Origin: Longimicrobiaceae bacterium | GTDB taxonomy: Bacteria; Gemmatimonadota; Gemmatimonadetes; Longimicrobiales; Longimicrobiaceae | NCBI GenBank assembly: GCA_036375715.1 | Contig: DASVBS010000031.1 | Coordinates: 124,001 to 188,000 of the forward strand | Direction: 5' to 3' | DNA length: 64,000 nt | Shown: in pieces, positions 1-64,000 of the stretch | Layout: each line of letters starts with the position of its first letter | Position numbering within the stretch: the stretch's first letter is position 1 | The notes under the pieces: model-generated | The model's input: the letters and a program-made list of their open reading frames with translations, nothing else | What the model was told of the DNA's origin: nothing | The model's database searches: none | Position numbers and translations under genes: made by a program

Positions 1-599
1 AGCTCGTCATCCAGGAGTTCGTCGGCGGCCTGCTCAGTCGCCAACTCAACGACCTGGGGCTCCCCTGCGAGTACTTCCGCCTCCGCGGCCGCCCGAACCT
101 TCTGAACCTGGTGGATCCGCTCGGTGCCACCTCGCTGGAGTGCGGGGTGCAGGTGGTCGAGGACCTCTTCCTCACCCTGGAGACGGGGGTGCTCTCTTCC
201 CTCAGGGGAGACAACAGCTCGGTTCGCGGCACGCTGTTCGGCCTGCGTATGGATTGGCGAGTGAACGACCAGCTGACGACGACGATCGCGCGGGAGCCGG
301 TGCAGTCGGCGCTGGGAACGCTCTACATCACCGCGTCCGAGATCCCCTACCAGTTCTCGGTCGAGGTCCGGGGCACCTGGGAGTTCGAGAAACCGAGACA
401 GACCGAGCTGCCGGTGCCCGATCTCGAGGAAGATTCCGTAGTAGAGTCCGCTCCGATCGAAGCCGTCGCACCCCCCGATACCCTTTCCGAGTCTCCGGAA
501 GGGGGCGGCCCGGCGAACGAGCGGGAGGGCGAGGAGCTACCGCAACCGCCTCCCAACGGCGCCGATCCTCAGGCCGCCCGGCCCGAAAACGAGGAGTGA
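1..599 (+). CDS. TamB-like translocation/assembly protein, C-terminal fragment
   Basis: Only the last ~199 residues are present; the gene enters from the left edge, reading from base 3. The visible part alternates hydrophobic and polar beta-strand-like segments (GVQVVEDLFLTLETGV, GTLFGLRMDWRVNDQLTTTI, YQFSVEVRGTWEF), as in the C-terminal domain of TamB/DUF490 proteins. That family spans the periplasm and helps insert or move material at the outer membrane. After the last strand comes a ~65-residue acidic, Pro- and Glu-rich tail, which is longer and more disordered than usual for TamB. The upstream part needed to confirm the family is outside the window. Alternative: another large beta-rich outer-membrane-associated protein. 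Confidence 0.6.
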   Translation, partial: LVIQEFVGGLLSRQLNDLGLPCEYFRLRGRPNLLNLVDPLGATSLECGVQVVEDLFLTLETGVLSSLRGDNSSVRGTLFGLRMDWRVNDQLTTTIAREPVQSALGTLYITASEIPYQFSVEVRGTWEFEKPRQTELPVPDLEEDSVVESAPIEAVAPPDTLSESPEGGGPANEREGEELPQPPPNGADPQAARPENEE

Positions 600-604
600 A
601 CGAC

Positions 605-635
605 AAAGGGCCGGTCCTGCGTGGGCCGGCCCTTT
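605..635. terminator. hairpin between convergent genes
   Basis: A perfect 10-bp stem (AAAGGGCCGG with CCGGCCCTTT) around an 11-nt loop lies between the convergent TamB-like and lipoprotein genes, 5 nt past the first stop codon. Only a short T stretch follows on the + strand. It is probably a bidirectional terminator, inferred from position and symmetry. Confidence 0.7.
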
Positions 636-661
636 CTCCCAGGACGCAAAAGCAAAGCGGT

Positions 662-1435
662 TCAGAGCACGGGGCGGCGCTCCGCGTTCTCCTCGTTCAG
701 CTCGATGTGAATGCTGTCGCCGGTGACCTCGATCGGCTCGTTCCAGTACAGCTCTTCGTAGGGCAGGGCATAGCGGCCGTAGACCCACCACTGCCCTTCG
801 GGCACCTCGAAGACGGCGATACCATCAGTGTTGGTGGTGTCGGCCACGGGTTCCACACCCCGCTGCTCAACCTTCGCGTCGGCGACCTGCTGGAAGTCAC
901 GGAACGCTTCCTCCGCCCAGGCGTCGCGGGCGGCGCGCAACGAATCCGCGCGAGCCATGGTCGCCTGCTGGAGCGCCGTAACCCGGGCTTGAGCAGAGTC
1001 CACCGCTTGCTTGACGCTTTCAACCTCCCTCTCTAGTCTGCTGAAAGTCTCGAATACCTCTCGGTATTCGGGGGTATCCAGGAGGTCCTGCTCCTGCATC
1101 TGCTGGGTTCGCTGGGCGACGACTCCCAGGGAGTCCTGCAGCGATTGCAGGCGCGCTTCGAGCTCGGTCTGCTGCTGCTGCGCCTGGACGATCTGTTGCC
1201 GCTGCGCGATCAGGTCAGGGGGAATAGGAGGCTCGGGAGTGCCGTAGGCGGCTTCCAGCGAATCAAAGATGGCGTCGCGGTCGTAGGGGAGAAGCTGGAT
1301 CGGGACTTCCGGCAGAGGGATACTCTGCCCGATACTGTCTTCGACCATCGTTACTTCCGCTACGACCTGGGTTCTGCTGCACGCAGCCGACCCGAGAAGC
1401 AGGGTCAGGAGCGGCAGCGCAAATGCTCGCTTCAT
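662..1435 (-). CDS. predicted coiled-coil lipoprotein
   Basis: This 257-residue protein begins MKRAFALPLLTLLLGSAAC, a type II (lipoprotein) signal with a clear lipobox and Cys19 as the likely acylated residue. Residues ~80-175 form a Gln/Glu/Leu/Ala-rich coiled coil. The C-terminal ~70 residues (DGIAVFEVPEGQWWVYGRY onward) look like a compact beta domain of the carboxypeptidase-regulatory type. The ATG at 1435 is chosen over one 5 codons upstream because GGAG sits 6 nt before it and because it opens the signal peptide. It is convergent with the TamB-like gene and divergent from the TPM gene. Function is unknown; an envelope location is well supported. Confidence 0.75.
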   Translation of the reverse strand: MKRAFALPLLTLLLGSAACSRTQVVAEVTMVEDSIGQSIPLPEVPIQLLPYDRDAIFDSLEAAYGTPEPPIPPDLIAQRQQIVQAQQQQTELEARLQSLQDSLGVVAQRTQQMQEQDLLDTPEYREVFETFSRLEREVESVKQAVDSAQARVTALQQATMARADSLRAARDAWAEEAFRDFQQVADAKVEQRGVEPVADTTNTDGIAVFEVPEGQWWVYGRYALPYEELYWNEPIEVTGDSIHIELNEENAERRPVL

Positions 1436-1486
1436 TTGCAACTCCAGCATTCAATTAGAGTTAGGCTCTCTAGCCAGGGGAAAAGT

Positions 1487-2431
1487 TTGAGCCAAGGTAC
1501 CGAGCGTCCATTTTCTTTTCAACCCCGTCCGGCTGGGGGCTCCCTGAAACGCGTCCTGTCGGAGCTACTGCTTTTTCTGGGCCTCGGACTGGTTGCCGTG
1601 CCGGTGGCAGGGGGGCAGGACACCGGCGGACTGCAGATTCCCGCGCCGGTCGGCTACGTCAACGATTTCGCCGACATCATCCCTCCGGAGCGTGAGCGCC
1701 AGATCGACGCGGTGATACAGGAGGTGCGCGCGAAATCGGGGGGCGAGATGGTGGTCGTGACTCTGCCTTCACTGCAGGGTCGGACGGCAGACGAGGTGGC
1801 GCTGGCGATCGGTCGGCAGTGGGGTGTCGGGCGGGTCGGGGAGCCGGGTGATCCGGCACGAAACACCGGCCTGATCGTGCTGGTAGCGCCGCAGGAGCGC
1901 CGCTGGAAAATCGAGGTCGGCCTCGGCACCAACACGTTCATTACCGCTTCGGAGGCGGGCCGCATCGGTCGGGAGCAGATGGTTCCGGCCTTCCAACAAG
2001 AGGACTACGGGCTGGGGATCCTGCGCGGCGTGACCGCCCTGGCGATGGAGTACGCCGAGCGGTTCGGCTTCGAGTTGACCGGAGAGATCCCGGCGGAGGC
2101 GCAACCGCAAAGCGGTGGAGGGGGCGGAGGTGGACCGGGGATCTTCACCTGGGTGGTCATCGCAGTCATCCTGTTGATTCTGTTTTCCGGGCGGCGAGGT
2201 GGTGGGGGTCGAGGTGGAGGCGGTGGCCCCGGCGGGCGAGGTGGGGGCGGAAGGCGTCGCTATCACGGGGGACCCGTGATCATCCCCTTTCCCATCGGTG
2301 GGGGATGGGGCCGGGGTGGATTCGGTGGCTTCGGTGGTGGTTTTGGTGGGGGTGGATTCGGTGGAGGCGGATTCGGCGGATTTGGTGGAGGTGGCGGCTT
2401 CGGCGGCGGCGGGGCAGGGGGGAGCTGGTGA
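1487..2431 (+). CDS. TPM-domain protein with Gly-rich C-terminus (YgcG-like)
   Basis: The 314-residue protein has an N-terminal hydrophobic signal segment (LLLFLGLGLVAVPVAG), then a TPM domain at ~50-185 including VNDFADIIPPERERQIDAVI, GGEMVVVTLPSL and KIEVGLGTN. A transmembrane helix follows at ~220-238 (FTWVVIAVILLILF), then a ~75-residue tail almost entirely Gly with Phe, Arg and Trp. This order is typical of YgcG/TPM proteins, anchored with the TPM domain outside. TTG at 1487 is taken as the start: AGGGG lies 7 nt upstream and no ATG fits. The stop overlaps the start of the nucleotidyltransferase gene, implying translational coupling. The biochemical role of most bacterial TPM proteins is unsettled. 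Confidence 0.8.
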   Translation: MSQGTERPFSFQPRPAGGSLKRVLSELLLFLGLGLVAVPVAGGQDTGGLQIPAPVGYVNDFADIIPPERERQIDAVIQEVRAKSGGEMVVVTLPSLQGRTADEVALAIGRQWGVGRVGEPGDPARNTGLIVLVAPQERRWKIEVGLGTNTFITASEAGRIGREQMVPAFQQEDYGLGILRGVTALAMEYAERFGFELTGEIPAEAQPQSGGGGGGGPGIFTWVVIAVILLILFSGRRGGGGRGGGGGPGGRGGGGRRRYHGGPVIIPFPIGGGWGRGGFGGFGGGFGGGGFGGGGFGGFGGGGGFGGGGAGGSW

Positions 2432-3186
2432 TCACGATAGAGACCGAGGATCCAATGGAGCCGATCGAGAGGGCGCGTGAGTTCGCGAGGAGGCTGGAGG
2501 AGATCTACGGAGAAGAGCTGGTCTCCGTGGTGCTCTATGGATCGGCCGCACGGGGCGATTACCGAGAAGGGGTCTCGGATCTCAACCTCCTGGTGCTGCT
2601 GCGCGCCGTGAACCCCTCCGTGCTGCATCGCGGCACGGAGATCGCGCGCGAATGGGCGGCGCAGCGCAATCCGCCGCCGCTCATGTTCAGCGAAGCGGAG
2701 TGGCGTGCATCGGCGGATGTCTTCCCCATCGAGTACAGCGACATGCGCGACGCCCACGTGGTGCTCCACGGCCTCGATCCGTTCGAGGGGCTGCACATCG
2801 ACTGGGAGCACCTGCGCCTCAACTGCGAGCACGAGCTGAAGTCGAAGCTGATTCAGCTGCGGGAGCAGTACCTGCTCCTTGCCGACGATCCCCAGGGACT
2901 CGGTCAGATGCTGACCCGCTCCTTTCCCACCTTTCTCACCCTCTTCCGCGCCGGCCTACGGCTCGCGGGGGAGTCGGCACCGCGTGACTCCGACGTCACC
3001 ATCGCTGCGGTTGCCGCGCACGCCGGGTTCGATCCCGCCGCTTTCCAGGAGGTCCTCGCGGCACGGAGCCGCGGTGCAGAGTTGAGCCCGGCCGCCGATG
3101 ATCCGGTGGTCACCGGCTACCTGACCTCGGTCTCGCGGGCGACCGCCTGGCTCGACGGGCTGCAGGCTCCTTCCACTTCCGCGTGA
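2428..3186 (+). CDS. MNT-type nucleotidyltransferase-domain protein
   Basis: This 252-residue protein has an N-terminal Pol-beta-like nucleotidyltransferase core: LYGSAARGDYREGVSDLNLL at ~residues 35-54 gives the GS-x-ARGD-x-SD signature. The fold normally uses a GSx(5-10)DxD/N metal site; here the second acidic position is SDLN. The remainder is helical with no recognised domain. GTG at 2428 overlaps the previous stop (GTGA) and sits just after GGGGGAG, so it is preferred to ATG 2455. No HEPN partner, as in MNT/HEPN toxin-antitoxin pairs, lies next to it. Its substrate is unknown. Confidence 0.8.
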   Translation: MITIETEDPMEPIERAREFARRLEEIYGEELVSVVLYGSAARGDYREGVSDLNLLVLLRAVNPSVLHRGTEIAREWAAQRNPPPLMFSEAEWRASADVFPIEYSDMRDAHVVLHGLDPFEGLHIDWEHLRLNCEHELKSKLIQLREQYLLLADDPQGLGQMLTRSFPTFLTLFRAGLRLAGESAPRDSDVTIAAVAAHAGFDPAAFQEVLAARSRGAELSPAADDPVVTGYLTSVSRATAWLDGLQAPSTSA

Positions 3187-3190
3187 GGAT

Positions 3191-4111
3191 GTGACGCCCT
3201 CGGCCAACCGGGTGCTGCTGGTCTTCATCGACGGGATGGGGATCGGTACTGCCGAGCCGGGGGTAAACCCCTGGCTCGGCGCGCAATTGCCGAACTTCCG
3301 TGAGCTCTTCGGCGGGCGGATTCCCGTGCTGGGCGACGTCTCGGGAAATGAGGCCGGTGATGGGGCCGCTTCCTGGGTGGCTGCAGACGCCACCCTGGGC
3401 GTCGCGGGGCTGCCCCAGAGCGGTACCGGCCAGACCGCCCTGCTCACCGGCGAGAACGCGGCGCGGGAGTTCGGCCGCCATTTCGGGCCGTGGATTCCCA
3501 CCGTCCTGCGGGACCTGCTGGCTCAGCGCAACCTGCTCAGCCGCGCGGCCGCGGCAGGTGAGAGAGTTGCATTCGCCAACGCCATCCCCCGTCCCTCCCC
3601 ACCGGGTGAGGTGCCCCGGAGGCCGGGCGCCGTGCCCCTCGCCGCGCAGCTCGCCGGCGTGCTCGACCGACACCTGGAAGCGTTGCGGGAGGGTCGTGCG
3701 GTGGCGTCCTCGATCACCAACGAGCGCTGGCGCCGGCACTTCCCGGAGGTCGAAGAGATCGCTCCCGAGGCGGCCGGAGAGCGCCTTTCACACATCTCCC
3801 GGCAGGCGGAGCTCACGTTGTTCGCTCACTACGACACCGACTACGTGGGTCACCGCGGGGACCTGTCGGAGGCCGTCGCGGTACTGGAACGCGTGGACCG
3901 CTTTCTGAGCGGCGTTCTCGCCGGGCTTCCAGGCGATACGCTGCTGGTCATAGCCAGTGACCACGGCAACATCGAGGATGCGTCCGTCGGCCACACCACC
4001 AACCCGGTCCCGGTTATCGCGGTTGGTCCGGGTGCCGAACCTCTGGTGCGGGGCGTGCGATCGATCACCGACGTCGCCCCCGCGCTGCTGCGAGTGCTGA
4101 ACGTGGATTGA
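3191..4111 (+). CDS. alkaline phosphatase-superfamily metalloenzyme
   Basis: This 306-residue protein matches the metalloenzyme (phosphoglycerate mutase/alkaline phosphatase) superfamily. VLLVFIDGMGIG near the N-terminus supplies the first metal Asp. SGTGQTALLTGENA at ~78-91 supplies the nucleophile region (Thr/Ser). FAHYDTDYVGH at ~217-227 and IASDHGNIED at ~257-266 supply later metal ligands, followed by GHTTNPVPVIAVG. It is shorter than iPGM (about 500 residues), so a phosphohydrolase or sulfohydrolase-like role is more likely than mutase. GTG at 3191, shortly after GAGGAT, starts the gene 4 nt past the preceding stop, suggesting an operon with the upstream and downstream genes. Confidence 0.75.
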   Translation: MTPSANRVLLVFIDGMGIGTAEPGVNPWLGAQLPNFRELFGGRIPVLGDVSGNEAGDGAASWVAADATLGVAGLPQSGTGQTALLTGENAAREFGRHFGPWIPTVLRDLLAQRNLLSRAAAAGERVAFANAIPRPSPPGEVPRRPGAVPLAAQLAGVLDRHLEALREGRAVASSITNERWRRHFPEVEEIAPEAAGERLSHISRQAELTLFAHYDTDYVGHRGDLSEAVAVLERVDRFLSGVLAGLPGDTLLVIASDHGNIEDASVGHTTNPVPVIAVGPGAEPLVRGVRSITDVAPALLRVLNVD

Positions 4112-4124
4112 GGGGAGAATCGTG

Positions 4125-4814
4125 ATGAGAATCGAGACGCGCGCCGTCCTGTACGATTTCGACGGCACGCTGGCCGATACGACCGAGCTGGTGATGGAGT
4201 GCTACAGGCTCACGATGCAACAGCACCTCGGCGAAGTGCCGCCGGAGGAGGAGTGGCTGCGTGGGTTCGGCACTCCGTTGGAGATCCAGATGAATCGCTT
4301 CGCCCGCACTCCCGAGGAGTGCAAGGAGATGATCGCCACCTATCGCCGTTACCAGGAGACGCAGGCGGAGAGGCTGATCCGCCCCTTTGCCGGCGTGCTC
4401 GAGACTCTCGATGCGCTGCGGGAGCTAGGCATGGCGATGGCAATCGTCACCAGCCGGCACCGCGAGAGCACCCTGCGCGCACTGGATCTCTGCGGCATTA
4501 CCGATCGTTTCCCCGTGATCGTGAGCCCGGAAGACGTCGCTTCACCCAAGCCGCACCCGGAGCCGGTCCTGTTGGCGCTGGACCGCCTCGGAGTCGTGGC
4601 CGAGCAGGCGATCTTGGTGGGTGACTCGCCTCACGACATGGCGGCCGGCCGGGAGGCAGGCACGCGGACCGCAGCGGCCCTGTGGGGGCCCTTCCCGCGC
4701 AAAGCCCTCGAATCGGAGCGCCCCACTTATTTCCTGAGGCGGCCGGAAGAGGTCCTCGAGCTGATCGATAACGGCGCACTCCAGCGGGTCGCCGCGGGCG
4801 GAAGCGCTGCGTGA
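4125..4814 (+). CDS. HAD-family hydrolase, phosphoglycolate phosphatase-like
   Basis: The 229-residue protein has all four HAD motifs: I, YDFDGTLADT (nucleophile Asp); II, VTSRH; III, Lys in SPKPHPEPV; IV, VGDSPHDM. A helical C1 cap lies between motifs I and II, as in Gph/PpaX enzymes. Such proteins dephosphorylate small metabolites such as phosphoglycolate or pyrophosphate; the specific substrate cannot be read here. ATG 4125 and GTG 4122 are both served by AGGGGAG at 4111, and I list the ATG. It lies 13 nt after the metalloenzyme gene in the same direction and is probably co-transcribed. Confidence 0.87.
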   Translation: MRIETRAVLYDFDGTLADTTELVMECYRLTMQQHLGEVPPEEEWLRGFGTPLEIQMNRFARTPEECKEMIATYRRYQETQAERLIRPFAGVLETLDALRELGMAMAIVTSRHRESTLRALDLCGITDRFPVIVSPEDVASPKPHPEPVLLALDRLGVVAEQAILVGDSPHDMAAGREAGTRTAAALWGPFPRKALESERPTYFLRRPEEVLELIDNGALQRVAAGGSAA

Positions 4815-4853
4815 GATATAGAGAAGACGGTAGAGCAGACGAGCGGCGGCGAG

Positions 4854-5069
4854 CTACTTGAACCGGTAGGTGATGCGGCCGCGGCGGAGATCGTAGGGGG
4901 ATAGCTCCACGGTCACGCGGTCGCCTTCGAGGATCCGGATGTAGTTCTTGCGCATCCGGCCGGAGATGTAGGCGAGCACCTCATGCCCGTTTTCGAGCTG
5001 CACACGGAAGTTGGTATCCGGCAGGACCTCCGTGACGGTACCCTGCATCTCGATTGCTTCTTTCGCCAA
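4854..5069 (-). CDS. infA: translation initiation factor IF-1
   Basis: A 71-residue OB-fold protein with the strongly conserved IF-1 sequence ([43 protein letters not shown]). IF-1 binds the 30S A site and assists initiation with IF-2 and IF-3. The start is TTG at 5069, preceded by AGGAG with good spacing. An in-frame ATG 12 codons further upstream would add residues foreign to the family. The gene stands alone rather than in a ribosomal protein operon, facing away from the saccharopine-dehydrogenase-like gene. A TATATT element near 5120-5125 (minus strand) is a possible -10 box, weakly supported. Confidence 0.95.
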
Positions 5070-5221
5070 GCAGTTTTCTCCTGTTGTGGGGTTAACCGGC
5101 AACACCGGAGTATCTTACGAATATAGAGAGCTAGCGGGAAGCGGAAAAGAGGAAACAACGCCCCAGCTTTCCGCTCATATTCCATCCAATCGTCGGGGTT
5201 CCGGCCAGGAGGAAGCTACGG

Positions 5222-6370
5222 ATGCGCATGCTCGTGTTGGGCGCTGGTCAGCAGGGCTCCGCCTGCGCGTACGACTTGCTGACGCACAGCGACGCTGAAG
5301 TGGTCCTGGCCGATCGGGAACTCCCCGGCAGACTCCCTTCCTTTCTCGCTGCTTTTCAGGATACCAGGCTGAAGCTGGTTCGTGTCGACGCGGATGACCC
5401 GGGCAGCGTGGATCGGGTGATGGAGGGCGCCGACGCCACCCTCTGTGCCCTGCCGTACTACCTCAACCTGCCGATGATGGAGGCGGCAATCGCCGCGGGC
5501 TCACACTTCTGCGACCTGGGTGGGAACACGGAGATCGTGCTGCGCCAGAAGAAGCGCAGTGCGCAGGCGCGGGAGCGAGGGGTGAGCGCCGTCGCCGACT
5601 GCGGATTGGCCCCGGGGATGGTGAACATCCTGGCCGAAAAGGGCATTCGCAGCCTTGACCGGGTGCGGTCGGTACGGATCCTGGTCGGCGGCCTCCCGCA
5701 GCGCCCGGAACCCCCGCTCGGATACCAGGTGGTGTACAGCCTGGAAGGGGTGATCGATTACTACACCAGCCTCTCGTGGGTCCTGCGTGAGGGGCGGCTG
5801 CAGCGCAGGGAGGCCCTCTCGGAGGTGGAAGAGCTGGAGTTCCCCGGAGCGGGGCGGCTGGAAGCATTCCACACGGCGGGCGGCCTTTCCCTCATGGCCC
5901 AGCGCTACGAGGGGGTGGTCGAGTCGATGGAGTACAAGACCCTCCGCTACCCCGGGCATGCCATGGTGATGCGGGTGATCCGCGACCTGGGGCTGTTTGA
6001 CCGGGAGCCTGTCGAAGTGGGGGGCGTGAGGGTCGCGCCGCGCGATCTCTTCCTCGCCGTGGCGGGTCCCCGCCTGCGCAGAGACCCGGCCGAAAGCCCG
6101 GATCTGGTGGCGATGCGCGTGGAGGTGACCGGTGAGAAGGGGGGTGAGGAGCGCACCCTGCGCTGGGACCTGCTCGACCACTACGACCCGCGCACCGGGA
6201 TCACCGCCATGATGCGGACCACCGGCTTTTCCCTCGCAATCACCGCGCTGTTGCAGGTGGAAGGCGCGGTAGCGCCGGGGGTGTGGACCGCTGACGAGGC
6301 CATCCCCGCCGATCCCTACGTGGCTGCGCTGCGGGAGCGCGGCATCGAGGTGCGGCAGACGTCGGCGTAG
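5222..6370 (+). CDS. saccharopine dehydrogenase-like NAD(P)-binding oxidoreductase
   Basis: This 382-residue protein opens with a Rossmann fold, MLVLGAGQQGSACAYDL (GxGxxG). DLGGNTEIVL and DCGLAPGMVNILA follow, typical of the saccharopine dehydrogenase/homospermidine synthase-like superfamily, and the C-terminal domain carries the catalytic region. Members act on lysine-pathway imines or other amino acid-derived substrates; the true substrate is undetermined. No other lysine catabolic genes are adjacent. ATG 5222 follows AGGAGG by 9 nt; ATG 5228 is an alternative. An inverted short-unit repeat begins 16 nt after its stop codon. Confidence 0.85.
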   Translation: MRMLVLGAGQQGSACAYDLLTHSDAEVVLADRELPGRLPSFLAAFQDTRLKLVRVDADDPGSVDRVMEGADATLCALPYYLNLPMMEAAIAAGSHFCDLGGNTEIVLRQKKRSAQARERGVSAVADCGLAPGMVNILAEKGIRSLDRVRSVRILVGGLPQRPEPPLGYQVVYSLEGVIDYYTSLSWVLREGRLQRREALSEVEELEFPGAGRLEAFHTAGGLSLMAQRYEGVVESMEYKTLRYPGHAMVMRVIRDLGLFDREPVEVGGVRVAPRDLFLAVAGPRLRRDPAESPDLVAMRVEVTGEKGGEERTLRWDLLDHYDPRTGITAMMRTTGFSLAITALLQVEGAVAPGVWTADEAIPADPYVAALRERGIEVRQTSA

Positions 6371-6385
6371 AGGCGCGGAGGTGAG

Positions 6386-6528
6386 CTACGAATTACGAAT
6401 TACGACTTACAACGAATTGCGAATTGAGGCTTGAACGGCGACCGGATGATGTTTAGATACGAACTGGGGATTCGTAGCGATGTCTCCAGCATCCTTGCAG
6501 TTCGTAATTCGTAATTCGTAATTCGTAA
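6386..6528. repeat. two-armed heptamer inverted repeat, TTCGTAA family
   Basis: The left arm (6386-6427) is a run of 7-bp units: CTACGAA, TTACGAA, TTACGAC, TTACAAC, GAATTGC, GAATTGA. The right arm (6501-6528) is four perfect TTCGTAA units. The arms are reverse complements across 73 nt of unique sequence. The left arm starts 16 nt after the stop of the saccharopine dehydrogenase-like gene, and the right arm ends 25 nt before the convergent chemoreceptor stop. A related element lies at 26486-26670. Confidence 0.85.
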
Positions 6529-6553
6529 TTCGGCGGACCGGGGGGGCTGAGTT

Positions 6554-8266
6554 CTAGGCTTTCAGGCCGCTCACCAGCTCTTTCATGCGCTCGGCTGTCA
6601 GCAGTAGCTGCTGGCTCGCCCCGGAGACCTCTTCGGTCGCGGCCGACTGCTCCTGCGCGGCCGCTGCCACCTGTTCGGCGCTCGCCGCGTGCGCCTCGGC
6701 CGTCTCCAGGACGCCCGCCAGCCCCTCCTCGACTTCCTTGAGAGCCTCCTGGTTGCTCGCCACGGCCTCCGCTACGCGGCACGCGGCCCGGCGGATGTCC
6801 TCGATCTGCTGACGAATGCACGCAAGCGAATCTCCGGCCGTCTTGGACACCTCTTCCACCCCCGCCACGCGCGCGGAGCCGCGCTCCATCGTCCCCACCA
6901 TCCGGGTGATCTGCCCGCGGATCTCCTGAACCACCTGGGCGACCTCCCGGGCCGCTCCCGCCGAGCCGTCGGCGAGCTTCCGGACTTCCTCGGCCACCAC
7001 CGCGAAGCCCCGTCCGTGCTCACCGGCTCGCGCGGCCTCGATCGCGGCGTTGAGCGCCAGCAGGTTGGTCTGCCGGGCGATTCCGGTGATCGTCTCCACG
7101 AAGCTATCAATCCGTGAGGAGGCGCGTTCCAGGTCGCGCACCTCCAGCTCCGAGGCCTGAACCACGCCGCGGATCTCCAGCAGCATCCCCAACGCGCCCG
7201 CCACCTGCTCTCCGCTCTCCGCGGCGGTCGCGTCGATCTGGTCGCTCAGTGTGGTCACCTCCCCGGACGCGATGGCGATCCCCTGCGTGCGCTTGCCCAT
7301 CGCCGCGAGGGCGCAGCGGGTGCTCTGCAACCCCTCGGACTGGCTCTCCGCGCCCCGGGTGATCTCCACCATGGCGGTGGCGACCTCCCCACTGGAGGCC
7401 GCGACCTCCTCACTGATGCTGGACAGGTCGAAGGCGGAGGCGGAAACCTGTTCGGCGATGCTTGCGGTCTCGGATACCAGGGTGCGCAGCTGCGAGGCCA
7501 TGGTGTTGAAGGAGGCGGCGAGCGCAGCAAACTCCTTCAGCAGCCGCTTCTCCTCGAGATGGACGCGGAGGTCGCCCTCGCCCAGCTGGCGGGCCGCGCT
7601 CATGAGCTGCTTGAGGGGCAGATCGATGCCGCGGATGGCGGCGTACATGATCCACCCACCCAGTCCCAGAGCGAGGGTCAGCACCGCCAGCAGGATCGAC
7701 TGACGGTCGCTCCCCATCTGCTCCAGGGTCGCGCTCGCGGCGGCCATCTTCTCCGTCTGTTCCGCGCTGATGTTGCGGATCGCGGTCTGCAGGCTGCGCG
7801 TGGCCAGCGAGGCCGAGTCCATGCGCTCATTCGCCTCCTGGATCCGTCCCTGGTCGCGCAGGGCGTGGGCGAGCGCGAAATCGGCCTCCATCCGGGCGTG
7901 CAGCTCCTCCAGGGCGGCGATCTGCGCCTGCTCCGGCGTGGTGAGGTCGCGCAGTCGCTTGTACTGGCCGGTGATTGCGTGACCCGAGCGGCCGAAGTCG
8001 GCGAACTGCTCAGCGGCCCGCGGATCACCCGTCCGAACGTACTCTTCTCCAGCGTCGATCTGCTGCAGCAGGATCGCCTCCAACTCACCTCCGATCGCCG
8101 TGCTGCGCCGTACCGCCTCGAGGCGGGTGGTGATCTCGCTGGTGAGCGTCTCCACGGTGGCGTAGCCGATCCAGGTGGCGGCACCGATCAGGGTGAGGAG
8201 CGCCGCCGCTCCCAGGACCAGCCGGCCTTTGAGCGTGGAGAGGTGATGACGGATGAAGCGGAGCAT
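6554..8266 (-). CDS. methyl-accepting chemotaxis protein
   Basis: This 570-residue transmembrane chemoreceptor has TM1 near residues 14-36 and a ~150-residue helical periplasmic domain of four-helix-bundle type. TM2 lies near 190-212 (ILLAVLTLALGLGGWIMYAA), then a HAMP domain. The long cytoplasmic coiled coil carries the conserved hairpin tip (RQTNLLALNAAIEAARAGE, FAVVAEEVRKLA), which couples to CheA/CheW. ATG 8266 is chosen over GTG 8308 because it starts directly before the basic/TM1 segment. A near-consensus sigma-28 promoter lies ~260 bp upstream at 8528-8554, placing it in the flagellar/chemotaxis regulon although no che genes are adjacent. No C-terminal CheR-docking pentapeptide is seen. 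Confidence 0.95.
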   Translation of the reverse strand: MLRFIRHHLSTLKGRLVLGAAALLTLIGAATWIGYATVETLTSEITTRLEAVRRSTAIGGELEAILLQQIDAGEEYVRTGDPRAAEQFADFGRSGHAITGQYKRLRDLTTPEQAQIAALEELHARMEADFALAHALRDQGRIQEANERMDSASLATRSLQTAIRNISAEQTEKMAAASATLEQMGSDRQSILLAVLTLALGLGGWIMYAAIRGIDLPLKQLMSAARQLGEGDLRVHLEEKRLLKEFAALAASFNTMASQLRTLVSETASIAEQVSASAFDLSSISEEVAASSGEVATAMVEITRGAESQSEGLQSTRCALAAMGKRTQGIAIASGEVTTLSDQIDATAAESGEQVAGALGMLLEIRGVVQASELEVRDLERASSRIDSFVETITGIARQTNLLALNAAIEAARAGEHGRGFAVVAEEVRKLADGSAGAAREVAQVVQEIRGQITRMVGTMERGSARVAGVEEVSKTAGDSLACIRQQIEDIRRAACRVAEAVASNQEALKEVEEGLAGVLETAEAHAASAEQVAAAAQEQSAATEEVSGASQQLLLTAERMKELVSGLKA

Positions 8267-8527
8267 GGCTAGGAGTCCTGCAGTCGAGTTCCTGCATGCG
8301 GTTCGCACCCGCCCACGAAGAGGAAGGGCAGGGCGGTGAGCGTCCGTCCGGCACCGACGAGCGGGCGCGAAGGCGGAAGGGAGGATGACATCATGGTGTC
8401 AGGGATCCAGAGCACGAGCACGACGAAACGGAAACGCTCCCGACAGCGAGGCCGGCGCGGGTGCTACGGCCAGCACCCTACCGGGCTTCCCCCTGAGGCG
8501 TTATCCGTTAGCGGCTGTCGAACAGAA

Positions 8528-8554
8528 GTATCGGCGCCGGGTTCGAGCTTTTGA
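8528..8554 (-). promoter_or_regulatory. sigma-28 promoter for the chemoreceptor gene
   Basis: On the minus strand the site reads TCAAAAGC, 11 nt, GCCGATAC, against the flagellar sigma-28 consensus TAAAGTTT-N11-GCCGATAA (7/8 in the -10). It points toward the chemoreceptor start at 8266, leaving a leader of about 250 nt. The rest of the gap 8267-8581 holds no convincing gene; a degenerate GTTATCC-GTTAGCG-GCTGTCG heptamer trace lies at 8500-8520. Confidence 0.72.
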
Positions 8555-8581
8555 ACACGGCCCCCGCACGCGAGGAGAGGC

Positions 8582-10465
8582 TTGAGCGAAAAAGGGATCC
8601 ACGAAGAGGAGATTTACGGCAAGGCGTACGACTCACGCCTTGCGCGCCGGCTGCTCGGCTACCTCAAGCCCTACCGCGGGAGGGTCGCCCTCGCCGTAGC
8701 GGTGCTGATCTCGATCGCGGCGCTGGAGATCGTGGGGCCGCTGCTGACCCGCGCAGCGATCGACCACGCCATTCCCACCGGAGATGTGGGACTACTGTGG
8801 CTGCTGGTGGGGCTCTACGCGGCGACGCTGCTGGGGACCTTCCTGCTCGATTATGCGCAGACCCTCCTGACCACCTGGCTCGGCCAGAGGGTCATGTACG
8901 ACCTGCGGGTCGAGGTCTTTGCCCACCTGCAGCGCCTGCCTCTCCGGTTCTTCGACCGCAACCCGGTCGGCCGGCTGATGACGCGCGTGACCAACGACGT
9001 CGAGGTGCTCAACGAGCTGTTCAGCTCCGGCGTCGTCACTGTCTTCGGCGACCTCTTCACGCTCGTCTTCATCGTCACCGCGATGCTCCGGCTCGACCTG
9101 GGGCTTTCGTTGGTAACCTTCGCGGTTCTGCCGCTCGTCTTCGTGGCGGCATTCGTGTTCCGAAGCCTGGTGCGGAAGGCTTATCGGGAGATCCGCATTC
9201 GTGTCGCGCGCATCAACGCTTTCCTCCAGGAGCGGATCACCGGGATGCGGGTGATCCAGCTCTTCGGTCGCGAGGAGGACGCGGCACGAGCCTACGAGCG
9301 CGTCAACCGTGACCACCTGGAGGCGCAGCTCCGATCGATCACCTACTACGCGCTCTTCCTCCCGGTGATCGAGGTGTTCACCGCGATTGCCCTGGCCCTG
9401 ATTCTATGGCACGGCGCCGGTGAGATCATGGACGAGAGCCTGACAGTGGGCACCATCACCGCCTTCCTGCTCTGGGCGCAGCGATTCTTCCGGCCGATTC
9501 AGGACCTCTCGGAGAAGTACAACCTGCTCCAGGGGGCGATGGCGTCCTCCGAGCGCATTTTCGCGCTGCTGGACACGCAGCCCGAGGAAGCGGTTCCCGA
9601 GCATCCGCTACGACTGCCCCCGAGGGGGGACAGGGAAGGCAGGCACCTGGTGGCGGCGGGGAGTGCCTCCGGCGAGCCCCCGGCGAGACATCCGACTGGC
9701 GCGGAGATCGAATTCCGCGACGTCTGGTTCAGCTATGGCGCACGGGACGGGAGGAGCGAAGAAGAGCAGGATTGGGTACTGCGGGGGGTCAGCTTCCGGG
9801 CGGCGCCCGGCGAGCGCGTGGCGATCGTGGGTGCGACGGGGGCGGGAAAGTCGACCATCATCAACTTGCTGATGCGGTTCTACCAGCCGCAGCGGGGGGA
9901 GATTCTGTTCGATGGGGTCCCTATCAGCCGCGTGCCGCTGGAGGAGCTTCGCTCCCGCATCGGGCTGGTGCTCCAGGACGTGTTCCTGTTCAGCGAGGAC
10001 GTGGCCTTCAACATCGACCTGGGCAGGGAAGACATCGGGGAGGAGCGAGTGCGTGCCGCTGCTCGACGGGTGCGCCTGGAGCCTTTCGTGGAGCGGCTTC
10101 CTCTGGGCTACGGGCAGCCGCTGGGAGAGCGCGGGGCCTCGCTCTCCGTGGGGGAGCGGCAGCTCGTCTCCTTCGCCCGGGCGCTGGCCCTCGACCCGCA
10201 GGTCCTGGTGCTCGACGAGGCGACGAGCTCCGTCGACGCGGAGCTCGAGGCGCACATCGAACAGGCGCTGCACGAGCTGATGAAGGGGCGTACGTCGTTG
10301 GTCATCGCCCACCGCCTCTCCACCGTGATCAGCGCCGACCAGATCCTGGTTCTGCACCAGGGGGAAGTGCGGGAGCGGGGAACCCACGCGGAGCTGCTGC
10401 GGCAGGATGGCCTGTACCGACGGCTCTACGAGCTGCAGTTCGTGCGTCGCGACGAGGCCGCGTAA
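8582..10465 (+). CDS. ABC exporter, fused membrane and ATPase domains
   Basis: This 627-residue half-transporter has an N-terminal six-helix exporter domain (~35-325) and a C-terminal nucleotide-binding domain (~365-610). The NBD has Walker A GATGAGKST (~417-425), Q-loop LVLQD, a signature LSVGERQ (a V where LSGGQ is usual), Walker B VLVLDEATS and switch His IAHRLST. It resembles MdlB/MsbA-type multidrug or lipid exporters and probably works as a homodimer, since no partner gene is adjacent. A ~45-residue Pro/Gly/Arg-rich insertion sits between the two domains. The TTG start at 8582 follows GAGGAGAGG. Substrate unknown. Confidence 0.93.
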   Translation: MSEKGIHEEEIYGKAYDSRLARRLLGYLKPYRGRVALAVAVLISIAALEIVGPLLTRAAIDHAIPTGDVGLLWLLVGLYAATLLGTFLLDYAQTLLTTWLGQRVMYDLRVEVFAHLQRLPLRFFDRNPVGRLMTRVTNDVEVLNELFSSGVVTVFGDLFTLVFIVTAMLRLDLGLSLVTFAVLPLVFVAAFVFRSLVRKAYREIRIRVARINAFLQERITGMRVIQLFGREEDAARAYERVNRDHLEAQLRSITYYALFLPVIEVFTAIALALILWHGAGEIMDESLTVGTITAFLLWAQRFFRPIQDLSEKYNLLQGAMASSERIFALLDTQPEEAVPEHPLRLPPRGDREGRHLVAAGSASGEPPARHPTGAEIEFRDVWFSYGARDGRSEEEQDWVLRGVSFRAAPGERVAIVGATGAGKSTIINLLMRFYQPQRGEILFDGVPISRVPLEELRSRIGLVLQDVFLFSEDVAFNIDLGREDIGEERVRAAARRVRLEPFVERLPLGYGQPLGERGASLSVGERQLVSFARALALDPQVLVLDEATSSVDAELEAHIEQALHELMKGRTSLVIAHRLSTVISADQILVLHQGEVRERGTHAELLRQDGLYRRLYELQFVRRDEAA

Positions 10466-10475
10466 CTTTTTGATA

Positions 10476-10491
10476 TGGCTTGCTTTTTGCC
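10476..10491 (+). promoter_or_regulatory. sigma-54-like promoter before the response regulator/EAL pair
   Basis: TGGCTTG-CTTT-TTGCC fits the sigma-54 consensus TGGCACG-N4-TTGCW, with the invariant GG (10477-10478) and GC (10489-10490) exactly 10 nt apart. It begins 10 nt after the ABC exporter stop and ~85 nt before the response regulator start. It would need an enhancer-binding activator; one is encoded at 55163-56608. Identified by pattern only. Confidence 0.55.
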
Positions 10492-10575
10492 CGGTTTGGC
10501 CGGCTCGGCGGGGCAGGAGGGAGGTGCTGCGGGTGACCTCCGCTGCCTTGAAAGCGGCCTCAGCCGGGAGGGTAA

Positions 10576-10965
10576 TTGAGCAGAGAAGCGACGGTCCTCG
10601 TAGTCGACGACAATCGTGACAATGTGGAGATCCTGCGCACCTTTCTGGAGTCGCGAGGGTACCGCGTCGCCACGGCGGTAGACGGCAAGTCCGCGCTGGC
10701 GAAGGTGGAGGAAGTGCAGCCGGACCTGGTGCTGCTCGACGTGATGATGCCCGGGATGGACGGTTGGGAGGTGTGTCGCACGATCAAGAACCACCCTGAC
10801 CACGCGACCACCAAGGTGGTGATGGTAACCGCCAAGGGTGCCTTCGAGGACAAGTTCGAGGGGATGCGGTCCGGGGCTGACGACTACGTCGTCAAGCCCG
10901 TCGATCTGGGCGAGCTGGAAGAGAAGGTCCGCAGGAACCTCGCAGCGGGAGAGCGCGCATCGTGA
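10576..10965 (+). CDS. single-domain response regulator
   Basis: The 129-residue protein is a stand-alone receiver (CheY/DivK-like): acidic pair DD near residues 11-12, phosphoacceptor Asp in LVLLDVMMPGMDGWEVC (~residue 55), Thr in MVTAKG, Lys in YVVKPVD. With no output domain it must act through a partner. The start is TTG at 10576, with GGGAGGG 4 nt upstream. Its stop overlaps the start of the EAL protein gene, so the two are translationally coupled and the pair probably forms one signalling module, possibly from the sigma-54-like site at 10476. Confidence 0.9.
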   Translation: MSREATVLVVDDNRDNVEILRTFLESRGYRVATAVDGKSALAKVEEVQPDLVLLDVMMPGMDGWEVCRTIKNHPDHATTKVVMVTAKGAFEDKFEGMRSGADDYVVKPVDLGELEEKVRRNLAAGERAS

Positions 10966-12629
10966 AGATTCTCGCGCGGGTGCAGGAGCCCACGTTACAG
11001 GAGGCGGTAACGGGGGCAGCGGCCCAGTTGTCCGCCGAGCTCATTGTCGTCGGGGGCGCCAACGGAGGATCGAGCGAGCAGCAGTTGCTGGATGGTCTGA
11101 GGACCCACCCCGACATCGTACTCGTTGAGGCCAGCCTCACCGGATCGCTGAAGCGCCTGCGCGAGGAGACCCGCGCCCGTGGCGCCGCGCTGGTCGCTGC
11201 GTGTGTCTCGGGCGAAGAAGTGCGTGAAGCGATCGAGGCACGGACCGACGAGTGGATCCTCCTTCCCGCCACGGTCGATGAGGTGGTAGGGCGGCTGAAC
11301 GGCGCGCTACGGCGGGGCAGGGAGGCCGAACACCCGGAGCTCACTTCACGCGCCGCGGAGCATCTCCGTTACGAGGAGCTGCTCTACGACCGCTTCACCG
11401 GCTTCCCCACCCTGCCGGTGATGATCGAGCGTGGCCGCACCATGCTCGAGCGCACCGGCCGACTAACCATCCTCTACATCGAGTTCGTCCGCTACTCGAA
11501 GCTGGAGGAGATCTACGGTTGGCAGAAGCTGGACGAGGTGCTGCAGACCACCGCGAATGCGGTCCGCACCTTCTACGACCGGCAGCGGGGAGATGAAGAA
11601 AGCCTGATCATGGTATCCCACACGGGGGACGACGACTTCATCTTCTTCACCGAGCTGCGAGATGGTCCGGAGGTCAGCGAGGCGCGCATCAACGAGATCG
11701 CGGAGGAGCTGGAGCGCCACATCCAGCAGGAGCTGGAGGCGGTGCACGGGGAGGACATCAGCGGACTGTTCGGCATCTACATTGGCGCCACCACCATCTT
11801 CCGCAACCCGAAGATCCGCACCGAGCGGATGATCTATCGGGGAATTCGCGAGGCGGCCCAGGCGGCCCGCAGTGTCGAAAACCGCGAGCGCACCCGCAAG
11901 ATCGCCGATCTGAAGACGGTCTTGAGGGAGGGCTTGGTCGAGATCGCCTACCACCCGATCGTGGTCACCGGCACGAAGGAGGTGTACGGATACGAGGCAC
12001 TGGCGCGCGGAACGATGCGTGGCCTGCGCTCGCCCGAGGTGATGTTCGGTGTCGCCGACGAGGCGAACCTCATCTGGGAGCTTTCGCGGCTCTGTCGTCG
12101 TCGCGCTATCGAGGGCATTCCGCAGCACCTGGAGCCGCACCAGCTCCTCTTCCTGAACATCGATCCGCACGACTTCCGCGACCCCTCGTTTCGCGATCTC
12201 GGCCTCGACGGTCTGGGCGTCGAGGATCCGCAGCGGATCGTGCTCGAGATCACCGAGCGTACGGCCATTACCGATTATCCCGCCTTCCAGGAGTACCTGC
12301 GCACCTTCCGGGAGCAGGGGTTTCGCTTCGCGGTCGATGACGCCGGATCGGGTTACGCTGGTCTGGGCAGCATCGCCAACCTGTCGCCGGACTTCATCAA
12401 GCTCGACATCTCCCTGATTTCGGGGATCGATACGAATTTCATGAAGCAGAACCTGGTCGAGACCATGGTGAGCTTCGCCAACGACCATGGGATCAAGGTG
12501 ATCGCCGAGGGGGTCGAACGCGAAGAGGAGTACGAGAGCGTGAAGTCGCTGGGGGTGCACCTGACGCAGGGCTTCCTCTTCCACAAGCCCCGCTTCATGA
12601 CCACCCCCATGGGCCGCACTTCCGGCTGA
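10962..12629 (+). CDS. REC-like/degenerate GGDEF/EAL c-di-GMP phosphodiesterase
   Basis: This 555-residue protein has three parts. Residues ~1-120 look like a receiver fold lacking a clear phosphoacceptor motif. Residues ~150-305 resemble a GGDEF domain, but the signature reads TGDDDF (~221-226), so cyclase activity is unlikely. Residues ~320-550 are an EAL domain with the expected catalytic set: YEALARG, LFLNIDP, LEITER, FAVDDAGSGYAG, FIKLD and IAEGVE. It should hydrolyse c-di-GMP, with the degenerate GGDEF possibly a GTP sensor. GTG 10962 overlaps the receiver gene stop. A PilZ protein at 16054-16716 is a possible receptor in the same pathway. Confidence 0.88.
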   Translation: MKILARVQEPTLQEAVTGAAAQLSAELIVVGGANGGSSEQQLLDGLRTHPDIVLVEASLTGSLKRLREETRARGAALVAACVSGEEVREAIEARTDEWILLPATVDEVVGRLNGALRRGREAEHPELTSRAAEHLRYEELLYDRFTGFPTLPVMIERGRTMLERTGRLTILYIEFVRYSKLEEIYGWQKLDEVLQTTANAVRTFYDRQRGDEESLIMVSHTGDDDFIFFTELRDGPEVSEARINEIAEELERHIQQELEAVHGEDISGLFGIYIGATTIFRNPKIRTERMIYRGIREAAQAARSVENRERTRKIADLKTVLREGLVEIAYHPIVVTGTKEVYGYEALARGTMRGLRSPEVMFGVADEANLIWELSRLCRRRAIEGIPQHLEPHQLLFLNIDPHDFRDPSFRDLGLDGLGVEDPQRIVLEITERTAITDYPAFQEYLRTFREQGFRFAVDDAGSGYAGLGSIANLSPDFIKLDISLISGIDTNFMKQNLVETMVSFANDHGIKVIAEGVEREEEYESVKSLGVHLTQGFLFHKPRFMTTPMGRTSG

Positions 12630-12699
12630 ACCCTGGCACGCCGCTGGCGTGCGCACCCGTGCAACGAAGTCGTCTCGTATCGGAAGGAAGATCGCCTCC

Positions 12700-13896
12700 G
12701 TGGAATCGACTGCTCGTTCCGCCATGCCGTCCCCGACCTCTCCCGCCGGGGCCGACCAGCCCGCCCGCAATCCCGCACAGGAGCTGAAGGACCTGCTCGC
12801 AGCGCGAGCCGGAGAGCGGCACGTGGTTGCCATTCAGGATTTTCCGGATCCGGATGCGATCTCGTCTGCCCTCGCCTACCGGGAGATTGCGGCATGTTTC
12901 AACATCAGCGTCGACATTCTCTACGAGGGGCTGATCAGCCACCCCGAAAACCTGGCGCTGGTGAACCTGCTTGAGATCGAGCTGACCCAGTTCCACGAGG
13001 GGATCCCGCTGGGCGGATACGACGCCGCGGTCTTCATCGACAACCAGGGGACGACGACGCGGCTGACCCCGCGGCTGAAGGCGGCGGGGGTTCCCACCTT
13101 CGCGGTCATCGATCACCACGACCTGCAGGACGAGCTGGAGCCCGTCTTCTCCGACATCCGGCCGGTCGGGGCGGCGGCGACGATCATGACCGAATACCTC
13201 GACAGCGGGCTCTTCCTGAAGCTGGATCCCGGCAATCCGTCGCACGTGAACCTGGCCACGGCACTGATGCACGGTCTGCACAGCGAGACCGGCCATTTCA
13301 TCCGCGCAGGCCGTCCCGAGTACGCAGCCGCTGCGCAGCTCTCGCCGCTGATCGAAGCGGAGTTGCTCGAGCGTGTGCTCTGCGTGCAGAAATCGCGTGG
13401 TACCATGGACACGATCCAGCGCGCGCTCGCCGAGCGGGTGATTCGCGGGGGGCTCTCGGTGGCGGGGGTGGGCTACCTGCGGTGGGTCGACCGGGACGCC
13501 ATTCCGCAGGCGGCGGACTTCCTGCTGACCGAGGAGAACGTGCACACGGCTGTGGTCTATGGGATCATCGAAGGGGAGGACTCTCGGGAGATGATCTCCG
13601 GTAGCCTGCGGACCACCAACGCCACCCTCGGAGTGGATGCGTACCTCAAGAAGGCTCTCGGGCGGGACCTGAGCGGCAGATACTTCGGGGGAGGACGTGC
13701 GCGCGCCGGGGGATTCGAGATCGACCTCGGCTTTCTCGCCGCGAGCACCGGCGACCGCAAGGAACGGGAAGCCAAGTGGGCGCTCTTCAATCGACAGATC
13801 CGGAGGAGCCTCTTCTACGCGGCGGGGCTGGAGGTGGACAAATCGGACGAAGTGCAGAGGATGAGGGAAGAGAGCGAGCTGGAGATAGAGGAATAG
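12700..13896 (+). CDS. DHH-family phosphoesterase (NrnA-like)
   Basis: The 398-residue protein has the DHH phosphoesterase pattern: DFPDPDAISSALA (motif I), FIDNQG (motif II) and VIDHHD (the DHH motif). The C-terminal glycine motif appears as YFGGGRARAGGFEID, as in DHHA1 domains. Homologues are oligoribonucleases/pAp phosphatases (NrnA) or cyclic-dinucleotide phosphodiesterases. Given the EAL gene 70 bp upstream, degradation of pGpG is an attractive guess but unproven. GTG 12700, nine nt after GGAAGGAAG, is the chosen start; an in-frame GTG at 12649 and an ATG at 12724 are alternatives. A three-unit AGCTTCT repeat follows 10 nt past the stop. Confidence 0.82.
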   Translation: MESTARSAMPSPTSPAGADQPARNPAQELKDLLAARAGERHVVAIQDFPDPDAISSALAYREIAACFNISVDILYEGLISHPENLALVNLLEIELTQFHEGIPLGGYDAAVFIDNQGTTTRLTPRLKAAGVPTFAVIDHHDLQDELEPVFSDIRPVGAAATIMTEYLDSGLFLKLDPGNPSHVNLATALMHGLHSETGHFIRAGRPEYAAAAQLSPLIEAELLERVLCVQKSRGTMDTIQRALAERVIRGGLSVAGVGYLRWVDRDAIPQAADFLLTEENVHTAVVYGIIEGEDSREMISGSLRTTNATLGVDAYLKKALGRDLSGRYFGGGRARAGGFEIDLGFLAASTGDRKEREAKWALFNRQIRRSLFYAAGLEVDKSDEVQRMREESELEIEE

Positions 13897-13905
13897 GCTG
13901 GGAGT

Positions 13906-13926
13906 AGCTTCTAGCTTCTAGCTTCT
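13906..13926 (+). repeat. AGCTTCT x3 tandem heptamer
   Basis: Three perfect AGCTTCT units begin 10 nt after the DHH gene stop codon. No matching inverted arm is visible nearby, so this is a single-arm member of the family seen in full at 43529-43749. Confidence 0.8.
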
Positions 13927-13955
13927 CCTCCTCCAGTCACGTGCCCGGGTCGACA

Positions 13956-14489
13956 ATGGAAGCACTCTTCGCCTCCGCGTGGGGGCCGCTGGTCATATTC
14001 TGCCTGAGGATCGTCGACGTCTCGTTGGCCACTTTGCGCATGCTGCTCGCGATGCGCGGGGTGAAGCTGATGGCGCCGGTGATCGGCTTCTTTGAGGTTC
14101 TCTTCTGGATTTTCGCGGTGGGTAACGCGATCCGTTACCTGGATTCGCCGCTGCACCTGCTCGGCTATGGGCTCGGATTCTCTACCGGCACGCTGGTGGG
14201 GATGCTGATCGAGGAGAAGATGGCGTTCGGCATGGCGACCGTACGCGTTGTCTCACGCCATGGCGGGGTGGAGCTGGCGGAAGCGCTCCGCGATCGCGGG
14301 TTCGGCGTGACGGAGTACTCAGGCCTGGGGCGAGAGGGGCGGGTGGAGGTGGTCGACGCGGTGCTGCGCCGTCGCGACCTGCCGGTCGTCTTCAAGGAGG
14401 TGGACCTGTGGGATCCGGAGGCGTTCGTCACGGTGGGTGAGCCGCGCATGATCCAGCGCGGCTGGATGTTCGGCAGGCGCCGCAAATGA
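13956..14489 (+). CDS. UPF0316-type membrane protein (DUF5698/DUF2179)
   Basis: The 177-residue protein has three predicted TM helices in the first ~95 residues (WGPLVIFCLRIVDVSLATL, VIGFFEVLFWIFAVGNAI, LGYGLGFSTGTLVGMLI) and a soluble C-terminal domain rich in beta strands (VRVVSRHGG, VEVVDAVLRRRDLP). This is the arrangement of the UPF0316 family, whose role is unknown. A DUF2179-like ligand-binding output domain would imply sensing of a small molecule. ATG 13956 is preferred to GTG 13941. It is separated from the DHH gene by a tandem heptamer repeat. Confidence 0.75.
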   Translation: MEALFASAWGPLVIFCLRIVDVSLATLRMLLAMRGVKLMAPVIGFFEVLFWIFAVGNAIRYLDSPLHLLGYGLGFSTGTLVGMLIEEKMAFGMATVRVVSRHGGVELAEALRDRGFGVTEYSGLGREGRVEVVDAVLRRRDLPVVFKEVDLWDPEAFVTVGEPRMIQRGWMFGRRRK

Positions 14490-14507
14490 CGACGCTCCGG
14501 CTCGACG

Positions 14508-15185
14508 TCACTCCTCGACCTCCACCGTCCAGTGGCATTCCGAGGCGCCCCGGCAGATACACTCCGAGTGCACCACGCGGTAGCGCTTGGCGGTGTGCAG
14601 CTGCATCACCTCGGCGAACGCGCCGGAGTAAAACGAGCAGGCCGCGCCGTTGGGATCGGCCCGCGAGCTGATCGAGTCGTGCAGGCGAACGTCGATCGGC
14701 CAGCGGCCCACGTGGAGCTTGGCGTCGCCGGCGATCTGTCGGAACAGGCGGCGCGCGGCGCGTCGCGCGGCGATGCGGGAGATCGGCTTGGGGGCGACGC
14801 GCAGCAAGAGCCGCGAGGTGGAGGATCGCTGTGACCAGCCATGTCGGGCCAGCCTGCGCCCCGCCTCCGCGAAGATCTCTGCCGCGTCGGGACGGCGCAC
14901 CACCAGCCGCATCAGGTCGATCACGTTTGCCGCTGACTGCAGCCGGCGGGCGCGTACCTCCTCCTGAAAGCGGCGGATCTGCACGCCGACCACGTCGCTG
15001 AGGCCGAGTCGGCGCGGCATGCTGACCGTGACGTCCTCGTCCTCCAGGACCTCTTCGGGCCGGTCCCGGTCGCGCAGCGTCTCCAGCAGGAGGAGGGGAA
15101 AGAGAGGCGTTATGGTTCCGCGATTCTGGCTCGCGGAGGTAGCTCGGGAGGCGCGTCCGCTGAGGGTCGAATCCGTCCGATGCAT
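14508..15185 (-). CDS. V4R-domain-like protein
   Basis: The 225-residue protein ends in a segment typical of V4R (4-vinyl-reductase/BchJ-type) domains: CSFYSGAFAEVMQLHTAKRY then VHSECICRGASECHWTVE, giving the Cys-x-Cys...Cys cluster and terminal HWTV that bind a metal or small hydrophobic ligand. The middle (FAEAGRRLARHGWS) fits the same fold. Such domains often sense ligands upstream of regulators, but no output domain is present. The N-terminal ~45 residues look unstructured. No clear ribosome-binding site precedes ATG 15185, so the true start may lie further in. Convergent with the UPF0316 gene. Confidence 0.6.
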   Translation of the reverse strand: MHRTDSTLSGRASRATSASQNRGTITPLFPLLLLETLRDRDRPEEVLEDEDVTVSMPRRLGLSDVVGVQIRRFQEEVRARRLQSAANVIDLMRLVVRRPDAAEIFAEAGRRLARHGWSQRSSTSRLLLRVAPKPISRIAARRAARRLFRQIAGDAKLHVGRWPIDVRLHDSISSRADPNGAACSFYSGAFAEVMQLHTAKRYRVVHSECICRGASECHWTVEVEE

Positions 15186-15323
15186 GATGTGTCAGTGACC
15201 GGTTAGCGGCCGAGATTTGGCCGGAAGTGTCGCACTTTCCTGGCCGAGGGACAAGTGTCGGCGTGTGTCTTGCACGCCGCGGCGGTGGAGAGGTGCGGGC
15301 ACCGCCAGCCGAGGAGGGAGGGA

Positions 15324-15791
15324 GTGGACGAGACTCGAAACCCCAACTGCGTATTCTGTCGGATCATCGGAGGGGAGGAGACGGTCAGTATCATCCACGA
15401 GGAGGAGGAAGTAATCGCCTTCCTCGACATCCAGCCGCTCTACCCGGGGCACGTGCTGGTCGTCCCCAAGCCGCACTATCCGAACCTCTTCTACGTGCCC
15501 GAAGCGCTGGCCGCGAGAACCTTCGCCACCGCAAGCCGCATCCTGCCCGGCCTCGCGCGCGCAACGGGTTGTCGGGCAGTCAACCTCTTCTCCCCCAACG
15601 GCGCGGATGGCGGCCAGAACGTCTTCCACTTTCACCTGCACCTGCTGCCGGTGCCGGAGGGGCAACCTTTCCCGCTGCAGCTTCCCAGCTCCTCGAGCCC
15701 GGTGCCCAGCCGCTCCGAGCTCGACGTGATGGCGGCGCGGATCAACCAGGCCCTGCAGGGGAGCGTCGAGCTAGTCGGCTCGACCTCGTAA
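15324..15791 (+). CDS. HIT-family nucleotide hydrolase
   Basis: The 155-residue protein carries CVFCRIIGGEE (zinc-type Cys pair common in HIT proteins), FLDIQPLYPGHVLVVPK and the histidine triad HFHLHLLP at the active site. HIT proteins hydrolyse or transfer nucleotidyl groups from dinucleoside polyphosphates or AMP-amine conjugates. GTG 15324 is chosen because GAGGAGGGAGGG lies just before it and it places the family N-terminus correctly; GTG 15255 would add 23 unrelated residues. A short helical ORF follows 14 nt downstream. Confidence 0.92.
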   Translation: MDETRNPNCVFCRIIGGEETVSIIHEEEEVIAFLDIQPLYPGHVLVVPKPHYPNLFYVPEALAARTFATASRILPGLARATGCRAVNLFSPNGADGGQNVFHFHLHLLPVPEGQPFPLQLPSSSSPVPSRSELDVMAARINQALQGSVELVGSTS

Positions 15792-15805
15792 GATGAACAC
15801 GCCTC

Positions 15806-16021
15806 GTGCCTGATCAGTATTTCACCGAAGAACAGCTCGACCGCATGGAGCGAGATCCGGAGCACGCTCCGGTGGCCGAGCTCATCGTGGCGGTGCGAGA
15901 GCAGCAGCGCACGCTCGATCGCCTGCGGATGAGCCTCGACGTGGCCCTTCGCGACCGTGACGAGCTCCGCTCGGAGCTCCTTGCCTGTCGCGAGGAAGTG
16001 CGACGACTGCGGTCCGGGTGA
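15806..16021 (+). CDS. small coiled-coil protein
   Basis: The 71-residue ORF is nearly all amphipathic helix from residue 8 on (EEQLDRMERD, VAVREQQRTLDRLRMSLDVA, ELLACREEVRRLRSG), with leucine heptad spacing. GTG start at 15806, with no strong ribosome-binding site. It follows the HIT gene closely in the same direction and may be translated from the same message. No family recognised. Codon use and coiled-coil pattern support a real gene, but not strongly. Confidence 0.5.
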   Translation: MPDQYFTEEQLDRMERDPEHAPVAELIVAVREQQRTLDRLRMSLDVALRDRDELRSELLACREEVRRLRSG

Positions 16022-16053
16022 CCGGATCCCGGCCGGAGACGTGCGCCGCCCCC

Positions 16054-16716
16054 CTAAGACACGCCCTTCCGGAGTTGCTCGCGCTGAAGGTCGAAAACCA
16101 GGCGAACGATCTCCCGTCGCACCACTTCGGAAATCTCGGTGAACTCGACAGCCGCCCAGTGGCGCAGGTCGGTCAGAGCCTGCGTGAGCTCGCCGCGTCG
16201 AAGCACCCGTCCCTCAACGACGTGCTCCTCTTCGTTCGGGAAGGTGAAGGTGATCTGAACGGGGGTGAGGACCTCGATCGGTTCGGCGAGCCGGATGCGC
16301 GTTCCGCCGGCGCTGATGTCGGCCGTGGCGCCGAAGAGGGGCGGGCCGAGAGAGTCGTCGTCACGAATGCGGCAGACCTCGACCCGCAGCGTCGCGTCCA
16401 CCCGTACGTTGTCGCGCCGCTGAATGCGTTGGAAATCCTCCGGCCATGACAGCTCGAGCATGATCGGGGATCCTGGCGGAGCATGTCGCCGCTGCACGAC
16501 CGCGGTGAAGCGCCGCAACCCGTCGGGGAGTGCGAGCTGCAGCCGGACACGGGTGCCCGTAGGCACCAGCACCTCGCGCCCCCGGTTGAGCGGGGCACCG
16601 ATGCTGAGTGACTTCCCCTCCTCGTAGTCGAGCACCAGGCTCGGAAACCAGACCTCCTCACCTTCCCAGGGGGGCTGGACCGCGATGGCCTGCATCGGAT
16701 AGAAGTTGGTGCGCAT
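16054..16716 (-). CDS. PilZ-domain c-di-GMP receptor, YcgR-like
   Basis: This 220-residue protein has an N-terminal YcgR-type beta domain (~1-95) and a PilZ domain (~100-210). The c-di-GMP-binding signature is intact: RRDNVR (RxxxR) and DISAGGTRI (DxSxxG), spaced as in functional PilZ proteins. YcgR homologues slow the flagellar motor when c-di-GMP is high. The flagellar locus at 47.8-64 kb and the EAL phosphodiesterase at 10962 fit that role, though it could instead control exopolysaccharide. It is convergent with the small coiled-coil gene. The 182-bp gap upstream holds no gene I can support. Confidence 0.88.
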   Translation of the reverse strand: MRTNFYPMQAIAVQPPWEGEEVWFPSLVLDYEEGKSLSIGAPLNRGREVLVPTGTRVRLQLALPDGLRRFTAVVQRRHAPPGSPIMLELSWPEDFQRIQRRDNVRVDATLRVEVCRIRDDDSLGPPLFGATADISAGGTRIRLAEPIEVLTPVQITFTFPNEEEHVVEGRVLRRGELTQALTDLRHWAAVEFTEISEVVRREIVRLVFDLQREQLRKGVS

Positions 16717-16898
16717 GCGGGTCGCGGCTGCGGATCGCCCCGTGGCAGGGCCAGGAATACGTCGGCGAGGGAATCGTCAGGTTTTTCCTCATGATACAGC
16801 TTCCGCAGGCGGAGCGTCAAACGCGCCGAGACCTTGTACCGGCCGCACGCGTCGGGTAGCTTGCCGGCGCCACGGCCCAAGGCAGCTACATCGATCGG

Positions 16899-18473
16899 AT
16901 GACAGCTCTGCGATCCAGCGTCTACGACACCATCGTCATCGGCAGCGGGTTCGGCGGCGCGATGGTGGCGTTGCCGCTGGTGGAATCGGGTCAGCGGGTG
17001 TTGATGCTGGAGCGCGGGGACTGGGTGCCCGAGGGACCGCAGCGGGCCGATCCGGTGCGCGGCTTCTTTCAGCTCACTCCGGCCTACACGCTCGAGACGG
17101 CGTACGAGGTACGTCAGCGAAAGCGACGGCACCACGAGGGGATCTGTGCATGCGTCGGTGGGCCGTCGGTGTTCTACGGCGGCGCGGCATTCCGCCTTCG
17201 CCGGGAGGATTTTCATCCGCCCGCGCAGATCGTGGGGAACTCGGGGGCAGAATGGCCGTTCAGCTACGACGATCTCGAGCCTCATTATGCCCGTGCCGAG
17301 ATGCTCCTGGGCGTAGCAGGCCGCGCGGGGGAGGATCCCACCGAGCCACCCCGAAGTGCGCCCTATCCGCGCTCGCCGGTGGCGCTGGCGCCGATCTCCC
17401 GCCGCATTGTGGAGGCAGCGCAGGAGATGGGGCTGCACCCCTTCCGCATCCCGCTGGCCTTCGACGAGCGGAGTGGTGCGTGCCTCTATTGCGACGGGTA
17501 CGCCTGCCACAGCGGCTCCAAGCACGACCTCGCCTCCCGCGTGATCCCGCGCCTGATCGAAGGCGGTCTGGAGCTGCGCCCGGCCACCGTCGCGATTCGG
17601 CTCGAGGCGCGAAGAGGGAGAGTGGTGGGGGTGGAGGTCTACGACCGAACCAAGCGGGAGAGGCGGGAGCTGCGTGCCGAGCGGGTCGTCCTGGCGGCGG
17701 GGGCGCTGGCTTCGCCGCACCTGCTTCTCGCCTCCGGCCTGGCTTCAGAGAATTCCGCCGGGGACGCGATAGGCAGGTACCTGATGCGGCACTGTAATGC
17801 CTTCGTTTACGCCTTCTTCCCGAAGGCGCCCAACCCGGAGGGTCTCCATCACAAGCAGGTTGCCATCAACGACTTCTACTTCGGTGACCCGGAGGGCGGG
17901 CCGGCCGACAAGCTCGGGAACATCCAGCAGGTGATGCATCCACAGCCGGGTGGGATTCTGCGGGGGCCGGCGCGCAGGCTGGCGAGGGCTGGCGGCCTCG
18001 GGCGCGCGCTCGAACGGGCGATGGCGAGGGCGATCGCCCCTGCATCCCTGCGGATGACCGGGCTCCAGGTCATCGCGGAGGACCAGCCGCGCTGGGAAAA
18101 CCGCATCGAGCTGGAGCGCGGCGGGGCGGATGCGGTGGGGCTGCCGCGCGCCCGTATCGCCCACGCCTACACGGAACGCGACCTCGCGGCGCGCGCGGCG
18201 CTGGTGCGCAGGGCAAAACAGATCCTCGGCCGCGTGCCGGGCGCTCACGTGGTGCATGTCCACGAGGTGGAAACCTTCTCGCACGCGGTGGGGACGGTGC
18301 GCGCCGGCCCCGATCCGCGTCGGGCTCCGCTGGACGAGTTCTGCCAGTTCCGCGGAATCGCGAATCTCTACGTGGTGGATGGCTCATTCATGCCGACCTC
18401 TGGCGGGGTGAACCCCAGCCTGACGATCGCGGCCAACGCGCTGCGCGTGGGCGAGCGGGTCGCGCGGAGCTGA
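16899..18473 (+). CDS. GMC-family FAD oxidoreductase
   Basis: The 524-residue enzyme begins with a dinucleotide-binding fold, IVIGSGFGGAMVALPL (GxGxxG, residues ~15-20). CVGGPSVFYGGAAFR matches the GMC glycine-rich FAD region. The C-terminus (YVVDGSFMPTSGGVNPSLTI) is the conserved FAD-closing segment, and HAVGTVRAG holds the likely catalytic His region. A short cluster CLYCDGYACHSG (~190-201) is unusual and could bind a metal. Family members oxidise alcohols or sugars using FAD. It leads a three-gene operon with a Gfo/Idh/MocA dehydrogenase (3-nt gap) and a membrane protein (4-nt overlap), pointing to sugar or glycoside oxidation. Confidence 0.87.
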   Translation: MTALRSSVYDTIVIGSGFGGAMVALPLVESGQRVLMLERGDWVPEGPQRADPVRGFFQLTPAYTLETAYEVRQRKRRHHEGICACVGGPSVFYGGAAFRLRREDFHPPAQIVGNSGAEWPFSYDDLEPHYARAEMLLGVAGRAGEDPTEPPRSAPYPRSPVALAPISRRIVEAAQEMGLHPFRIPLAFDERSGACLYCDGYACHSGSKHDLASRVIPRLIEGGLELRPATVAIRLEARRGRVVGVEVYDRTKRERRELRAERVVLAAGALASPHLLLASGLASENSAGDAIGRYLMRHCNAFVYAFFPKAPNPEGLHHKQVAINDFYFGDPEGGPADKLGNIQQVMHPQPGGILRGPARRLARAGGLGRALERAMARAIAPASLRMTGLQVIAEDQPRWENRIELERGGADAVGLPRARIAHAYTERDLAARAALVRRAKQILGRVPGAHVVHVHEVETFSHAVGTVRAGPDPRRAPLDEFCQFRGIANLYVVDGSFMPTSGGVNPSLTIAANALRVGERVARS

Positions 18474-18476
18474 AGG

Positions 18477-19472
18477 ATGGAGCCCCAGCGGGACTCGATG
18501 GGCCTCGTCTTCCTCGGCTGTGGCTTCGCCACCCGCCTGCACAGCCGCACCCTGCGCCGCTTCCCGACAGTCCGGCGTTACTACGCCAGCCGCGACGTTC
18601 GCCGCGCGGAAGAGTTCAACCGACGGTTCCGCGGCGCGGGCGCGTTCGGCTCGTACCAGGCGGCCCTGCAGGATCCGCAGGTCGAGGTGGCGCTGGTGGC
18701 GACGCCGCCCGCGACTCACCTCGAGCTCACCTTGAGTGCCCTGGCGGCCGGCAAGCACGTGATCCTGGAGAAGCCGCCGCTGATGCATTCCGCGGATTTC
18801 GCCCCGCTGCAGGCGGCTGCAGAAGCCGCGAACCGGCAGGTGATGGTTGCCGAGAACTACTTCTACAAGCCGCTGGCGGAGCGCGTGCGGCGGGTAATTG
18901 CCGCAGGCGATATCGGCGAGCCGCGTATCCTCTCGGTGCGCGCGCTCAAGAAGCAGCGCACGGGGGACTGGCGCGACCTGGTGGAGCTGGCGGGGGGAGG
19001 CGCCCTCTTCGAGGGAGGGATCCACTGGGTCAACTTCATGGCAAATCTCGGACTCGAGGTGCGGCGGGTGCACGGATATCGACCCGGTCCGCAAGAGGGT
19101 CCGGAGCGGACCATGGTCGTGGTGTTCGAGTACGCGGGCGGAGCCGTGGGGACGCTGTACCATTCGTGGGAGATCGGCTCGCCGCTCCGGGGGCTGCGTT
19201 TGTCGGCCATCTTCGGCACCGAGGGCGCCCTGACTTTCGAGTCCAACGGGCTGGGGATGATGGTGCGAGGTCGTCGACGCCGCCTGGAGCTGCCGGACCC
19301 GCGGGACCTGCTCGGCTATCGAGCGATGTTCGAGGATTTCTTCGCGGCCTTGCGCGAGCGGCGCGCCCCGCGATTCACCCTGGCGATGGCGCGCCGAGAC
19401 CTCGAGCTGGTCGAGGAGGCATACGCCTCGCCTCTGCCACCCGGGCTGGACGGGATGGAGATGGAAGCGTGA
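18477..19472 (+). CDS. Gfo/Idh/MocA-family NAD(P) dehydrogenase
   Basis: This 331-residue protein has an N-terminal Rossmann fold (VFLGCGFATRLHSRTL; residues ~11-26), ALVATPPATH, and the family-defining Lys in VILEKPPLMH. YFYKP and GGGALFEGGIHWVNFM sit in the C-terminal alpha/beta domain, with the catalytic His region. Members oxidise or reduce sugar hydroxyls or epimerise via keto intermediates. It starts 3 nt after the GMC oxidoreductase stop, at ATG 18477; ATG 18498 is an alternative. Its stop overlaps the start of the membrane protein gene, so all three products are probably made together. Confidence 0.88.
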   Translation: MEPQRDSMGLVFLGCGFATRLHSRTLRRFPTVRRYYASRDVRRAEEFNRRFRGAGAFGSYQAALQDPQVEVALVATPPATHLELTLSALAAGKHVILEKPPLMHSADFAPLQAAAEAANRQVMVAENYFYKPLAERVRRVIAAGDIGEPRILSVRALKKQRTGDWRDLVELAGGGALFEGGIHWVNFMANLGLEVRRVHGYRPGPQEGPERTMVVVFEYAGGAVGTLYHSWEIGSPLRGLRLSAIFGTEGALTFESNGLGMMVRGRRRRLELPDPRDLLGYRAMFEDFFAALRERRAPRFTLAMARRDLELVEEAYASPLPPGLDGMEMEA

Positions 19473-20290
19473 ACGAGTTGACGGCGATGGTGATCGGGGC
19501 GGTGGCGGGGGCGCACGCCTCCACCTGGGGGATGTACAAGGACTCCATTCACGAGGGATTCACCTGGCCTAAGTATTCGCGGAGCATCATCGTGGGCGCG
19601 GTGGTCGCGTTGGTGCTGCACGCGGTGCTGCGGTTCCCGCTGGAGACCGCGGGAGACTGGGCGGTGTTCTTCGGCCTGGTGTACGCTGGCGAACGGCTGT
19701 TGCTGGAGCTGTGGAAGGGCTACATCCGCGAGGAAGATCAGTCCAAGTACTTCATCCCCATGCAGTTCGGGATTTTCGGCAAGCCCGTCGAGAACCGCGC
19801 TGCCCGATGGTCGGTGCTCTGCGGTGTGCTGATCGTGCTGGCGGCGAGCGTGTGGGGGGTCGAAACCCTGCAGCGCACCATGCCCGACCTGCCGCCCTGG
19901 CTCGTTCTGGTGACCATCGGTTCCTTCGGCGGGTGGCTGACCGCTTTCGGCGGCGCGTGGAAGGATGCGCCCGTGGAGGGCTTCGAGATCCTGAAGTTCT
20001 TCCGCAGCCCGCTGATCTCGCTCTTCTGGGCGGTGGTGATGGCCTTCTTCACCGACCGCTGGCTCTACATCGGGGTCGCCGGCGCTGGCTACAGCGTCGC
20101 CACGATCGAGACCTACAAGACCTTCTTCTTTCCGAGCAAGCCGCGCGGCAAGTTCGCCGGGAAGCCCATCACCCACCCTGAGATGCTGACCCGGCGCCAG
20201 TACTTCGTGCCGCTCTACGTGGCGATCTGGCTGGCCGTGCTGGGGAGCCTGGTGGCGGCCTTCGGGGAGGCGAGAGCGGGGTTGCTGTAA
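19469..20290 (+). CDS. multi-pass membrane protein of unknown function
   Basis: The 273-residue protein has about six hydrophobic helices (MVIGAVAGAHAST, IIVGAVVALVLHAVL, WAVFFGLVYAGERLLL, WSVLCGVLIVLAASVWG, WLVLVTIGSFGGWLTAF, YFVPLYVAIWLAVLGSLV). The polar motifs WGMYKDSIHEGF (~20-31) and WKDAPVEGF (~163-171) repeat a W-x-KD-x-EGF theme, suggesting internal duplication of a 3-helix unit. GTG 19469 overlaps the preceding stop (GTGA). I do not recognise the family. Its operon with two sugar-type oxidoreductases suggests transport of, or electron transfer for, their substrate. Confidence 0.75.
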   Translation: MNELTAMVIGAVAGAHASTWGMYKDSIHEGFTWPKYSRSIIVGAVVALVLHAVLRFPLETAGDWAVFFGLVYAGERLLLELWKGYIREEDQSKYFIPMQFGIFGKPVENRAARWSVLCGVLIVLAASVWGVETLQRTMPDLPPWLVLVTIGSFGGWLTAFGGAWKDAPVEGFEILKFFRSPLISLFWAVVMAFFTDRWLYIGVAGAGYSVATIETYKTFFFPSKPRGKFAGKPITHPEMLTRRQYFVPLYVAIWLAVLGSLVAAFGEARAGLL

Positions 20291-20301
20291 CGACGGCCGG
20301 C

Positions 20302-20320
20302 AGGGGCATCCGGGGCCCCT
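20302..20320. terminator. short hairpin between convergent genes
   Basis: AGGGGC and GCCCCT form a 6-bp stem with a 7-nt loop between the membrane protein gene and the convergent thyX. No T-run follows. A weak terminator candidate, supported mainly by position. Confidence 0.35.
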
Positions 20321-20324
20321 CCCG

Positions 20325-21107
20325 TCACACCTTGCTGTTTGGGGTCTCCACCACCTCCGTGCCGTCTTCCAGCTGGATGACGTTCAGGTCGCCGAAGATG
20401 TGCGGCGCTTCCTCACGCAGCAGGCCGAGCACGGCCACCGCGAGGCGGCGGATCTCCGCGTCCGCGCCGGCGCTCCCTCGCATCTCGATGAAGTGCCGCC
20501 ACGCCCGCGCGTTTCCGGTCACGACGATCTTGGTCTCCGCGGAGTTGGGGAGCACGGAGCGGGCGGCCTGCCGAGCGCGCTTCTTCCTCGAGGTGGCTGA
20601 GCCCTCCTGACCAACCTTCGCGGTCATCTCCGCGAGCAGGGCTCGGTAAGCCTCCAGCGAAGCCTCGCAGGCGCCCACCCATACCTCGTAGGCCTGGCTC
20701 CCCTCGGCGATTTCGGGCGGCAGCACGAAGCCGATTTCGGACTCGTCGACGTACCGCTGACTCAGCTGCGAAAAGGCGAACCCGGCCCGATGGCGCACCA
20801 GCTCGTGCGTCAGCGCACGGCTCACCCCCTCGATTAGCAGTGACCAGACGGCGTGCTCCAGCACGCTGCCGTGCTTCACCTGTAGGATGTTGGCGAGGTA
20901 CGATTCGTTCGTGGTGCGGCCCTGAATTGTCTTGTGGCCACCCTCCAGCCCCGCGTCGGCCCCGAAGGACAGATAACACAGTCGCCCGGCGAACTCCGCC
21001 AGTACCTGGCCAGGCACGTCGTTGTCGCTCTCCCAACGGATGTGCTCGGGATAGATGAACTGCTGACGTGCGATGACAGTGACTCGCGGACGACGGATGA
21101 TCTGCAC
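20325..21107 (-). CDS. thyX: flavin-dependent thymidylate synthase
   Basis: The 260-residue protein has the ThyX signature RHR-x7-S-QRY (RHRAGFAFSQLSQRY, ~105-119), where FAD and dUMP bind, preceded by SVLEHAVWSLLIEGVSRAL. ThyX makes dTMP from dUMP using methylene-tetrahydrofolate and NADPH, replacing ThyA. GTG 21107 is chosen because AGGAGG lies 4 nt upstream; the open frame continues to 21314 without family sequence. Residues ~165-185 (GSATSRKKRARQAARSVLP) include the Arg-rich substrate loop. It is divergent from the cobalamin-binding-like gene and stands alone. Confidence 0.94.
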   Translation of the reverse strand: MQIIRRPRVTVIARQQFIYPEHIRWESDNDVPGQVLAEFAGRLCYLSFGADAGLEGGHKTIQGRTTNESYLANILQVKHGSVLEHAVWSLLIEGVSRALTHELVRHRAGFAFSQLSQRYVDESEIGFVLPPEIAEGSQAYEVWVGACEASLEAYRALLAEMTAKVGQEGSATSRKKRARQAARSVLPNSAETKIVVTGNARAWRHFIEMRGSAGADAEIRRLAVAVLGLLREEAPHIFGDLNVIQLEDGTEVVETPNSKV

Positions 21108-21232
21108 GGTTCCTCCTGCGGTCGGTTGGAGTGGTCGCTCAAGGTAGCGCGGGTGTCGCGAGCACGCCAGAATGAAACCAGAGGCTTGAACGCCCCCGCG
21201 AATTGCCCTCGAGAGTCCCCTGCTGAGCCACC

Positions 21233-22147
21233 GTGCGTATCGTTTCGCTGCTGTCCAGCGCCACCGAGATCCTCCACCACCTCGGGCTGACCACCGACCT
21301 GGTGGGCATATCACACGAGTGCGATTACCCGCCCGAAGTCCTGGATCGGCCGAGGGTCAGCCGGGTACGCTTCGATCCCGCTGGTATGGACAGCGCGGAG
21401 ATCGACGCGGCGGTGAGGGGGTCAATGGAGCGCTACGGTAGCGTCTACGAGGTGGATGCCGGGATGCTCGGCTCGCTCCGTCCGGATCTGGTGCTGACGC
21501 AGGCGGTCTGCGAGGTGTGCGCGGTGCCCACCCCGTCGGTCCGCGAGGTCGCCGAGCGCCTTCCCCGTCCGCCGCGCATCCTCTCCCTGGACGCGCACAC
21601 GATCGAGGATATCGTTTCGTCGGTAGAGATCGTGGGCGTCGCTGCCGGTGCGGCGCGCGAAGGCGAGCAGAGTGCCGCCGCGCTGAGACGTCGCATCGAC
21701 GCAATCGCCTCCACGGTGGCCGGTTGTCCGCTTCCGAGGGTGCTTTTGCTCGAATGGCTCGATCCGCCATTCGTCCCCGGCCACTGGGTTCCCGAGATGG
21801 TATCGCTGGCCGGCGGCCGCTGCCTGGCCGGGGTCCCGGGCCAGCGTTCCGTCCAGGTGAGCTGGGACGATCTCCAGGGACTCGATCCGGACATCGTCCT
21901 GGTGGAACCCTGCGGCTACGGTCTCGAGCGTGCCGCGGCGGAAGCCGAGCGCTTCCAGGACCGCATCCGGCGGGTTGCACCGCGGGCGGTTGCAGAGGGC
22001 CGGATCTGGGCGCTCGACAGTGCACGTTTCAGTCGCTCCGGGCCGCGGGTCGCCGAGGGCGTAGAGGCGCTCGCTGCCATCCTTCATCCCGAAGTGTTTC
22101 CAGAAAGTCCCTCCGACAACACCGCGCATCGCTGCGCTAGAACGTAG
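21233..22147 (+). CDS. BtuF-like cobalamin-binding/periplasmic-binding fold protein
   Basis: The 304-residue protein starts MRIVSLLSSATEILHHLGLTT, the classic opening of BtuF/FhuD-type class III binding proteins. It continues with SHECDYPPEV, PDLVLTQAVCEVC, LEWLDPPFVPGHWVPEM and DPDIVLVEPCG. There is no signal peptide or lipobox, so it is probably cytoplasmic, as in a widespread subgroup annotated only as cobalamin-binding. No BtuCD transporter is adjacent. GTG start at 21233 without a strong ribosome-binding site; ligand uncertain. Confidence 0.8.
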   Translation: MRIVSLLSSATEILHHLGLTTDLVGISHECDYPPEVLDRPRVSRVRFDPAGMDSAEIDAAVRGSMERYGSVYEVDAGMLGSLRPDLVLTQAVCEVCAVPTPSVREVAERLPRPPRILSLDAHTIEDIVSSVEIVGVAAGAAREGEQSAAALRRRIDAIASTVAGCPLPRVLLLEWLDPPFVPGHWVPEMVSLAGGRCLAGVPGQRSVQVSWDDLQGLDPDIVLVEPCGYGLERAAAEAERFQDRIRRVAPRAVAEGRIWALDSARFSRSGPRVAEGVEALAAILHPEVFPESPSDNTAHRCART

Positions 22148-22205
22148 TGGGCGCGGGCTTTGCACCCTTGCTCCCGGACCTTCTCTCCACGCTCTCCAGA
22201 AGAAA

Positions 22206-22589
22206 ATGGCCGCGATTTCCACCCGCGCCCACGGCGCTCTCGATTATGTTCTTGCGATCGCGATCGGCACCTCCCCCTGGTGGGCTGGCTTTGCCGGCGC
22301 CAACCCGGAAAGCTGGATCGCGGTCGGCCTGGCGCTCGCCGTTGCACTCACCGCCCTCCTCACCGACCACGAGCTCGGTCTGCGCAGGTGGATCCAGATG
22401 CCGCTGCACCTCTGGATCGATGCGATCGTGGGAATCCTGCTCGCGGCGTCGCCCTGGGTGCTCAACTTCGACCAGCGCGTCTGGGCGCCGCATCTGGTGG
22501 CCGGTCTACTTCTTCTGATCCTCGCCGTGGCGAGCCATACCATTCCCGGTTACGAGCGGCGCCGGGCAGCGCGGGCGGGAGTGGATTGA
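22206..22589 (+). CDS. SPW-repeat membrane protein
   Basis: The 127-residue protein has four hydrophobic helices and two copies of the SPW motif, TSPWWAGF (~22-29) and ASPWVLNF (~82-89), each following a YVLAIAIG- or IVGILLA-type helix. This defines the SPW repeat family, of unknown function. Its stop overlaps the TTG start of the CorA-like gene, so the two are translationally coupled. Confidence 0.88.
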   Translation: MAAISTRAHGALDYVLAIAIGTSPWWAGFAGANPESWIAVGLALAVALTALLTDHELGLRRWIQMPLHLWIDAIVGILLAASPWVLNFDQRVWAPHLVAGLLLLILAVASHTIPGYERRRAARAGVD

Positions 22590-23596
22590 ACGGAACGCCC
22601 CCTGCCCCCGCAATCCGCTCGTTCGCCTGTCTCGATTCGGGGGTCCACTCGATCCCCGAGAGCGAGAGCGCCAGGCTGATTCGTGAGGGGATCCGGCAGG
22701 CTGACCCGAACGCGCAGACACCCGTGGTCTGGATGGACGTACTCAATCCGGGCCCGGCCCAGGCCGAATTCCTGCGCGACGAAATCGGCTTCCATCCTCT
22801 GGCGGTGGAGGATTGCGTGCGCGGCCGCCAGCGGCCGAAGGTCGACCGCTACAACAACTACCTCTTCATCGTGCTCTATGCCGCCGCGATCAACCCCACG
22901 CGCGATCGGATGGCGCTCAACGAGATCCACGTCTTCCTCGGCAACCGGTTCATGGTCACGGTGCACGACTATCGGGTCGAGGAGGTGGGCGAGATCATGG
23001 CGCGGTGGCGGTCCGCGCCCAAGGGCAGCATGCAGGTGGCGCAGCTCGCATACCTGCTCTTCGATGCGATCGTAGACGACTACTTCCCGGTGCTCGAGCA
23101 CTTTTCCGCGCGCGCCGAACGGCTCGAGGCGACCATCTTCGAGCAGGGGCGCAGCCCCTCGATGGCGGAGATCCTCATCCTGCGCCAGGAGCTGATCACC
23201 TTCCGCCGCATCGTCGCACCGCAACGAGAGGTGCTGAGCGCCCTGCTCCGGCGCGAGCTACCGGTATTGCGCCCGGAGATGGTGCCGTATTTCCAGGACA
23301 TCCACGACCACATCATCCGGGTCACCGAGGAGATCGACGCATTGCGGGAGCTCCTGTCGGCGCTGCTGGATGCACAGTTCTCGATGTCCGCGAATCGGCT
23401 GAACACCACCATGCGCACGATGACCGCCTGGTCGATCATCCTCATGTCCATGGCGTTGGTCGCGGGGATTTACGGGATGAATTTCGACTACATGCCGGAA
23501 CTACACTGGCGCGTGGGGTATTTCCTTTCGCTCCTGGTGATGGCGGCAATCGGCGCGGGGTTGCTCGCGTTTTTCCGCTCCAGACGGTGGTTGTAG
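22586..23596 (+). CDS. CorA-like divalent metal ion transporter
   Basis: The 336-residue protein has a large cytoplasmic domain followed by two C-terminal TM helices (~275-330). TM1 ends with the ion-selectivity signature YGMNFDYMPEL (GMN at ~297-299), diagnostic of CorA/MIT channels, which form pentamers carrying Mg2+, Co2+ or Ni2+. A long helix (~215-270) corresponds to the stalk. TTG 22586 overlaps the SPW gene stop (TTGA). The open frame further upstream is a shadow of the SPW gene. The conserved GMN makes channel function likely; ion preference is not readable. Confidence 0.93.
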   Translation: MNGTPPAPAIRSFACLDSGVHSIPESESARLIREGIRQADPNAQTPVVWMDVLNPGPAQAEFLRDEIGFHPLAVEDCVRGRQRPKVDRYNNYLFIVLYAAAINPTRDRMALNEIHVFLGNRFMVTVHDYRVEEVGEIMARWRSAPKGSMQVAQLAYLLFDAIVDDYFPVLEHFSARAERLEATIFEQGRSPSMAEILILRQELITFRRIVAPQREVLSALLRRELPVLRPEMVPYFQDIHDHIIRVTEEIDALRELLSALLDAQFSMSANRLNTTMRTMTAWSIILMSMALVAGIYGMNFDYMPELHWRVGYFLSLLVMAAIGAGLLAFFRSRRWL

Positions 23597-23737
23597 GGGA
23601 GATCGCGGCTGCCGGGCGCCCCGGATTCGAAGTTGAGTACGCTTGTTGCAGAGATTGCCCCTTCAGATAGGCGCTAAATCAAGTGAATTCAAGCATATGC
23701 GCTCGTGAGGAGCGTGTTGCAGAATCAGGAGGGGCGG

Positions 23738-24028
23738 ATGAATCGAATCGCCGGACTCGAAGGGAGCGCCCTCCCGCAGCCGAAGGGACCGTTTACGGAC
23801 GCCGAGGCGCTGGAGCTCCTGATGGCTTATCGTAAGGATCCGTCGGACGTGCCTTGCCCGCGGTGCGGTCCTGAACATATCGAGGTGCTCGCTTTCATCG
23901 AGCCCGAGATCGATCCGAACGGGTTCGCCTCGGTGACCGACCCGGAGGGCGACTACGCGGCCGCGCTCTATTGTCATAATTGCCAGCGCGCCATCGGGAT
24001 TCTGGCGGGGGCCCTCTACGGAGAGTGA
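23738..24028 (+). CDS. small zinc-ribbon-like protein
   Basis: The 96-residue protein contains CPRCG (~39-43) and a later CHNC (~79-82), a likely four-Cys zinc site, with acidic sequence between. ATG 23738 follows AGGAGGGG at optimal distance; the frame open to 23705 is extended without a ribosome-binding site. No named family recognised. It precedes the ferritin-like and DUF3618 genes in the same direction after a 161-bp gap in which I see no gene. That gap is GC-rich and has no clear promoter. Confidence 0.7.
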   Translation: MNRIAGLEGSALPQPKGPFTDAEALELLMAYRKDPSDVPCPRCGPEHIEVLAFIEPEIDPNGFASVTDPEGDYAAALYCHNCQRAIGILAGALYGE

Positions 24029-24189
24029 CACCGCTCCGCGAATCGCCCCGCGAGGCGCGAGGAGGGGCGAGATGGTTGCTGCGGCCTCAACGACGCCGAT
24101 CGAGCCTTCGACAGCGATCCCGCTCCGGCGGAGGATGGCCGGGCGGGATCGTCATCGTGGCTGAATAGACCCGCAACCAGGAGGTTACC

Positions 24190-25038
24190 GTGGCGATCGA
24201 AATCGATCGTGCGGGCGCGACGGATGTCCCCACTGCCGAGATCGTCAAAGGTTTGAACGATCTCCTGCAGCTCGATCACGATGCCATCGGAGCCTACCGC
24301 ATCGCCATCGAGAAGCTGGAGAATCGCGACTGGGCGATGCAGATCTCGGGCTATCTCAACGATCACGAGCGGCACGTCCGGGAGCTCAACGACGCGATCG
24401 TCGAGCTGGGCGCGGAGCCGATGAACGAACCGCACGCGACGGGTCCGTTCAAGCAGGCTCTGCAGAGCCTCGGCGCCGTAGGCGGGGACAAGGGGCTGCT
24501 GATGGCGTGGCGTGCGAACGAGCTGCAGGTACGCGCAAAGTACGATCGGTACGCTTCGAAGGCCGTGTTCTGGCCGGATCGGATCAAAGCGCTTATCGAT
24601 CGAAATGCGCTCGATGAGGAACGCCACTATCGCTGGGTCGTGGGAGTCCTGGAGGAGATGGGCATGCGCTTCGGAGCTCCGGAGGAGGGGCTGGTGAATC
24701 GCCTGCGGGAGAACCTGCCGCGGGTGGAGGAAGTCCGCGACCGTGCCGGCGCGGTGCTGGTGGAGGCGCGCACGCGCGCCGCCGAGGGGTTGACCACGGC
24801 AGCTGAACGGCTCCAACAGGCCGCGTCCCGGCAGCAGGCAGAGGGCGGTCCGCGAGCGAGAGCCGCGGTGGCGGCGCAGCGGCTGGCGAGCGGCATGGAC
24901 GCCACGGCCGAGTTCCTCCGCTCTCCCGATCCGGACCGGCTGCGGAACGATTTCGAGAACAGGGTGCGGGAGAATCCTCTCCGCGCCGTCCTGATCACGG
25001 TGGCCGCCGGATTCCTGGTCGGTCGCATCCTTCGCTGA
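24190..25038 (+). CDS. ferritin-like DUF2383 protein with membrane-associated tail
   Basis: The 282-residue protein has an N-terminal four-helix ferritin-like domain (~15-155): LNDLLQLDHDAIGAYRIAIE and LNDHERHVRELNDAIVELG carry Glu/His positions typical of DUF2383/PA2169-type proteins. EERHYRW supplies a further Glu-x-x-His. Residues ~170-245 form an Ala/Arg/Glu-rich amphipathic helix, and the C-terminus (AVLITVAAGFLVGRIL) is a hydrophobic anchor. GTG 24190 is preceded by AGGAGG at 6 nt. It lies 9 nt before the DUF3618 gene, whose architecture is similar (helix plus anchor), so both probably act at the inner membrane under stress. Confidence 0.78.
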   Translation: MAIEIDRAGATDVPTAEIVKGLNDLLQLDHDAIGAYRIAIEKLENRDWAMQISGYLNDHERHVRELNDAIVELGAEPMNEPHATGPFKQALQSLGAVGGDKGLLMAWRANELQVRAKYDRYASKAVFWPDRIKALIDRNALDEERHYRWVVGVLEEMGMRFGAPEEGLVNRLRENLPRVEEVRDRAGAVLVEARTRAAEGLTTAAERLQQAASRQQAEGGPRARAAVAAQRLASGMDATAEFLRSPDPDRLRNDFENRVRENPLRAVLITVAAGFLVGRILR

Positions 25039-25047
25039 GGACGTGTC

Positions 25048-25728
25048 ATGGCTGACGAGCATCCCTTGACCCGCGTCGCGCCGACGGCCGTGGACGGGCC
25101 CCTGAGGCCCCGGCGAGAGCCCGAGTTCCCGGACGATCCGCGCGCGGCGCGCGCGGAGATCGAGGCGACCCGCGCCCGTATGTCGGATACGCTGGACGAG
25201 ATCGAAGAGGTGCTCCTGCGCAAGAAGGAGTCGATCCGTGAGAGGATGGATGTGCTGGCGCCGGTGCGGGCCGACCCGATCCGAACCATCGCGATGATCT
25301 TTGGCGCCGCCGTGCTGCTGGGCTTCCTCACGGCGGGTCGGAACGGTAAACGGCGGGCGGAGCGCGACAACCGGCCATCGTTGTCGGCAGGGGAGCCGCT
25401 CGAGGACCTCGAGGACGATGAGCAGGATGAGGAGGCCGAGCTCGCCTGGGAGCGTGCCGAGGAGTGGGAGGACCGCGCCCATCGGCTCCTCAGGATCGCC
25501 CGGGCCCAGGAGGCCGAGCTGGAGATCCACCGCAATCGCGGCAATGCCCTGCTCGAGGAGTTGCGGAGGCTCCGCCGGCGCGTAGCACGTGAGGAGGAGT
25601 ACGACGAAGACGACGAGGACGAGGATGAGCTCGAGCCGGGCTTCTTCGAGCGACTGCGGCAGTCGGCGGTGGACCGCCTGGCGGATCTCGTCGGCGAGAT
25701 CTCGCATCGGATGATGCGGGGAGGCTGA
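25048..25728 (+). CDS. DUF3618-containing membrane-anchored protein
   Basis: The 226-residue protein includes the DUF3618 core RAEIEATRARMSDTLDEIEE (~35-54), a hydrophobic segment (PIRTIAMIFGAAVLLGFL, ~77-94), and a long highly acidic helical region with runs of Glu/Asp (EEEYDEDDEDEDEL, ~183-196). DUF3618 proteins usually accompany YtjA/phage-holin-like envelope stress genes. Function unknown. It follows the ferritin-like gene by 9 nt and precedes SURF1 by 1 nt, forming an operon. Confidence 0.75.
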   Translation: MADEHPLTRVAPTAVDGPLRPRREPEFPDDPRAARAEIEATRARMSDTLDEIEEVLLRKKESIRERMDVLAPVRADPIRTIAMIFGAAVLLGFLTAGRNGKRRAERDNRPSLSAGEPLEDLEDDEQDEEAELAWERAEEWEDRAHRLLRIARAQEAELEIHRNRGNALLEELRRLRRRVAREEEYDEDDEDEDELEPGFFERLRQSAVDRLADLVGEISHRMMRGG

Positions 25729-25729
25729 G

Positions 25730-26470
25730 CTGCCGTCGGCGCGGGGCTTCGCCGCCGGACTGCTGGTCCTGGTGGTGGCGTCGGTCTGTATTCGGCTCGG
25801 TTTCTGGCAGCTCGATCGGCTCTCGCAGCGGCGCGAGCGCAACGCGGCGCTGGCTCGGGCGATGGAGGCTCCAGCTCTCTCGCTCACCCCGGATTCCCTG
25901 AGGGCGGTGGCGGAGAACCCGGAGCGCTTCCTCTACCGGCGCGTAGCCGTTCAGGGAGAGTACGACTTCCGCGGCACGGCTCTCCTGCGCGGGCGGGCCC
26001 GCCGGGGGACGCCAGGCGTGCACCTGGTCACGCCGCTGCGCATCGACGGCTCCGAGGCCGCGCTGCTGATCGATCGCGGCTGGGTGCCTTCACCCGACGC
26101 CACCACGGTGGATCCGCGCCGCTTCCGGCAGCCGGGAGAAGTGGCCCTGGTCGGCTATCTACAGCTCCTTCCCTCGGCTTCCGCGGGGGAGGCGCGCCCG
26201 CTCCGGATCGAGCTGGACGGCTACTCCGTTCCCACCTTCCAACGCCTCGACCGCATCGCCTACCGCGAGACGTATCCGGACAGCCTCCTGCCCTTCTATC
26301 TCGAGCGTGTCGACGAGGGCGATGCGGCGCCAACGCCTCCCGTGGGCGCGTCTCCACCTGTGCTCGACGAGGGGCCCCACCTCGGGTACGCGATTCAGTG
26401 GTTCAGCTTCGCCGCGATCGGGGTGATCGGCTTCCTCATCATGGTCCGCCGATCGCGCACAACCTCCTGA
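25730..26470 (+). CDS. SURF1-family cytochrome oxidase assembly protein
   Basis: The 246-residue product has an N-terminal TM helix running into RLGFWQLDRLSQRRERN (GxWQ-x-R-x-x-K/R signature of SURF1, ~20-36). The periplasmic domain contains YRRVAVQGEYDF and DRGWVPSP, and the C-terminal TM helix has HLGYAIQWFSFAAIG (SURF1 H-x-x-Y-A-x-Q-W-F motif). SURF1 helps insert haem into haem-copper oxidases. No ATG, GTG or TTG gives a full first TM helix; CTG at 25730, five nt after GGGGAGG, does. GTG 25772 is possible but would truncate TM1. No cox genes are adjacent in the window. Confidence 0.85.
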   Translation: MPSARGFAAGLLVLVVASVCIRLGFWQLDRLSQRRERNAALARAMEAPALSLTPDSLRAVAENPERFLYRRVAVQGEYDFRGTALLRGRARRGTPGVHLVTPLRIDGSEAALLIDRGWVPSPDATTVDPRRFRQPGEVALVGYLQLLPSASAGEARPLRIELDGYSVPTFQRLDRIAYRETYPDSLLPFYLERVDEGDAAPTPPVGASPPVLDEGPHLGYAIQWFSFAAIGVIGFLIMVRRSRTTS

Positions 26471-26485
26471 CCTCCCCGCGCCCGA

Positions 26486-26670
26486 TTACGAATTACGAAT
26501 TACGAGGTTCGTTTTGAATTTTGAATTTCGAATTGGCGGTTGCACTCACCAGCGAAGCGAGGTCAACCCCGGTCCGAAGCGATCGCATTCGATCGCCTGC
26601 ACATTATCCTCTGTGCCGGTCTGTGCACCCTCCCCACCTCCGCGGTAAATCCGTAGTTCGTAATTCGTAA
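26486..26670. repeat. two-armed heptamer inverted repeat, TTCGTAA family
   Basis: The left arm comprises TTACGAA, TTACGAA, TTACGAG (26486-26506) then TTTTGAA, TTTTGAA, TTTCGAA (26512-26532). The right arm is TTCGTAA twice (26657-26670). The arms are inverted across ~124 nt. The left arm begins 16 nt after the SURF1 stop. The 354-bp gap 26471-26824 holds this element and no supportable gene; GCGGAGGATCCAC before 26825 is the ribosome-binding region of the next gene. Confidence 0.82.
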
Positions 26671-26824
26671 TTCCCACCCGTAGCCCCCGCTTCAGCCTCC
26701 AGCGCCTCCCCCCGCTCCCCGGTGTGCATCTTGCGAACTTGGGGGCTTCGGCGCGCGGGTTGCGAGAATTGCCGCAACCCTCACGCGAGGTCGAGTCTGC
26801 GCCACACCAACGCGGAGGATCCAC

Positions 26825-27814
26825 ATGGCTCGCTACGGAATGGACTATGGCCGTTGGGGCCGCGGAGAGCGGTACGATCGCGGCTTCCGGGGACGAGACC
26901 GCGGCTTCGATCCCGATGAGGGCTACGGCGGCTATGGTGGAGGGTACGGAGGAATGCGCTCCGATGGGTGGGGCTCCGATTGGCAACGCTTCCCTGGCGA
27001 GAGCGGGTGGTTCGGGGACGCCACTCCGGGTTATCAGGGCGGTAGGTATGACGTGGGGTACGCTGGCGCGTTCCGCCGCGGGGGCTTCGAGGACGAAGAA
27101 GGCGGCTTCGGCCGGGGGATGTATGGCGGCAGCTATGGCGGGATGGGCTATGGCGGTCGCGAGCTGGGCTACGGGGGCTTCGACTACGAGCGGGGGAGCT
27201 ACGGCCATGGTTGGGGGATGGGCTCGCGCCGGCGCAGCCAGCGCGGCCAGACCCGTGCGGCGGAGCTGATGACGGAGAACCCCGAGTGTGTGACGCCCGA
27301 GACCACCCTCACCGAGGTCGCTCGCAAGATGCGGGAGCTGAACGTGGGGATCATTCCGGTGGTCGACAATCTGGAGCACCGCCGGCTGCAGGGCGTCATC
27401 ACCGATCGCGACATCACCGTAAGGGCGATGGCCGAGGGGAAGGGCGGGAACACGACCGTGCGTGAGTGCATGACCACGGACGTGGAGACAGTGAACAAGA
27501 ACGATCCGGTGGAGGAGGTGCTCCAGGTGATGGAGCAGGAGCAGGTGCGGCGGGTTCCGGTGACCGACCGGGAGGGAAGGTTGGTCGGGATCATTGCGCA
27601 AGCGGATCTCGCCGTCCATTTCGCCGGCGATGATTTCGCGCGCGAGCGAAGGGTGGAGGAGACGATCGAGCGCATCAGCGAGCCCGCGCGGCCGCGTCGA
27701 GCGGCCATGGCGGCCCAGAGCCGGAGTTCGTCGACGATGGGAAGCGCGTCGACCATGGGAGAGGAGCGCGCCGAGAATCCGCGGGGCGGTCGAACCGAAT
27801 CGACCGACATCTGA
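26825..27814 (+). CDS. CBS-pair protein with Gly/Tyr/Arg-rich N-terminus
   Basis: The 329-residue protein divides in two. Residues ~1-138 are low complexity, rich in Gly, Tyr, Arg, Phe and Asp with recurring GYGG, RGG and GMGYGG motifs, and are probably disordered. Residues ~145-275 hold two CBS motifs: MTENPECVTPETTLTEVARK...GVITDRDITVRAM, and MTTDVETVNKNDPVEEVLQV...LVGIIAQADLAVHF. CBS pairs bind adenine nucleotides. The tail is Ser/Arg-rich. The GY/RG-rich head resembles phase-separating or RNA-binding segments, an inference from composition. ATG 26825 follows GGAGGATCCAC. Confidence 0.85.
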   Translation: MARYGMDYGRWGRGERYDRGFRGRDRGFDPDEGYGGYGGGYGGMRSDGWGSDWQRFPGESGWFGDATPGYQGGRYDVGYAGAFRRGGFEDEEGGFGRGMYGGSYGGMGYGGRELGYGGFDYERGSYGHGWGMGSRRRSQRGQTRAAELMTENPECVTPETTLTEVARKMRELNVGIIPVVDNLEHRRLQGVITDRDITVRAMAEGKGGNTTVRECMTTDVETVNKNDPVEEVLQVMEQEQVRRVPVTDREGRLVGIIAQADLAVHFAGDDFARERRVEETIERISEPARPRRAAMAAQSRSSSTMGSASTMGEERAENPRGGRTESTDI

Positions 27815-27846
27815 CCCCTCTTACGACTCTGCATGGAGGAAGGAGC

Positions 27847-27873
27847 AGGGGCGCGCCCGGGTGGCGCGCCCCT
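27847..27873. terminator. GC-rich hairpin after the CBS-domain gene
   Basis: An 11-bp perfect stem (AGGGGCGCGCC with GGCGCGCCCCT) and a 5-nt loop lie 33 nt past the CBS gene stop, before the convergent fabF. There is no T-run, so it is a terminator candidate by stem strength and position. The remainder of 27815-28009 shows no gene. Confidence 0.6.
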
Positions 27874-28009
27874 GTCCGCGTTAGTATTCGCGATCAATCC
27901 GATCGGGGCATGCCCGCGCCAGGCCCGATCGCGCGCTCCGGCTCAGGGTGAGTCCAGGTCCCCGCGCCCGCGCATCGGCGCCAGCGCCGGACCGGCCTCA
28001 CGCGCTCGC

Positions 28010-29266
28010 TCAGTCCTCGTCCCAGCGGCGCAGGATCAGCGAGGTATTGGCGCCGCCGAAGCCGAACGAATTGGACATCGCCACCCGGATCGGGGCGTGC
28101 CGTGCCTCGAGCGGCACGTAGTCGAGGTCGCACTCCGGGTCCGGGTGGGTGAGGTTGATGGTGGGAGGCACGACGCTCTCTCGCAGGGCGAACACCGTGA
28201 GCCCTGCCTCGATGGCGGAGGTGGCCCCCAGCGCATGTCCCAGCATCGACTTGGTCGAGGAGACCATCAGGCGGTCGGCGTGGTCGCCGAAGACGGCCCG
28301 GATGGCTCGGGTCTCCGCGACATCGCCGAGGGGGGTGGAGGTGCCGTGCGCGTTGATGTAGTCGACCTCTTCCGGACTGATGCCCGCGCTACGCAGGGCG
28401 CGGTGCATGGCCAGGGCCGCACCCTCGCCATTCTCGGGTGGGGCGGTGATGTGGTGGGCGTCGGAGCTCATTCCCATCCCGATCACCTCTGCCAGGATGG
28501 TCGCGCCGCGCTGGCGCGCCGCCTCCAGGGCTTCGAGCACCAGGATCGCCGCGCCCTCACCGTGCACGAAGCCGTTCCGCCGTGCGTCGAAAGGGCGGGA
28601 GGCGGTCCGCGGCTCGTCGTACTCCGTCACCAGGGCGCGGGCGGCGTGGTAGCCGGCGAAGGAGAGCGGGTTGATGGCGGCCTCCGCCCCTCCAGCGATC
28701 ATCATCCGCGCGTCGCCGCGCTGAATCGTGTAGAACGCGTCGCCGAGGGCGTGGTTGCTGGTCGCACAGGCCGATACCGTGGCATAGTTCGGACCCCGCG
28801 CACCGGTCCGCATCGCCACGTGGCCGGCGGCCAGGTTCGTGATGACGGAGGGTATGAAAAAGGGGGAGACCCTTCCACTCCCCCGCTCCGCGGCGAGCCG
28901 GGCAGTCTCGAGAATCGTGCCGATTCCACCGATCCCCGATCCCACGATCACCCCCGTCTCGTCCGGATCGGGAACCGGGGCGAGCCCGTCCAGTCCCGCG
29001 TGACGGAGTGCCTCGTCGGCCGCGACCAGGGCATACTGGATGAAGAGGTCCACCCGGCGCTGCTCCTTGCGGTCGACCACCGGCGATGGATCGAAGTCCT
29101 TCACCTCGGCGGCCACGCATATCTCGGGTGGCAGGTCTCCGGGCTCGAAGCGGGTGACCCGTTCGACGCCCGAGACGCCCTGGATCGCACGCTCCCAGGT
29201 GAGCGCTGCCGAGTTACCCAGAGCGGTGACCATCCCCACTCCCGTGACGACCACACGTTGACTCAT
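28010..29266 (-). CDS. fabF: beta-ketoacyl-ACP synthase II
   Basis: The 418-residue enzyme has the KAS I/II catalytic triad: Cys167 in VSACATS, His307 in INAHGTSTPLGD and His344 in KSMLGHALGA. The N-terminus RVVVTGVGMVTALG and C-terminus SNSFGFGGANTSLIL are canonical. It condenses malonyl-ACP with growing acyl-ACP in fatty acid elongation. It lies 40 bp downstream of a LuxR-type response regulator gene on the same strand rather than beside acpP or fabG. It could therefore be co-transcribed with the TPR/kinase/regulator set; whether it serves primary or specialised lipid synthesis is open. Confidence 0.95.
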   Translation of the reverse strand: MSQRVVVTGVGMVTALGNSAALTWERAIQGVSGVERVTRFEPGDLPPEICVAAEVKDFDPSPVVDRKEQRRVDLFIQYALVAADEALRHAGLDGLAPVPDPDETGVIVGSGIGGIGTILETARLAAERGSGRVSPFFIPSVITNLAAGHVAMRTGARGPNYATVSACATSNHALGDAFYTIQRGDARMMIAGGAEAAINPLSFAGYHAARALVTEYDEPRTASRPFDARRNGFVHGEGAAILVLEALEAARQRGATILAEVIGMGMSSDAHHITAPPENGEGAALAMHRALRSAGISPEEVDYINAHGTSTPLGDVAETRAIRAVFGDHADRLMVSSTKSMLGHALGATSAIEAGLTVFALRESVVPPTINLTHPDPECDLDYVPLEARHAPIRVAMSNSFGFGGANTSLILRRWDED

Positions 29267-29306
29267 CTCGTACTTCGCCTGAGTTACCGAAAGCTGAAGA
29301 GGCGGA

Positions 29307-29984
29307 TCACTCCGCCTTCAGGAGCCCTTGTCGCAGTGCGAAGCGGACGAGCTCACTGCGGTGGTGGAGTCCCAACTTCTCCATGATTCGGGAGCGGTAG
29401 GTATCCACCGTCTTGGGAGAGATCGATAGCTTCTTACCGATCTCGGCCGCGCTGTACCCTTCGGCGGTGAAGCCGAGCACTTCCAGCTCGCGCTCGCTCA
29501 ACCGTGTCAGGGGATCCTCCTCCCCCGTCGGCTTACCGCGGAAGCCCTGGAGCAGCAACTTCGCTGCCTCCGGGTAGAGGAAGACATCACCGCGCGCCAC
29601 GGTGCGGATCGCCTCGATCAGCTCTTCGTCGGCGCTCCGCTTGTTCACGTACCCTGACCCGCCCGCCTCGAGCACGGGAAGGAGGTGCTCCTCCTCCGCG
29701 TGCATGGTGAGGACGAGGACGCGCGGTCCCGCTCCCTCCTCGCCGGCTTCGGCGGTTGATCCTGCGATGCGGCGAGTTGCTTCGAGGCCTCCGATGCCCG
29801 GCATCGAGAGGTCCATCACCACGACATCCGGTGACAGCCTCTCGGCGAGCTCGACTGCCTCCTCGCCGGTGCCCGCCTCACCCACCACCTCCATGTCACT
29901 CTCCGCGTCCAGCAGCGCGCGTAGCCCCGCGCGCAGCATGGCATGATCGTCGGCGAGCAGGATCCGGATCCGTTGGGTGCTCAT
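29307..29984 (-). CDS. NarL/LuxR-family response regulator
   Basis: The 225-residue protein has a receiver domain (LLADDHAMLRAGL; phosphoacceptor Asp in VVVMDLSMPGIGG, ~57; conserved Lys in GYVNKRS) and a C-terminal LuxR-type helix-turn-helix (LSERELEVLGFTAEGYSAAE, then SPKTVDTYRSRI), so it is a DNA-binding regulator. The start is taken at ATG 29984, directly after GGAG; the longer frame to 30047 lacks receiver sequence. The likely partner is the hybrid histidine kinase immediately upstream (90 bp away). Targets unknown; fabF lies directly downstream. Confidence 0.9.
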   Translation of the reverse strand: MSTQRIRILLADDHAMLRAGLRALLDAESDMEVVGEAGTGEEAVELAERLSPDVVVMDLSMPGIGGLEATRRIAGSTAEAGEEGAGPRVLVLTMHAEEEHLLPVLEAGGSGYVNKRSADEELIEAIRTVARGDVFLYPEAAKLLLQGFRGKPTGEEDPLTRLSERELEVLGFTAEGYSAAEIGKKLSISPKTVDTYRSRIMEKLGLHHRSELVRFALRQGLLKAE

Positions 29985-30074
29985 CGCTCCAGGGTGCACA
30001 TGAAAAGATCGACCGCCGTGGGGCGGCCGACCTCGAATTTCAACCAACGGCAGCGTTTAGGCAAGCTGGCCGCG

Positions 30075-31214
30075 CTACGGGGACGGTCGAAGCCTGGAGA
30101 GGGTCTGCAACAGATCGGAGAGGTCGAAGGGCTTGCCCAGCACGGGCTGGCCGGTGGCCCCTGCCTCGTTCCAGGTCGGGTCGCCGGCCACCAGGCCCGT
30201 CACGAACGCGACCCGAGACGCCAGCTCCGGAGCATCTACGGCCAGTCGGCGCCAGAGGGCGATGCCGCCGCGATCACCCAGGTGTACGTCGAGCAGGATC
30301 ACGTCGGGTGCCACGCCCTTGATGCGATCGAGCAGGAAGGCCTCCGGTAGACCGACGGGGTCGATCTCCAGGACCTCCGCTCCCGCCCGCGCGAGCAGGC
30401 GGTTCAGCGCCAGCCGCACCGACTTGTCGTCGTCGATCAGCAGGAGCCGGATACCGGTGAACTGTGCGGCCAGCGCCGGCGCCGGAGCGGGAGGAAGCGG
30501 CAGCGGCACGGCCGCCGGAACGACCACCTCGAACGCCGCGCCCCCCAGCGAGCTGTCGGTGGCATAGCGTACGGAACCGCCGAGCTCGCGGACCGACCAC
30601 GCCACCGAGCTGAGGCCGAGCCCCGCGCCGCCGCCTGTACCGCGCCAGAAGGGTCGGAAGATCTCCGCCTGATCATCCGGGCTTACCCCCGGTCCGTCGT
30701 CCTCCACACGCAGGACCACCAGCCGCTGGCAGCCCGGCTCCTCTCGCAGCGAGAGGGTGACCCGGATTGCCAGGAAGGCGTGCCGGGAAGCGTTCACCAG
30801 CAGGTTGGTGACGGCGCGCGACCAGAACGAGGCCCGGCCGGCGACCCGGACCTCGGGCGGCAGGTGGCAGCGGTAGCGCACGTCGAGCGAGCCCATCTCC
30901 TTGACCCGCTCGTTGACGGTCTCTTCCGTCAGCGCGTGCGGATCGAAGACGAGCTCTGGAGACACCTTCTGACCGCTGACGGTCTCCAGCATATCGCGGA
31001 GCATTCGTCCCAGCCGGCTGGAGATGTCCAGCACCCGCTGCAGCTCGGCGACCGGTGGATTGCCCGCGGCCAGCTCGCCGCGCGCCAGCATCGCCCAGCC
31101 CTGGAGCACCTGCACCTCGTTGGCGAGGTCGTGCACCAGCTCGCCGGCCACCTGCCCGAGGGTGGTGAGCGGATCGGCCGGGCTCGGCTGCCGGACGCGA
31201 TCGTCCTTCATCAA
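30075..31214 (-). CDS. hybrid histidine kinase with C-terminal receiver
   Basis: This 379-residue protein contains a dimerisation/phosphoacceptor helix (LGQVAGELVHDLANEVQVLQ, His at ~28) and an ATP-binding domain with N box NLLVNASRHAF, G1 VEDDGPGVS and G2 GGGAGLGLSSV. A receiver domain follows (LLLIDDDKS, Asp in VILLDVHLGD, Lys in LGKPFD). There is no sensor or TM segment, so the input must come from a partner, perhaps the TPR protein whose stop overlaps this start. A Pro/Ala-rich linker joins kinase and receiver. The hybrid layout implies a phosphorelay to the downstream regulator. Confidence 0.9.
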   Translation of the reverse strand: MMKDDRVRQPSPADPLTTLGQVAGELVHDLANEVQVLQGWAMLARGELAAGNPPVAELQRVLDISSRLGRMLRDMLETVSGQKVSPELVFDPHALTEETVNERVKEMGSLDVRYRCHLPPEVRVAGRASFWSRAVTNLLVNASRHAFLAIRVTLSLREEPGCQRLVVLRVEDDGPGVSPDDQAEIFRPFWRGTGGGAGLGLSSVAWSVRELGGSVRYATDSSLGGAAFEVVVPAAVPLPLPPAPAPALAAQFTGIRLLLIDDDKSVRLALNRLLARAGAEVLEIDPVGLPEAFLLDRIKGVAPDVILLDVHLGDRGGIALWRRLAVDAPELASRVAFVTGLVAGDPTWNEAGATGQPVLGKPFDLSDLLQTLSRLRPSP

Positions 31215-32593
31215 AGGGTGCCAGCCTCCGCTGGCGGCAGGGACATCAAAGTGCTCTCCTCAAAGGCCTCGATCCCCATCTCACCCGAGCTTCCCCCAGC
31301 GAGCTCACGGAGTGATAGAATCAGCTCTCCCGCCAGGGTATCATCATCCGCCTTCCTCCGGCGCGGCGACGGCCCGGCAAAGGGCGACGCCTGCCGGGCC
31401 ACCACGGTGCGTCTACGTTCGGCGGCCTCCACCACGGCCTCTGCGGCCAACATCACGCGCCCCTCACGACGGGCGCGCGCCAGTTCCAGTGCCGAGCGGG
31501 CCGTCGCGGCCGCGGCCTCCCACCGCCTCAGCTGGAGCTCGCCGTGTGCGACCTCCAGCAGGGCGCGCGCGGCCGCCGACGCAAGCTCGGGCTGTTCGCA
31601 GGCGCGCCGTACCCGCTCCGCCATGCGCAGGGCGACAGGCTCGTTGCCGGAACCGGCGGCGGCGCGCACGAGGTCGGCAGCCACCCAGAGGCGTTCCACC
31701 GGGTGCTGCATCAACGGCAGGACCCGCCGGAAGATCTGCTCTGCCCGGGCGAAGTCCCCCTCCTCCATCCAGAGATAGGCGATGTCGTGTGCGAGTGCCG
31801 CCCGCCGCGGACTCCGCCGCGGGTAGGCCGCCAGTGCCTCCCGGGCGTAGCGGCGGGCCTCGCGCTTCCGACCCGCCTCTACCGCCACACCGAACAGGTC
31901 GTGGAGGGCGATGGCGGCTTCCGTGCCCATCCCGCCCCGCCGCGCGCCGCGCAGCGCGCGGAGGTGATAGCGGTGGGCCGAGGGGAGATTGCCCCGCTCG
32001 CGGTACAGGGTGCCCAGCCCGCTGAAGGCGTGGGAGTAGACCTTCCAGGCACGAGCCCGACGCGCGATCCCCGCAGCGCGTCGGTACCAGAGCTCCGCCA
32101 GCGCGTGGTCTCCGGCGCGCTGCGCGAGACGCGCGACCGCCAGGGCGGTCTCGGGCTGGAAAGGGCACAGCAGTGCCCGGCTCTGGGCGAAAGCCAGAGC
32201 AGTCTCGAGCGCACCCCGATCCTCCGCCCAACTCTCCACCGCCGCACACGCCGCGGCGATCTCCTCCGCCGAGATGGCATCGGCGCATTCGAGCAGGCGC
32301 CCGATCGACCGGATGGGCGCTGCCAGGACCGGAGGAACCTCCGCCGCCGCGATCAACGTGCGCCGCCGCGACCCGGCTTCGGGAGCGAAAAGGCCGTCGC
32401 GCGCTTCGGCCGGCGTGTCCACCCAGAGGCGCACGTCGCGCAGGATTTCCCACAGCAACATGCCCAGCGTGCCTCGAATCTCGTTCAGGACGGCTCCGCC
32501 CTCCAGCGGCTCCCGTCCATGGACGAGGGGTGGCGGGATGTGCCAGCGACGTGAGCGGCCCTGCGAGATTGCCGGTGTGGCGCCTCGATTCAT
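31211..32593 (-). CDS. TPR-repeat protein, probable sensor partner of the kinase
   Basis: The 460-residue protein is helical and Ala/Arg-rich, with about five to seven tetratricopeptide-like repeats between ~115 and 400 (examples: AELWYRRAAGIARRARAWKV, SGLGTLYRERGNLPSAHRYH, AYLWMEEGDFARAEQIFRR). The first ~100 residues contain no recognised domain. ATG 32593 is used; the frame to 32719 is longer but looks non-coding. Its stop overlaps the hybrid kinase ATG, so the two are translationally coupled and may form a cytoplasmic sensing complex. The gap 32594-32870 holds only a hairpin. Confidence 0.75.
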   Translation of the reverse strand: MNRGATPAISQGRSRRWHIPPPLVHGREPLEGGAVLNEIRGTLGMLLWEILRDVRLWVDTPAEARDGLFAPEAGSRRRTLIAAAEVPPVLAAPIRSIGRLLECADAISAEEIAAACAAVESWAEDRGALETALAFAQSRALLCPFQPETALAVARLAQRAGDHALAELWYRRAAGIARRARAWKVYSHAFSGLGTLYRERGNLPSAHRYHLRALRGARRGGMGTEAAIALHDLFGVAVEAGRKREARRYAREALAAYPRRSPRRAALAHDIAYLWMEEGDFARAEQIFRRVLPLMQHPVERLWVAADLVRAAAGSGNEPVALRMAERVRRACEQPELASAAARALLEVAHGELQLRRWEAAAATARSALELARARREGRVMLAAEAVVEAAERRRTVVARQASPFAGPSPRRRKADDDTLAGELILSLRELAGGSSGEMGIEAFEESTLMSLPPAEAGTL

Positions 32594-32797
32594 GGCATCG
32601 GCAGGCCGGGGCTTTCCATAGGCCGCGGAAATGCCCCGGCTACGCTGGAGTATCGGCAGGTGCGACGCGGAACCCAAGGTGCGCTCGCGCGGCAGCGCCC
32701 GAGGAGGGGATAGAGCCAATTGTTACCGCCGGAGAAGGAAGAAAGGTGGGCAGTCGGTTTCTCCGGTCCTCCAGGCCCTCCGCGTCAGCCCTCGGGT

Positions 32798-32818
32798 CCT
32801 CCGTGGCGATCACGGAGG
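32798..32818. terminator. hairpin downstream of the nitronate monooxygenase-like gene
   Basis: CCTCCGTG and CACGGAGG form a perfect 8-bp stem with a 5-nt loop, ~50 nt past the stop of the leftward gene at 32871. No T-run. A possible terminator in an otherwise featureless 277-bp gap. Confidence 0.4.
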
Positions 32819-32870
32819 TGCTACGCAGCTCCGGAGCGGCGTGCGAGCGCGCACGAGGCGCCGACAGCAA

Positions 32871-34355
32871 CTACTTTCCAACCGCCTGCAACTCGAGAAT
32901 CCGGCTTTCGTGCTCGGTCCCGAGAATTCCGGAGAGGAGATAATCGATCACCTCGCTCGCGGAGTACTCCGTACGCCCCGCGGCAAACTGCTGAATGTTC
33001 TCCAGGTCGTCGCCGCTGGTGATGAGCGGCTTCTCCACCTCGTTCCCGTCCCTGACCTGCCCGTAGCCGATGTCCGCCATCAGGGCGTTACACAGGCACT
33101 TACGGCCCACGGTGTCTTCCAGGGCGCCGCCTTTCTTCACGTAGGTGTCCACCGGCTCTGCGGCACAGCGATAGCCCAGCCTTCCGTCCGGGGTGCGGTA
33201 AGCCGTCCGCAGATATCCGAGGTCACAGACCCGTTCTCGAGCGCGATAGACCGCTTCGCTGGACATCGTTCCTTCCAGCTGCACGACCTTGAAGGGGAAG
33301 CCCGTGGGTGAGGCACGCAGGTCGGTGAAGACCCGAATGTTCCCCGACATTGATTCCCGCAGCACGCGTTCCTTGTGGACCTTGCGGATCCCGGACTCGC
33401 GCGCGTAGGCGAACAGCGTCCCCACCTGGATTCCCGCGGCTCCCGCGTCGAGGCTCATACGGAGCTTGTCCGGCGAGCCGGTGCCTCCCGCCAGCCAGAA
33501 GGGAAGACCCAGTTCGGCCATCTTCTGGAGGTCCACCACGTCGCGCTCCCCGTACACCGGCTGTCCCAGCTCGTCGACCACCAGCTCGCCGCGCGGGGGA
33601 GCGTTGTGCCCGCCAGCCGTGGGACCCTCGATCACGAAGCCGTCCACCCGGCCCGTAGCCTTGCGGACCAGCATGGTGGCCAGGCTGTTCGAGGCGATGA
33701 TCGGCAGGAAGTACGGACGCTTCAGCTCGGGGGGATCGGCGTCCACCCAGTGCTCCTGCGGGTCGAAGGTGAGGTATTCCACCTCGTCCTTCCCCAACCC
33801 CTCGACGTCCATCTTGATCGAAGCGGCGCGGTGTTCTGCGAAGCGGTCCAGCACCCCCGGGATCTCGCGCGGGATCCCAGCACCCATCAGCACGTAGTCC
33901 ACCCCAGCGAGCATCGCTCCGTAGAGCGAGCCGAGGTTGGGCATCTGGACCTTCGTCAGCAGGTTGATGCCGACCTTACCGTCGTGCCCTTCCTTCGCCA
34001 GCCAGACCTCGCAGAAGTTGGCGAGCATGGTGAGCTGATGCCGGACCCGGCTGACCACCTGCTTGTACATCGGGACCGGCTTGTACGGCGTTCCTGGCGG
34101 GCGACCCTCGGGCAGGAAGTAGCGCTTGAGGACCTCTGCGGCGACTCCCGGGATGGGGAAATGCTCCATCGCGCGGCGCAGGTTTCCTCCTTTGTCACCG
34201 TCCTGCAACCGGCGGACGAAAAGGCTGTCGAGGGCGGTCCCGGACACGACGCCGAGTTGGCCCCGAATCGATACAGCCCTCGCCAGCACCCAGTCGGACA
34301 CGCCGACTCCCATACCCCCCTGAATGATGATGGGGTGGGTGAGCGCTGAGGTCAT
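32871..34355 (-). CDS. nitronate monooxygenase-like FMN oxidoreductase
   Basis: The 494-residue protein belongs to the 2-nitropropane dioxygenase/FabK-like TIM-barrel family: HPIIIQGGMGVGVSDWVLA (FMN-binding start), FVIEGPTAGGHNAP (GGH-type active-site segment), FWLAGGTGSPDKL and AAGIQVGTLFAYARESG. It is ~130-150 residues longer than ordinary nitronate monooxygenase, with a Cys-containing C-terminal part (CAAEPVDTY, GRKCLCNALMADIGYGQ). This long form is known mainly as a conserved uncharacterised type. ATG 34355 follows GGAGTCTC. It diverges from hemQ across a 255-bp gap with no other gene. Confidence 0.85.
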   Translation of the reverse strand: MTSALTHPIIIQGGMGVGVSDWVLARAVSIRGQLGVVSGTALDSLFVRRLQDGDKGGNLRRAMEHFPIPGVAAEVLKRYFLPEGRPPGTPYKPVPMYKQVVSRVRHQLTMLANFCEVWLAKEGHDGKVGINLLTKVQMPNLGSLYGAMLAGVDYVLMGAGIPREIPGVLDRFAEHRAASIKMDVEGLGKDEVEYLTFDPQEHWVDADPPELKRPYFLPIIASNSLATMLVRKATGRVDGFVIEGPTAGGHNAPPRGELVVDELGQPVYGERDVVDLQKMAELGLPFWLAGGTGSPDKLRMSLDAGAAGIQVGTLFAYARESGIRKVHKERVLRESMSGNIRVFTDLRASPTGFPFKVVQLEGTMSSEAVYRARERVCDLGYLRTAYRTPDGRLGYRCAAEPVDTYVKKGGALEDTVGRKCLCNALMADIGYGQVRDGNEVEKPLITSGDDLENIQQFAAGRTEYSASEVIDYLLSGILGTEHESRILELQAVGK

Positions 34356-34610
34356 GAGACTCCAAGATTTCAGGTGGTCGAACGGCGCCAATATAGCGTC
34401 CGTACGAAGAAAAGTACAAACGACGCGGGGGTCTGCGCTTGCGCTGCAAAGGACGGACCCCGTGAGACGGTTGGAGCGCCACCTCGTGCCGACGTGCTCG
34501 GAAGTTGCACCGCCTGATTCGGGATGGCTATTTTTGAACGCCGGAACCGCGTTCAATGTGTTTTGCGGATCCCTCCCGCTATTCTACCCGAACTTCTGCT
34601 CCAACGGTCC

Positions 34611-35417
34611 ATGCCTTCAGCAATTTCGCCGGCCACGGTGGAAGGTTGGTACGCCCTCCACCAGGTTTTCGGCGTCGACTGGGGCGCGGTGCGGAGCGGC
34701 GACCCCCGTGTGGGCTCAGCGCTGGACGAGGTCGACGCTTTCTTCGCGCCGCCCGCAGAGGACGGTGCGGGGTGGAGCCTGGCGGCTCGCCTGGTCGGAG
34801 GCGGTGCGGACCTGCTCTTCGTCCACTTTCGACCCGACCTCGAGTCGCTGGCCGACCTGCAGTTGCGTCTGCGCCGATCCGTGCTGGGCTCCCTGCTCCA
34901 CCTGCGCTACGACTTCCTTTCCATCACCGAAGCGGGGCTCTATCACGCCACGGCCAGCGTGGCGGCCGAGCACGACCCCGGTACCGAGGAATACGAGCGC
35001 GCGCTCGCCGAGCGAGTCCGTGCGGAGGCGGAGAGCGCCCATGTCAAGACCCGACTGTTCCCGCGCGTTCCCGAGGGGATGCGGTATCTCACCTTCTACC
35101 CGATGAACAAGCGTCGGGAGGGGGAGGACAACTGGTACACGCTCCCGGTGGATGCGCGGAACCGGATGATGCGCGAGCACGGTCTCACCGGCCGCCGGTA
35201 TGCCGGCCGGATCTTCCAGGTCATCACCGGTTCCGTAGGACTCGACGACTGGGAGTGGGGGGTCACGCTCTTTGCGCGCGACCCGCTCGACTTCAAGCGA
35301 ATCGTCACCGACATGCGCTACGACGAGGTCAGCGCTCGCTACGGCGAGTTCGGTAGCTTCTTCACCGGCATCCGTATGGAGGCCGGGGATTGGCGGCGGC
35401 TTCTGGGACCCGAATGA
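34611..35417 (+). CDS. hemQ: coproheme decarboxylase (chlorite dismutase family)
   Basis: The 268-residue protein matches HemQ: YPMNKRREGEDNWYTLP (~160-176), MREHGLTGRRYAGRI (family haem-ligand His region), QVITGSVGLDDWEWGVTLFA, MRYDEVSARYGEFGSFF. HemQ converts coproheme III to haem b, the last step of the coproporphyrin-dependent pathway. The Arg that marks true chlorite dismutases is not evident, favouring HemQ. The gene starts at ATG 34611; the frame open from 34524 is not family-like. Its stop overlaps the mlaE start (ATGA), an unusual pairing of haem synthesis with lipid transport. Confidence 0.92.
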   Translation: MPSAISPATVEGWYALHQVFGVDWGAVRSGDPRVGSALDEVDAFFAPPAEDGAGWSLAARLVGGGADLLFVHFRPDLESLADLQLRLRRSVLGSLLHLRYDFLSITEAGLYHATASVAAEHDPGTEEYERALAERVRAEAESAHVKTRLFPRVPEGMRYLTFYPMNKRREGEDNWYTLPVDARNRMMREHGLTGRRYAGRIFQVITGSVGLDDWEWGVTLFARDPLDFKRIVTDMRYDEVSARYGEFGSFFTGIRMEAGDWRRLLGPE

Positions 35418-36211
35418 GCGGCGACCGTACGCCGCTTCTGCTGCGACCGCTGGGCGCCCTCGGCTCCGCCACGGTGGAGCTGGTCGCCGCCTACGGCCGC
35501 TTCGGGGCGTTCCTGGTCCAGCTGGTGCGGGCGTTCGCGGATGTCGGCACCTGGGGGCCTCTGCTGATGGTGCAGATGCGCCGACTCGGCGTCGATTCGC
35601 TCCCCATCGCCCTCTTCCTTGCTGCCTTCACCGGCATCGTGCTCGCGCTGCAGGCTTCCTACACCTTCACCGGCGCGATCCCGCTCTACTTCGTCGGCAC
35701 GCTGGTGGGGAAGACGATGATCCTGGAGCTGGGCCCGGTGTTGACCGGTCTGGCCCTGGCGGGCCGCGTGGGTGCCAATATCGCCGCGCAGCTCGGCACG
35801 ATGCGCGTCTCCGAACAGATCGACGCGCTGGAGACCCTCGCCTATAACCCGGTTTCTTACCTGGTCGTCCCGCGGGTGCTGGCGGGGGTGCTGATGTTCC
35901 CGATCGTCGTCATCTTCGCCAATGCCACGGGCATTCTGGCAGGGCTGGTGACCGCGATCAACCTGCTGGACATGTCCACGCAGGAGTTCGTGCGCGGTTT
36001 GCGGCTTTTCTACGAGCCATTCGACCTCACCTACTCGCTCATCAAGACCACCTCCTTCGGCCTTCTGATCACCGTGATCGGCTGCTTCCAGGGGTTCACG
36101 ACGGATGGCGGGGCGGAGGGTGTGGGCATCTCCACTACTCGCGCCGTGGTGATCTCGAGCATGCTGATTCTCGTCTTCGACGCCTTCTGGGCGGTGGTGC
36201 TGCTCCAGTGA
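35414..36211 (+). CDS. mlaE: MlaE-type lipid transport permease
   Basis: The 265-residue integral membrane protein has the MlaE/YrbE core: GIVLALQASYTFTG, GPVLTGLALAGRVGANIAAQ, GTMRVSEQIDALETL, NPVSYLVVPRVLAG and the late segment DLTYSLIKTTSFGLLITVIG. With MlaF and MlaD it forms the inner-membrane ABC complex moving phospholipids between membranes. ATG 35414 overlaps the hemQ stop; an earlier ATG (35390) is inside hemQ. Its stop overlaps the mlaF GTG. The operon here is mlaE-mlaF-mlaD, reversing the E. coli EF order, and lacks mlaB and mlaC. Confidence 0.94.
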   Translation: MSGDRTPLLLRPLGALGSATVELVAAYGRFGAFLVQLVRAFADVGTWGPLLMVQMRRLGVDSLPIALFLAAFTGIVLALQASYTFTGAIPLYFVGTLVGKTMILELGPVLTGLALAGRVGANIAAQLGTMRVSEQIDALETLAYNPVSYLVVPRVLAGVLMFPIVVIFANATGILAGLVTAINLLDMSTQEFVRGLRLFYEPFDLTYSLIKTTSFGLLITVIGCFQGFTTDGGAEGVGISTTRAVVISSMLILVFDAFWAVVLLQ

Positions 36212-36969
36212 TCGAGCTCGTTGACGTTCACAAGTCTTTCGGGCGCAAACGGGTCCTCGAGGGCTTCAGCCTGCGGGTGGAGGACGGCAGCACGACCGCG
36301 CTCGTCGGCTTTTCCGGTGCGGGTAAGTCGGTCACGCTCAAGCACATCGTCGGTTTGCTCGAGCCCGACTCCGGCTCGGTACGGGTGGACGGTCAGGAGG
36401 TGGTGGGGATGGAAAGGGAGGCGCTCTACGAGCTGCGGCGTCAGGTGGGGTACGTCTTCCAGTTCGCCGCCCTGTTTGATTCCATGACCATCGCCGAGAA
36501 TCTGGCGATGGGCCTGATCAAGCAGGGGGGGTATACCGAGGCGCAGATCCGCGCGCGGATCGCGGAGTCGCTCGAGCTGGTGGAGCTGGAGGGCTTCGAG
36601 GAGCGGTATCCGGCGGAGCTCTCTGGTGGGCAGCGGAAGCGCGCCGGGCTCGCCCGGGCGATCGCCTTCCGTCCCAAGTACCTGCTCTACGATGAGCCCA
36701 CCAGTGGTCTGGACCCCGTCACCACGACGGTGATCGATCGCCTCATCATGAAGATGAAGCAGGAGCTCGGGGTCACCAGCCTGGTCATCACGCATGACAT
36801 GGACAGTGCCTACCGCGTCGCGGACCGCATCGCCATGCTGTACGACGGGAGAGTGCTCGAGGAGGGTACGCCCGACGAGATCCGTCGCACGACGAACCCG
36901 ATCGTGAAGGGGTTCGTGGAAGGGCGTCCCGAGCTGATCGAGTCCGCGCAGGGGGGTGGATCGAGGTGA
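36208..36969 (+). CDS. mlaF: MlaF-type lipid transport ATPase
   Basis: The 253-residue ABC ATPase has Walker A GFSGAGKSV (~34-42), Q-loop FQFAALFDSMT, signature LSGGQRKRAGLARA, Walker B YLLYDEPTSGLDP and H-loop ITHDMDSAY. The FQ-x-x-ALFDSMTI-x-EN segment and SGGQRKR are characteristic of MlaF/Ttg2A ATPases. GTG 36208 overlaps the mlaE stop. It powers lipid movement through MlaE. The mlaD gene begins 31 bp further on. Confidence 0.94.
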   Translation: MIELVDVHKSFGRKRVLEGFSLRVEDGSTTALVGFSGAGKSVTLKHIVGLLEPDSGSVRVDGQEVVGMEREALYELRRQVGYVFQFAALFDSMTIAENLAMGLIKQGGYTEAQIRARIAESLELVELEGFEERYPAELSGGQRKRAGLARAIAFRPKYLLYDEPTSGLDPVTTTVIDRLIMKMKQELGVTSLVITHDMDSAYRVADRIAMLYDGRVLEEGTPDEIRRTTNPIVKGFVEGRPELIESAQGGGSR

Positions 36970-37000
36970 AGGGGAGCGCCACACCGCATCGGAGGTCAGG

Positions 37001-38083
37001 ATGAAGTTGAAGAATGAGGTCACGGTGGGGGTCGTGGTGCTCGCTGCCATCGTCTTGCTGGTAGCCAGCGCGTTCTGGCTGAGCGGCAAGCCGTGGGGCG
37101 AGGAGCAACGCGAATTGCTCGCGATCTTCCACGAAGTCGGAGAGCTCCGCGAAGGGAACCCGGTCAAGTTCCGAGGGGTGCAGGTGGGACGCGTGAGCGA
37201 GATCGGTCTGGCGCCCGGCGGCGGAGGCGTGCTGGTGCACATGCTCGTCGATCCGGACCTTCCCGAACAGGCGCAGCCGGCGGTGGTTCTCTCGCCGGCC
37301 TCGCTGTTTGGGGACTGGCAGGCCGAGATCATCTCGCTGACGCAGCAGCCCGACCTGGAGTTCGCCACGACGACGCAGCCCGGAGTCCTTCCCGGGGCCG
37401 CATTGCCGGACATCACCGAGCTCACCGCCGTCGGCGCGCGCATCGCCGAGGACCTCGAAACGTTGTCGGAGCGGGTCGACCTCGCTTTCACCGAGGAAAC
37501 CGCGCTGAAGATCCGACAGACCATCGAGAACATTCAGGACATCAGCGAGCAGCTCACCGGCTTCGTCGAGCAGCAGACGCAGACCTACGCCACCATGGGC
37601 GACAACATGCTGGCGGCGACGCAGAATGTGGCCGAAGTGACGGCCACCGTGGAACGTGTTGCCGGCGGGGTGGAGCAGGAGATTCCGCTGATCGTGGCCA
37701 ACGCCCGCCAGGCGAGCCAGAACCTCGAGGAGCTGAGCATCCGCATCCAAGCGGCGACCGAGGGGTTGCCCACCTTCATGGCGCGTGCGGACACCACCAT
37801 GCAGGTGATCACCGGGGTCGCGCAGAGCATCGATGGGATGATCACCCGGCTCGAGCCGCAGGTGGAGGAGGTGGGGCCGCTGATCGTGGAAGCCCGTGCG
37901 GCCATGCAGACCCTGCAGCGTGCGAGCGAGCGCCTCGAGAATGGCGAGGGCACTCTGGGTCGGCTCATGGAGGATCCGGCCCTGTACGAGGAGACCCAGG
38001 CCGCCATCGCCACCCTTCGCCGCCTGATGGCGGACATGCAAGCGAACCCGGGGAAATATATCGGGGCGTTCAGGTTATTTTGA
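37001..38083 (+). CDS. mlaD: MlaD/MCE-domain substrate-binding protein
   Basis: The 360-residue protein has one N-terminal TM helix (VGVVVLAAIVLLVASAFWL, ~9-27) and an MCE domain (~38-120: FHEVGELREGNPVKFRGVQV, GRVSEI). A ~240-residue helical region follows, ending in GEGTLGRLMEDPALYEE, a common MCE-protein tail motif. MCE domains form hexameric rings that pass lipids across the periplasm. The tail is longer than E. coli MlaD (about 180 residues), closer to the long-stalk MCE type. ATG 37001 follows GGAGGTCAGG. A GTTATCC-family inverted repeat begins 9 nt after its stop. Confidence 0.92.
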   Translation: MKLKNEVTVGVVVLAAIVLLVASAFWLSGKPWGEEQRELLAIFHEVGELREGNPVKFRGVQVGRVSEIGLAPGGGGVLVHMLVDPDLPEQAQPAVVLSPASLFGDWQAEIISLTQQPDLEFATTTQPGVLPGAALPDITELTAVGARIAEDLETLSERVDLAFTEETALKIRQTIENIQDISEQLTGFVEQQTQTYATMGDNMLAATQNVAEVTATVERVAGGVEQEIPLIVANARQASQNLEELSIRIQAATEGLPTFMARADTTMQVITGVAQSIDGMITRLEPQVEEVGPLIVEARAAMQTLQRASERLENGEGTLGRLMEDPALYEETQAAIATLRRLMADMQANPGKYIGAFRLF

Positions 38084-38091
38084 TGCACGGG

Positions 38092-38213
38092 GTTATCCGT
38101 TATCCGATATCCGTTATCCGTCACTCGGGAGGACCTTGCTAAGGCTGTGCAGTTGGCCGGAGCGTTGCATCCACTCCGTCTGAACGGATAGCGGCTAACG
38201 GATAGCGGACAAC
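38092..38213. repeat. two-armed heptamer inverted repeat, GTTATCC family
   Basis: The left arm (38092-38119) reads GTTATCC, GTTATCC, GATATCC, GTTATCC. The right arm (38186-38213) reads GGATAGC, GGCTAAC, GGATAGC, GGACAAC. Each arm is exactly four 7-bp units, inverted across 66 nt. It lies between mlaD and the aspartate kinase gene, starting 9 nt past the mlaD stop. Relatives: 53431-53655 and a trace at 8500-8520. Confidence 0.85.
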
Positions 38214-38227
38214 GCTCTCATCACCCC

Positions 38228-39502
38228 ATGCCCCTCATCGTCCAGAAATACGGCGGTACCTCCGTGGGGTCGCCGGAGCGGATCCGGGCGGTGGCGCGTC
38301 GCGTCGTAAATGCACGGCGGCGGGGGGCGTCCATGGTGGTGGTGGTCTCGGCGATGGGCGACACCACCGACGACCTGCTCGAGCTGGCCCGCGCGGTGAC
38401 GGGCAGCGACCGGGTGGCGGCGGAACACCCTCGCGAACTGGACATGCTGCTCACGGCCGGCGAACGCATCTCCATGGCGCTGCTGGCGATGGCCATTCGG
38501 CAGCTGGGGGAGAGCGCGATCTCCCTGACCGGCAGCCAGGCGGCAATCATCACCGACGAGGTGCACACGGCGGCGCGCATCACCGAGGTGCGCGCGGACC
38601 GGGTGCGGGAAGCCGTGGACCGGGGAGACATCGTGATCGTCGCCGGCTTCCAGGGCGTGAGCCGCACCCGCGAGATCACCACTCTGGGGCGCGGCGGGTC
38701 CGACACCACCGCGGTGGCGCTCGCCGCGGCGATGAAGGCCGACCGGTGCGAGATCTACACCGACGTCCCCGGGGTCTATACCGCCGACCCCCGCAAGGTG
38801 AAAGAGGCCAGGGTCATCCCGGAGATCTCCTACGCGGAGATGCTGGAACTGGCGACCAGCGGGGCACAGGTCATGCACGCCCGGGCGGTCGAGATCGCTT
38901 CCCGTTTCGGCGTGGACATCTGGGTCGGCTCGTCCTTCACCGAGCATCCCGACGCGCCGGGCACACTGATCACGCGAACGCCGAAGCGGATGGAGGATCT
39001 CGTACTGACGGGCATTGCGGCCCAGGGCGGACAGGCCAAGCTGATCATTCGTGGCATCCCGGCAGGCATGCGCTCGGTAACGGCGGTGCTGGTGGCCCTC
39101 GCGGATGCCGGGATCAGCGTCGACATGATCGCGGAGGCGAGGGATTCGGGTGGAGGTTCGCAGCTCGAGGCCACGATTGCAGAAGCGCAGCTCGCGGATG
39201 CACGGCGGGTGATCGAGCGAGTGCTCGCGGAGCTCGGGGGCGGGCAGGTGGAGTGGAGTGGATCCCTCGCGAGGGTAGCATTGGTGGGTAGCGGAATGCA
39301 CCAGCGACCAGGCGTGTACGCGCGGGCGTTTCGCACCTTGCTGGAGGCCGGGGTCGAGGTGTCGGCGGTTTCCACCTCCGGGATATCCATCACCCTCTGG
39401 GTGCCGGAAGAGAAGCAGGACGCGGCCGTGGCTGCGCTGCACGGAGCGTTTTCCCTGGAGCTGGCGGGTGCGGCGGGGAACCAGGGCGAGGGTAAGGGCT
39501 AA
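38228..39502 (+). CDS. lysC: aspartate kinase
   Basis: The 424-residue enzyme has the amino acid kinase core ([15 protein letters not shown] at the N-terminus; [29 protein letters not shown]) and two C-terminal ACT domains (~265-420: [39 protein letters not shown]). It phosphorylates aspartate at the head of the Lys/Met/Thr/diaminopimelate pathway and is normally feedback-regulated through the ACT domains. No other lysine-pathway genes are adjacent. ATG 38228 lies 14 nt after the GTTATCC-family element. No lysine riboswitch-like structure is evident. Confidence 0.95.
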
Positions 39503-39553
39503 TCAACAGGAGGGTGGCACGGGCCGACGAGTATTACCAACGAAAGCATTCGA

Positions 39554-40030
39554 TTGAGCGAGGTAGGACCACAGCCTGCGTGGAAGAGGCGCATTCCCCA
39601 GATCGAAACGAGCGCGGGCGGAGTGATTTACCGCTGGCGCGGGGAGGTGCCGCACATTCTCCTCATCCGCGACGGGCATTCACACTGGGGACTTCCCAAG
39701 GGGCACCTGGAATCGGGTGAGACCCCGAGCGCAGCCGCGCTGAGGGAAGCCCGCGAGGAGACCGGACTCGCCGACCTCGTCCTCGGGCCGAAGCTGGACA
39801 CCATCGACTGGTTCTTCCGCGCGCGTGGCCGCCTGATCCACAAGTTCTGCCATTTCTTCCTGATCGAGTCCCGAACCGGCGACACCGTCCCGGAGGAGGC
39901 GGAGGGGATCACCGCCTGCGTGTGGCTGCCGCTCCCACGCGCAATCGAGCAGATCTCGTACGACAACGCGCGCGAGGTCGTGCGTCGCGCGGCCGCCGAG
40001 CTGGGGTGGATCTCTCCGCGGTCTTGCTGA
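39554..40030 (+). CDS. Nudix hydrolase
   Basis: The 158-residue protein has the complete Nudix box GHLESGETPSAAALREAREE followed by TG (~55-76), with the REUxEE metal-binding core. The N-terminal IPQIETSAGGVIYRW and downstream WFFRARGRLIHKFCHFFL fit the diadenosine polyphosphate/mutT subset. The start is probably TTG 39554, without a strong ribosome-binding site. It is 51 bp after lysC and faces a small minus-strand gene, with a hairpin between them. Confidence 0.9.
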   Translation: MSEVGPQPAWKRRIPQIETSAGGVIYRWRGEVPHILLIRDGHSHWGLPKGHLESGETPSAAALREAREETGLADLVLGPKLDTIDWFFRARGRLIHKFCHFFLIESRTGDTVPEEAEGITACVWLPLPRAIEQISYDNAREVVRRAAAELGWISPRSC

Positions 40031-40066
40031 GGAGCGGAAGTTCGCGATCGCCAGACACGGCCGAAG

Positions 40067-40093
40067 GGGCGCGGAGGGTTTTTCCCCGCGCCC
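40067..40093. terminator. hairpin after the Nudix gene
   Basis: GGGCGCGG and CCGCGCCC form a perfect 8-bp stem; the 11-nt loop contains five T. It lies ~36 nt past the Nudix stop, between convergent genes. A probable terminator. Confidence 0.5.
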
Positions 40094-40136
40094 GTTCTCA
40101 CATCCACCGGGATGAGCTGGTGGTTGCGGTGCCTTC

Positions 40137-40400
40137 TCAGGCGGACTGAGGCTGTCGGTCGCGGTGGAAGATCCTGCGGCCGAGCCAGAGGCCGACGGGG
40201 AGCGCCACGGCCGCCGCACTGAGTCCCCTCATCGCCGTCGTGCCCATCGTGTGGCTGCGCCGCCGCCGCGGCATCAGGTGACCCGTCGCCCAGGTGGCCG
40301 CCCTTGCCATCATTGCCTTGCGCGGATGGTTCAGGGTGAACAACAGCTTGGGCGCCGCGAGGTAGCCCGCCCCTTTCAGGATTCGCTTCTTCGTTCCCAT
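40137..40400 (-). CDS. small basic membrane-associated protein
   Basis: The 87-residue protein starts MGTKKRILKGAGYLAAPKLL, is strongly basic (PRRRRSHTM near the middle), and has a hydrophobic segment near the C-terminus (GLSAAAVALPVGLWLG). An AAAGGGG-type ribosome-binding site sits upstream of ATG 40400. No family recognised. It diverges from the PerM-like exporter gene. Small, but start signal and codon pattern support expression. Confidence 0.6.
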   Translation of the reverse strand: MGTKKRILKGAGYLAAPKLLFTLNHPRKAMMARAATWATGHLMPRRRRSHTMGTTAMRGLSAAAVALPVGLWLGRRIFHRDRQPQSA

Positions 40401-40554
40401 CTCTTTGCCCCTTTTGAAGTTATCCGGTGCGCCCCTCGCCCGGATCGGTTGCAGGAACCGTGCGCGCGCAGGGACCGGGCGCTCTGTTCGTCAGTGGTGT
40501 TGCTCCCTATACTCCGCGCGTGCGGCACCTCCGATCCACTCACCGTCGCTGCCG

Positions 40555-41808
40555 ATGATGCGTCCCGAATCGGACTCCTGGACCTGGCGGGTGTTCTACA
40601 TCGCTGCCCTGATATTCGTCCTCGGCGGCTTCCTCTTCAGCCTGCGCGACATCCTCAACCCTTTTCTGCTCTTCGTCTTGCTGGCCGTGCTGGTGTCCCC
40701 CTTCGCCGGTTCGCGGACGCACCTGCTGCTCGTCGGGGTGGCGGGGTTGCTCACCGTCGTCTGGATCCTGCAAACGACGGGATTCCTGCTGGCGCCCTTC
40801 GTACTGGCGCTAGGTCTGGCCTACATCATCCATCCGCTTCTTCTGCGGTTGGAGTCGGAGCGGGTGTCGCGCCCGGCTGCAATCGGCCTCCTGTCTCTGC
40901 CCGTTCTCGCGGCCGTAGCGCTGGTCGTTCTGGTCGGCATCCCGGCGCTCAGCCAGCAGGTGGCACGCTTCATCGCCAGTGTGCCGGAACTGGCAGCCAC
41001 CCTGACAGAGAGGCTTTCGCGCCTGGAGGCCACGTTGCTGGCGCGTGACTTCCCGTTCGTCGACGAGGAGGCTCTGGTCGCCCGCATACGGGCGTTCGAC
41101 CCGCAGCTGGTCGTGTCCTTCCTGGAGGCGCGACGTCTCGCCATCGCGGAGGCGGCGTGGCGCGGGCTGCTGGGTGCCGGGCGAGGGCTGGGGGCGATCC
41201 TGACGGTGCTGGGATTCCTCGTGCTCACGCCCATCCTCACCTACTACCTGCTGCGCGATTGGGAATCGCTGCTGGGGCGGCTTCGCTCGCTGCTGCCGAG
41301 GGCGCGCGAGTCGCAGATCGTGGCTTTTGCGCGGGAATACGATGGCCTGCTCGCCCGCTATATGCGGGGACAGCTCATTGCGGCGGCGGCGGTGGGATTG
41401 CTGACCGGGATCGGCTTCTGGATCGTCGGCTTCCCCTATGCGCTGCTGCTCGGGGTAACCGCAGGCGTCTTCAACGTGGTGCCGTACCTGGGGCTGATCG
41501 TCAGCCTCATTCCGGCTCTCATCATTGCCATTTTCTCCGGTTCCTTTCTGATGTCGCTGCTGAAGATTGCCATCGTCTTCGGGGTCGTTCAGCTCCTGGA
41601 CGGATCCGTGATCGGACCGCGCATCGTGGGAGACTCCGTGGGGCTCCATCCGGTGTGGGTGATTCTCTCTCTCTCCGTCGCAGGGTTCTTCTTCGGCTTT
41701 GTCGGCCTCCTGCTGGCCATTCCGCTGGCGGTTCTGATCAAGCTCCTGCTGCGGACTGCGGTCGATCGCTACCAGCAGTCGCCGCTCTTCCTCGGGCAGC
41801 GGTCGTAG
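40555..41808 (+). CDS. AI-2E/PerM-family membrane exporter
   Basis: The 417-residue protein has about eight TM helices and a large hydrophilic loop (~140-225) between TM3 and TM4, as in the AI-2E/PerM family (UPF0118). Family landmarks include FLVLTPILTYYLLRD, ARYMRGQLIAAAAVGLLTGIG, VFNVVPYLGLIVSLIPALII and QLLDGSVIGPRIVGDSVGLHP. Members are reported as quorum-signal exporters or Na+/H+ antiporters; function here is unspecified. ATG 40555 or the adjacent 40558 is taken as start. The next ORF begins 7 nt downstream. Confidence 0.88.
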   Translation: MMRPESDSWTWRVFYIAALIFVLGGFLFSLRDILNPFLLFVLLAVLVSPFAGSRTHLLLVGVAGLLTVVWILQTTGFLLAPFVLALGLAYIIHPLLLRLESERVSRPAAIGLLSLPVLAAVALVVLVGIPALSQQVARFIASVPELAATLTERLSRLEATLLARDFPFVDEEALVARIRAFDPQLVVSFLEARRLAIAEAAWRGLLGAGRGLGAILTVLGFLVLTPILTYYLLRDWESLLGRLRSLLPRARESQIVAFAREYDGLLARYMRGQLIAAAAVGLLTGIGFWIVGFPYALLLGVTAGVFNVVPYLGLIVSLIPALIIAIFSGSFLMSLLKIAIVFGVVQLLDGSVIGPRIVGDSVGLHPVWVILSLSVAGFFFGFVGLLLAIPLAVLIKLLLRTAVDRYQQSPLFLGQRS

Positions 41809-41815
41809 GCGCAGC

Positions 41816-42178
41816 GTGCAGGCGATCGTCGCGGTTCTGGCGGTGATCGGGGTCGCCGCGATCCTGCGGGGTCTGGCCCGGACCATCGTGCGTTTGGGCC
41901 TGAGCGCCGCGGAAGAGTCCACCGCCTCCGGACTGGCGCAGGTGAGCGCGCGGCGCGGGGATCTGACCGGCATGGCCGAGCGCACCGAAGCAGCCCATCA
42001 GGCTCGCCGCCGCCGCCGGCGCGGCCTGCTCGTCTCCGCCTTGTGGGCGGGCTGGCTGGTGGTTCCCCCGTTCCTTGGCTGGGCTCCGCAGGCGTACGCG
42101 CTGGCGGCGCCGCTTTGGGTGCTGGGGCGGCGGGGAGGCACGGCGGGCGGTGGAGGGGGTGACAAGGTGACAAGGTGA
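41816..42178 (+). CDS. small membrane protein ending inside an octamer repeat
   Basis: The 120-residue protein has an N-terminal hydrophobic helix (IVAVLAVIGVAAIL), a basic middle (HQARRRRRRGLLVSALWAGW) and a second helix (LLVSALWAGWLVVPPFLGW). The C-terminus GGGGGDKVTR and the stop are encoded by the first units of the GTGACAAG repeat, so the repeat may have replaced or altered the original end. GTG start at 41816, directly after the exporter gene. No family recognised. Confidence 0.62.
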   Translation: MQAIVAVLAVIGVAAILRGLARTIVRLGLSAAEESTASGLAQVSARRGDLTGMAERTEAAHQARRRRRRGLLVSALWAGWLVVPPFLGWAPQAYALAAPLWVLGRRGGTAGGGGGDKVTR

Positions 42179-42466
42179 CAAGGTGACAAGGTGACAAGGT
42201 GACAAGGTGACAAGGTGAGGGGGTGACAAAGAGACCGGGGCGGGTGAATTGCCGGTCTCCTTAAGGTCGTCGTTGCGCATGAGGCCGATCGGGCCGGCCC
42301 GGGTTTGGGCGACGGCGCATGACCCGGTTCGACCGCCTTACCACAGCTATCTGGCTGCCTCGCTTTGCTTCACCCATCAGCGCGTCGCCCTGGCACCCGT
42401 TCACCCGCCCACCTTGTCACCCCGTCACCTTGTCATTTTGTCATCCCCTCACCCTGTCACCACCGC
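42159..42466. repeat. two-armed octamer inverted repeat, GTGACAAG family
   Basis: The left arm (42159-42230) has seven perfect GTGACAAG units, then GTGAGGGG and GTGACAAA: nine units of 8 bp. The right arm (42411-42466) has ACCTTGTC, ACCCCGTC, ACCTTGTC, ATTTTGTC, ATCCCCTC, ACCCTGTC, ACCACCGC, then degenerate CTTGTCCC traces. The arms are inverted over 180 nt. The left arm overlaps the stop of the gene at 41816. The 456-bp gap 42179-42634 contains this element and no other gene I can support. A second copy is at 45372-45565. Confidence 0.88.
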
Positions 42467-42634
42467 CCCCTCCTTGTCCCCTTGTCCCGCCGGGTCCACC
42501 CCGCCACCGACCGCCCTGACACCTCCGCCTGCCCCTCAAACACCGCCGCTGCCCTCCGCACCGCTGCTCCCCGCCGCTCCCCGGCATGCCCCGTGCACAC
42601 CGGCCGCGAAACGCCCGATCACGGGAGGGGAGCG

Positions 42635-43517
42635 ATGGTAGAGCCACAGGATCCTCGAGAGGGCGCGACGCCCTCGGAGGCGGTGCCAGAGCAGGACTAT
42701 CCGGGCATCGAGAAGGAGATGGTTCCGCAGGCGGATCATGGGGAGCAGAGCTACCGCGGGTGCGGCAGGCTCGAGGGTCGGGTGGCGCTGGTCACGGGCG
42801 GCGACAGCGGGATCGGGCGAGCCGTGTGCATCGCGTTCGCGCGCGAGGGCGCTGACGTCGCCGTCGGCTACCTGGACGAGAAAGAGGACCCGGACGCGGA
42901 GGAGACCAGGCGCTGGGTGGAAAAGGCGGGCCGGCGATGCCTGGTCCGCCGTTTTGACGTGCGCGAAAAGCGCCAGTGTGTGGAGCTGGTGGAGGAGACC
43001 GTCCGCGAGCTCGGACGGCTGGACATCCTGGTGAACAACGCGGCCTACCAGATGTCGCAGAAGTCCCTGCTCGACTACAGCGAAGAACAGATCGAGCGGA
43101 CCTTTCGAACGAACGTCATCGGGTACCTGTACATGGCGCAGGCGGCAGTGGCGCACCTCCGTCCGGGTTCGAGCATCCTGAACACGGGATCCATCACGGG
43201 GATGGACGGCAACCCCGGGCTGATCGACTACGCCGCGACCAAGGGCGGGATCCACGTGCTCACCAAGTCGCTGGCCGCACACCTGGCGGAGAAGGGGATC
43301 CGCGTGAACTGCGTCGCGCCCGGGCCGGTCTGGGCCCCCGCTCATTCCGTCCACCATGGATCACGAGCACGTGAAGGAGTTCGGATCCGATACCGTCTGG
43401 CAGCGCCCGGCGCAGCCTGCCGAGATCGCCCCCGCCTTCGTCTACCTGGCCTCCGATGAGGCGAGCTACGTGACGGGGGAGATTGTTGGAATTACCGGCA
43501 GGTCGGGGACGAGATAG
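42635..43517 (+). pseudogene. short-chain dehydrogenase/reductase, frameshifted near its 3' end
   Basis: The gene encodes a YghA/YdaD-like SDR of about 293 residues, with the stress-associated N-terminal extension (PGIEKEMVPQADHGEQSYRG), the NAD motif TGGDSGIGRA, NNAAYQ, active-site Ser and YAATKGG (Tyr-x-x-x-Lys). The frame breaks in GGGCCCCC at 43332-43339. Up to GPVW the reading is frame 2; the rest of the family sequence (PPLIPSTMDHEHVKEFGSD, ASYVTGEIVGITGRSG) continues in another frame to the TAG at 43515. Removing one C restores the whole protein. It is therefore a real one-base frameshift, a sequencing error or a slippage site. ATG 42635 follows GGGAGGGG. Confidence 0.88.
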
Positions 43518-43528
43518 GGGAGAAATTG

Positions 43529-43749
43529 GAAGCTAGAAGCCAGGAGCGAGAAGTTGGGAGTTAGGAGTTCAGACGAACGGGGATGGGGAGCCAGGAGCAG
43601 AAGCCAGGAGCCGGAAGGCCCGAGCCGCAGCGCAGCGGGCTGTCGCGCGGGACTTGGATGCCGGCATCGGGAGACTTCTAGCTTCTAGCTTCTAGCTTCT
43701 AGCTTCTCTCTTCTGACTCCTGGCTCCCCATTTTCAGAACTCGGAACTC
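43529..43749. repeat. two-armed heptamer inverted repeat, AGCTTCT family
   Basis: The left arm (43529-43570): GAAGCTA, GAAGCCA, GGAGCGA, GAAGTTG, GGAGTTA, GGAGTTC. The right arm (43680-43749): four perfect AGCTTCT, then CTCTTCT, GACTCCT, GGCTCCC, CATTTTC, AGAACTC, GGAACTC, keeping 7-bp register throughout. Extra GGAGCCA-type units lie at 43587-43615. The left arm begins 11 nt after the SDR stop. The gap 43518-43761 contains only this element and the GH13 leader. Confidence 0.85.
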
Positions 43750-43761
43750 AGAACGACGCCC

Positions 43762-45360
43762 ATGCCCCAGCCGTACCGATGGTGGCAGCGAGGGATCATC
43801 TACCAGATCTATCCCCGTTCATTTCAGGATTCGAACGGTGACGGCGTCGGGGATCTGAAGGGGATCACGTCGCGGCTCGACTACGTTCGGTGGCTGGGCG
43901 TTGATGCCATCTGGATCTCTCCCATCTACCCGTCGCCGATGGCGGATTTCGGGTACGATGTCTCCGACTACTGCGATATCCACCCGGTTTTCGGGACGCT
44001 GGCCGATTTCGATGAGCTCGTGCAGGCAGCGCACGGTCGAGGGTTGAGAGTCATCCTCGACTTCGTGCCCAATCACACCTCCGATCAGCACCCCTGGTTC
44101 CGGGAGTCCCGCTCCTCGCGCGACAATCCCAAGCGCGACTGGTACATCTGGCGCGACCCCGCTCCGGACGGAGGGCCACCGAACAACTGGCTGAGCAACT
44201 TCGGAGGCAGCGGCTGGGAGTTCGACGAGACTACCGGCCAGTACTACTATCATGCCTTCCTCCCCCAGCAGCCCGACCTGAACTGGCGCAATCCGGAGGT
44301 GCGCCAGGCGATGTACGACGTGTTGCGGTTCTGGCTGCGGCGCGGCGTGGATGGCTTCCGGGTCGACGTGATCTGGCACATGATCAAGGACGCGGAGTTC
44401 CGCGACAATCCGCGCAACCCCACCTGGACGCCGGATCAAAGGCCGTACGACGAGTACCTCCCCGTACACACCGCCGATCAGCCCGAGGTGCACGAGGTGA
44501 TCCGCGAGATGCGCCGGGTCTTCGACGAGTTCGAGGACCGGGTGATGATCGGCGAGATCTACCTCCCCCTGGAGAGGCTGGTCACCTATTACGGGGAGGA
44601 TATGTCCGGTGCGCACCTCCCTTTCAACTTTCAGCTCATCCTGGCTCCCTGGGACGCCCGCCACATCGCCGAGCTCATCGACGCATACGAGGCGGCGATT
44701 CCCCCCGGGGGATGGCCGAACTGGGTGTTGGGGAACCATGACCAGCACCGCATCGCCACCCGCGTCGGCACGGAGCAGGCGCGTGTGGCCGCCATGATGC
44801 TGCTCACGCTGCGGGGCACGCCGACGCTCTACTATGGCGACGAGATCGGCATGCACGACGTCGACATTCCTCAGGACCGCGTCCAGGACCCCTTCGAGAA
44901 GAACGTCCCGGGCATGGGGCTGGGCCGCGACCCGCAGAGGACGCCGATGCAGTGGACTCCCGAAGCGAATGCGGGATTCACCACCGGCGAGCCATGGCTG
45001 CCGATCGCGGACGACTACGAGACGATCAACGTGCAGGTGCAGCGGGACGACCCCGACTCGATCCTCTCCCTCTACAATCGGCTGATCGAGCTGAGGCGTG
45101 GCTCCCGGGCACTCGAGGTGGGTGGGTTTTCGCCGGTTGCCGCCCACGGGGACGTGCTCGCGTATCTGCGTCACCAGGACGACGAGCGCTACCTGATCCT
45201 GCTGAATCTAGGCGGGGAGCCCCACCGGATCGATCGGGGTGAGGAAGCGCGCCGGGGTAGGGTGGCGGTGGCGACCCGGCGGGAGCGCGAGGGGGAAGAG
45301 ATCGGCCGCCGGGTCGAGCTGGGGCCGAATGCGGGGATGGTGGTGAGGCTGGAGAGGTGA
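43762..45360 (+). CDS. GH13 alpha-glucosidase
   Basis: The 532-residue enzyme carries the GH13 conserved regions: DFVPNHTS (~100-107), GFRVDV with nucleophile Asp202, IGEIYLPL with general acid Glu265, and VLGNHD with Asp327. The QPDLNW motif and WWQRGIIYQIYPRSFQDSNG opening are those of oligo-1,6-glucosidase/alpha-glucosidase (GH13 subfamilies 17/23/30) rather than endo-amylases. There is no signal peptide, so it acts in the cytoplasm on short alpha-glucosides. ATG 43762 lies just past the AGCTTCT-family element. No transporter or regulator is adjacent. Confidence 0.93.
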   Translation: MPQPYRWWQRGIIYQIYPRSFQDSNGDGVGDLKGITSRLDYVRWLGVDAIWISPIYPSPMADFGYDVSDYCDIHPVFGTLADFDELVQAAHGRGLRVILDFVPNHTSDQHPWFRESRSSRDNPKRDWYIWRDPAPDGGPPNNWLSNFGGSGWEFDETTGQYYYHAFLPQQPDLNWRNPEVRQAMYDVLRFWLRRGVDGFRVDVIWHMIKDAEFRDNPRNPTWTPDQRPYDEYLPVHTADQPEVHEVIREMRRVFDEFEDRVMIGEIYLPLERLVTYYGEDMSGAHLPFNFQLILAPWDARHIAELIDAYEAAIPPGGWPNWVLGNHDQHRIATRVGTEQARVAAMMLLTLRGTPTLYYGDEIGMHDVDIPQDRVQDPFEKNVPGMGLGRDPQRTPMQWTPEANAGFTTGEPWLPIADDYETINVQVQRDDPDSILSLYNRLIELRRGSRALEVGGFSPVAAHGDVLAYLRHQDDERYLILLNLGGEPHRIDRGEEARRGRVAVATRREREGEEIGRRVELGPNAGMVVRLER

Positions 45361-45371
45361 GGGGTGGGTGA

Positions 45372-45565
45372 GGTGACAAGGTGACAAGGTGATCGGGTGA
45401 CAAGGTGACAGGGTGACAAGGTGACAATACGTGGCGAGCTTTCGTCTTCTTCTCCCTTAACAGGTCAAACAAGGGGCCGGTATCGATCTGGGATACCGAC
45501 TTCCGCTTTGTTCACCCGTTCACCCCGTCAGCCCGTCCCCCCGTTCACCCCGTCACCCCGTCAGC
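45372..45565. repeat. two-armed octamer inverted repeat, GTGACAAG family
   Basis: The left arm (45372-45427): GGTGACAA, GGTGACAA, GGTGATCG, GGTGACAA, GGTGACAG, GGTGACAA, GGTGACAA. The right arm (45510-45565): GTTCACCC twice, then CGTCAGCC, CGTCCCCC, CGTTCACC, CCGTCACC, CCGTCAGC. The arms are inverted over 82 nt. The left arm begins 12 nt after the GH13 stop; the right arm abuts the convergent sodC stop at 45566. Second copy of the family at 42159-42466. Confidence 0.85.
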
Positions 45566-46159
45566 TCAGCCCTGAGTAATCACGCCACACGCGATCCGGT
45601 CGCCCGCGTTGCCCGCGGGGTCGGACACGTTGTCGTCAGCGGAGGCATGGATGACCAGCGCCGAGCCATCAGCATCGAACAGCGAGTTCGGGCCCGCTGC
45701 CAGCGTCACGCGGTCGTTGTCGATGGAGATCTGAACCGTGCTGTCGGCGGTGACCTCGATGTTCGGCATGTCGCCGGCGTGCGGTCCCTGGGGGTTCTCC
45801 AGGCCGTGCTGCGCGTTGGTGGGATTGAAGTGGCTCCCGGCGGAGCTGAAGTCCGGCGGCGTGCAATCCCCCACCTGATGGATATGGAAGGCGTGCGTTC
45901 CCTCCGGTAGAGCCGTTCCGTTCAGGGTGATGCGCACCCCGGCCTCGGTCTCCTGCAAAGTCGCCGTGGCGACCACCTCTCCGTCCGCGTTGCGCAGCTC
46001 GGCGCTTGCGCTCGTGGGCGCGGTGGCGCCTGCGGCCGTGTCTGTCGCCCCGGCCAGAGAGTCGTCCTGCGGCAGCTCGGTTCCTTCCTGCGCGGGCTCG
46101 TCCGTGGCACAGGCGGCGGCGATCAGCAGAGCGACACAGAGTGAGATTCTCTTCGGCAT
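45566..46159 (-). CDS. sodC: Cu,Zn superoxide dismutase, lipoprotein
   Basis: The 197-residue protein has a lipoprotein signal (ISLCVALLIAAAC, Cys17) and a ~35-residue Thr/Ala linker before the SodC barrel. Metal ligands are visible: HIH in FHIHQVGDC, GSHFNP, AQHG, HAGDMPN (Zn His and Asp) and VIHASADD (Cu His). The disulfide Cys are in GDCTPP and RIACGV. It disproportionates superoxide in the periplasm, lipid-anchored. The octamer repeat ends at its stop codon. No regulator is adjacent. Confidence 0.95.
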   Translation of the reverse strand: MPKRISLCVALLIAAACATDEPAQEGTELPQDDSLAGATDTAAGATAPTSASAELRNADGEVVATATLQETEAGVRITLNGTALPEGTHAFHIHQVGDCTPPDFSSAGSHFNPTNAQHGLENPQGPHAGDMPNIEVTADSTVQISIDNDRVTLAAGPNSLFDADGSALVIHASADDNVSDPAGNAGDRIACGVITQG

Positions 46160-46213
46160 TGTTCTCCTCGGCTTAGAGGGTGGGAGCGACCACGCCTTGC
46201 GCGGCCGCGTGGA

Positions 46214-47125
46214 TCATCTTCCTGCGAGGGCTGCCACCGCGCGGCGCGAGAGCGATCGCGCGGACGCGCGGAAATCCGCCCAGGGGTCCTGTTGCAGGGT
46301 GCGCATCCGTGCGGGGACGGTTGTCACATCAAACTCGCGCGGTGCGATCCCCCGCTGAAGCTCCGCCCAGGTGAGCGGAGTGGCGACGGGCGCGCCCGGG
46401 CGCGCCCGCGTCGAGTAGGGGGCTACGGACGTAGCACCATATCCGTTCCGCAGATAGTCCACGAAGACGCGGCCCTTGCGCGCTGCGCGCGAGGCCTGCG
46501 CGAGATATCGCTCAGGAGCCTCTCTCTCCAGCCCTTCAGCGATGCCGCGGGCAGCCTCGCGTACGGCGTCCCAGCTTGCGGTGCGCCGCAGGGGAACCAC
46601 GACGTGCAGTCCCTTGCCACCCGTGGTCATCACGAATGGAATCAGGCCAACTTTCTCCAGCAACTCGCGCACGCGCAATGCGCCCTCCACTACTGCGTCG
46701 AAGGGCAGACTCTCGTCCGGATCCAGGTCCATCACCATTCGGTCGGGACGGTCGAGGCGGTCGCGGCGCGCCATCCAGATATGCAGCTCCAGCACGCCCA
46801 TCTGGACCAGGGCCAGAATCCCCGCGAGCGAGTCGATCGCGAGATGGGTGACCGTTTCGGTGTTCTCATCCCGCAGCGTGACCTCGACCCGAAGGACATT
46901 GTCCGGGATGCTGTCCTCGGCCCGACGCTGGATGAAGCATTGCTGCTCCCGCCCGCGCGGACAGCGCAGGAGCGTGAGCGGCCGGTCCTCGATCAGCGGG
47001 AGCATCCAGGGCGCGACCGCCCGATAGTATTCGGCGAGCCCGCGCTTGGTGATCCCCTGACCCGGGTAGAGGACCCGATCGGGATTGGTGAAGCGTACCC
47101 CTTCGATCTCGATCTCAGCGGGCAT
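46214..47125 (-). CDS. stand-alone LigD polymerase/primase domain
   Basis: The 303-residue protein is an archaeo-eukaryotic primase-type LigD PolDom: FTNPDRVLYPGQGITK start, MVMDLDPDES (catalytic DxD), TTGGKGLHVVVPL, and VFVDYLRNGYGATSVAPYS with a late Asp. In bacterial non-homologous end-joining this domain is usually fused to an ATP-dependent ligase and a phosphoesterase and works with Ku. Here it stands alone; no ligase or ku gene lies in the window. It adds or fills nucleotides at DNA ends. It is next to the EVE-domain gene on the same strand, 82 bp apart. Confidence 0.9.
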   Translation of the reverse strand: MPAEIEIEGVRFTNPDRVLYPGQGITKRGLAEYYRAVAPWMLPLIEDRPLTLLRCPRGREQQCFIQRRAEDSIPDNVLRVEVTLRDENTETVTHLAIDSLAGILALVQMGVLELHIWMARRDRLDRPDRMVMDLDPDESLPFDAVVEGALRVRELLEKVGLIPFVMTTGGKGLHVVVPLRRTASWDAVREAARGIAEGLEREAPERYLAQASRAARKGRVFVDYLRNGYGATSVAPYSTRARPGAPVATPLTWAELQRGIAPREFDVTTVPARMRTLQQDPWADFRASARSLSRRAVAALAGR

Positions 47126-47207
47126 GCGGCCCAGGCTCCGCGAGGGAGGGAGGATTCCGTGGCGCGGGTTGGCGCAAGAACCGTTCTACACCCGCCTTCG
47201 GACACCC

Positions 47208-47672
47208 TCACTCCCCGGAGTGTCCCAGGCGACGTACGATCTCGAACTCCTCGGGCGTGACCGGCTGGACCGAGAGGCGGCTCTTCCTGTTCACCAGCAT
47301 CTCCTCGAGTCCCGGCGTCTCGCCGAGCTTCGAGAGCGGCACGTAGTGCGGGAATTTCTCGACAAACTCGATGTCGACCATGTACCAGCGAGGATCCTTC
47401 TCGGTCGCTTTCTCGTCGTAGTAGTGGCTGTTCGGATCGCGTGCGGTAGGGTCCGGATAACCCGAACGCACCACCTTCGCCAGCCCCGCCACGCCGGGAG
47501 GGTTGGTGCTGCTGTGGTAGAAGAGGACGCCGTCGCCCGGCTGCATCTGGTCGCGCAGGAAGTTGCGGGCCTGGAAGTTCCGCACCCCCTCCCAGGAGGT
47601 GCGCTTGTCCCGCGCGAGGTCGTCGATCGAATAGGTGTTCGGTTCGCTCTTCATCAGCCAGTAGCGCGGCAT
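47208..47672 (-). CDS. EVE-domain protein
   Basis: The 154-residue protein is a single EVE domain (PUA-like): YWLMKSEPNTYSIDDL, WEGVRNFQARNFLRD, GDGVLFYHSSTNPPGVAG, RWYMVDIEFVEKFPHYVPL. EVE proteins bind modified bases or nucleotides and often occur in modification-dependent defence, but stand-alone forms like this are common in housekeeping contexts. AGGAG lies 7 nt before ATG 47672; ATG 47678, 3 nt from the same site, is less likely. It is upstream of the LigD polymerase-domain gene. Confidence 0.9.
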   Translation of the reverse strand: MPRYWLMKSEPNTYSIDDLARDKRTSWEGVRNFQARNFLRDQMQPGDGVLFYHSSTNPPGVAGLAKVVRSGYPDPTARDPNSHYYDEKATEKDPRWYMVDIEFVEKFPHYVPLSKLGETPGLEEMLVNRKSRLSVQPVTPEEFEIVRRLGHSGE

Positions 47673-47781
47673 CGCCATTCTCCTGTACGCGGTGGTTCTG
47701 GCCTACGCGCGGGGAGAATGGCTCTGAAGGGCGAGCCGCACAAGTTGCCTTTCTGGGGAGATGATAGCGGCGGGACGTAGA

Positions 47782-47812
47782 AACCGCAGAGGTCGTGAGG
47801 GCCTCTGCGGTT
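47782..47812. terminator. hairpin after the CheZ-like gene
   Basis: AACCGCAGAGG and CCTCTGCGGTT form an 11-bp perfect stem with a 9-nt loop, followed on the minus strand by TTTCTACG. It lies 13 nt past the stop of the leftward fliD-flgM-cheZ-like operon and probably ends it. The stem uses the same CGCAGAGG unit as the 9-mer repeat at 56651-56830. Confidence 0.75.
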
Positions 47813-47824
47813 AAGCTGTCGAAA

Positions 47825-48391
47825 TCAGCTGGCGCGGAAGGGAACGACCTTCGCCGGCTCGGGAGTCAGGCGCTGGACGATCGCGGCGAGCCGTAGCTCG
47901 GTCTCCTGGAGAACGCTACAGGCGTAGCTGAGCCTCTGCTCGGTGATCTCCTGAATGCGAACGCCCTCGAGTAGCTCGAGGATCTCGTCGCGCAGGAGGG
48001 ACTGCACGGGGGATGCGCCCTGCTCGGATTCCAGGCGGTCTACGAGCAGCAGCGCCCGCTCGAGGCCGCTGCGGAGCTCGCGGCCGGCGGTGGCTTCAAG
48101 GGGTCCGTCCTGACGGGAGCGGATCTCGGCCGACGTGCGCTCCAGGACGGAGCGCCCTCGCCGGAGCGCCTCGAGCAGCTCGAGCGCTTCGGAGGACGCG
48201 CTGGAGAGTAGTGCGGGAATGTCCTCGTCGGGATCCACATCGTCACTCGCACCCAACTGCAGTGCGTGCATCCCGGCCACGCCGGCCGGGAGATGGCTCT
48301 CCATGTCCTGAAGCTCGCCGAGCAGCGAGTCCACGAGACGAAGGGTGGCCTCCGATTCGTAGAGCAGCTGCTCGGCCAGTTCTGCGTTCAT
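47825..48391 (-). CDS. CheZ-like helical protein
   Basis: The 188-residue protein is almost entirely helical. Residues ~140-170 (LRDEILELLEGVRIQEITEQ then RLSYACSVLQETE) resemble the CheZ catalytic helix region, where a Gln in a D-x-x-x-Q-type motif attacks phospho-CheY. Position at the end of a flagellar operon after flgM supports a chemotaxis role. Similarity is limited, and CheX or a FliT-type protein remain possible. ATG 48391 is preferred over ATG 48421, which would add 10 Pro/Ser/Gly-rich residues. An 11-bp hairpin follows. Confidence 0.6.
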   Translation of the reverse strand: MNAELAEQLLYESEATLRLVDSLLGELQDMESHLPAGVAGMHALQLGASDDVDPDEDIPALLSSASSEALELLEALRRGRSVLERTSAEIRSRQDGPLEATAGRELRSGLERALLLVDRLESEQGASPVQSLLRDEILELLEGVRIQEITEQRLSYACSVLQETELRLAAIVQRLTPEPAKVVPFRAS

Positions 48392-48440
48392 TCCAGATTT
48401 TTCCCCGGTGGGCGAGGGCATGGGGCAGGTTGGCTCCGCC

Positions 48441-48761
48441 TCAGATGTCCCCCCGCTCGAGCATGCGTCGAGCGACCGTGTCCACGACCTGGATGGAGTT
48501 GTACGCCCCTTCCAGGATCCGCTGGCGAATCTCCTCGACGCGCTCCGGCGTCAACTCGGACACGCGCGCGTCCAGGTTGTCAGCCTGGCGAGCGGCTAGA
48601 GCGCGTCCGGCCTCCGAGATCTCGACCCGATCACCGCCACGGCTGGCCGGCGCGACCGGTTGCGCGGACGGCACCGGGCGGGCCGCTCCCTCCGTAGATC
48701 CGCGGCTGCCCTGGGCGTAACCGGAGCGCAGGATCTCGCTGCCGGGGTTGTGAATTTTCAT
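48441..48761 (-). CDS. flgM: anti-sigma-28 factor FlgM
   Basis: The 106-residue protein has a disordered Ser/Ala/Pro-rich N-terminal half and the FlgM core: DRVEISEAGRALAARQ, LTPERVEEIRQRILEGAYN and VVDTVARRML. FlgM binds and inhibits flagellar sigma-28 until it is exported through the completed hook. ATG 48761 is preceded by AGGAG; the longer frame is a shadow of the upstream region. A near-consensus sigma-28 promoter (48790-48816) lies ~30 bp upstream, the usual FlgM autoregulation. Confidence 0.93.
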   Translation of the reverse strand: MKIHNPGSEILRSGYAQGSRGSTEGAARPVPSAQPVAPASRGGDRVEISEAGRALAARQADNLDARVSELTPERVEEIRQRILEGAYNSIQVVDTVARRMLERGDI

Positions 48762-48789
48762 AGAATTTATCTCCTGGTGGTCTACTAGA

Positions 48790-48816
48790 TTATCGACCTT
48801 ACGGCCAGGAACTTGA
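48790..48816 (-). promoter_or_regulatory. sigma-28 promoter of flgM
   Basis: Minus strand: TCAAGTTC, 11 nt, GTCGATAA, versus TAAAGTTT-N11-GCCGATAA (6/8 and 7/8). It sits in the 73-bp gap between the flgN-like gene and flgM, pointing to flgM. It can feed flgM and the cheZ-like gene independently of the fliD operon. Confidence 0.78.
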
Positions 48817-48834
48817 GCGGCCGGAAGGCTCGCT

Positions 48835-49362
48835 TCAGAAGCGCAGATCCAGGCGCGGGTCGGTCTGACGACCTTCCGGGTACCGGCCGGCACGGAGGGA
48901 CATGATCCGGCCGCCAACGTGTATCGCTTTCAGGGCGTCCCCCTCGAGCGACGCCCAACGATCCTGCATGCGTCGTTCCTCCTCGTCACGCTCCTCCAAT
49001 GCATCGAGCGCGTCAGCGAGGACTTTAGCCACTTCGCGCGGAAGGCGCACCTCCAGGGCCCCCCTCTCGCTATCGCGGGATGGGTGAGCAGAGGGATCAC
49101 CCATCCCGTCATCCTCGCCCTTTTCCGCCGCGGCCGGCTCCTCCTCCAGGGCGACACAGAGCTCTCGTATGAGATCCGCGCGAGCCGCCGCCGCTTCCCG
49201 ACGCTTCACCACATCCCCGCTGCTCATCGCCACGAGCTCATCGGCCGTGGCCTCGAGCAGACGGGCGCACGCACGCAGGCGTTCGGCGAGTATCGGCTCA
49301 TCCGGCGCCGACGGTTCGGCAGGGGCGAGCGCTTCGCGATAGGTGAGTGTCGGAAGGATCAC
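48835..49362 (-). CDS. FlgN-like helical protein
   Basis: The 175-residue protein begins with two long amphipathic helices (~20-75: ILAERLRACARLLEATADEL, REAAAARADLIRELCVALEE), an acidic linker, then a third helix (LPREVAKVLADALDALEERD), the general shape of FlgN-type export chaperones. Sequence identity is too low to be sure. GTG 49362 overlaps the fliS stop (GTGA) and flgM follows, matching a common fliS-flgN-flgM neighbourhood. If FlgN, it escorts hook-filament junction proteins such as FlgL. Confidence 0.55.
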   Translation of the reverse strand: MILPTLTYREALAPAEPSAPDEPILAERLRACARLLEATADELVAMSSGDVVKRREAAAARADLIRELCVALEEEPAAAEKGEDDGMGDPSAHPSRDSERGALEVRLPREVAKVLADALDALEERDEEERRMQDRWASLEGDALKAIHVGGRIMSLRAGRYPEGRQTDPRLDLRF

Positions 49363-49781
49363 GCGGCGGATACGGCGGCTGAGCGTGCAGTGGCTCGGGG
49401 AGCAACCTGCTCGGCGGCCTGCGTCCACGCCTCGCCGAGCTCGGCCACGAGCGCTGTCAGCTTCTCGAGACGTTCAGCGCTCCGGGTGAGTCCGATCTGC
49501 AGGATCTCGGTCAGGAAGTAGGCGTAAAGCGAAGAGAGCTGTTGAGCGAGCTGACCCCCGGCCTCGCGGTCGAGCGAGGCCGCGAGCTCCAGTACGATCG
49601 CGCTGGCGCGGTCCAGGCTCTCCGTGCGACCGGCCACGTCGTTGACTTCCATCTGCACCGCCGCGCGTCGCAGGTTCGACACCAGGTGCTCGTACAGCAG
49701 GGGGACCAACCACTCCTTCGGACGGCTCATCACGTCCGCTTCCAGATAAGCCGTCTGCTTCCTTCCGTAGCCGTAGCTCAT
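49359..49781 (-). CDS. fliS: flagellin export chaperone FliS
   Basis: The 140-residue helical protein has a FliS-like start (MSYGYGRKQTAYLEADVMSR), helix-turn EWLVPLLYEHLVSNLRRA and SLYAYFLTEILQIGL. FliS binds flagellin in the cytoplasm and prevents early polymerisation. GGAAG precedes ATG 49781. It lies in the fliD-fliT-fliS order usual for these operons. The C-terminal 15 residues are an Ala/Arg/Val tail. A weak sigma-28-like site and a 14-bp palindrome lie upstream. Confidence 0.87.
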   Translation of the reverse strand: MSYGYGRKQTAYLEADVMSRPKEWLVPLLYEHLVSNLRRAAVQMEVNDVAGRTESLDRASAIVLELAASLDREAGGQLAQQLSSLYAYFLTEILQIGLTRSAERLEKLTALVAELGEAWTQAAEQVAPRATARSAAVSAA

Positions 49782-49812
49782 GTACGCTTCCGTCCGGTCA
49801 GCGTGGTTCTGT

Positions 49813-49826
49813 CTCGAGGCCTCGAG
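49813..49826. promoter_or_regulatory. 14-bp perfect palindrome upstream of fliS
   Basis: CTCGAGGCCTCGAG is a perfect palindrome 31 nt upstream of the fliS start, inside the leader of a candidate sigma-28 transcript. It could be an operator, an mRNA hairpin or chance in GC-rich DNA; no second copy was noticed. Confidence 0.35.
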
Positions 49827-49845
49827 GGCCGCATCTACTCAAAAA

Positions 49846-49873
49846 AGATCGGCGGGAAAGGAAGGAAAGTTAA
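49846..49873 (-). promoter_or_regulatory. weak sigma-28-like site upstream of fliS
   Basis: Minus strand: TTAACTTT, 12 nt, GCCGATCT. The -10 matches 6/8 of GCCGATAA; the -35 is poor. It lies in the 105-bp gap between the fliT-like gene and fliS and would give fliS its own transcript. The TTTTTT that follows could equally end an upstream message. Confidence 0.4.
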
Positions 49874-49886
49874 GGAAAATTTGCTT

Positions 49887-50309
49887 CTATCTGCGGATGT
49901 CCAAGCGGTGTCTCGGCTCCTGCGAAAACGCGTAGGCCACCGCGGGTGCGGTGGCCCGGCCCAACCCCTCGATCTCCGATTTCAGCCGCTGGAGCTCTGA
50001 CCGGAGCTGTTCGACCAGGCGGGCATCCGCGGCGGTCGAATCCCGCTCGAGCTGCTGCAGGCGCTCTCGCAGCCCGTCCTCGTCGTCCAGCCTTTCGAGG
50101 CGTGAGACCATCTCGGCGATGTGCGGGCGCAGAGCCTCACGGCGGTCGAGCGCGATCTCCAGCGCATCGAGGTCGCGCCGCTCCAGTGCAGCGGCAGCCT
50201 GGCCGCAGAATTCTTTCCAGGCCCCTAGCGCCTGCTCCAGCCCGCTGTGCTCGGGTGCGGGAGCCGCGTCCTTCGCGGCGATACGGTGGGCGAGGTCGCG
50301 GGGACTCAC
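49887..50309 (-). CDS. FliT-like helical protein
   Basis: The 140-residue protein consists of three or four helices rich in Glu/Arg/Leu (GLEQALGAWKEFCGQAAAAL, MVSRLERLDDEDGLRERLQQ, LVEQLRSELQRLKSEIEG), resembling FliT/FlgN-class chaperones in size and shape only. GTG 50309 overlaps the fliD stop (GTGA). FliT proteins bind FliD; the coupling to fliD is the best evidence for that role here. Confidence 0.55.
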   Translation of the reverse strand: MSPRDLAHRIAAKDAAPAPEHSGLEQALGAWKEFCGQAAAALERRDLDALEIALDRREALRPHIAEMVSRLERLDDEDGLRERLQQLERDSTAADARLVEQLRSELQRLKSEIEGLGRATAPAVAYAFSQEPRHRLDIRR

Positions 50310-52018
50310 TGACCGGACGGCTGCATTGACTGGAACTGCTGCGTCAGCCAGTTCCCCTGCGACTGGATCCGGCTGAGCATCGTCTCCATCTGCGTGTACT
50401 GCCGGATCAGCGACTGCCGGCGCAGCTCCAGGCGCTGCTCGGCGTCCTCGATCCGCAACTCGAGCGCGGAGTTCGATTCCTCGAGGAAGCGGATCTGCGA
50501 GGCGACGGTCCCGGTGAAGGAGGCCGCGATCGCGTCCGAGGCCTCGTACATCTCGCGGCCGACTTCCTGGAAGAGCGTGCGCACGTCGTTCGGATTGCTC
50601 TCGAGCACCTCCTTCAGCCGCGCCGTGTCGAGCGTGAGCTTCCCATCGCGGTCGAGGGCGACGCCTGCGTTCGCGGCACGGGTGAGCTCGCTGCCGGCAA
50701 GGGCGGAGACGTCGCTGAGCATCACCTCGGTCAGCGACCGAGCGGTCGTGCGCAGGGTGCCATTGGTCGCCAGGACATCGCCGCCGGTCTGCTGCTTGGT
50801 CACGAAGTCGCGCACGGCGTTGAAGGCGTCCACGTAGCCCTGGATCGCATCCACCGTGGCATCCGTGTCACGGGCAATGGTCAGCTCCACCGCTTCGCCT
50901 GGCTCGGCGGCGAGCAGGTTGATGCTCACCCCGGCGATTGCCCCGGACAGCACGTTGCTGCGGCTGGTGAGGGTGAAGCCGTCGATGGTGGCTTCCGCGT
51001 CCGTCCCGGCGGCGATCTCCCCCACGCGGCCGGCCTGCTGGAAGCCGAGCAGCTCGACGATCCGCTGGCTGGCCGCGGGATCGCTGGCGTCCGGGTCTGC
51101 GCTCACCGTCCCCTCCACGGAGAGGCGGTAGTGCGTGCGGCCGCCGATGATCTCCTCGACCAGGTTCGCCGATCCTCCCGCCGCGGCCACCTTGTTCATC
51201 ACCGTGATGAGGGTGTCGGTGGCCAGGTCCACCGTGATCTTGCGTCCGTCGATCTCGATGGTGGTCTCGGGCGGCGAGGGGCTCACCCCCAACATGGCGG
51301 CGAGCGTGCGGGTGCTGTCGTTGAAGCGGTGCGTTTCCGTGCGCGACGCGTCGCTGGGTGAGACGTTCGCGGTGTAGGTCGCGTCCAGGACGCCGAGCTG
51401 CTGGAGCACCCCGCCGCTGCTGGCGCTGTCGACCAGCTCGATACCGCGCGAGCCCGTCTGATCCGCGGTGAGGATCAACCGGTGCTCGTTCGGCCCTGTG
51501 GTCAGGATGGTGGCGGTCACGCCGCTGGCGTCGGAGCCGCTGTTGACCGAGTTGATCCGATCGCGGATGTCGTTCAGCGTGTCCGTAGCGGTCACCTCGA
51601 CCGCGCGGCCGTTGACGAAGAACTGACCGGAGAGACCAAGCGCGGTGGTGGCGCTCCCCTCGACGGTGCTGCTGAGCTTGGCCGCCCGCGCGAGCTGTTT
51701 CACCTCGACCTGGTAGCTACCGGGGGAGGCGCCGCTCGAGGCCGTGGCGGAGATGACGGCGCGGCCGGACGCGGTGGTACCGGCGGTCGCCTGGTAGATC
51801 CCGAAGGAGGTCCCGTCGCGCAGGGCAAGGCTGGCGCTCTTCAGCTTGCTGACGAGCCCCTCGTATGTCTTCCAGGCCTCGATGCGCGCCTGCTGCGTCG
51901 AGAGCCGGTTCGAGAGCGGGGTGACCGCGCGCGCGGACTCCAGCTTCATGATCTCGTCGATCATGTCCTTCCACTGGATGCCGCTGGCGAGTCCGCCGAA
52001 CGATGCGATCGGATCCAT
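50306..52018 (-). CDS. fliD: flagellar filament cap protein FliD
   Basis: The 570-residue protein has the FliD N-terminus (FGGLASGIQWKDMIDEIMKL), a variable middle with flagellin-hook IN-type repeats, and the C-terminal coiled coil (LRIEDAEQRLELRRQSLIRQ then YTQMETMLSRIQSQGNWL). It caps the filament and promotes flagellin assembly. AGGGAGGAAACCC precedes ATG 52018. It heads the leftward operon fliD-(fliT)-fliS-(flgN), downstream of fliC with a strong hairpin between. No sigma-28 site was found in the 93-bp gap, so it may rely on read-through from fliC. Confidence 0.94.
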   Translation of the reverse strand: MDPIASFGGLASGIQWKDMIDEIMKLESARAVTPLSNRLSTQQARIEAWKTYEGLVSKLKSASLALRDGTSFGIYQATAGTTASGRAVISATASSGASPGSYQVEVKQLARAAKLSSTVEGSATTALGLSGQFFVNGRAVEVTATDTLNDIRDRINSVNSGSDASGVTATILTTGPNEHRLILTADQTGSRGIELVDSASSGGVLQQLGVLDATYTANVSPSDASRTETHRFNDSTRTLAAMLGVSPSPPETTIEIDGRKITVDLATDTLITVMNKVAAAGGSANLVEEIIGGRTHYRLSVEGTVSADPDASDPAASQRIVELLGFQQAGRVGEIAAGTDAEATIDGFTLTSRSNVLSGAIAGVSINLLAAEPGEAVELTIARDTDATVDAIQGYVDAFNAVRDFVTKQQTGGDVLATNGTLRTTARSLTEVMLSDVSALAGSELTRAANAGVALDRDGKLTLDTARLKEVLESNPNDVRTLFQEVGREMYEASDAIAASFTGTVASQIRFLEESNSALELRIEDAEQRLELRRQSLIRQYTQMETMLSRIQSQGNWLTQQFQSMQPSGQ

Positions 52019-52050
52019 GGGTTTCCTCCCTGCGCGATGCTACGGCTGGT

Positions 52051-52082
52051 CCCCGGAGTCGGAGCGGGCTCCAACCCCGGGG
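52051..52082. terminator. strong hairpin between fliC and fliD
   Basis: CCCCGGAGTCGGAGC and GCTCCAACCCCGGGG pair over 15 bp (two mismatches, wobble-tolerated on one strand) with a 2-nt loop. It lies 30 nt past the fliC stop and 33 nt before fliD. No T-run, so it may act as an attenuator or as a 3' stabiliser of fliC mRNA. Confidence 0.6.
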
Positions 52083-52111
52083 TTCTTACCAGCCTACTGC
52101 CGAAGCTCTGC

Positions 52112-53284
52112 TTACCGGAGGAGCTGCAGCACGCTCTGGCTGAGCGAGTTCGCCTGGGCGAGCATCGCCGTGCCGGCCTGAGCGAGGATGTTGTACTTGC
52201 TGAACTGCATCATCTCGTACGCCATGTCCGCGTCACGAATGGTCGACTCGGCGGCCATGGTGTTCTGGATGATCGAGCCGAGGTTCGTGCTGGCGAACTC
52301 GAGGCGGTTCTGTGCCGCACCGATCTGGCCGATGACGTCGTTCAGGGTGCTGTAAGCATTCTCGATTGACGTGATGGCATCCTGGGCCTCAGTGATGGTC
52401 GCGAGGCGTGCGTCAGCGATGTTGAGACCCGCAGTGCTCAAGTTGCCCAGCGAGAGCGCGATCGTGCTGTCGATGCCGGTGCCGTTGCCAACGCGGAAGA
52501 CCGCTTCGTCCTGGGTACCCGTGACGATCGTGGTGCCGTGGAGCTCGTCGCCGGTCACGGAGCTTCCGTCTGCAGCGATCCCGCCCGACCAGGAGAACGA
52601 GACGCCGAGCTTGTCGAAGTTGAACCGCTGAACCGTGCCGTCGGTGGTTCCCGTCTGGATGTCCAGCGTCTGACTGGCGAAATCCACACCGCCAACGCTG
52701 CCGGTCAACGTGATTTTACCCGGTACGGACGTCGTATCGACCGTGTAGGTTGCTCCTGCCCGCGCACCCGAAATGCTGATGTCACTGGCGTAGAGCGTGC
52801 CGGTGGCGCCCCCGGGATCCGAGTCGGCCGCAATGAGCGTAGACGAGGCGTCCAGCTGAACTCCGAAGGTGCCGTTGAGGAGCACCTGATCCTGGAACTT
52901 GGTGCTGCCCACGATTCGGTCGATCTCGGCCTGCAGCTGCTCGAACTCCGCCTGGATCGCCCCACGAGCGTCGTCCGTGGTGTTGGCGGAGGCCGCCTGC
53001 GTGGCCAGCTCCTTCATGCGGTCCAGAATCGTGGCGATGGTGCTGGTGGCACCGTCCGCGATCTGAAGAACCGAGCTCGCCTGCGACGCGTTGCGCTGCG
53101 CGGCCTGGAGTGCGCGCACGTCGCCGCGCATCTGGTTGGCGATCGAGAGACCGGCCGCGTCGTCGGCAGCGCGGTTGATCCGGAAGCCGGACGAGAGCCG
53201 CTGCGTCGAGATCTGGAGGGCTGCGTTGGTGGTCGCGAGGCTGCGCTGCGCGGTGAGCGCCGAGATGTTGGTGTTGATCCGCAT
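52112..53284 (-). CDS. fliC: flagellin
   Basis: The 390-residue flagellin has conserved D0/D1 ends (MRINTNISALTAQRSLATTN, RLSSGFRINRAADDAAGLSI; C-terminus MMQFSKYNILAQAGTAMLAQ then ANSLSQSVLQLL) and a ~120-residue Thr/Ser/Gly-rich variable centre exposed on the filament. It is the main structural protein of the filament. AGGGAGGAATCACC precedes ATG 53284, and a sigma-28 promoter lies at 53362-53389. FliW, encoded upstream, binds flagellin in many bacteria. Only one flagellin gene is present here. Confidence 0.97.
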   Translation of the reverse strand: MRINTNISALTAQRSLATTNAALQISTQRLSSGFRINRAADDAAGLSIANQMRGDVRALQAAQRNASQASSVLQIADGATSTIATILDRMKELATQAASANTTDDARGAIQAEFEQLQAEIDRIVGSTKFQDQVLLNGTFGVQLDASSTLIAADSDPGGATGTLYASDISISGARAGATYTVDTTSVPGKITLTGSVGGVDFASQTLDIQTGTTDGTVQRFNFDKLGVSFSWSGGIAADGSSVTGDELHGTTIVTGTQDEAVFRVGNGTGIDSTIALSLGNLSTAGLNIADARLATITEAQDAITSIENAYSTLNDVIGQIGAAQNRLEFASTNLGSIIQNTMAAESTIRDADMAYEMMQFSKYNILAQAGTAMLAQANSLSQSVLQLLR

Positions 53285-53361
53285 GGTGATTCCTCCCTGA
53301 ATGTTGTCGGGAGCATCCTTGCTCCCCGCGACGTCCGCGAAGTCGGTCGTCTGAGGAAACA

Positions 53362-53389
53362 GTATCGAGAGGAAGGGGGGAAATCTTTA
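53362..53389 (-). promoter_or_regulatory. sigma-28 promoter of fliC
   Basis: Minus strand: TAAAGATT, 12 nt, CTCGATAC, followed by TG. It shares CGATACTG with the flgL promoter at 55113. The leader to ATG 53284 is ~70 nt. Spacer is 12 rather than 11; -35 matches 7/8. Confidence 0.7.
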
Positions 53390-53485
53390 GTGCGCGCGGT
53401 GCTTCGCGCGGCGCTGGCTCGCCGTGCGAGGCTATCCGTTATCCGCTATCCGTTATCCGTTGGGCGAAGACAGGCTGAGGGGGAT

Positions 53486-53584
53486 ATGCTGGTGGACACA
53501 TTCGATCCCGAGGAAGGCCAGATTCGTACAGTCAATCCCGCTTCGATCTTGATGTCGTTTGGACTGTTTTTGGTCGACAAATAG
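53486..53584 (+). CDS. possible 32-codon ORF between repeat arms
   Basis: ATG at 53486 directly follows GAGGGGGAT, a good ribosome-binding site, and opens MLVDTFDPEEGQIRTVNP, continuing to TAG at 53582-53584 just before a hairpin. It is on the strand opposite to fliC and fliW. The first three residues recall CsrA (MLV), often next to fliW, but the remainder is not CsrA. No promoter is evident on this strand. May be chance. Confidence 0.3.
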   Translation: MLVDTFDPEEGQIRTVNPASILMSFGLFLVDK

Positions 53585-53608
53585 AAAGGGCGGGCACGAA
53601 GCCCGCCC
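53578..53608 (-). terminator. terminator of the flgL-fliW transcript
   Basis: GGGCGGGC/GCCCGCCC, 8-bp stem with a 5-nt loop (53588-53608), followed on the minus strand by TTTCTATTTG. It lies 72 nt past the fliW stop, inside the arms of the GTTATCC repeat, and separates flgL-fliW from fliC. Confidence 0.78.
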
Positions 53609-53679
53609 CCTGTTCCTGACGGATAACGGATAACGGATAACGGATAACGGAAAACCCAGCCCCGATAGCCAATAACCCT

Positions 53680-54153
53680 CTACATCCTCGCTAAGTCCAC
53701 CGGCCACCGCACCCCGTACTCCGAATTGGGCACCGCGATCTGCTTCGCCCGCCGGGTGCGCAGGTTGAACGCGAGTGGCCCCTGGAGGTTGGCCGTGCAG
53801 CCCCCGCGCTCGGGGGTAGCGAGGGTCACGATCGCCAGGATGATCACGTCCGATTCACTCTCGATCTCCAGCTCGGCCCGGTCATTCGGCGAGAGCTCGA
53901 CGGTGAAGCCCTCCACGGCCAGGAACGGATCCACCAGCAGGAAGGCAAAGGAGGAGTGCTCCGCCGACTGCAGCCAGTACAGACCTTCGCGCTCGGAGGG
54001 GATCAGCACGAAATCCCGGCAGGCGGGAAAGCCCAGGATACCGGTGGGGAAGGTGATCAGCTCATCCTGCTGCACGGTGAGCTCGCCCAGCAGATCCGAC
54101 GCGACGATCATGGGCCTCCGATCGGTGGGAAGGGCGACGACGGTGGCGGTCAT
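53680..54153 (-). CDS. fliW: flagellar assembly factor FliW
   Basis: The 157-residue protein has the FliW core: ITFPTGILGFPACRDFVLIP (~34-53), YWLQSAEHSSFAFLLVDPFL and VIILAIVTLATPERGGCTAN, ending SEYGVRWPVDL. FliW binds flagellin and, when free, antagonises the translational repressor CsrA. ATG 54153 overlaps the flgL stop (ATGA). No csrA gene is present in the window, although it commonly neighbours fliW. A terminator follows 72 nt later. Confidence 0.94.
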   Translation of the reverse strand: MTATVVALPTDRRPMIVASDLLGELTVQQDELITFPTGILGFPACRDFVLIPSEREGLYWLQSAEHSSFAFLLVDPFLAVEGFTVELSPNDRAELEIESESDVIILAIVTLATPERGGCTANLQGPLAFNLRTRRAKQIAVPNSEYGVRWPVDLARM

Positions 54154-55031
54154 CGCAGGTAGTCGGCCAGCGTCATGCCCATCACCCGCGAGGTGGCGAG
54201 CATCGCCGCCTGGTACGCGGTCTGACGACCGATCAGGTCGGTCATTGCCTCCTCGAAGTCGACCTCCTGCAGGTCGGCCTTGAAGGTTTTCAGGTTCAGG
54301 TCGAGGGCGTCGAGGTTGGCCGTGGTGATGTCGAGCTGGTCCGCCCAGACGCCCACCTCGCCGAGCAAGTTCTGAACCGATCGCGACGCGGTGCGCAAGG
54401 CCTCGCCCGCGTCGGCGATCTCGTCCGGTTGACCATTCTGAAGCGCCTGGCGGAGCTCCGCCAGCGCGTCCAGCACCCCGGTATCCGTGAAGACCTCCTG
54501 CGCGCTGTGGTTGGTCCGGATCGTCACAGCGCGCCCGATCTGCACGGAGGGTCCTGGCGCGGCGGGGTCGGCCGCAGTGGGCACTCCGTCGGAGTCGAGT
54601 GGCGCCGTGTCCGCGTTCGCTCCCCCGAAGATGTAGCGGTTGCCGACCTGAGTGTTGGCGAGCGAGATCGCGTGATCATAGAGCTGCTCCACCTCGACCA
54701 GGGCGGCGTCCCGCGCCGCCTGGTCCGCCGTGGCGCTGGAGGCCATGGTGGCCAGCTCGCGGGCTCGGTCGAGTATCTGGGTGAGGCTGCCCAGCGCGGT
54801 CTCCTCCGCCGCCGTGAAGGCGCGAGCGGAGTCGATGTTGCGCCGATACTGTTCAATGGCGCGCAGGGAGCTCTGCGCTCCCATGATGGCGCCGGCCGCG
54901 GCGGGATCGTCCGAGGCACGCTCCACGCGCAGCCCGGTGCTCACCCGCTGCTGGGCGATCGCCAGCGCTCGCGCGTTCGCTTGAAGCGACGCCAGCGCGT
55001 TCCGCTGGATGATGTTGTTGGTAATTCTCAT
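54150..55031 (-). CDS. flgL: hook-filament junction protein FlgL
   Basis: The 293-residue protein resembles a short flagellin: N-terminus MRITNNIIQRNALASLQANA with RVSTGLRVERASDDPAAAG; C-terminus MTDLIGRQTAYQAAMLATSR. VGNRYIFGGANADTAP is a FlgL-specific segment. It forms the second junction zone above FlgK; no flgK is in the window. ATG 55031 is used rather than ATG 55043, matching the family start. A sigma-28 promoter lies ~85 bp upstream. Confidence 0.93.
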   Translation of the reverse strand: MRITNNIIQRNALASLQANARALAIAQQRVSTGLRVERASDDPAAAGAIMGAQSSLRAIEQYRRNIDSARAFTAAEETALGSLTQILDRARELATMASSATADQAARDAALVEVEQLYDHAISLANTQVGNRYIFGGANADTAPLDSDGVPTAADPAAPGPSVQIGRAVTIRTNHSAQEVFTDTGVLDALAELRQALQNGQPDEIADAGEALRTASRSVQNLLGEVGVWADQLDITTANLDALDLNLKTFKADLQEVDFEEAMTDLIGRQTAYQAAMLATSRVMGMTLADYLR

Positions 55032-55112
55032 CGGCGCGCCCACCCGACGGCATACGGTATCTCAGTCCCTGGCGCCCGGTTGCCGGTCCGTGGGCGCAGG
55101 GGTATGTTTTCA

Positions 55113-55140
55113 GTATCGGTGCCTCTTTTTGCTCCCTTGA
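55113..55140 (-). promoter_or_regulatory. sigma-28 promoter of flgL-fliW
   Basis: Minus strand: TCAAGGGA, 12 nt, ACCGATAC, then TG. It shares CCGATAC with the chemoreceptor promoter and CGATACTG with the fliC promoter. Located in the 131-bp gap between flgL and the divergent NtrC-type regulator. Confidence 0.68.
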
Positions 55141-55162
55141 GCAGCGTCAGTACTCCCCCTCC

Positions 55163-56608
55163 ATGGCGACGATCCTCCACGTCGACGACGAGCCGTCCAT
55201 TGGTCTGATCCTCCAGGATACGCTGGAGCGGGCAGGCCATCGTGCCTTGGGGGTTCGCAGCGTCCCCGAGGCGCTCCAGGTCCTCGCCCGCGAGCAGGTG
55301 GACCTGATCATCTCCGACTATCGAATGCCGGGTCTCACCGGCCTCGAGTTCCTGTCCCTGCTACAGCGGGAGGACTACGACATCCCGCTCATCATGCTCA
55401 CCGGCCACGCGAGCATCGAGCACGCGGTGGCCTCCATGAAGGCGGGGGCGATCGACTACATCACCAAGCCCATCCGCCCGGAGCACCTGCTGCTCGCGGT
55501 GGACCAGGCGCTGGAATTCGTACGGCTTCGCCGCGAGAACGAGACGCTGCGGCGCGAAGTGATGGAGTTCCGGAACGAGCGCCAGATCATCGGCGAGAGC
55601 ACGGCGATCCGGAGAATCCTGCAGACGGTGTCGATGGTCGCGCCCGCGCGCGCGACAGTATTACTACAGGGAGAATCGGGGACCGGTAAGGAGCTGCTGG
55701 CGCGGGCCATCCACGACCAGAGCGACCGGCGGGACCGACCGTTCATCAAGCTCAACTGTGCTGCCCTGCCCGAAGGGCTGGTGGAGAGCTCGCTCTTCGG
55801 GCACGAGAAGGGCGCCTTCACCGGCGCGATCCGGCGCGTGGAGGGCGCCTTCGAGCGAGCGCACCGCGGCACGCTCCTGCTCGACGAGATTTCGGAGATG
55901 CGGCTGGACCTGCAGGCGAAGCTCCTGCGGGTTCTCCAGGAGCAGGAATTCGAGCGGGTGGGGGGAACGACCCCGATCCGGGTAGATGTGCGCATCATCG
56001 CCACCACCAACCGCGACCTCGCCGCCGAGGCGGCCGCGGGGAACTTCCGGCAGGACCTCTACTTCCGCCTCAGCGTAATCCCGATCATGGTGCCGCCGCT
56101 GCGGGAGCGGAAGGAGGACATCCCGGTGCTCGCCTACCGCTTCGCGATGCGCACCGCGGCGGAGGTCGGGCGGGAGTTCCACGGGATCAGCCCGGACGCG
56201 ATCCAGCTCCTCCAGAGCCACGACTGGCCCGGCAACATCCGCGAGCTTCAGCACGCGGTGGAGCGGGCCGTGATCCTCAGCCAGGATCCGATTCTTCAGC
56301 CCTCCGCCTTCGACGTGCAGCGCTTCGGGCTTACCCCCGGCTTCACGCCCAGCACCTTCGCGGGCGCGCGCGCAGGGAGTGCCGGCGGCACCACCGCCGC
56401 GGGGGCGGGCGCGGCACCTTCCCCGGATTCGGGTCCCGCGGTGGTGCTGAAGACCTTCAACGTGGCCGACGCCGAGCGGGTGCTGATCCAGCAGGCGCTC
56501 GAGGCCACCGACAACAACCGCACCCGCGCGGCGGAGCTGCTCGGCATCTCCGTGCGAACGCTGCGGAACAAGCTCAATGCCCCGGCGGATGCGAACGACG
56601 ATAACTGA
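55163..56608 (+). CDS. NtrC-family sigma-54-dependent flagellar regulator (FlrC/FleR-like)
   Basis: The 481-residue protein has a receiver domain (~1-120; acidic LHVDDEPS, phosphoacceptor Asp in LIISDYRMPGLTG, Lys in YITKPIRP) and an AAA+ domain (~140-375). The AAA+ part has Walker A GESGTGKEL, the sigma-54-contacting loop GAFTGA (~217-222), Walker B LLLDEISEM and the R-finger region LYFRLSVIP. A C-terminal Fis-type helix-turn-helix follows (NNRTRAAELLGISVRTLRNK). Lying between the flagellar gene blocks, it is the likely activator of the sigma-54 promoter before flgB. Its kinase (FlrB-like) is not adjacent. No strong ribosome-binding site precedes ATG 55163. Confidence 0.94.
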   Translation: MATILHVDDEPSIGLILQDTLERAGHRALGVRSVPEALQVLAREQVDLIISDYRMPGLTGLEFLSLLQREDYDIPLIMLTGHASIEHAVASMKAGAIDYITKPIRPEHLLLAVDQALEFVRLRRENETLRREVMEFRNERQIIGESTAIRRILQTVSMVAPARATVLLQGESGTGKELLARAIHDQSDRRDRPFIKLNCAALPEGLVESSLFGHEKGAFTGAIRRVEGAFERAHRGTLLLDEISEMRLDLQAKLLRVLQEQEFERVGGTTPIRVDVRIIATTNRDLAAEAAAGNFRQDLYFRLSVIPIMVPPLRERKEDIPVLAYRFAMRTAAEVGREFHGISPDAIQLLQSHDWPGNIRELQHAVERAVILSQDPILQPSAFDVQRFGLTPGFTPSTFAGARAGSAGGTTAAGAGAAPSPDSGPAVVLKTFNVADAERVLIQQALEATDNNRTRAAELLGISVRTLRNKLNAPADANDDN

Positions 56609-56650
56609 GGTCTGCCCTCGAGCCGTGGGCGTTGATCCGGAGAGTTAGAA

Positions 56651-56830
56651 CGCAGAGGGCGCAAGAGGTCATCGCGGAGGGCGCGGGGGCCCCGCCCTCC
56701 ACCCATCCCCTAATCCTCCATCCCCCACAATCACTGATGCCTCGCAGATACCGTGCGCGAGGATCGAAGAGGGATTGGGGCTTCAGATATCCCTCTGCGC
56801 CCTCCACGCTGTCCTCTGCGGCCTCTGTGA
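56651..56830. repeat. two-armed 9-mer inverted repeat, CGCAGAGGG family
   Basis: The left arm (56651-56681) reads CGCAGAGGG, CGCAAGAGG, TCAT, CGCGGAGGG. The right arm (56791-56830) reads CCCTCTGCG, CCCTCCACG, CTGT, CCTCTGCGG, CCTCTGTGA. Both arms are 9-bp units broken by a 4-nt interruption and are inverted over ~109 nt. It begins 43 nt after the NtrC-type gene stop and occupies the left part of the 527-bp gap 56609-57135. Confidence 0.7.
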
Positions 56831-56943
56831 TTCCCACCGTTCCACGCCCGTCGCTAAACTAGCCCGGCAAATCCCTCCCTCCTAGCTCGGCAGTTCCTTC
56901 CCCTTTTCGCTCGCCGTCCAAGCCTTACGGGGCTCTGATCGAA

Positions 56944-57055
56944 GCAGAATAACAATCCTTTGCACAAACGGCTTGTTGTCCACCAAAATATTCTGCGTCA
57001 AAGGGTTGCCTCAATCCTGCCCCTCCGGTCTCTGCCTTCATTTTTCCGTATTCTG
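56944..57055. promoter_or_regulatory. candidate enhancer boxes for the NtrC-type regulator
   Basis: GCAGAATA (56944-56951) and its exact inverse TATTCTGC (56989-56996) flank an AT-richer stretch, and a third TATTCTG lies at 57049-57055. They sit about 128, 83 and 20 bp upstream of the sigma-54 site, suitable for an enhancer-binding protein. Recognised by symmetry only. Confidence 0.45.
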
Positions 57056-57071
57056 AGCCTTGGCCACGGTT

Positions 57072-57087
57072 TGGAACGGCCGTTGCC
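57072..57087 (+). promoter_or_regulatory. sigma-54 promoter of the flgB operon
   Basis: TGGAACG-GCCG-TTGCC matches TGGCACG-N4-TTGCW in 10 of 12 defined positions, with GG (57073-57074) and GC (57085-57086) exactly 10 nt apart. Transcription should begin near 57098. It lies directly before flgB and downstream of the NtrC-type regulator gene. Confidence 0.82.
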
Positions 57088-57135
57088 CCTGGAGGCGCGC
57101 CGTCCATGCGGAGGTCAACCAGCGAAGCATTCCAG

Positions 57136-57438
57136 ATGATCCACGGGTTTTTCGGACGCGTATCCGCAGCCAACCAGCTCAAGGAGGCGCTCGACGTCGG
57201 TAACCGCCGCACGCGCGAGATCGCCGACCGGGTGGCCAAGGCGTCGATACAGAACCAGGACGGCTTCGCTCTTCCCGACGTCGACGGGCCGCCGAGTGCG
57301 GCGCCGGTCCCTGGTGAGCCGGTGGACCTGGAGGCGGAGATGGTCAACCTCGCGGACGAGCAGATCCGCTTCGAGGCCACCGCCCGACTTCTCCAGAGGG
57401 CTTACGAGCAGATTCGTCTCAGCATTCGCGAACGCTGA
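57136..57438 (+). CDS. flgB: flagellar rod protein FlgB, short and divergent
   Basis: The 100-residue protein has an FlgB-like C-terminus (DLEAEMVNLADEQIRFEATA then RLLQRAYEQIRLSIRER) and a short N-terminal helix (VSAANQLKEALDVGNRRT). The usual ANNIANADTPGF motif is degraded to ADRVAKASIQNQDGF, and the protein is ~30 residues shorter than typical. Position (sigma-54 promoter, then flgB-flgC-fliE) supports the call. ATG 57136 matches the family start; ATG 57106 would leave a leader of only ~8 nt. The stop shares a base with the flgC ATG. Confidence 0.8.
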   Translation: MIHGFFGRVSAANQLKEALDVGNRRTREIADRVAKASIQNQDGFALPDVDGPPSAAPVPGEPVDLEAEMVNLADEQIRFEATARLLQRAYEQIRLSIRER

Positions 57439-57923
57439 TGATCAACGGCACCCCCGACGCGATGTTCCGCAGTCTGCGCATCGCCGCCAGCGGCCTCTCG
57501 GCCCAGCGCGCGCGGCTCGAGACCATCGCCACCAACATCGCCAACGCGGAGACGACCCGCGGGCCGGACGGTCAGCCGTACCGCCGCCGGGTGGTGGAGC
57601 TGCAGCCGCGCGCCTTCGCCCTCGATATGCCCCCGGCGCCCACGGTCGAGACGCTCTTCGCCATGGCCACGCCGGAAGGGGCGGCCCGGATCGGCGCCGC
57701 CCACGGCGTCGACATCGCCGCGATCGTCGAGGACCCTACTGAGGGGCCTCTGGTCTATGACCCGGGGCACCCGGACGCGGACGCGAACGGCTACGTCCGC
57801 TACCCCAACGTGCGGGTGACCGACGAGATGGTGGACCTCCTCGACGCCCGCCGCATCTACGAGGCGAACGCGACGGTTTTCCAGTCGGCCAAAGCGATGC
57901 TCCGTCGCTCTCTCGATATCTGA
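57438..57923 (+). CDS. flgC: flagellar rod protein FlgC
   Basis: The 161-residue protein has FRSLRIAASGLSAQRARLET, the rod motif ATNIANAETTRGPDGQPYRR (~31-50), GYVRYPNVRVTDEMVDLLDA and the C-terminal ARRIYEANATVFQSAKAML. FlgC is a proximal rod subunit. The motif reads TTRGPDGQPY rather than TPGF, as in other FlgCs. ATG 57438 overlaps the flgB stop. An unknown gene separates it from fliE. Confidence 0.94.
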   Translation: MINGTPDAMFRSLRIAASGLSAQRARLETIATNIANAETTRGPDGQPYRRRVVELQPRAFALDMPPAPTVETLFAMATPEGAARIGAAHGVDIAAIVEDPTEGPLVYDPGHPDADANGYVRYPNVRVTDEMVDLLDARRIYEANATVFQSAKAMLRRSLDI

Positions 57924-57936
57924 AGCTCTCTGAACG

Positions 57937-58281
57937 ATGAACCTGAACGGAATCGGATCGCTGCACGGCATGCTCCGCCCCTCGCAGGCGGAGCCCCGCA
58001 CCCGGGTCGAGAGCGGCAACGCCCACCAGCCCGTCCCCGCGCCGACCACTGCCCCCACGCGCCCGGCGCGCGAGGTGAATCCGGCCGAGCTGAGCCAGAC
58101 CCTTCCGCTCGAGCCGCCACCAGGCACCGACCCCGAGCTCTGGGCCGTTCTGTCTTCCGAGGAGCGCGCCTTCTTCGCGAAGGTGGGGTCGATGGGACCC
58201 CTCACCTACGGGCACCTGCTCAACTCCGCTCGCACGGACCAGCCGGTCATGCGGGGCGGTCGACTCGACGTCAAGGCTTGA
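57937..58281 (+). CDS. unknown protein in the flgC-fliE gap
   Basis: The 114-residue protein has a disordered Pro/Ala/Thr-rich first half and a compact second half (DPELWAVLSSEERAFFAKVG, SMGPLTYGHLLN). It is tightly packed in the operon (13-nt gap before, 3-nt after) between flgC and fliE, genes usually adjacent. It has no signal peptide or TM segment. No family recognised; a rod-assembly accessory or export adaptor is possible from context. Confidence 0.72.
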   Translation: MNLNGIGSLHGMLRPSQAEPRTRVESGNAHQPVPAPTTAPTRPAREVNPAELSQTLPLEPPPGTDPELWAVLSSEERAFFAKVGSMGPLTYGHLLNSARTDQPVMRGGRLDVKA

Positions 58282-58284
58282 TCG

Positions 58285-58653
58285 ATGTCCATCTCATCTC
58301 TCTCAGGCGCACAGATCTCCATGGCGCGCCTCAACATGCTGACGCAGAGCGCACGGTTCGGTCAGGCGGGTCAGGTCGGTCTCGGCGGCGACGTCGGGGG
58401 GGCCTCAGCTACCCGCGGAGCCCCCGCCGGCGGCGCGTCCTTCGGGGACACCCTCAAGCGAGTCATCTCCGAGGTCTCCGAGAGCCAGGAGAACGCCCAG
58501 GAGCAGGTTTCCGCGTTTCTGCGGGGCGAGCCCGTCGAGCTGCACCAGGTAATGGCCGCCACCGAGGAGGCCGGAATCGCCCTGGAGATGCTCATCGAGA
58601 TCCGGAACAAGTTCACGGAGGCGTACCGCACCGTGATCAACATGCAGGGCTGA
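58285..58653 (+). CDS. fliE: MS-ring/rod adaptor FliE
   Basis: The 122-residue protein has the FliE C-terminal helix (HQVMAATEEAGIALEMLIEI then RNKFTEAYRTVINMQG) and the export-type N-terminus. GASFGDTLKRVISEVSESQ is the middle helix. FliE joins the MS ring to the rod. A ~25-residue Gly/Ala-rich linker lengthens it over the usual ~105 residues. Placed directly before fliF. Confidence 0.92.
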   Translation: MSISSLSGAQISMARLNMLTQSARFGQAGQVGLGGDVGGASATRGAPAGGASFGDTLKRVISEVSESQENAQEQVSAFLRGEPVELHQVMAATEEAGIALEMLIEIRNKFTEAYRTVINMQG

Positions 58654-58670
58654 GCGAGGCGACTGCTTAG

Positions 58671-60185
58671 ATGCCAACCCTGGAGCAGTTGATCGATCGA
58701 ATCGGTGGGCTGCGCCGCGCCGTAATTGCCCTGACCGGTGTGGTGCTGGTGGCGCTCATCCTGGGCGTGTCGCACTGGGCGACCCGCCCCACCTGGGTGC
58801 CAGTCTTCAACGGACTGGCGTTGGAGACGGTCGGTGAGGTGACGCAGCAACTGGACGAAGCGGGCGTCCCCTACCGCCTGGAGCAGGGGGGAAGCACGCT
58901 CCTGGTCAGCACCGACGACCTTGCTCGGGCGCGGGTGACCCTTGCCCAGCAGGGCCTTCCGGAAGCTGGCCGTCCCGGTCTCGAGCTCTTCGACCAGCCC
59001 TCCTGGGGGATGACCGACTTCGCGCAGCGGATCAATTACCGTCGCGCGCTCGAGGGAGAGCTGGAGCGCACCATCGGCAAGATGCGCGGGATCGAGAGCG
59101 CCCAGGTCCATCTGGCGATCCAGGAGACCCGCTCCTTCCGCACCAGCGAACGCCCCGCTGAGGCTTCGGTGGTCCTGAAGCTCCGCGGCGGCGCTTCCCC
59201 GTCCCCCGAAGTGGTGCAGGGAATCGCCCACCTCGTGGCGAGCAGCATCGACGGGATCGAGAGCGAAAACGTAGCCGTTCTGGACGACACCGGGCGCCTC
59301 CTCTCGGCCCCAGCCGAAGCCGGGTCCCTCGCGGCCCTTACCAGCCGCCAACTCGCGATGCAGCGGGAGGTGGAGCAGTACCTCGAGAGCAAAGCGGAGC
59401 AGCTCCTCACCCAGTTCGTCGGCCCCGGCAACGTGCGGGTCCAGGTGGCCGCGAACCTCAACTTCGACCGGGTGGAGCGCACCATCGAGAGCCTCGATCC
59501 GGATGGGCAGGTGATGAGCGCTGAACAGCGGTCGGAGATCGTTCCCGGGGCTGACGGCGGCGCTGCTTCGTCCACCAGCACCACCGAGTACGAGAATTCG
59601 CGAGTGCTGGAGACCTTCTCCGGCGCGCCCGGAAACATCGAGCGCCTCTCGGTGGCGGTGCTGGTCAACGATCGGGTCATCCCCGCGCCGGACGGCAGTG
59701 GAGAGCCCACCGTCGTGCCGCGCGCGCCCGAGGAGCTCGAGCGCATCGAGACGCTGGTCAGCAGCGCCGTGGGGCTGAACGAGCAGCGAGGCGATCTGAT
59801 CTCCGTGGTGAGCGTTCCCTTCAATGGCGTCGCGGCAGTTCCCGCCGAAGCGACCGAGGGTCCGGGGGTGCTGGAGGTGGTGCGGACCGCGCAGCGCCCG
59901 CTGCTCACCGTGCTCGCCCTGGCCATGGCCTTCTTCGTGGCGCTCCGCGTGTTGAAGATGTTGCGGGAGCTGGCTCCCCCTCGCCGAGAACAGCCCGCCG
60001 CGCTTCCCGATGGCGAGAAGATGCTGCTGGATTCGAATCGACCCGAACCGACTCCCGATCCGCTGGAGCTGAAGCGGACGATCCCGATCATCAACACCGT
60101 CATGCGTGACCGGGTGGTGGCCAGCGTCGAAGAGCACCCGAACCTCGCCGCCCGGCTGGTCCGGGCGTGGATGCGGGAGGCGTAG
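58671..60185 (+). CDS. fliF: flagellar MS-ring protein FliF
   Basis: The 504-residue protein has TM1 near 17-37 (AVIALTGVVLVALILGVSHW), ring-building domains (YRLEQGGSTLLVS, GMTDFAQRINYRRALEGELE, GIESAQVHLAIQE, VANLNFDRVERTIESLDPDG), TM2 near 405-425 (LLTVLALAMAFFVALRVL) and a C-terminal FliG-binding tail (VVASVEEHPNLAARLVRAWM). It forms the inner-membrane base of the motor. Slightly short for the family but complete. Confidence 0.96.
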   Translation: MPTLEQLIDRIGGLRRAVIALTGVVLVALILGVSHWATRPTWVPVFNGLALETVGEVTQQLDEAGVPYRLEQGGSTLLVSTDDLARARVTLAQQGLPEAGRPGLELFDQPSWGMTDFAQRINYRRALEGELERTIGKMRGIESAQVHLAIQETRSFRTSERPAEASVVLKLRGGASPSPEVVQGIAHLVASSIDGIESENVAVLDDTGRLLSAPAEAGSLAALTSRQLAMQREVEQYLESKAEQLLTQFVGPGNVRVQVAANLNFDRVERTIESLDPDGQVMSAEQRSEIVPGADGGAASSTSTTEYENSRVLETFSGAPGNIERLSVAVLVNDRVIPAPDGSGEPTVVPRAPEELERIETLVSSAVGLNEQRGDLISVVSVPFNGVAAVPAEATEGPGVLEVVRTAQRPLLTVLALAMAFFVALRVLKMLRELAPPRREQPAALPDGEKMLLDSNRPEPTPDPLELKRTIPIINTVMRDRVVASVEEHPNLAARLVRAWMREA

Positions 60186-60188
60186 GCC

Positions 60189-61226
60189 ATGTCGCTGCCC
60201 GCCGTCGCCGCACAGAGTGCCCCCGCGGAGCTCACCGGTCGTCAGAAGGTCGCCGTGCTCTGCATGGCGCTGGGACCCGAGTTCGCGGCCAAGATCGCCC
60301 GGCAGCTCAACCCGGAGGAGATGGAGGCGATCTCCTTTGAGATCGCCCGGTTGGAGAACGTGACCGGCCAGATGGCCGACTCGGTTCTGAAGGAGTGGCA
60401 CGAGACGATCCGCGCCGCCGACTTCCTCGCCGAGGGCGGCGTCGACTACGCCCGCGAGATCCTGGAGCGCGCCTTCGGCAAGGACAAGGCGGAGGACATG
60501 CTCCAGCGCATCGAGACCCAGCTCGCCGACACCGCGGGGCTGCACCGACTGCGAAAGGCCGATCCCCAGCAGCTCGGCAACATGCTCCGCAACGAACATC
60601 CGCAGACCATCGCCCTCATCCTCGCGCACCTCGAGCCCGCCCACACCGCGGCGGTGCTCAAGGAGATCGAGCCGGTCGTCGGCGCGGAGGTCATCTACCG
60701 GATGGCGCGGATGGAGAAGATCTCGCCCGACATGCTGCAGCTCATCGAGCGCTCGCTCGCGAGCGAGACCGATCTGCAGGTCACTCAGGGGATGAGCGCC
60801 TCCGGCGGACCCAAGGCGGTGGCCGCAGTGCTCAACCTGGTGGTTCCTTCCCTGGAGAAGGACCTGCTGGAGCGCCTGCACGAGCGCGACCCCGAGCTCT
60901 GCGAGCAGGTCAAGAACCAGATGTTCATGTTCGAGGACATCATCGGGCTCGACGACCGCTCGGTGCAGCGGCTGCTGCGCGAGGTGGATACGAAGGAGCT
61001 GGCGCTGGCGCTCAAGGCCGCCAGCGAGGAGCTGCGCAAGCGGATCATGGGGGCCATGTCCAGCCGCGCCGTGGAAGCGCTGAAGGAGGAGATGGACTTC
61101 CTCGGCCCGGTGCGTGTGCGGGACGTGGAGACCGCACAGACCCGCATCGTCGCGCAGGTGCGCCTGCTCGAAGAGGCGGGAGAGATCGTGATCACCTCGG
61201 GCGGCGACGATGTCCTTCTCGGCTAA
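60189..61226 (+). CDS. fliG: flagellar motor switch protein FliG
   Basis: The 345-residue protein has all FliG regions: LTGRQKVAVLCMALGPEFAA, LRNEHPQTIALILAHLEPAH (EHPQ motif ~138-141), FMFEDIIGLDDRSVQRLLRE and the C-terminal torque helix (RIMGAMSSRAVEALKEEMDF), with charged residues matching those that meet MotA. The C-terminus ends EIVITSGGDDVLLG. It overlaps fliH by 17 nt. Confidence 0.96.
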   Translation: MSLPAVAAQSAPAELTGRQKVAVLCMALGPEFAAKIARQLNPEEMEAISFEIARLENVTGQMADSVLKEWHETIRAADFLAEGGVDYAREILERAFGKDKAEDMLQRIETQLADTAGLHRLRKADPQQLGNMLRNEHPQTIALILAHLEPAHTAAVLKEIEPVVGAEVIYRMARMEKISPDMLQLIERSLASETDLQVTQGMSASGGPKAVAAVLNLVVPSLEKDLLERLHERDPELCEQVKNQMFMFEDIIGLDDRSVQRLLREVDTKELALALKAASEELRKRIMGAMSSRAVEALKEEMDFLGPVRVRDVETAQTRIVAQVRLLEEAGEIVITSGGDDVLLG

Positions 61227-61908
61227 GGGGTCCGTGCATACCGCACGCAGCGTGGACGAGATGGTCGCCGCCGAGTGGGCGCTCGAGGACCTGCGCATCG
61301 ACGACCTCTATGCCGACCTGTCGGCCGAGCCGCTGGTGGGCACGGACGCCTCTGCCGAAGAGCAGCGTGCCCGCGCCGAGGCCGCCGCGCGCGAGGAGCT
61401 GGAGCGGCGGGTTCGCGAGGCGTACCAGCGGGGCCTCGAGGAGGGTCGGCGTGAAGGGGCCCAGGCCGAGGCGGCCCGCCTGAAGAACGCCGTGCGTGCG
61501 GCGGAGGCGGCGCTGGAGGAGGTGCGGGAGAACGAGGCGCGCTGGCTCGCAAACATCGAGGAGAACATCTGCGCGGTGGCGGTGGCCGTGGCCCGGCACG
61601 TGGTCGACCGGGAGCTGGAAACCGACCCCGAGATGGTCGCGCGGGTGGTGCGGCGCGCCCTCGACGAGTTCCCGGTGAAGCAGCCGGTCCGGGTCCGCGT
61701 GCACCCCCGCGACCAGGCGGTGATCGAGAGTACGGCGGGCGAGGGTCGCCTGCCGACCATGATCGATGGCCGCGAGGTACAGTGGATCGCCGACGTGAAC
61801 ATCGTGCCGGGCGGATGCCTGGTCGAAGGGCGCGATCGGATCATCGATGGGCGGGTGGATACGGCGCTGATGCGGGCCTACAGGAGGCTGACCTATGCCC
61901 TCTCCTGA
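61210..61908 (+). CDS. fliH: flagellar export ATPase regulator FliH
   Basis: The 232-residue protein has a long Ala/Glu/Arg coiled coil (~45-110, including YQRGLEEGRREGAQAEAARL with GxxxG-like spacing) and the FliH/V-ATPase E-type C-terminal domain (VAVAVARHVVDRELETDPEM, VRVRVHPRDQ, VPGGCLVEG). FliH binds FliI and FliN to link the ATPase to the motor. It begins inside fliG and ends inside fliI (14-nt overlap). Confidence 0.92.
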   Translation: MSFSAKGSVHTARSVDEMVAAEWALEDLRIDDLYADLSAEPLVGTDASAEEQRARAEAAAREELERRVREAYQRGLEEGRREGAQAEAARLKNAVRAAEAALEEVRENEARWLANIEENICAVAVAVARHVVDRELETDPEMVARVVRRALDEFPVKQPVRVRVHPRDQAVIESTAGEGRLPTMIDGREVQWIADVNIVPGGCLVEGRDRIIDGRVDTALMRAYRRLTYALS

Positions 61909-63232
61909 GCTGCTCGTGCAGCGGATCGCCGACCTGCCGCGCTTCGCCCGCTTCGGGCGGGTGACCCGCGTGGTGGGGCTGGTGATCGAGGCGGCCGGCG
62001 TGGACGTCGGCCTGGGAGAGCTCTGCCGGGTCACCAGCCTGAGCGAGGATCGTTCGATCCTCGCCGAGGTGGTCGGCTTCCACGAGCGCGGGGTGCAGCT
62101 GATGCCGCTCGGCGAGCTCGACGGCCTGCACCCGGGGAGCAGCGTGCAGCCGCTGGGTCGCTCCTTTGGGGTGGACGTGGGACCGGGGCTCCTGGGCCGC
62201 GTGCTCAACGGGCTGGGTCACCCGATCGACGGGAAGGGAAGGCTCGAGGTGGCGGAGCGCATGCCGCTCGCCGCCGAGCCGCCCAATCCCCTCGAGCGCC
62301 AGATGGTCACGGAGCCGTTCGAGACCGGGGTGAGGGCGATCGACGGGCTGCTCACCCTGGGGCGCGGGCAGCGGGTCGGTATCTTCGCCGGGAGCGGCGT
62401 GGGCAAGAGCACGCTCCTGGGGATGATCGCCCGGCACGCCACCGCCGACGTCAACGTGATCGCGCTGCTGGGAGAGCGAGGCCGCGAGGTCCGCGACTTC
62501 CTCGAACATTCCCTCGGAGAGGAAGGGCTCGCCCGCTCGGTCGTGGTGGTCGCCACCGGCGACCAGGCGGCCCTGGTCCGCGCCCGGGGCGCCCTCGTTG
62601 CCACCGCCATCGCGGAATATTTCCGCGACGAGGGAAAGCAGGTGTTGTTGATGATCGACTCCGTGACTCGCGTGGCGATGGCCTGGCGCGAGATCGGTCT
62701 CGCCGTGGGCGAGCCGCCGACGACCAAAGGGTATCCGCCCTCCGTCTTCGCCTCGCTCCCGCGGCTTCTGGAGCGCGCCGGCAACGGCAGCCGCGGCGGG
62801 ATCACCGGCATCTACACCGTCCTGGTGGATGGCGACGACTTCAATGAGCCGGTCGCCGACGCGACCCGTTCGATCCTGGACGGCCACCTGGTGCTGACGC
62901 GCAAGCTGGCCACCGCGGGCCACTTCCCCTCGATCGACGTGCTGGAGAGCAAGAGTCGGGTGCGCGACCAGGTGATCGGCCGCGATCACCGCGATGCGGC
63001 GAACCTCTTCCTGCGACTCGAGGCGGCATATCGCGACAAGGAAGACCTGCTGCTGGTGGGCGCCTATCAGAAAGGCTCCGACCGGATGGTGGACACCGCG
63101 GTTACCCTGCGTGATTCGATGCTGTCGCTCCTCCAGCAGCCCCCCGAGGAGAGCTCGTCCTACGAAGAAACGACGCGCATGCTCACCGCCGTCGCGGCTC
63201 AGGGTACGGCGGCGCTGGCCGGGAAAGGTTGA
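61895..63232 (+). CDS. fliI: flagellum-specific ATPase FliI
   Basis: The 445-residue ATPase has Walker A FAGSGVGKST (~163-172), LLGERGREVRDFLE, Walker B LLMIDSVTRVAMAWREIGLA and the Arg-finger-type GSRGGITGIYTVLVDGDDFN. It energises flagellar export and resembles the F1 beta subunit and type III ATPases. The start ATG at 61895 overlaps fliH. The whole length matches the family (~440 residues). Confidence 0.97.
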   Translation: MPSPELLVQRIADLPRFARFGRVTRVVGLVIEAAGVDVGLGELCRVTSLSEDRSILAEVVGFHERGVQLMPLGELDGLHPGSSVQPLGRSFGVDVGPGLLGRVLNGLGHPIDGKGRLEVAERMPLAAEPPNPLERQMVTEPFETGVRAIDGLLTLGRGQRVGIFAGSGVGKSTLLGMIARHATADVNVIALLGERGREVRDFLEHSLGEEGLARSVVVVATGDQAALVRARGALVATAIAEYFRDEGKQVLLMIDSVTRVAMAWREIGLAVGEPPTTKGYPPSVFASLPRLLERAGNGSRGGITGIYTVLVDGDDFNEPVADATRSILDGHLVLTRKLATAGHFPSIDVLESKSRVRDQVIGRDHRDAANLFLRLEAAYRDKEDLLLVGAYQKGSDRMVDTAVTLRDSMLSLLQQPPEESSSYEETTRMLTAVAAQGTAALAGKG

Positions 63233-63234
63233 GG

Positions 63235-63699
63235 ATGATGTTCAGGTTCAGGCTGCAGCGAGTGCTCGATCTGCGGGTGCAGAGCGAACAGGAGGCGGCG
63301 ACTCGCCTGGCGGAAGCGCGCAGCGAAGAGGAGGCGGCCAGGCAGGAGCGGCTTCGGCTGGAAGCGGCGCGCATCGAAGGGATGGAGAAGGCGGCCGCGG
63401 CTTCGAGTCTGAGCCCGACCATCGGGCAGCTCCAGAATCTGCGCTTCCTGGTCGATCGGCTGACCCAGGAGATCGCCGCGACGGAGGACGAGATCGCGGC
63501 GGCGGAGGCCGACGTGCGCGAGAAGCTGGAGGCCTACTCGACTGCGTTCCGCGAGCGCCAGATGATCGACAAGCTCCGGGAGAAGGCGCTCGACGCACAC
63601 CGCGACGAGGAGACGAACGCCGACCGCAAGCTGATGGACAGCGTAGCAATCGCTCGTTTCGTCCGTACCCGCGCGACGCGCGCGCCGAGGGGCAGCTGA
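63235..63699 (+). CDS. fliJ: flagellar export protein FliJ
   Basis: The 154-residue protein is a basic antiparallel coiled coil with the FliJ start (MFRFRLQRVLDLRVQSEQEA) and a terminal EEETNADRKL-like stretch. FliJ sits in the FliI hexamer and contacts FlhA. Start options are TTG 63229 (overlapping the fliI stop), ATG 63235 and ATG 63238; I use 63235. Confidence 0.88.
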   Translation: MMFRFRLQRVLDLRVQSEQEAATRLAEARSEEEAARQERLRLEAARIEGMEKAAAASSLSPTIGQLQNLRFLVDRLTQEIAATEDEIAAAEADVREKLEAYSTAFRERQMIDKLREKALDAHRDEETNADRKLMDSVAIARFVRTRATRAPRGS

Positions 63700-63703
63700 G
63701 ACG

Positions 63704-64000
63704 ATGAAGAAGATCATCCTTCTTTCGGTGGTGGGGTTGCTGCTGGGACTCAGCGGCGCGGTGGGGATCGTCGTCGTGCGCGAGAAGCAGGCTCGGGCCG
63801 CGGCGGCGGCGCTGCTCGCCGACTCGCTGGCGGCCGACTCCGCCCGGCTCGCCACGGTTGCGGCCGATTCGATCCTCGCGGCGGACACCGCGACAGCGGT
63901 TGCGGCCGATGCCGCCGCTCTGGCCATGGCACCCGCCGAACCCGTCACCGCCGCGGCGGAAGGCGATTCGACAACCGCGCCCCCGCCCGAGAAGTCGGAT
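63704..64000 (+). CDS. membrane-anchored Ala/Asp-rich protein, truncated by window end
   Basis: The first 99 residues are visible: KK, a TM helix (IILLSVVGLLLGLSGAVGIV), then an Ala-rich region with recurrent ADS/ADT motifs (LADSLAADSARL, VAADSILAADTA). It starts 5 nt after fliJ. Position after fliJ and a single N-terminal TM helix resemble MotE-type proteins, but the conserved part lies beyond the window; FliK or another flagellar gene is possible. Confidence 0.55.
   Translation, partial: MKKIILLSVVGLLLGLSGAVGIVVVREKQARAAAAALLADSLAADSARLATVAADSILAADTATAVAADAAALAMAPAEPVTAAAEGDSTTAPPPEKSD

Follow-up and report, generated by a model that had tools for sequence, protein, structure and literature searches.

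In mycobacteria, the FAD oxidase and reductase pair DprE1/DprE2 epimerises a lipid-linked sugar, decaprenylphosphoryl-ribose, in two steps, as described in PMC4366402 and PMC9993113. Within the GMC family of flavoenzymes, the FAD-dependent glucose and fructose dehydrogenases (FAD-GDH and FDH) and the mycofactocin dehydrogenase MftG are described as handing electrons to a transfer subunit or the respiratory chain (PMC6719666, PMC11778925), the acceptors of MftG being membrane-bound components (PMC11778925). Gfo/Idh/MocA enzymes are reported to participate in glycoside oxidation (PMC11239390). Finally, putative inositol-lipid clusters of Bacteroidota consist of NTP transferase, CDP-alcohol phosphotransferase and HAD genes or of BT_1522-1526, and PMC9246714 places both CDP-alcohol phosphotransferase and flippase-like genes around such putative clusters.

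Here we compare with these systems a trio of genes from the window, by which we mean the whole stretch of 64,000 nucleotides that was analysed. Three open reading frames lie on the same strand at 16899-20290 (+), and we refer to them as GMC, GFO and MEM:

16899..18473, + strand: GMC, GMC-family FAD oxidoreductase, 524 aa (Pfam, NCBIfam, PDB comparison)
17481..17507, + strand: candidate Fe-S site of GMC, Cys195-x2-Cys198-x4-Cys203 (57/58, 58/58 and 58/58 rows)
18282..18413, + strand: GMC catalytic pair, His462 and Asn505 (each 58/58 rows)
18477..19472, + strand: GFO, Gfo/Idh/MocA dehydrogenase/reductase, 331 aa (Pfam, NCBIfam, invariant residues)
19469..20290, + strand: MEM, membrane protein with eight helices and no named family, 273 aa, starting with GTG (searches, alignment, model)
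19472..19723, + strand: MEM repeat 1, residues 2-85 (hhalign, half against half)
19538..19585, + strand: MEM conserved loop 1, K24-D25-x3-E29-G30 to R38-S39 (invariant or nearly invariant columns of alignment A1)
19691..19807, + strand: MEM conserved loop 2, E75-R76-x3-E80 to R113 (alignment A1)
19895..20125, + strand: MEM repeat 2, residues 143-219 (hhalign, half against half)
19961..20011, + strand: MEM conserved loop 3, K165-D166-A-P-x-E170-G-F-x3-K176-F-F-R179-S-P (alignment A1)
20108..20197, + strand: MEM conserved loop 4, E214-T-Y-K217 to R243 (alignment A1)

The genes are as tightly packed as first described: a 3-nt gap separates the end of GMC (18473) from the start of GFO (18477), and the GTG of MEM (19469) overlaps the end of GFO (19472) by 4 nt. 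This GTG aligns with Met1 of several homologues. On either side the trio borders on a gene of the opposite strand, PilZ and thyX respectively being the neighbours.

GMC carries both domains of its family well above cut-off in Pfam (GMC_oxred_N, 67.6 bits, cut-off 23; GMC_oxred_C, 77.4 bits, cut-off 24.6) as well as His462 and Asn505, the catalytic pair of GMC enzymes. Its best PDB match is the FAD-glucose/fructose dehydrogenase group (E 1.7e-38). Its top NCBIfam match is MftG (TIGR03970), but the score of 87.6 bits is far under the cut-off of 387, as every NCBIfam match of the trio genes is far under its own. The FAD-binding fold starts at residue 9, which would leave no room for a signal peptide, and GMC is predicted to be cytoplasmic. 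The cysteine triad sits in the loop where Burkholderia FAD-GDH has its 3Fe-4S ligands, given as Cys212, Cys218 and Cys222 in PMC6719666. In a pairwise comparison with PDB 8hdd, Cys203 corresponds to the ligand Cys222 and Cys198 to the non-ligand Cys213. Because the spacing of the cysteines differs from that of the GDH ligands, a Fe-S cluster in GMC is only a candidate.

The FAD-GDH and FDH complexes also differ from the window trio in that no hitchhiker or cytochrome c gene, nor any other cytochrome gene, adjoins the latter, and in the predicted cytoplasmic location of GMC. Another electron acceptor is therefore needed. MEM might fill this role as a subunit that anchors GMC at the membrane and reduces quinone, feeding the electrons into the quinone pool; the substrate would then be a free sugar or polyol, with GFO handling the keto product. 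The electron transfer of the nearest GMC relatives, the conserved cysteine triad and a large conserved charged face on MEM all favour such an anchor; the conservation and distribution of MEM described below do not.

GFO matches GFO_IDH_MocA in Pfam at 64.3 bits (cut-off 24), and E98-K99-P100, with the EKP lysine, and the catalytic H183, invariant in 63/63 rows, likewise assign it to the Gfo/Idh/MocA family. Its closest NCBIfam models are levoglucosan and inositol dehydrogenases, both below cut-off; inositol 2-dehydrogenase IolG (TIGR04380) reaches 64.5 bits, under its cut-off of 355. Arg39 is also invariant (63/63) and pairs with an Arg of dihydrodiol dehydrogenase that has a role in NADP use. 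The Ser38-Arg39 sequence suggests that the cofactor is NADP(H).

The third gene had been called a membrane protein of no known family, and our searches agree. MEM has nothing above cut-off in Pfam and no match in NCBIfam, and its profile found no chain among PDB sequences. Foldseek against PDB returned no fold at E<=0.001 (best E 0.43), VIA gave a best Z of 4.5 among 1000 chains, and nothing was found at E<=0.001 in BFVD or with the C-terminal half alone (model pLDDT 73). MEM had no match in viral contigs and plasmids, and PADLOC had none for GMC, GFO or MEM.

Two named families were considered. MEM as a relative of YdjM (PF04307) is rejected: the hhalign probability is 0.9%, and YdjM is absent from the listed Pfam matches of the window MEM and the 76 rows. 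A likeness to UbiA prenyltransferases, a family with two Asp-rich repeats, found no support: UbiA is not among the Pfam matches, nor among the listed Foldseek and VIA matches, where its absence proves little, and a UbiA protein in the BFVD search, at rank 44 and E 5.2, is at chance level.

The AlphaFold2 model of MEM (pLDDT 93.8, pTM 0.92) has eight long helices, not the six originally predicted, in a 4+4 duplication. A duplicated motif had been noticed, and in the form KD-x3-EGF it is real: the two halves align by hhalign with a probability of 98% (E 1.5e-13). K24, D25, E29 and G30, and K165, D166, E170, G171 and F172, are invariant in A1, the MEM alignment of 76 rows including that of the window, from which L078 was excluded for a stop codon and into which some loci were not entered. 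Invariant positions amount to 15.4% of MEM, 11.8% of GMC and 9.4% of GFO, in row sets that are not identical, and the MEM figure is inflated since most MEM rows were picked up because they share short identical peptides with the window MEM. Taken with these limits, such invariance is unusual for an anchor. In addition, His16 is the single invariant His, so MEM has no His pair to bind heme, which again speaks against a quinone-reducing subunit.

The invariant charged residues of MEM fall almost entirely (17/18, with segments set by hand) on one predicted cytoplasmic face, an arrangement more in keeping with an active or docking site than with a passage for transport. That MEM transports or flips the oxidised or epimerised product is quite improbable, even though the protein is polytopic with an internal duplication, flippase-like genes lie near seven loci and VTT-domain genes adjoin three. 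The charged residues do not line a trans-membrane path, the four-helix repeats should share their orientation, unlike those of inverted-repeat transporters, and the PDB fold and VIA results point weakly in the same direction.

The original prediction treated the three genes as one system, proposed a gene-neighbourhood search for the trio and would have been abandoned had MEM occurred mostly without the two enzymes. In public genomes, both enzymes are found beside MEM in 56 of the 72 distinct MEM loci, so that the grouping is not due to chance and MEM does not stand mostly apart from the enzymes. The genes run GMC-GFO-MEM in 55 of these loci, and in the remaining one, L079, MEM lies in the middle. 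Nine of the other 16 loci have less than 1 kb of contig upstream. L109, which covers the same contig stretch as L108, was left out of these counts; a further row selection dropped nine loci (eight presumed duplicates and L109) together with short, low-scoring or stop-bearing rows. Among 395 Gemmatimonadota genomes, 33 have MEM, 32 of them with the GMC gene and 31 with the reductase; since these searches scored no more than a handful of first-look candidates in each genome, absences are soft. The distance matrices of the trio proteins (54 shared rows, the window and 53 loci) correlate with r of 0.74-0.84, and 0/999 permutations reach as high. Judged by their titles, the loci with the complete trio come from about seven phyla. 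The culturable Mucilaginibacter pineti 47C3B (locus L081) is one of the carriers. Given the synteny, co-occurrence and correlated divergence, that GMC, GFO and MEM form one system is well supported.

The association has exceptions on both sides. A GMC gene at E<=1e-30 is missing in 4 of 10 genomes that have MEM without linked enzymes (genome completeness not given; those of L104 and L107 not among them). At L056, MEM lies beside a phosphotransferase gene and GMC on another contig, and the stretch taken around GMC from four genomes (L155-L158) holds no GFO homologue. Conversely, 11 genomes have the GMC-GFO pair without MEM, and in seven of them a YdjM-type membrane protein adjoins the pair (three of these genes identified by Pfam scan, the remaining four by tblastn to one of them). 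The other four (L141, L146, L147 and L149) have neither YdjM nor MEM, L146 ending right after GFO. Since the YdjM-type protein takes this place, the enzyme pair is the core of the system. MEM genes without GMC, the arrangement at L056 and the replacement of MEM by an unrelated protein further count against MEM as an anchor for GMC, which we consider rather unlikely.

Next to this trio, lipid genes recur. CDP-alcohol phosphotransferase or flippase-like genes are found near MEM in 16 of 22 Bacteroidota-titled loci: the phosphotransferase gene is next downstream of MEM in 9/22, and an LPG_synthase_TM/flippase-like gene lies near the trio in seven others. At L090, the phosphotransferase gene is about 0.5 kb from MEM. 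Both neighbour types were seen in Bacteroidota-titled loci only, several of them closely related. Where GMC lies apart from MEM, a CDP-alcohol phosphotransferase is one gene off GMC in two of four genomes examined. The best model for the neighbouring phosphotransferase is the inositol enzyme IPCT/DIPPS (105.7 bits, cut-off 580), and its PDB matches are 4o6m and 4mnd. CDP-alcohol phosphotransferase and LPG_synthase-type genes, as described around the putative inositol-lipid clusters, recur near MEM in Bacteroidota, but the main text of PMC9246714 contains 0 occurrences of 'GMC' or 'oxidoreductase'. Ino1 (PF01658) is present in 360/395 Gemmatimonadota genomes and is therefore useless as a co-occurrence marker.

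These neighbours do not support the keto-glycoside pathway that had been proposed, in which GMC would yield 3-keto glycosides for GFO to process. Beyond the known participation of Gfo/Idh/MocA enzymes in glycoside oxidation, the evidence runs the other way: GFO reaches only 19.6 bits with the glycoside 3-dehydrogenase model (NF058561, cut-off 750) and 14.9 bits with the disaccharide one (NF058563, cut-off 650). A Pfam scan of 55 of 94 flanking-gene candidates (the other 39 mostly short or previously classified) gave, in the 25 of 40 families listed, a glycoside hydrolase once (MGH1-like), whereas families of sugar isomerases or sugar transporters were absent from these 25. Such a pathway also leaves the conserved membrane protein without explanation, and we regard it as very unlikely.

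Our best explanation, which we put forward tentatively, is that the trio is a cytoplasm-facing, membrane-associated oxidise-then-reduce system whose substrate is a polyol or sugar joined to a lipid or phosphate. Sequence data and the model show the enzyme families, their conserved catalytic residues, the gene order and co-inheritance, and the eight predicted helices and duplication of MEM; the side of the membrane, the substrate, the direction of the reaction, where the electrons go and what MEM does are inferred. GMC would oxidise a sugar or polyol hydroxyl to a ketone and hand its electrons on to an acceptor in the membrane, possibly via a Fe-S cluster at the cysteine triad, and GFO would reduce the ketone with NAD(P)H. 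The net effect would be a changed configuration at one carbon, akin to epimerisation. MEM would present or make the substrate at its charged cytoplasmic face, inositol-type head groups being our best guess.

The likeness of this scheme to DprE1/DprE2 is one of mechanism only. By Pfam, the trio enzymes fall in GMC and Gfo/Idh/MocA, whereas DprE1 is of the VAO type and DprE2 of the SDR type, and that pair is not known to have a MEM-like partner. No literature on the trio was found by title or abstract start; subscription papers were thinly covered and prior publication is possible.

A trio with conserved order across about seven phyla, including a strongly conserved MEM without a match in the family and structure libraries that we searched, offers a concrete target. 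It is possible, if doubtful, that with MEM a new class of polytopic membrane enzymes has come to light for the first time, built as a 4+4 tandem repeat whose two KD-x3-EGF loops form a cytoplasmic phosphate-binding site. In several bacterial lineages, most of them uncultured, MEM and the enzyme pair would then together produce or epimerise a polyol- or sugar-lipid that has yet to be described. If true, the trio would carry out a new lipid or glycolipid step by a route so far undescribed, and GMC with Gfo/Idh/MocA would represent a second architecture for oxidise-then-reduce chemistry at the membrane.

The system occupies the forward strand of the window as follows:

16899-18473, + strand, GMC oxidoreductase (GMC), 524 aa
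18477-19472, + strand, Gfo/Idh/MocA protein (GFO), 331 aa
19469-20290, + strand, membrane protein (MEM), 273 aa, GTG start

The arrangement originally described, a 3-nt gap between GMC and GFO and a 4-nt overlap between GFO and MEM, is sound. The trio is preceded by a PilZ gene and followed by thyX, both on the opposite strand, and it therefore stands alone in this genome.

Scanning public genome contigs for MEM, we found 73 loci (72 distinct; L numbers below label these and other loci) in records titled Gemmatimonadota, Bacteroidota, Acidobacteriota, KSB1, Calditrichota, Poribacteria, Myxococcales/Deltaproteobacteria, Dadabacteria and one actinobacterium (Marmoricola). Since the Dadabacteria and Marmoricola loci are without linked enzymes, the whole trio is present in about seven named groups. 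Both enzymes adjoin MEM in 56 of the 72 distinct loci; in L079, MEM lies between them. GFO is the only linked enzyme in four loci, three at contig ends and the fourth (L044) with 5.7 kb between GFO and MEM; in L030, on the same contig, a GMC end is visible before GFO. Neither enzyme is beside MEM in 12 loci, where the upstream sequence is shorter than 700 bp (six), 2.5 kb (L056) or around 6 kb (five). Six of ten genomes with unlinked MEM loci carry a close GMC gene elsewhere, and four have none at E<=1e-30.

Among 395 Gemmatimonadota genomes, 33 have MEM, 53 GMC (E<=1e-60) and 42 GFO (E<=1e-50), with 32 genomes shared by MEM and GMC, 31 by MEM and GFO and 42 by GMC and GFO (Fisher p <=8e-32, genomes counted without correction for relatedness). 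Pairwise distances of the three proteins correlate at 0.74-0.84 (54 rows). Linkage, co-occurrence and correlated distances confirm the original grouping of the trio as one system.

MEM is split between frames in L037 (G058:C5), L108 and L030/L044, the last with several kilobases between split MEM and GFO; these copies are pseudogenes or sequencing errors. L108 and L109 represent a single stretch of a 45,621-bp contig that turns up in one MAG labelled Phycisphaerae and in another labelled KSB1, which makes contamination of one of the bins probable. At L085:6985-8730, MEM is followed directly by another, divergent GMC gene (Pfam). The MEM of the actinobacterium Marmoricola sp. URHB0036 (L106) has diverged (43% identity), adjoins a LuxR-type AAA regulator and may have another role; at E<=1e-30 this genome yields no GMC gene.

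GMC and GFO are ordinary enzyme families, securely placed by Pfam. Nothing in NCBIfam exceeds the cut-off for either: the best matches are MftG for GMC (87.6 bits, cut-off 387) and levoglucosan and inositol 2-dehydrogenase for GFO (64.5 bits each, cut-offs 650 and 355). Relatives of GFO in the PDB include dihydrodiol and scyllo-inositol dehydrogenases. EKP, His183 and Arg39 are invariant in GFO; the position of Arg39, behind the second strand, suggests NADPH as cofactor. GMC is related in the PDB to FAD-glucose dehydrogenase (FAD-GDH) and fructose dehydrogenase; its catalytic His and Asn are both present, and three Cys are conserved. PMC6719666 describes a 3Fe-4S cluster held in the corresponding FAD-GDH loop by Cys212, Cys218 and Cys222, whereas in our alignment only Cys203 of GMC pairs with a ligand Cys.

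For MEM, Pfam gives nothing above cut-off and NCBIfam nothing at E<=1. Across 76 homologues, each Pfam family is limited to at most three members (best E 0.0013, VMA21, two members), and a PDB search with their profile returns no chain at E<=10. The AlphaFold2 model (76 sequences; pLDDT 93.8, pTM 0.92) has eight long helices, not the six first proposed, and the two halves are homologous (residues 2-85 and 143-219, hhalign E 1.5e-13). Foldseek returned nothing from PDB or BFVD at E<=0.001, nor did the C-terminal half alone (model pLDDT 73.4) match anything in the PDB at that threshold, which is no proof of a new fold. A search of libraries and papers turned up neither MEM nor its conserved partnership.

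Forty MEM columns are invariant (76 rows). The invariant fraction is 15.4% compared to 11.8% for GMC (58 rows) and 9.4% for GFO (63), somewhat overstated for MEM because most of its rows were picked by exact matching of six short MEM peptides. With loop segments assigned by hand, one face takes 17 of the invariant charged residues, which number 18 with His included. The charges there are +20/-13, compared to +4/-7 opposite, and by the positive-inside rule this face is probably cytoplasmic.

The GMC-GFO pair also occurs without MEM, in 11 genomes of the Gemmatimonadota set. Inspection of all 11 loci revealed in seven an adjoining membrane protein of about 150 aa (six times on the upstream flank of GMC, once following GFO), with Pfam confirming its identity in three:

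L139:3951-4409, YdjM-type (PF04307) membrane protein beside the pair; also in L140, L142, L143, L144, L145 and L148

These proteins have conserved His/Asp residues and, with GMC-GFO, form a second version of the module. Profile comparison shows MEM and YdjM to be unrelated. As the pair is seen with either protein, it apparently operates together with a membrane protein of one kind or another.

Lipid genes are recurrent neighbours in Bacteroidota-titled loci. In nine of 22 such loci the next gene downstream of MEM encodes a protein of ~405 aa whose C-terminal domain is a CDP-alcohol phosphotransferase (nearest model IPCT/DIPPS inositol, far under cut-off), and seven other such loci have an LPG_synthase_TM/flippase-like gene near the trio. 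Where GMC lies apart from MEM, a CDP-alcohol phosphotransferase is one gene from GMC in L155 and L158, and none was seen near GMC in L156 and L157. In 14 Bacteroidota genomes of 4.2-7.4 Mb, the same nine plus five more, there are 2-7 matches to CDP-alcohol phosphotransferase per genome, so we estimate chance proximity within 6 kb at about 1% per locus, the loci being partly related. According to PMC9246714, putative inositol-lipid clusters contain or adjoin both kinds of gene: the phosphotransferase, accompanied by an NTP transferase, and an LPG-synthase-type gene. Two ino1 genes are present in the genome of the window; about 1 kb from one of them, a stretch shows weak similarity to the phosphotransferase (E 5e-7). 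At L153:6537-10900 (G000:C34), ino1 is beside what we take to be genes for a membrane protein resembling prenyltransferases, a phosphodiesterase-like protein and a TIM-barrel isomerase, a layout reminiscent of ebo clusters.

The keto-glycoside pathway of the original prediction is not supported. The chief rival reading, in which MEM is a quinone anchor, we consider unlikely. We tentatively favour a scheme in which GMC would oxidise a substrate and pass electrons to the membrane, GFO would then reduce the product with NADPH, and MEM would be the protein that binds or produces the substrate, which would be lipid-linked. The net result would be an epimerisation, analogous to the oxidation and reduction by DprE1/DprE2.
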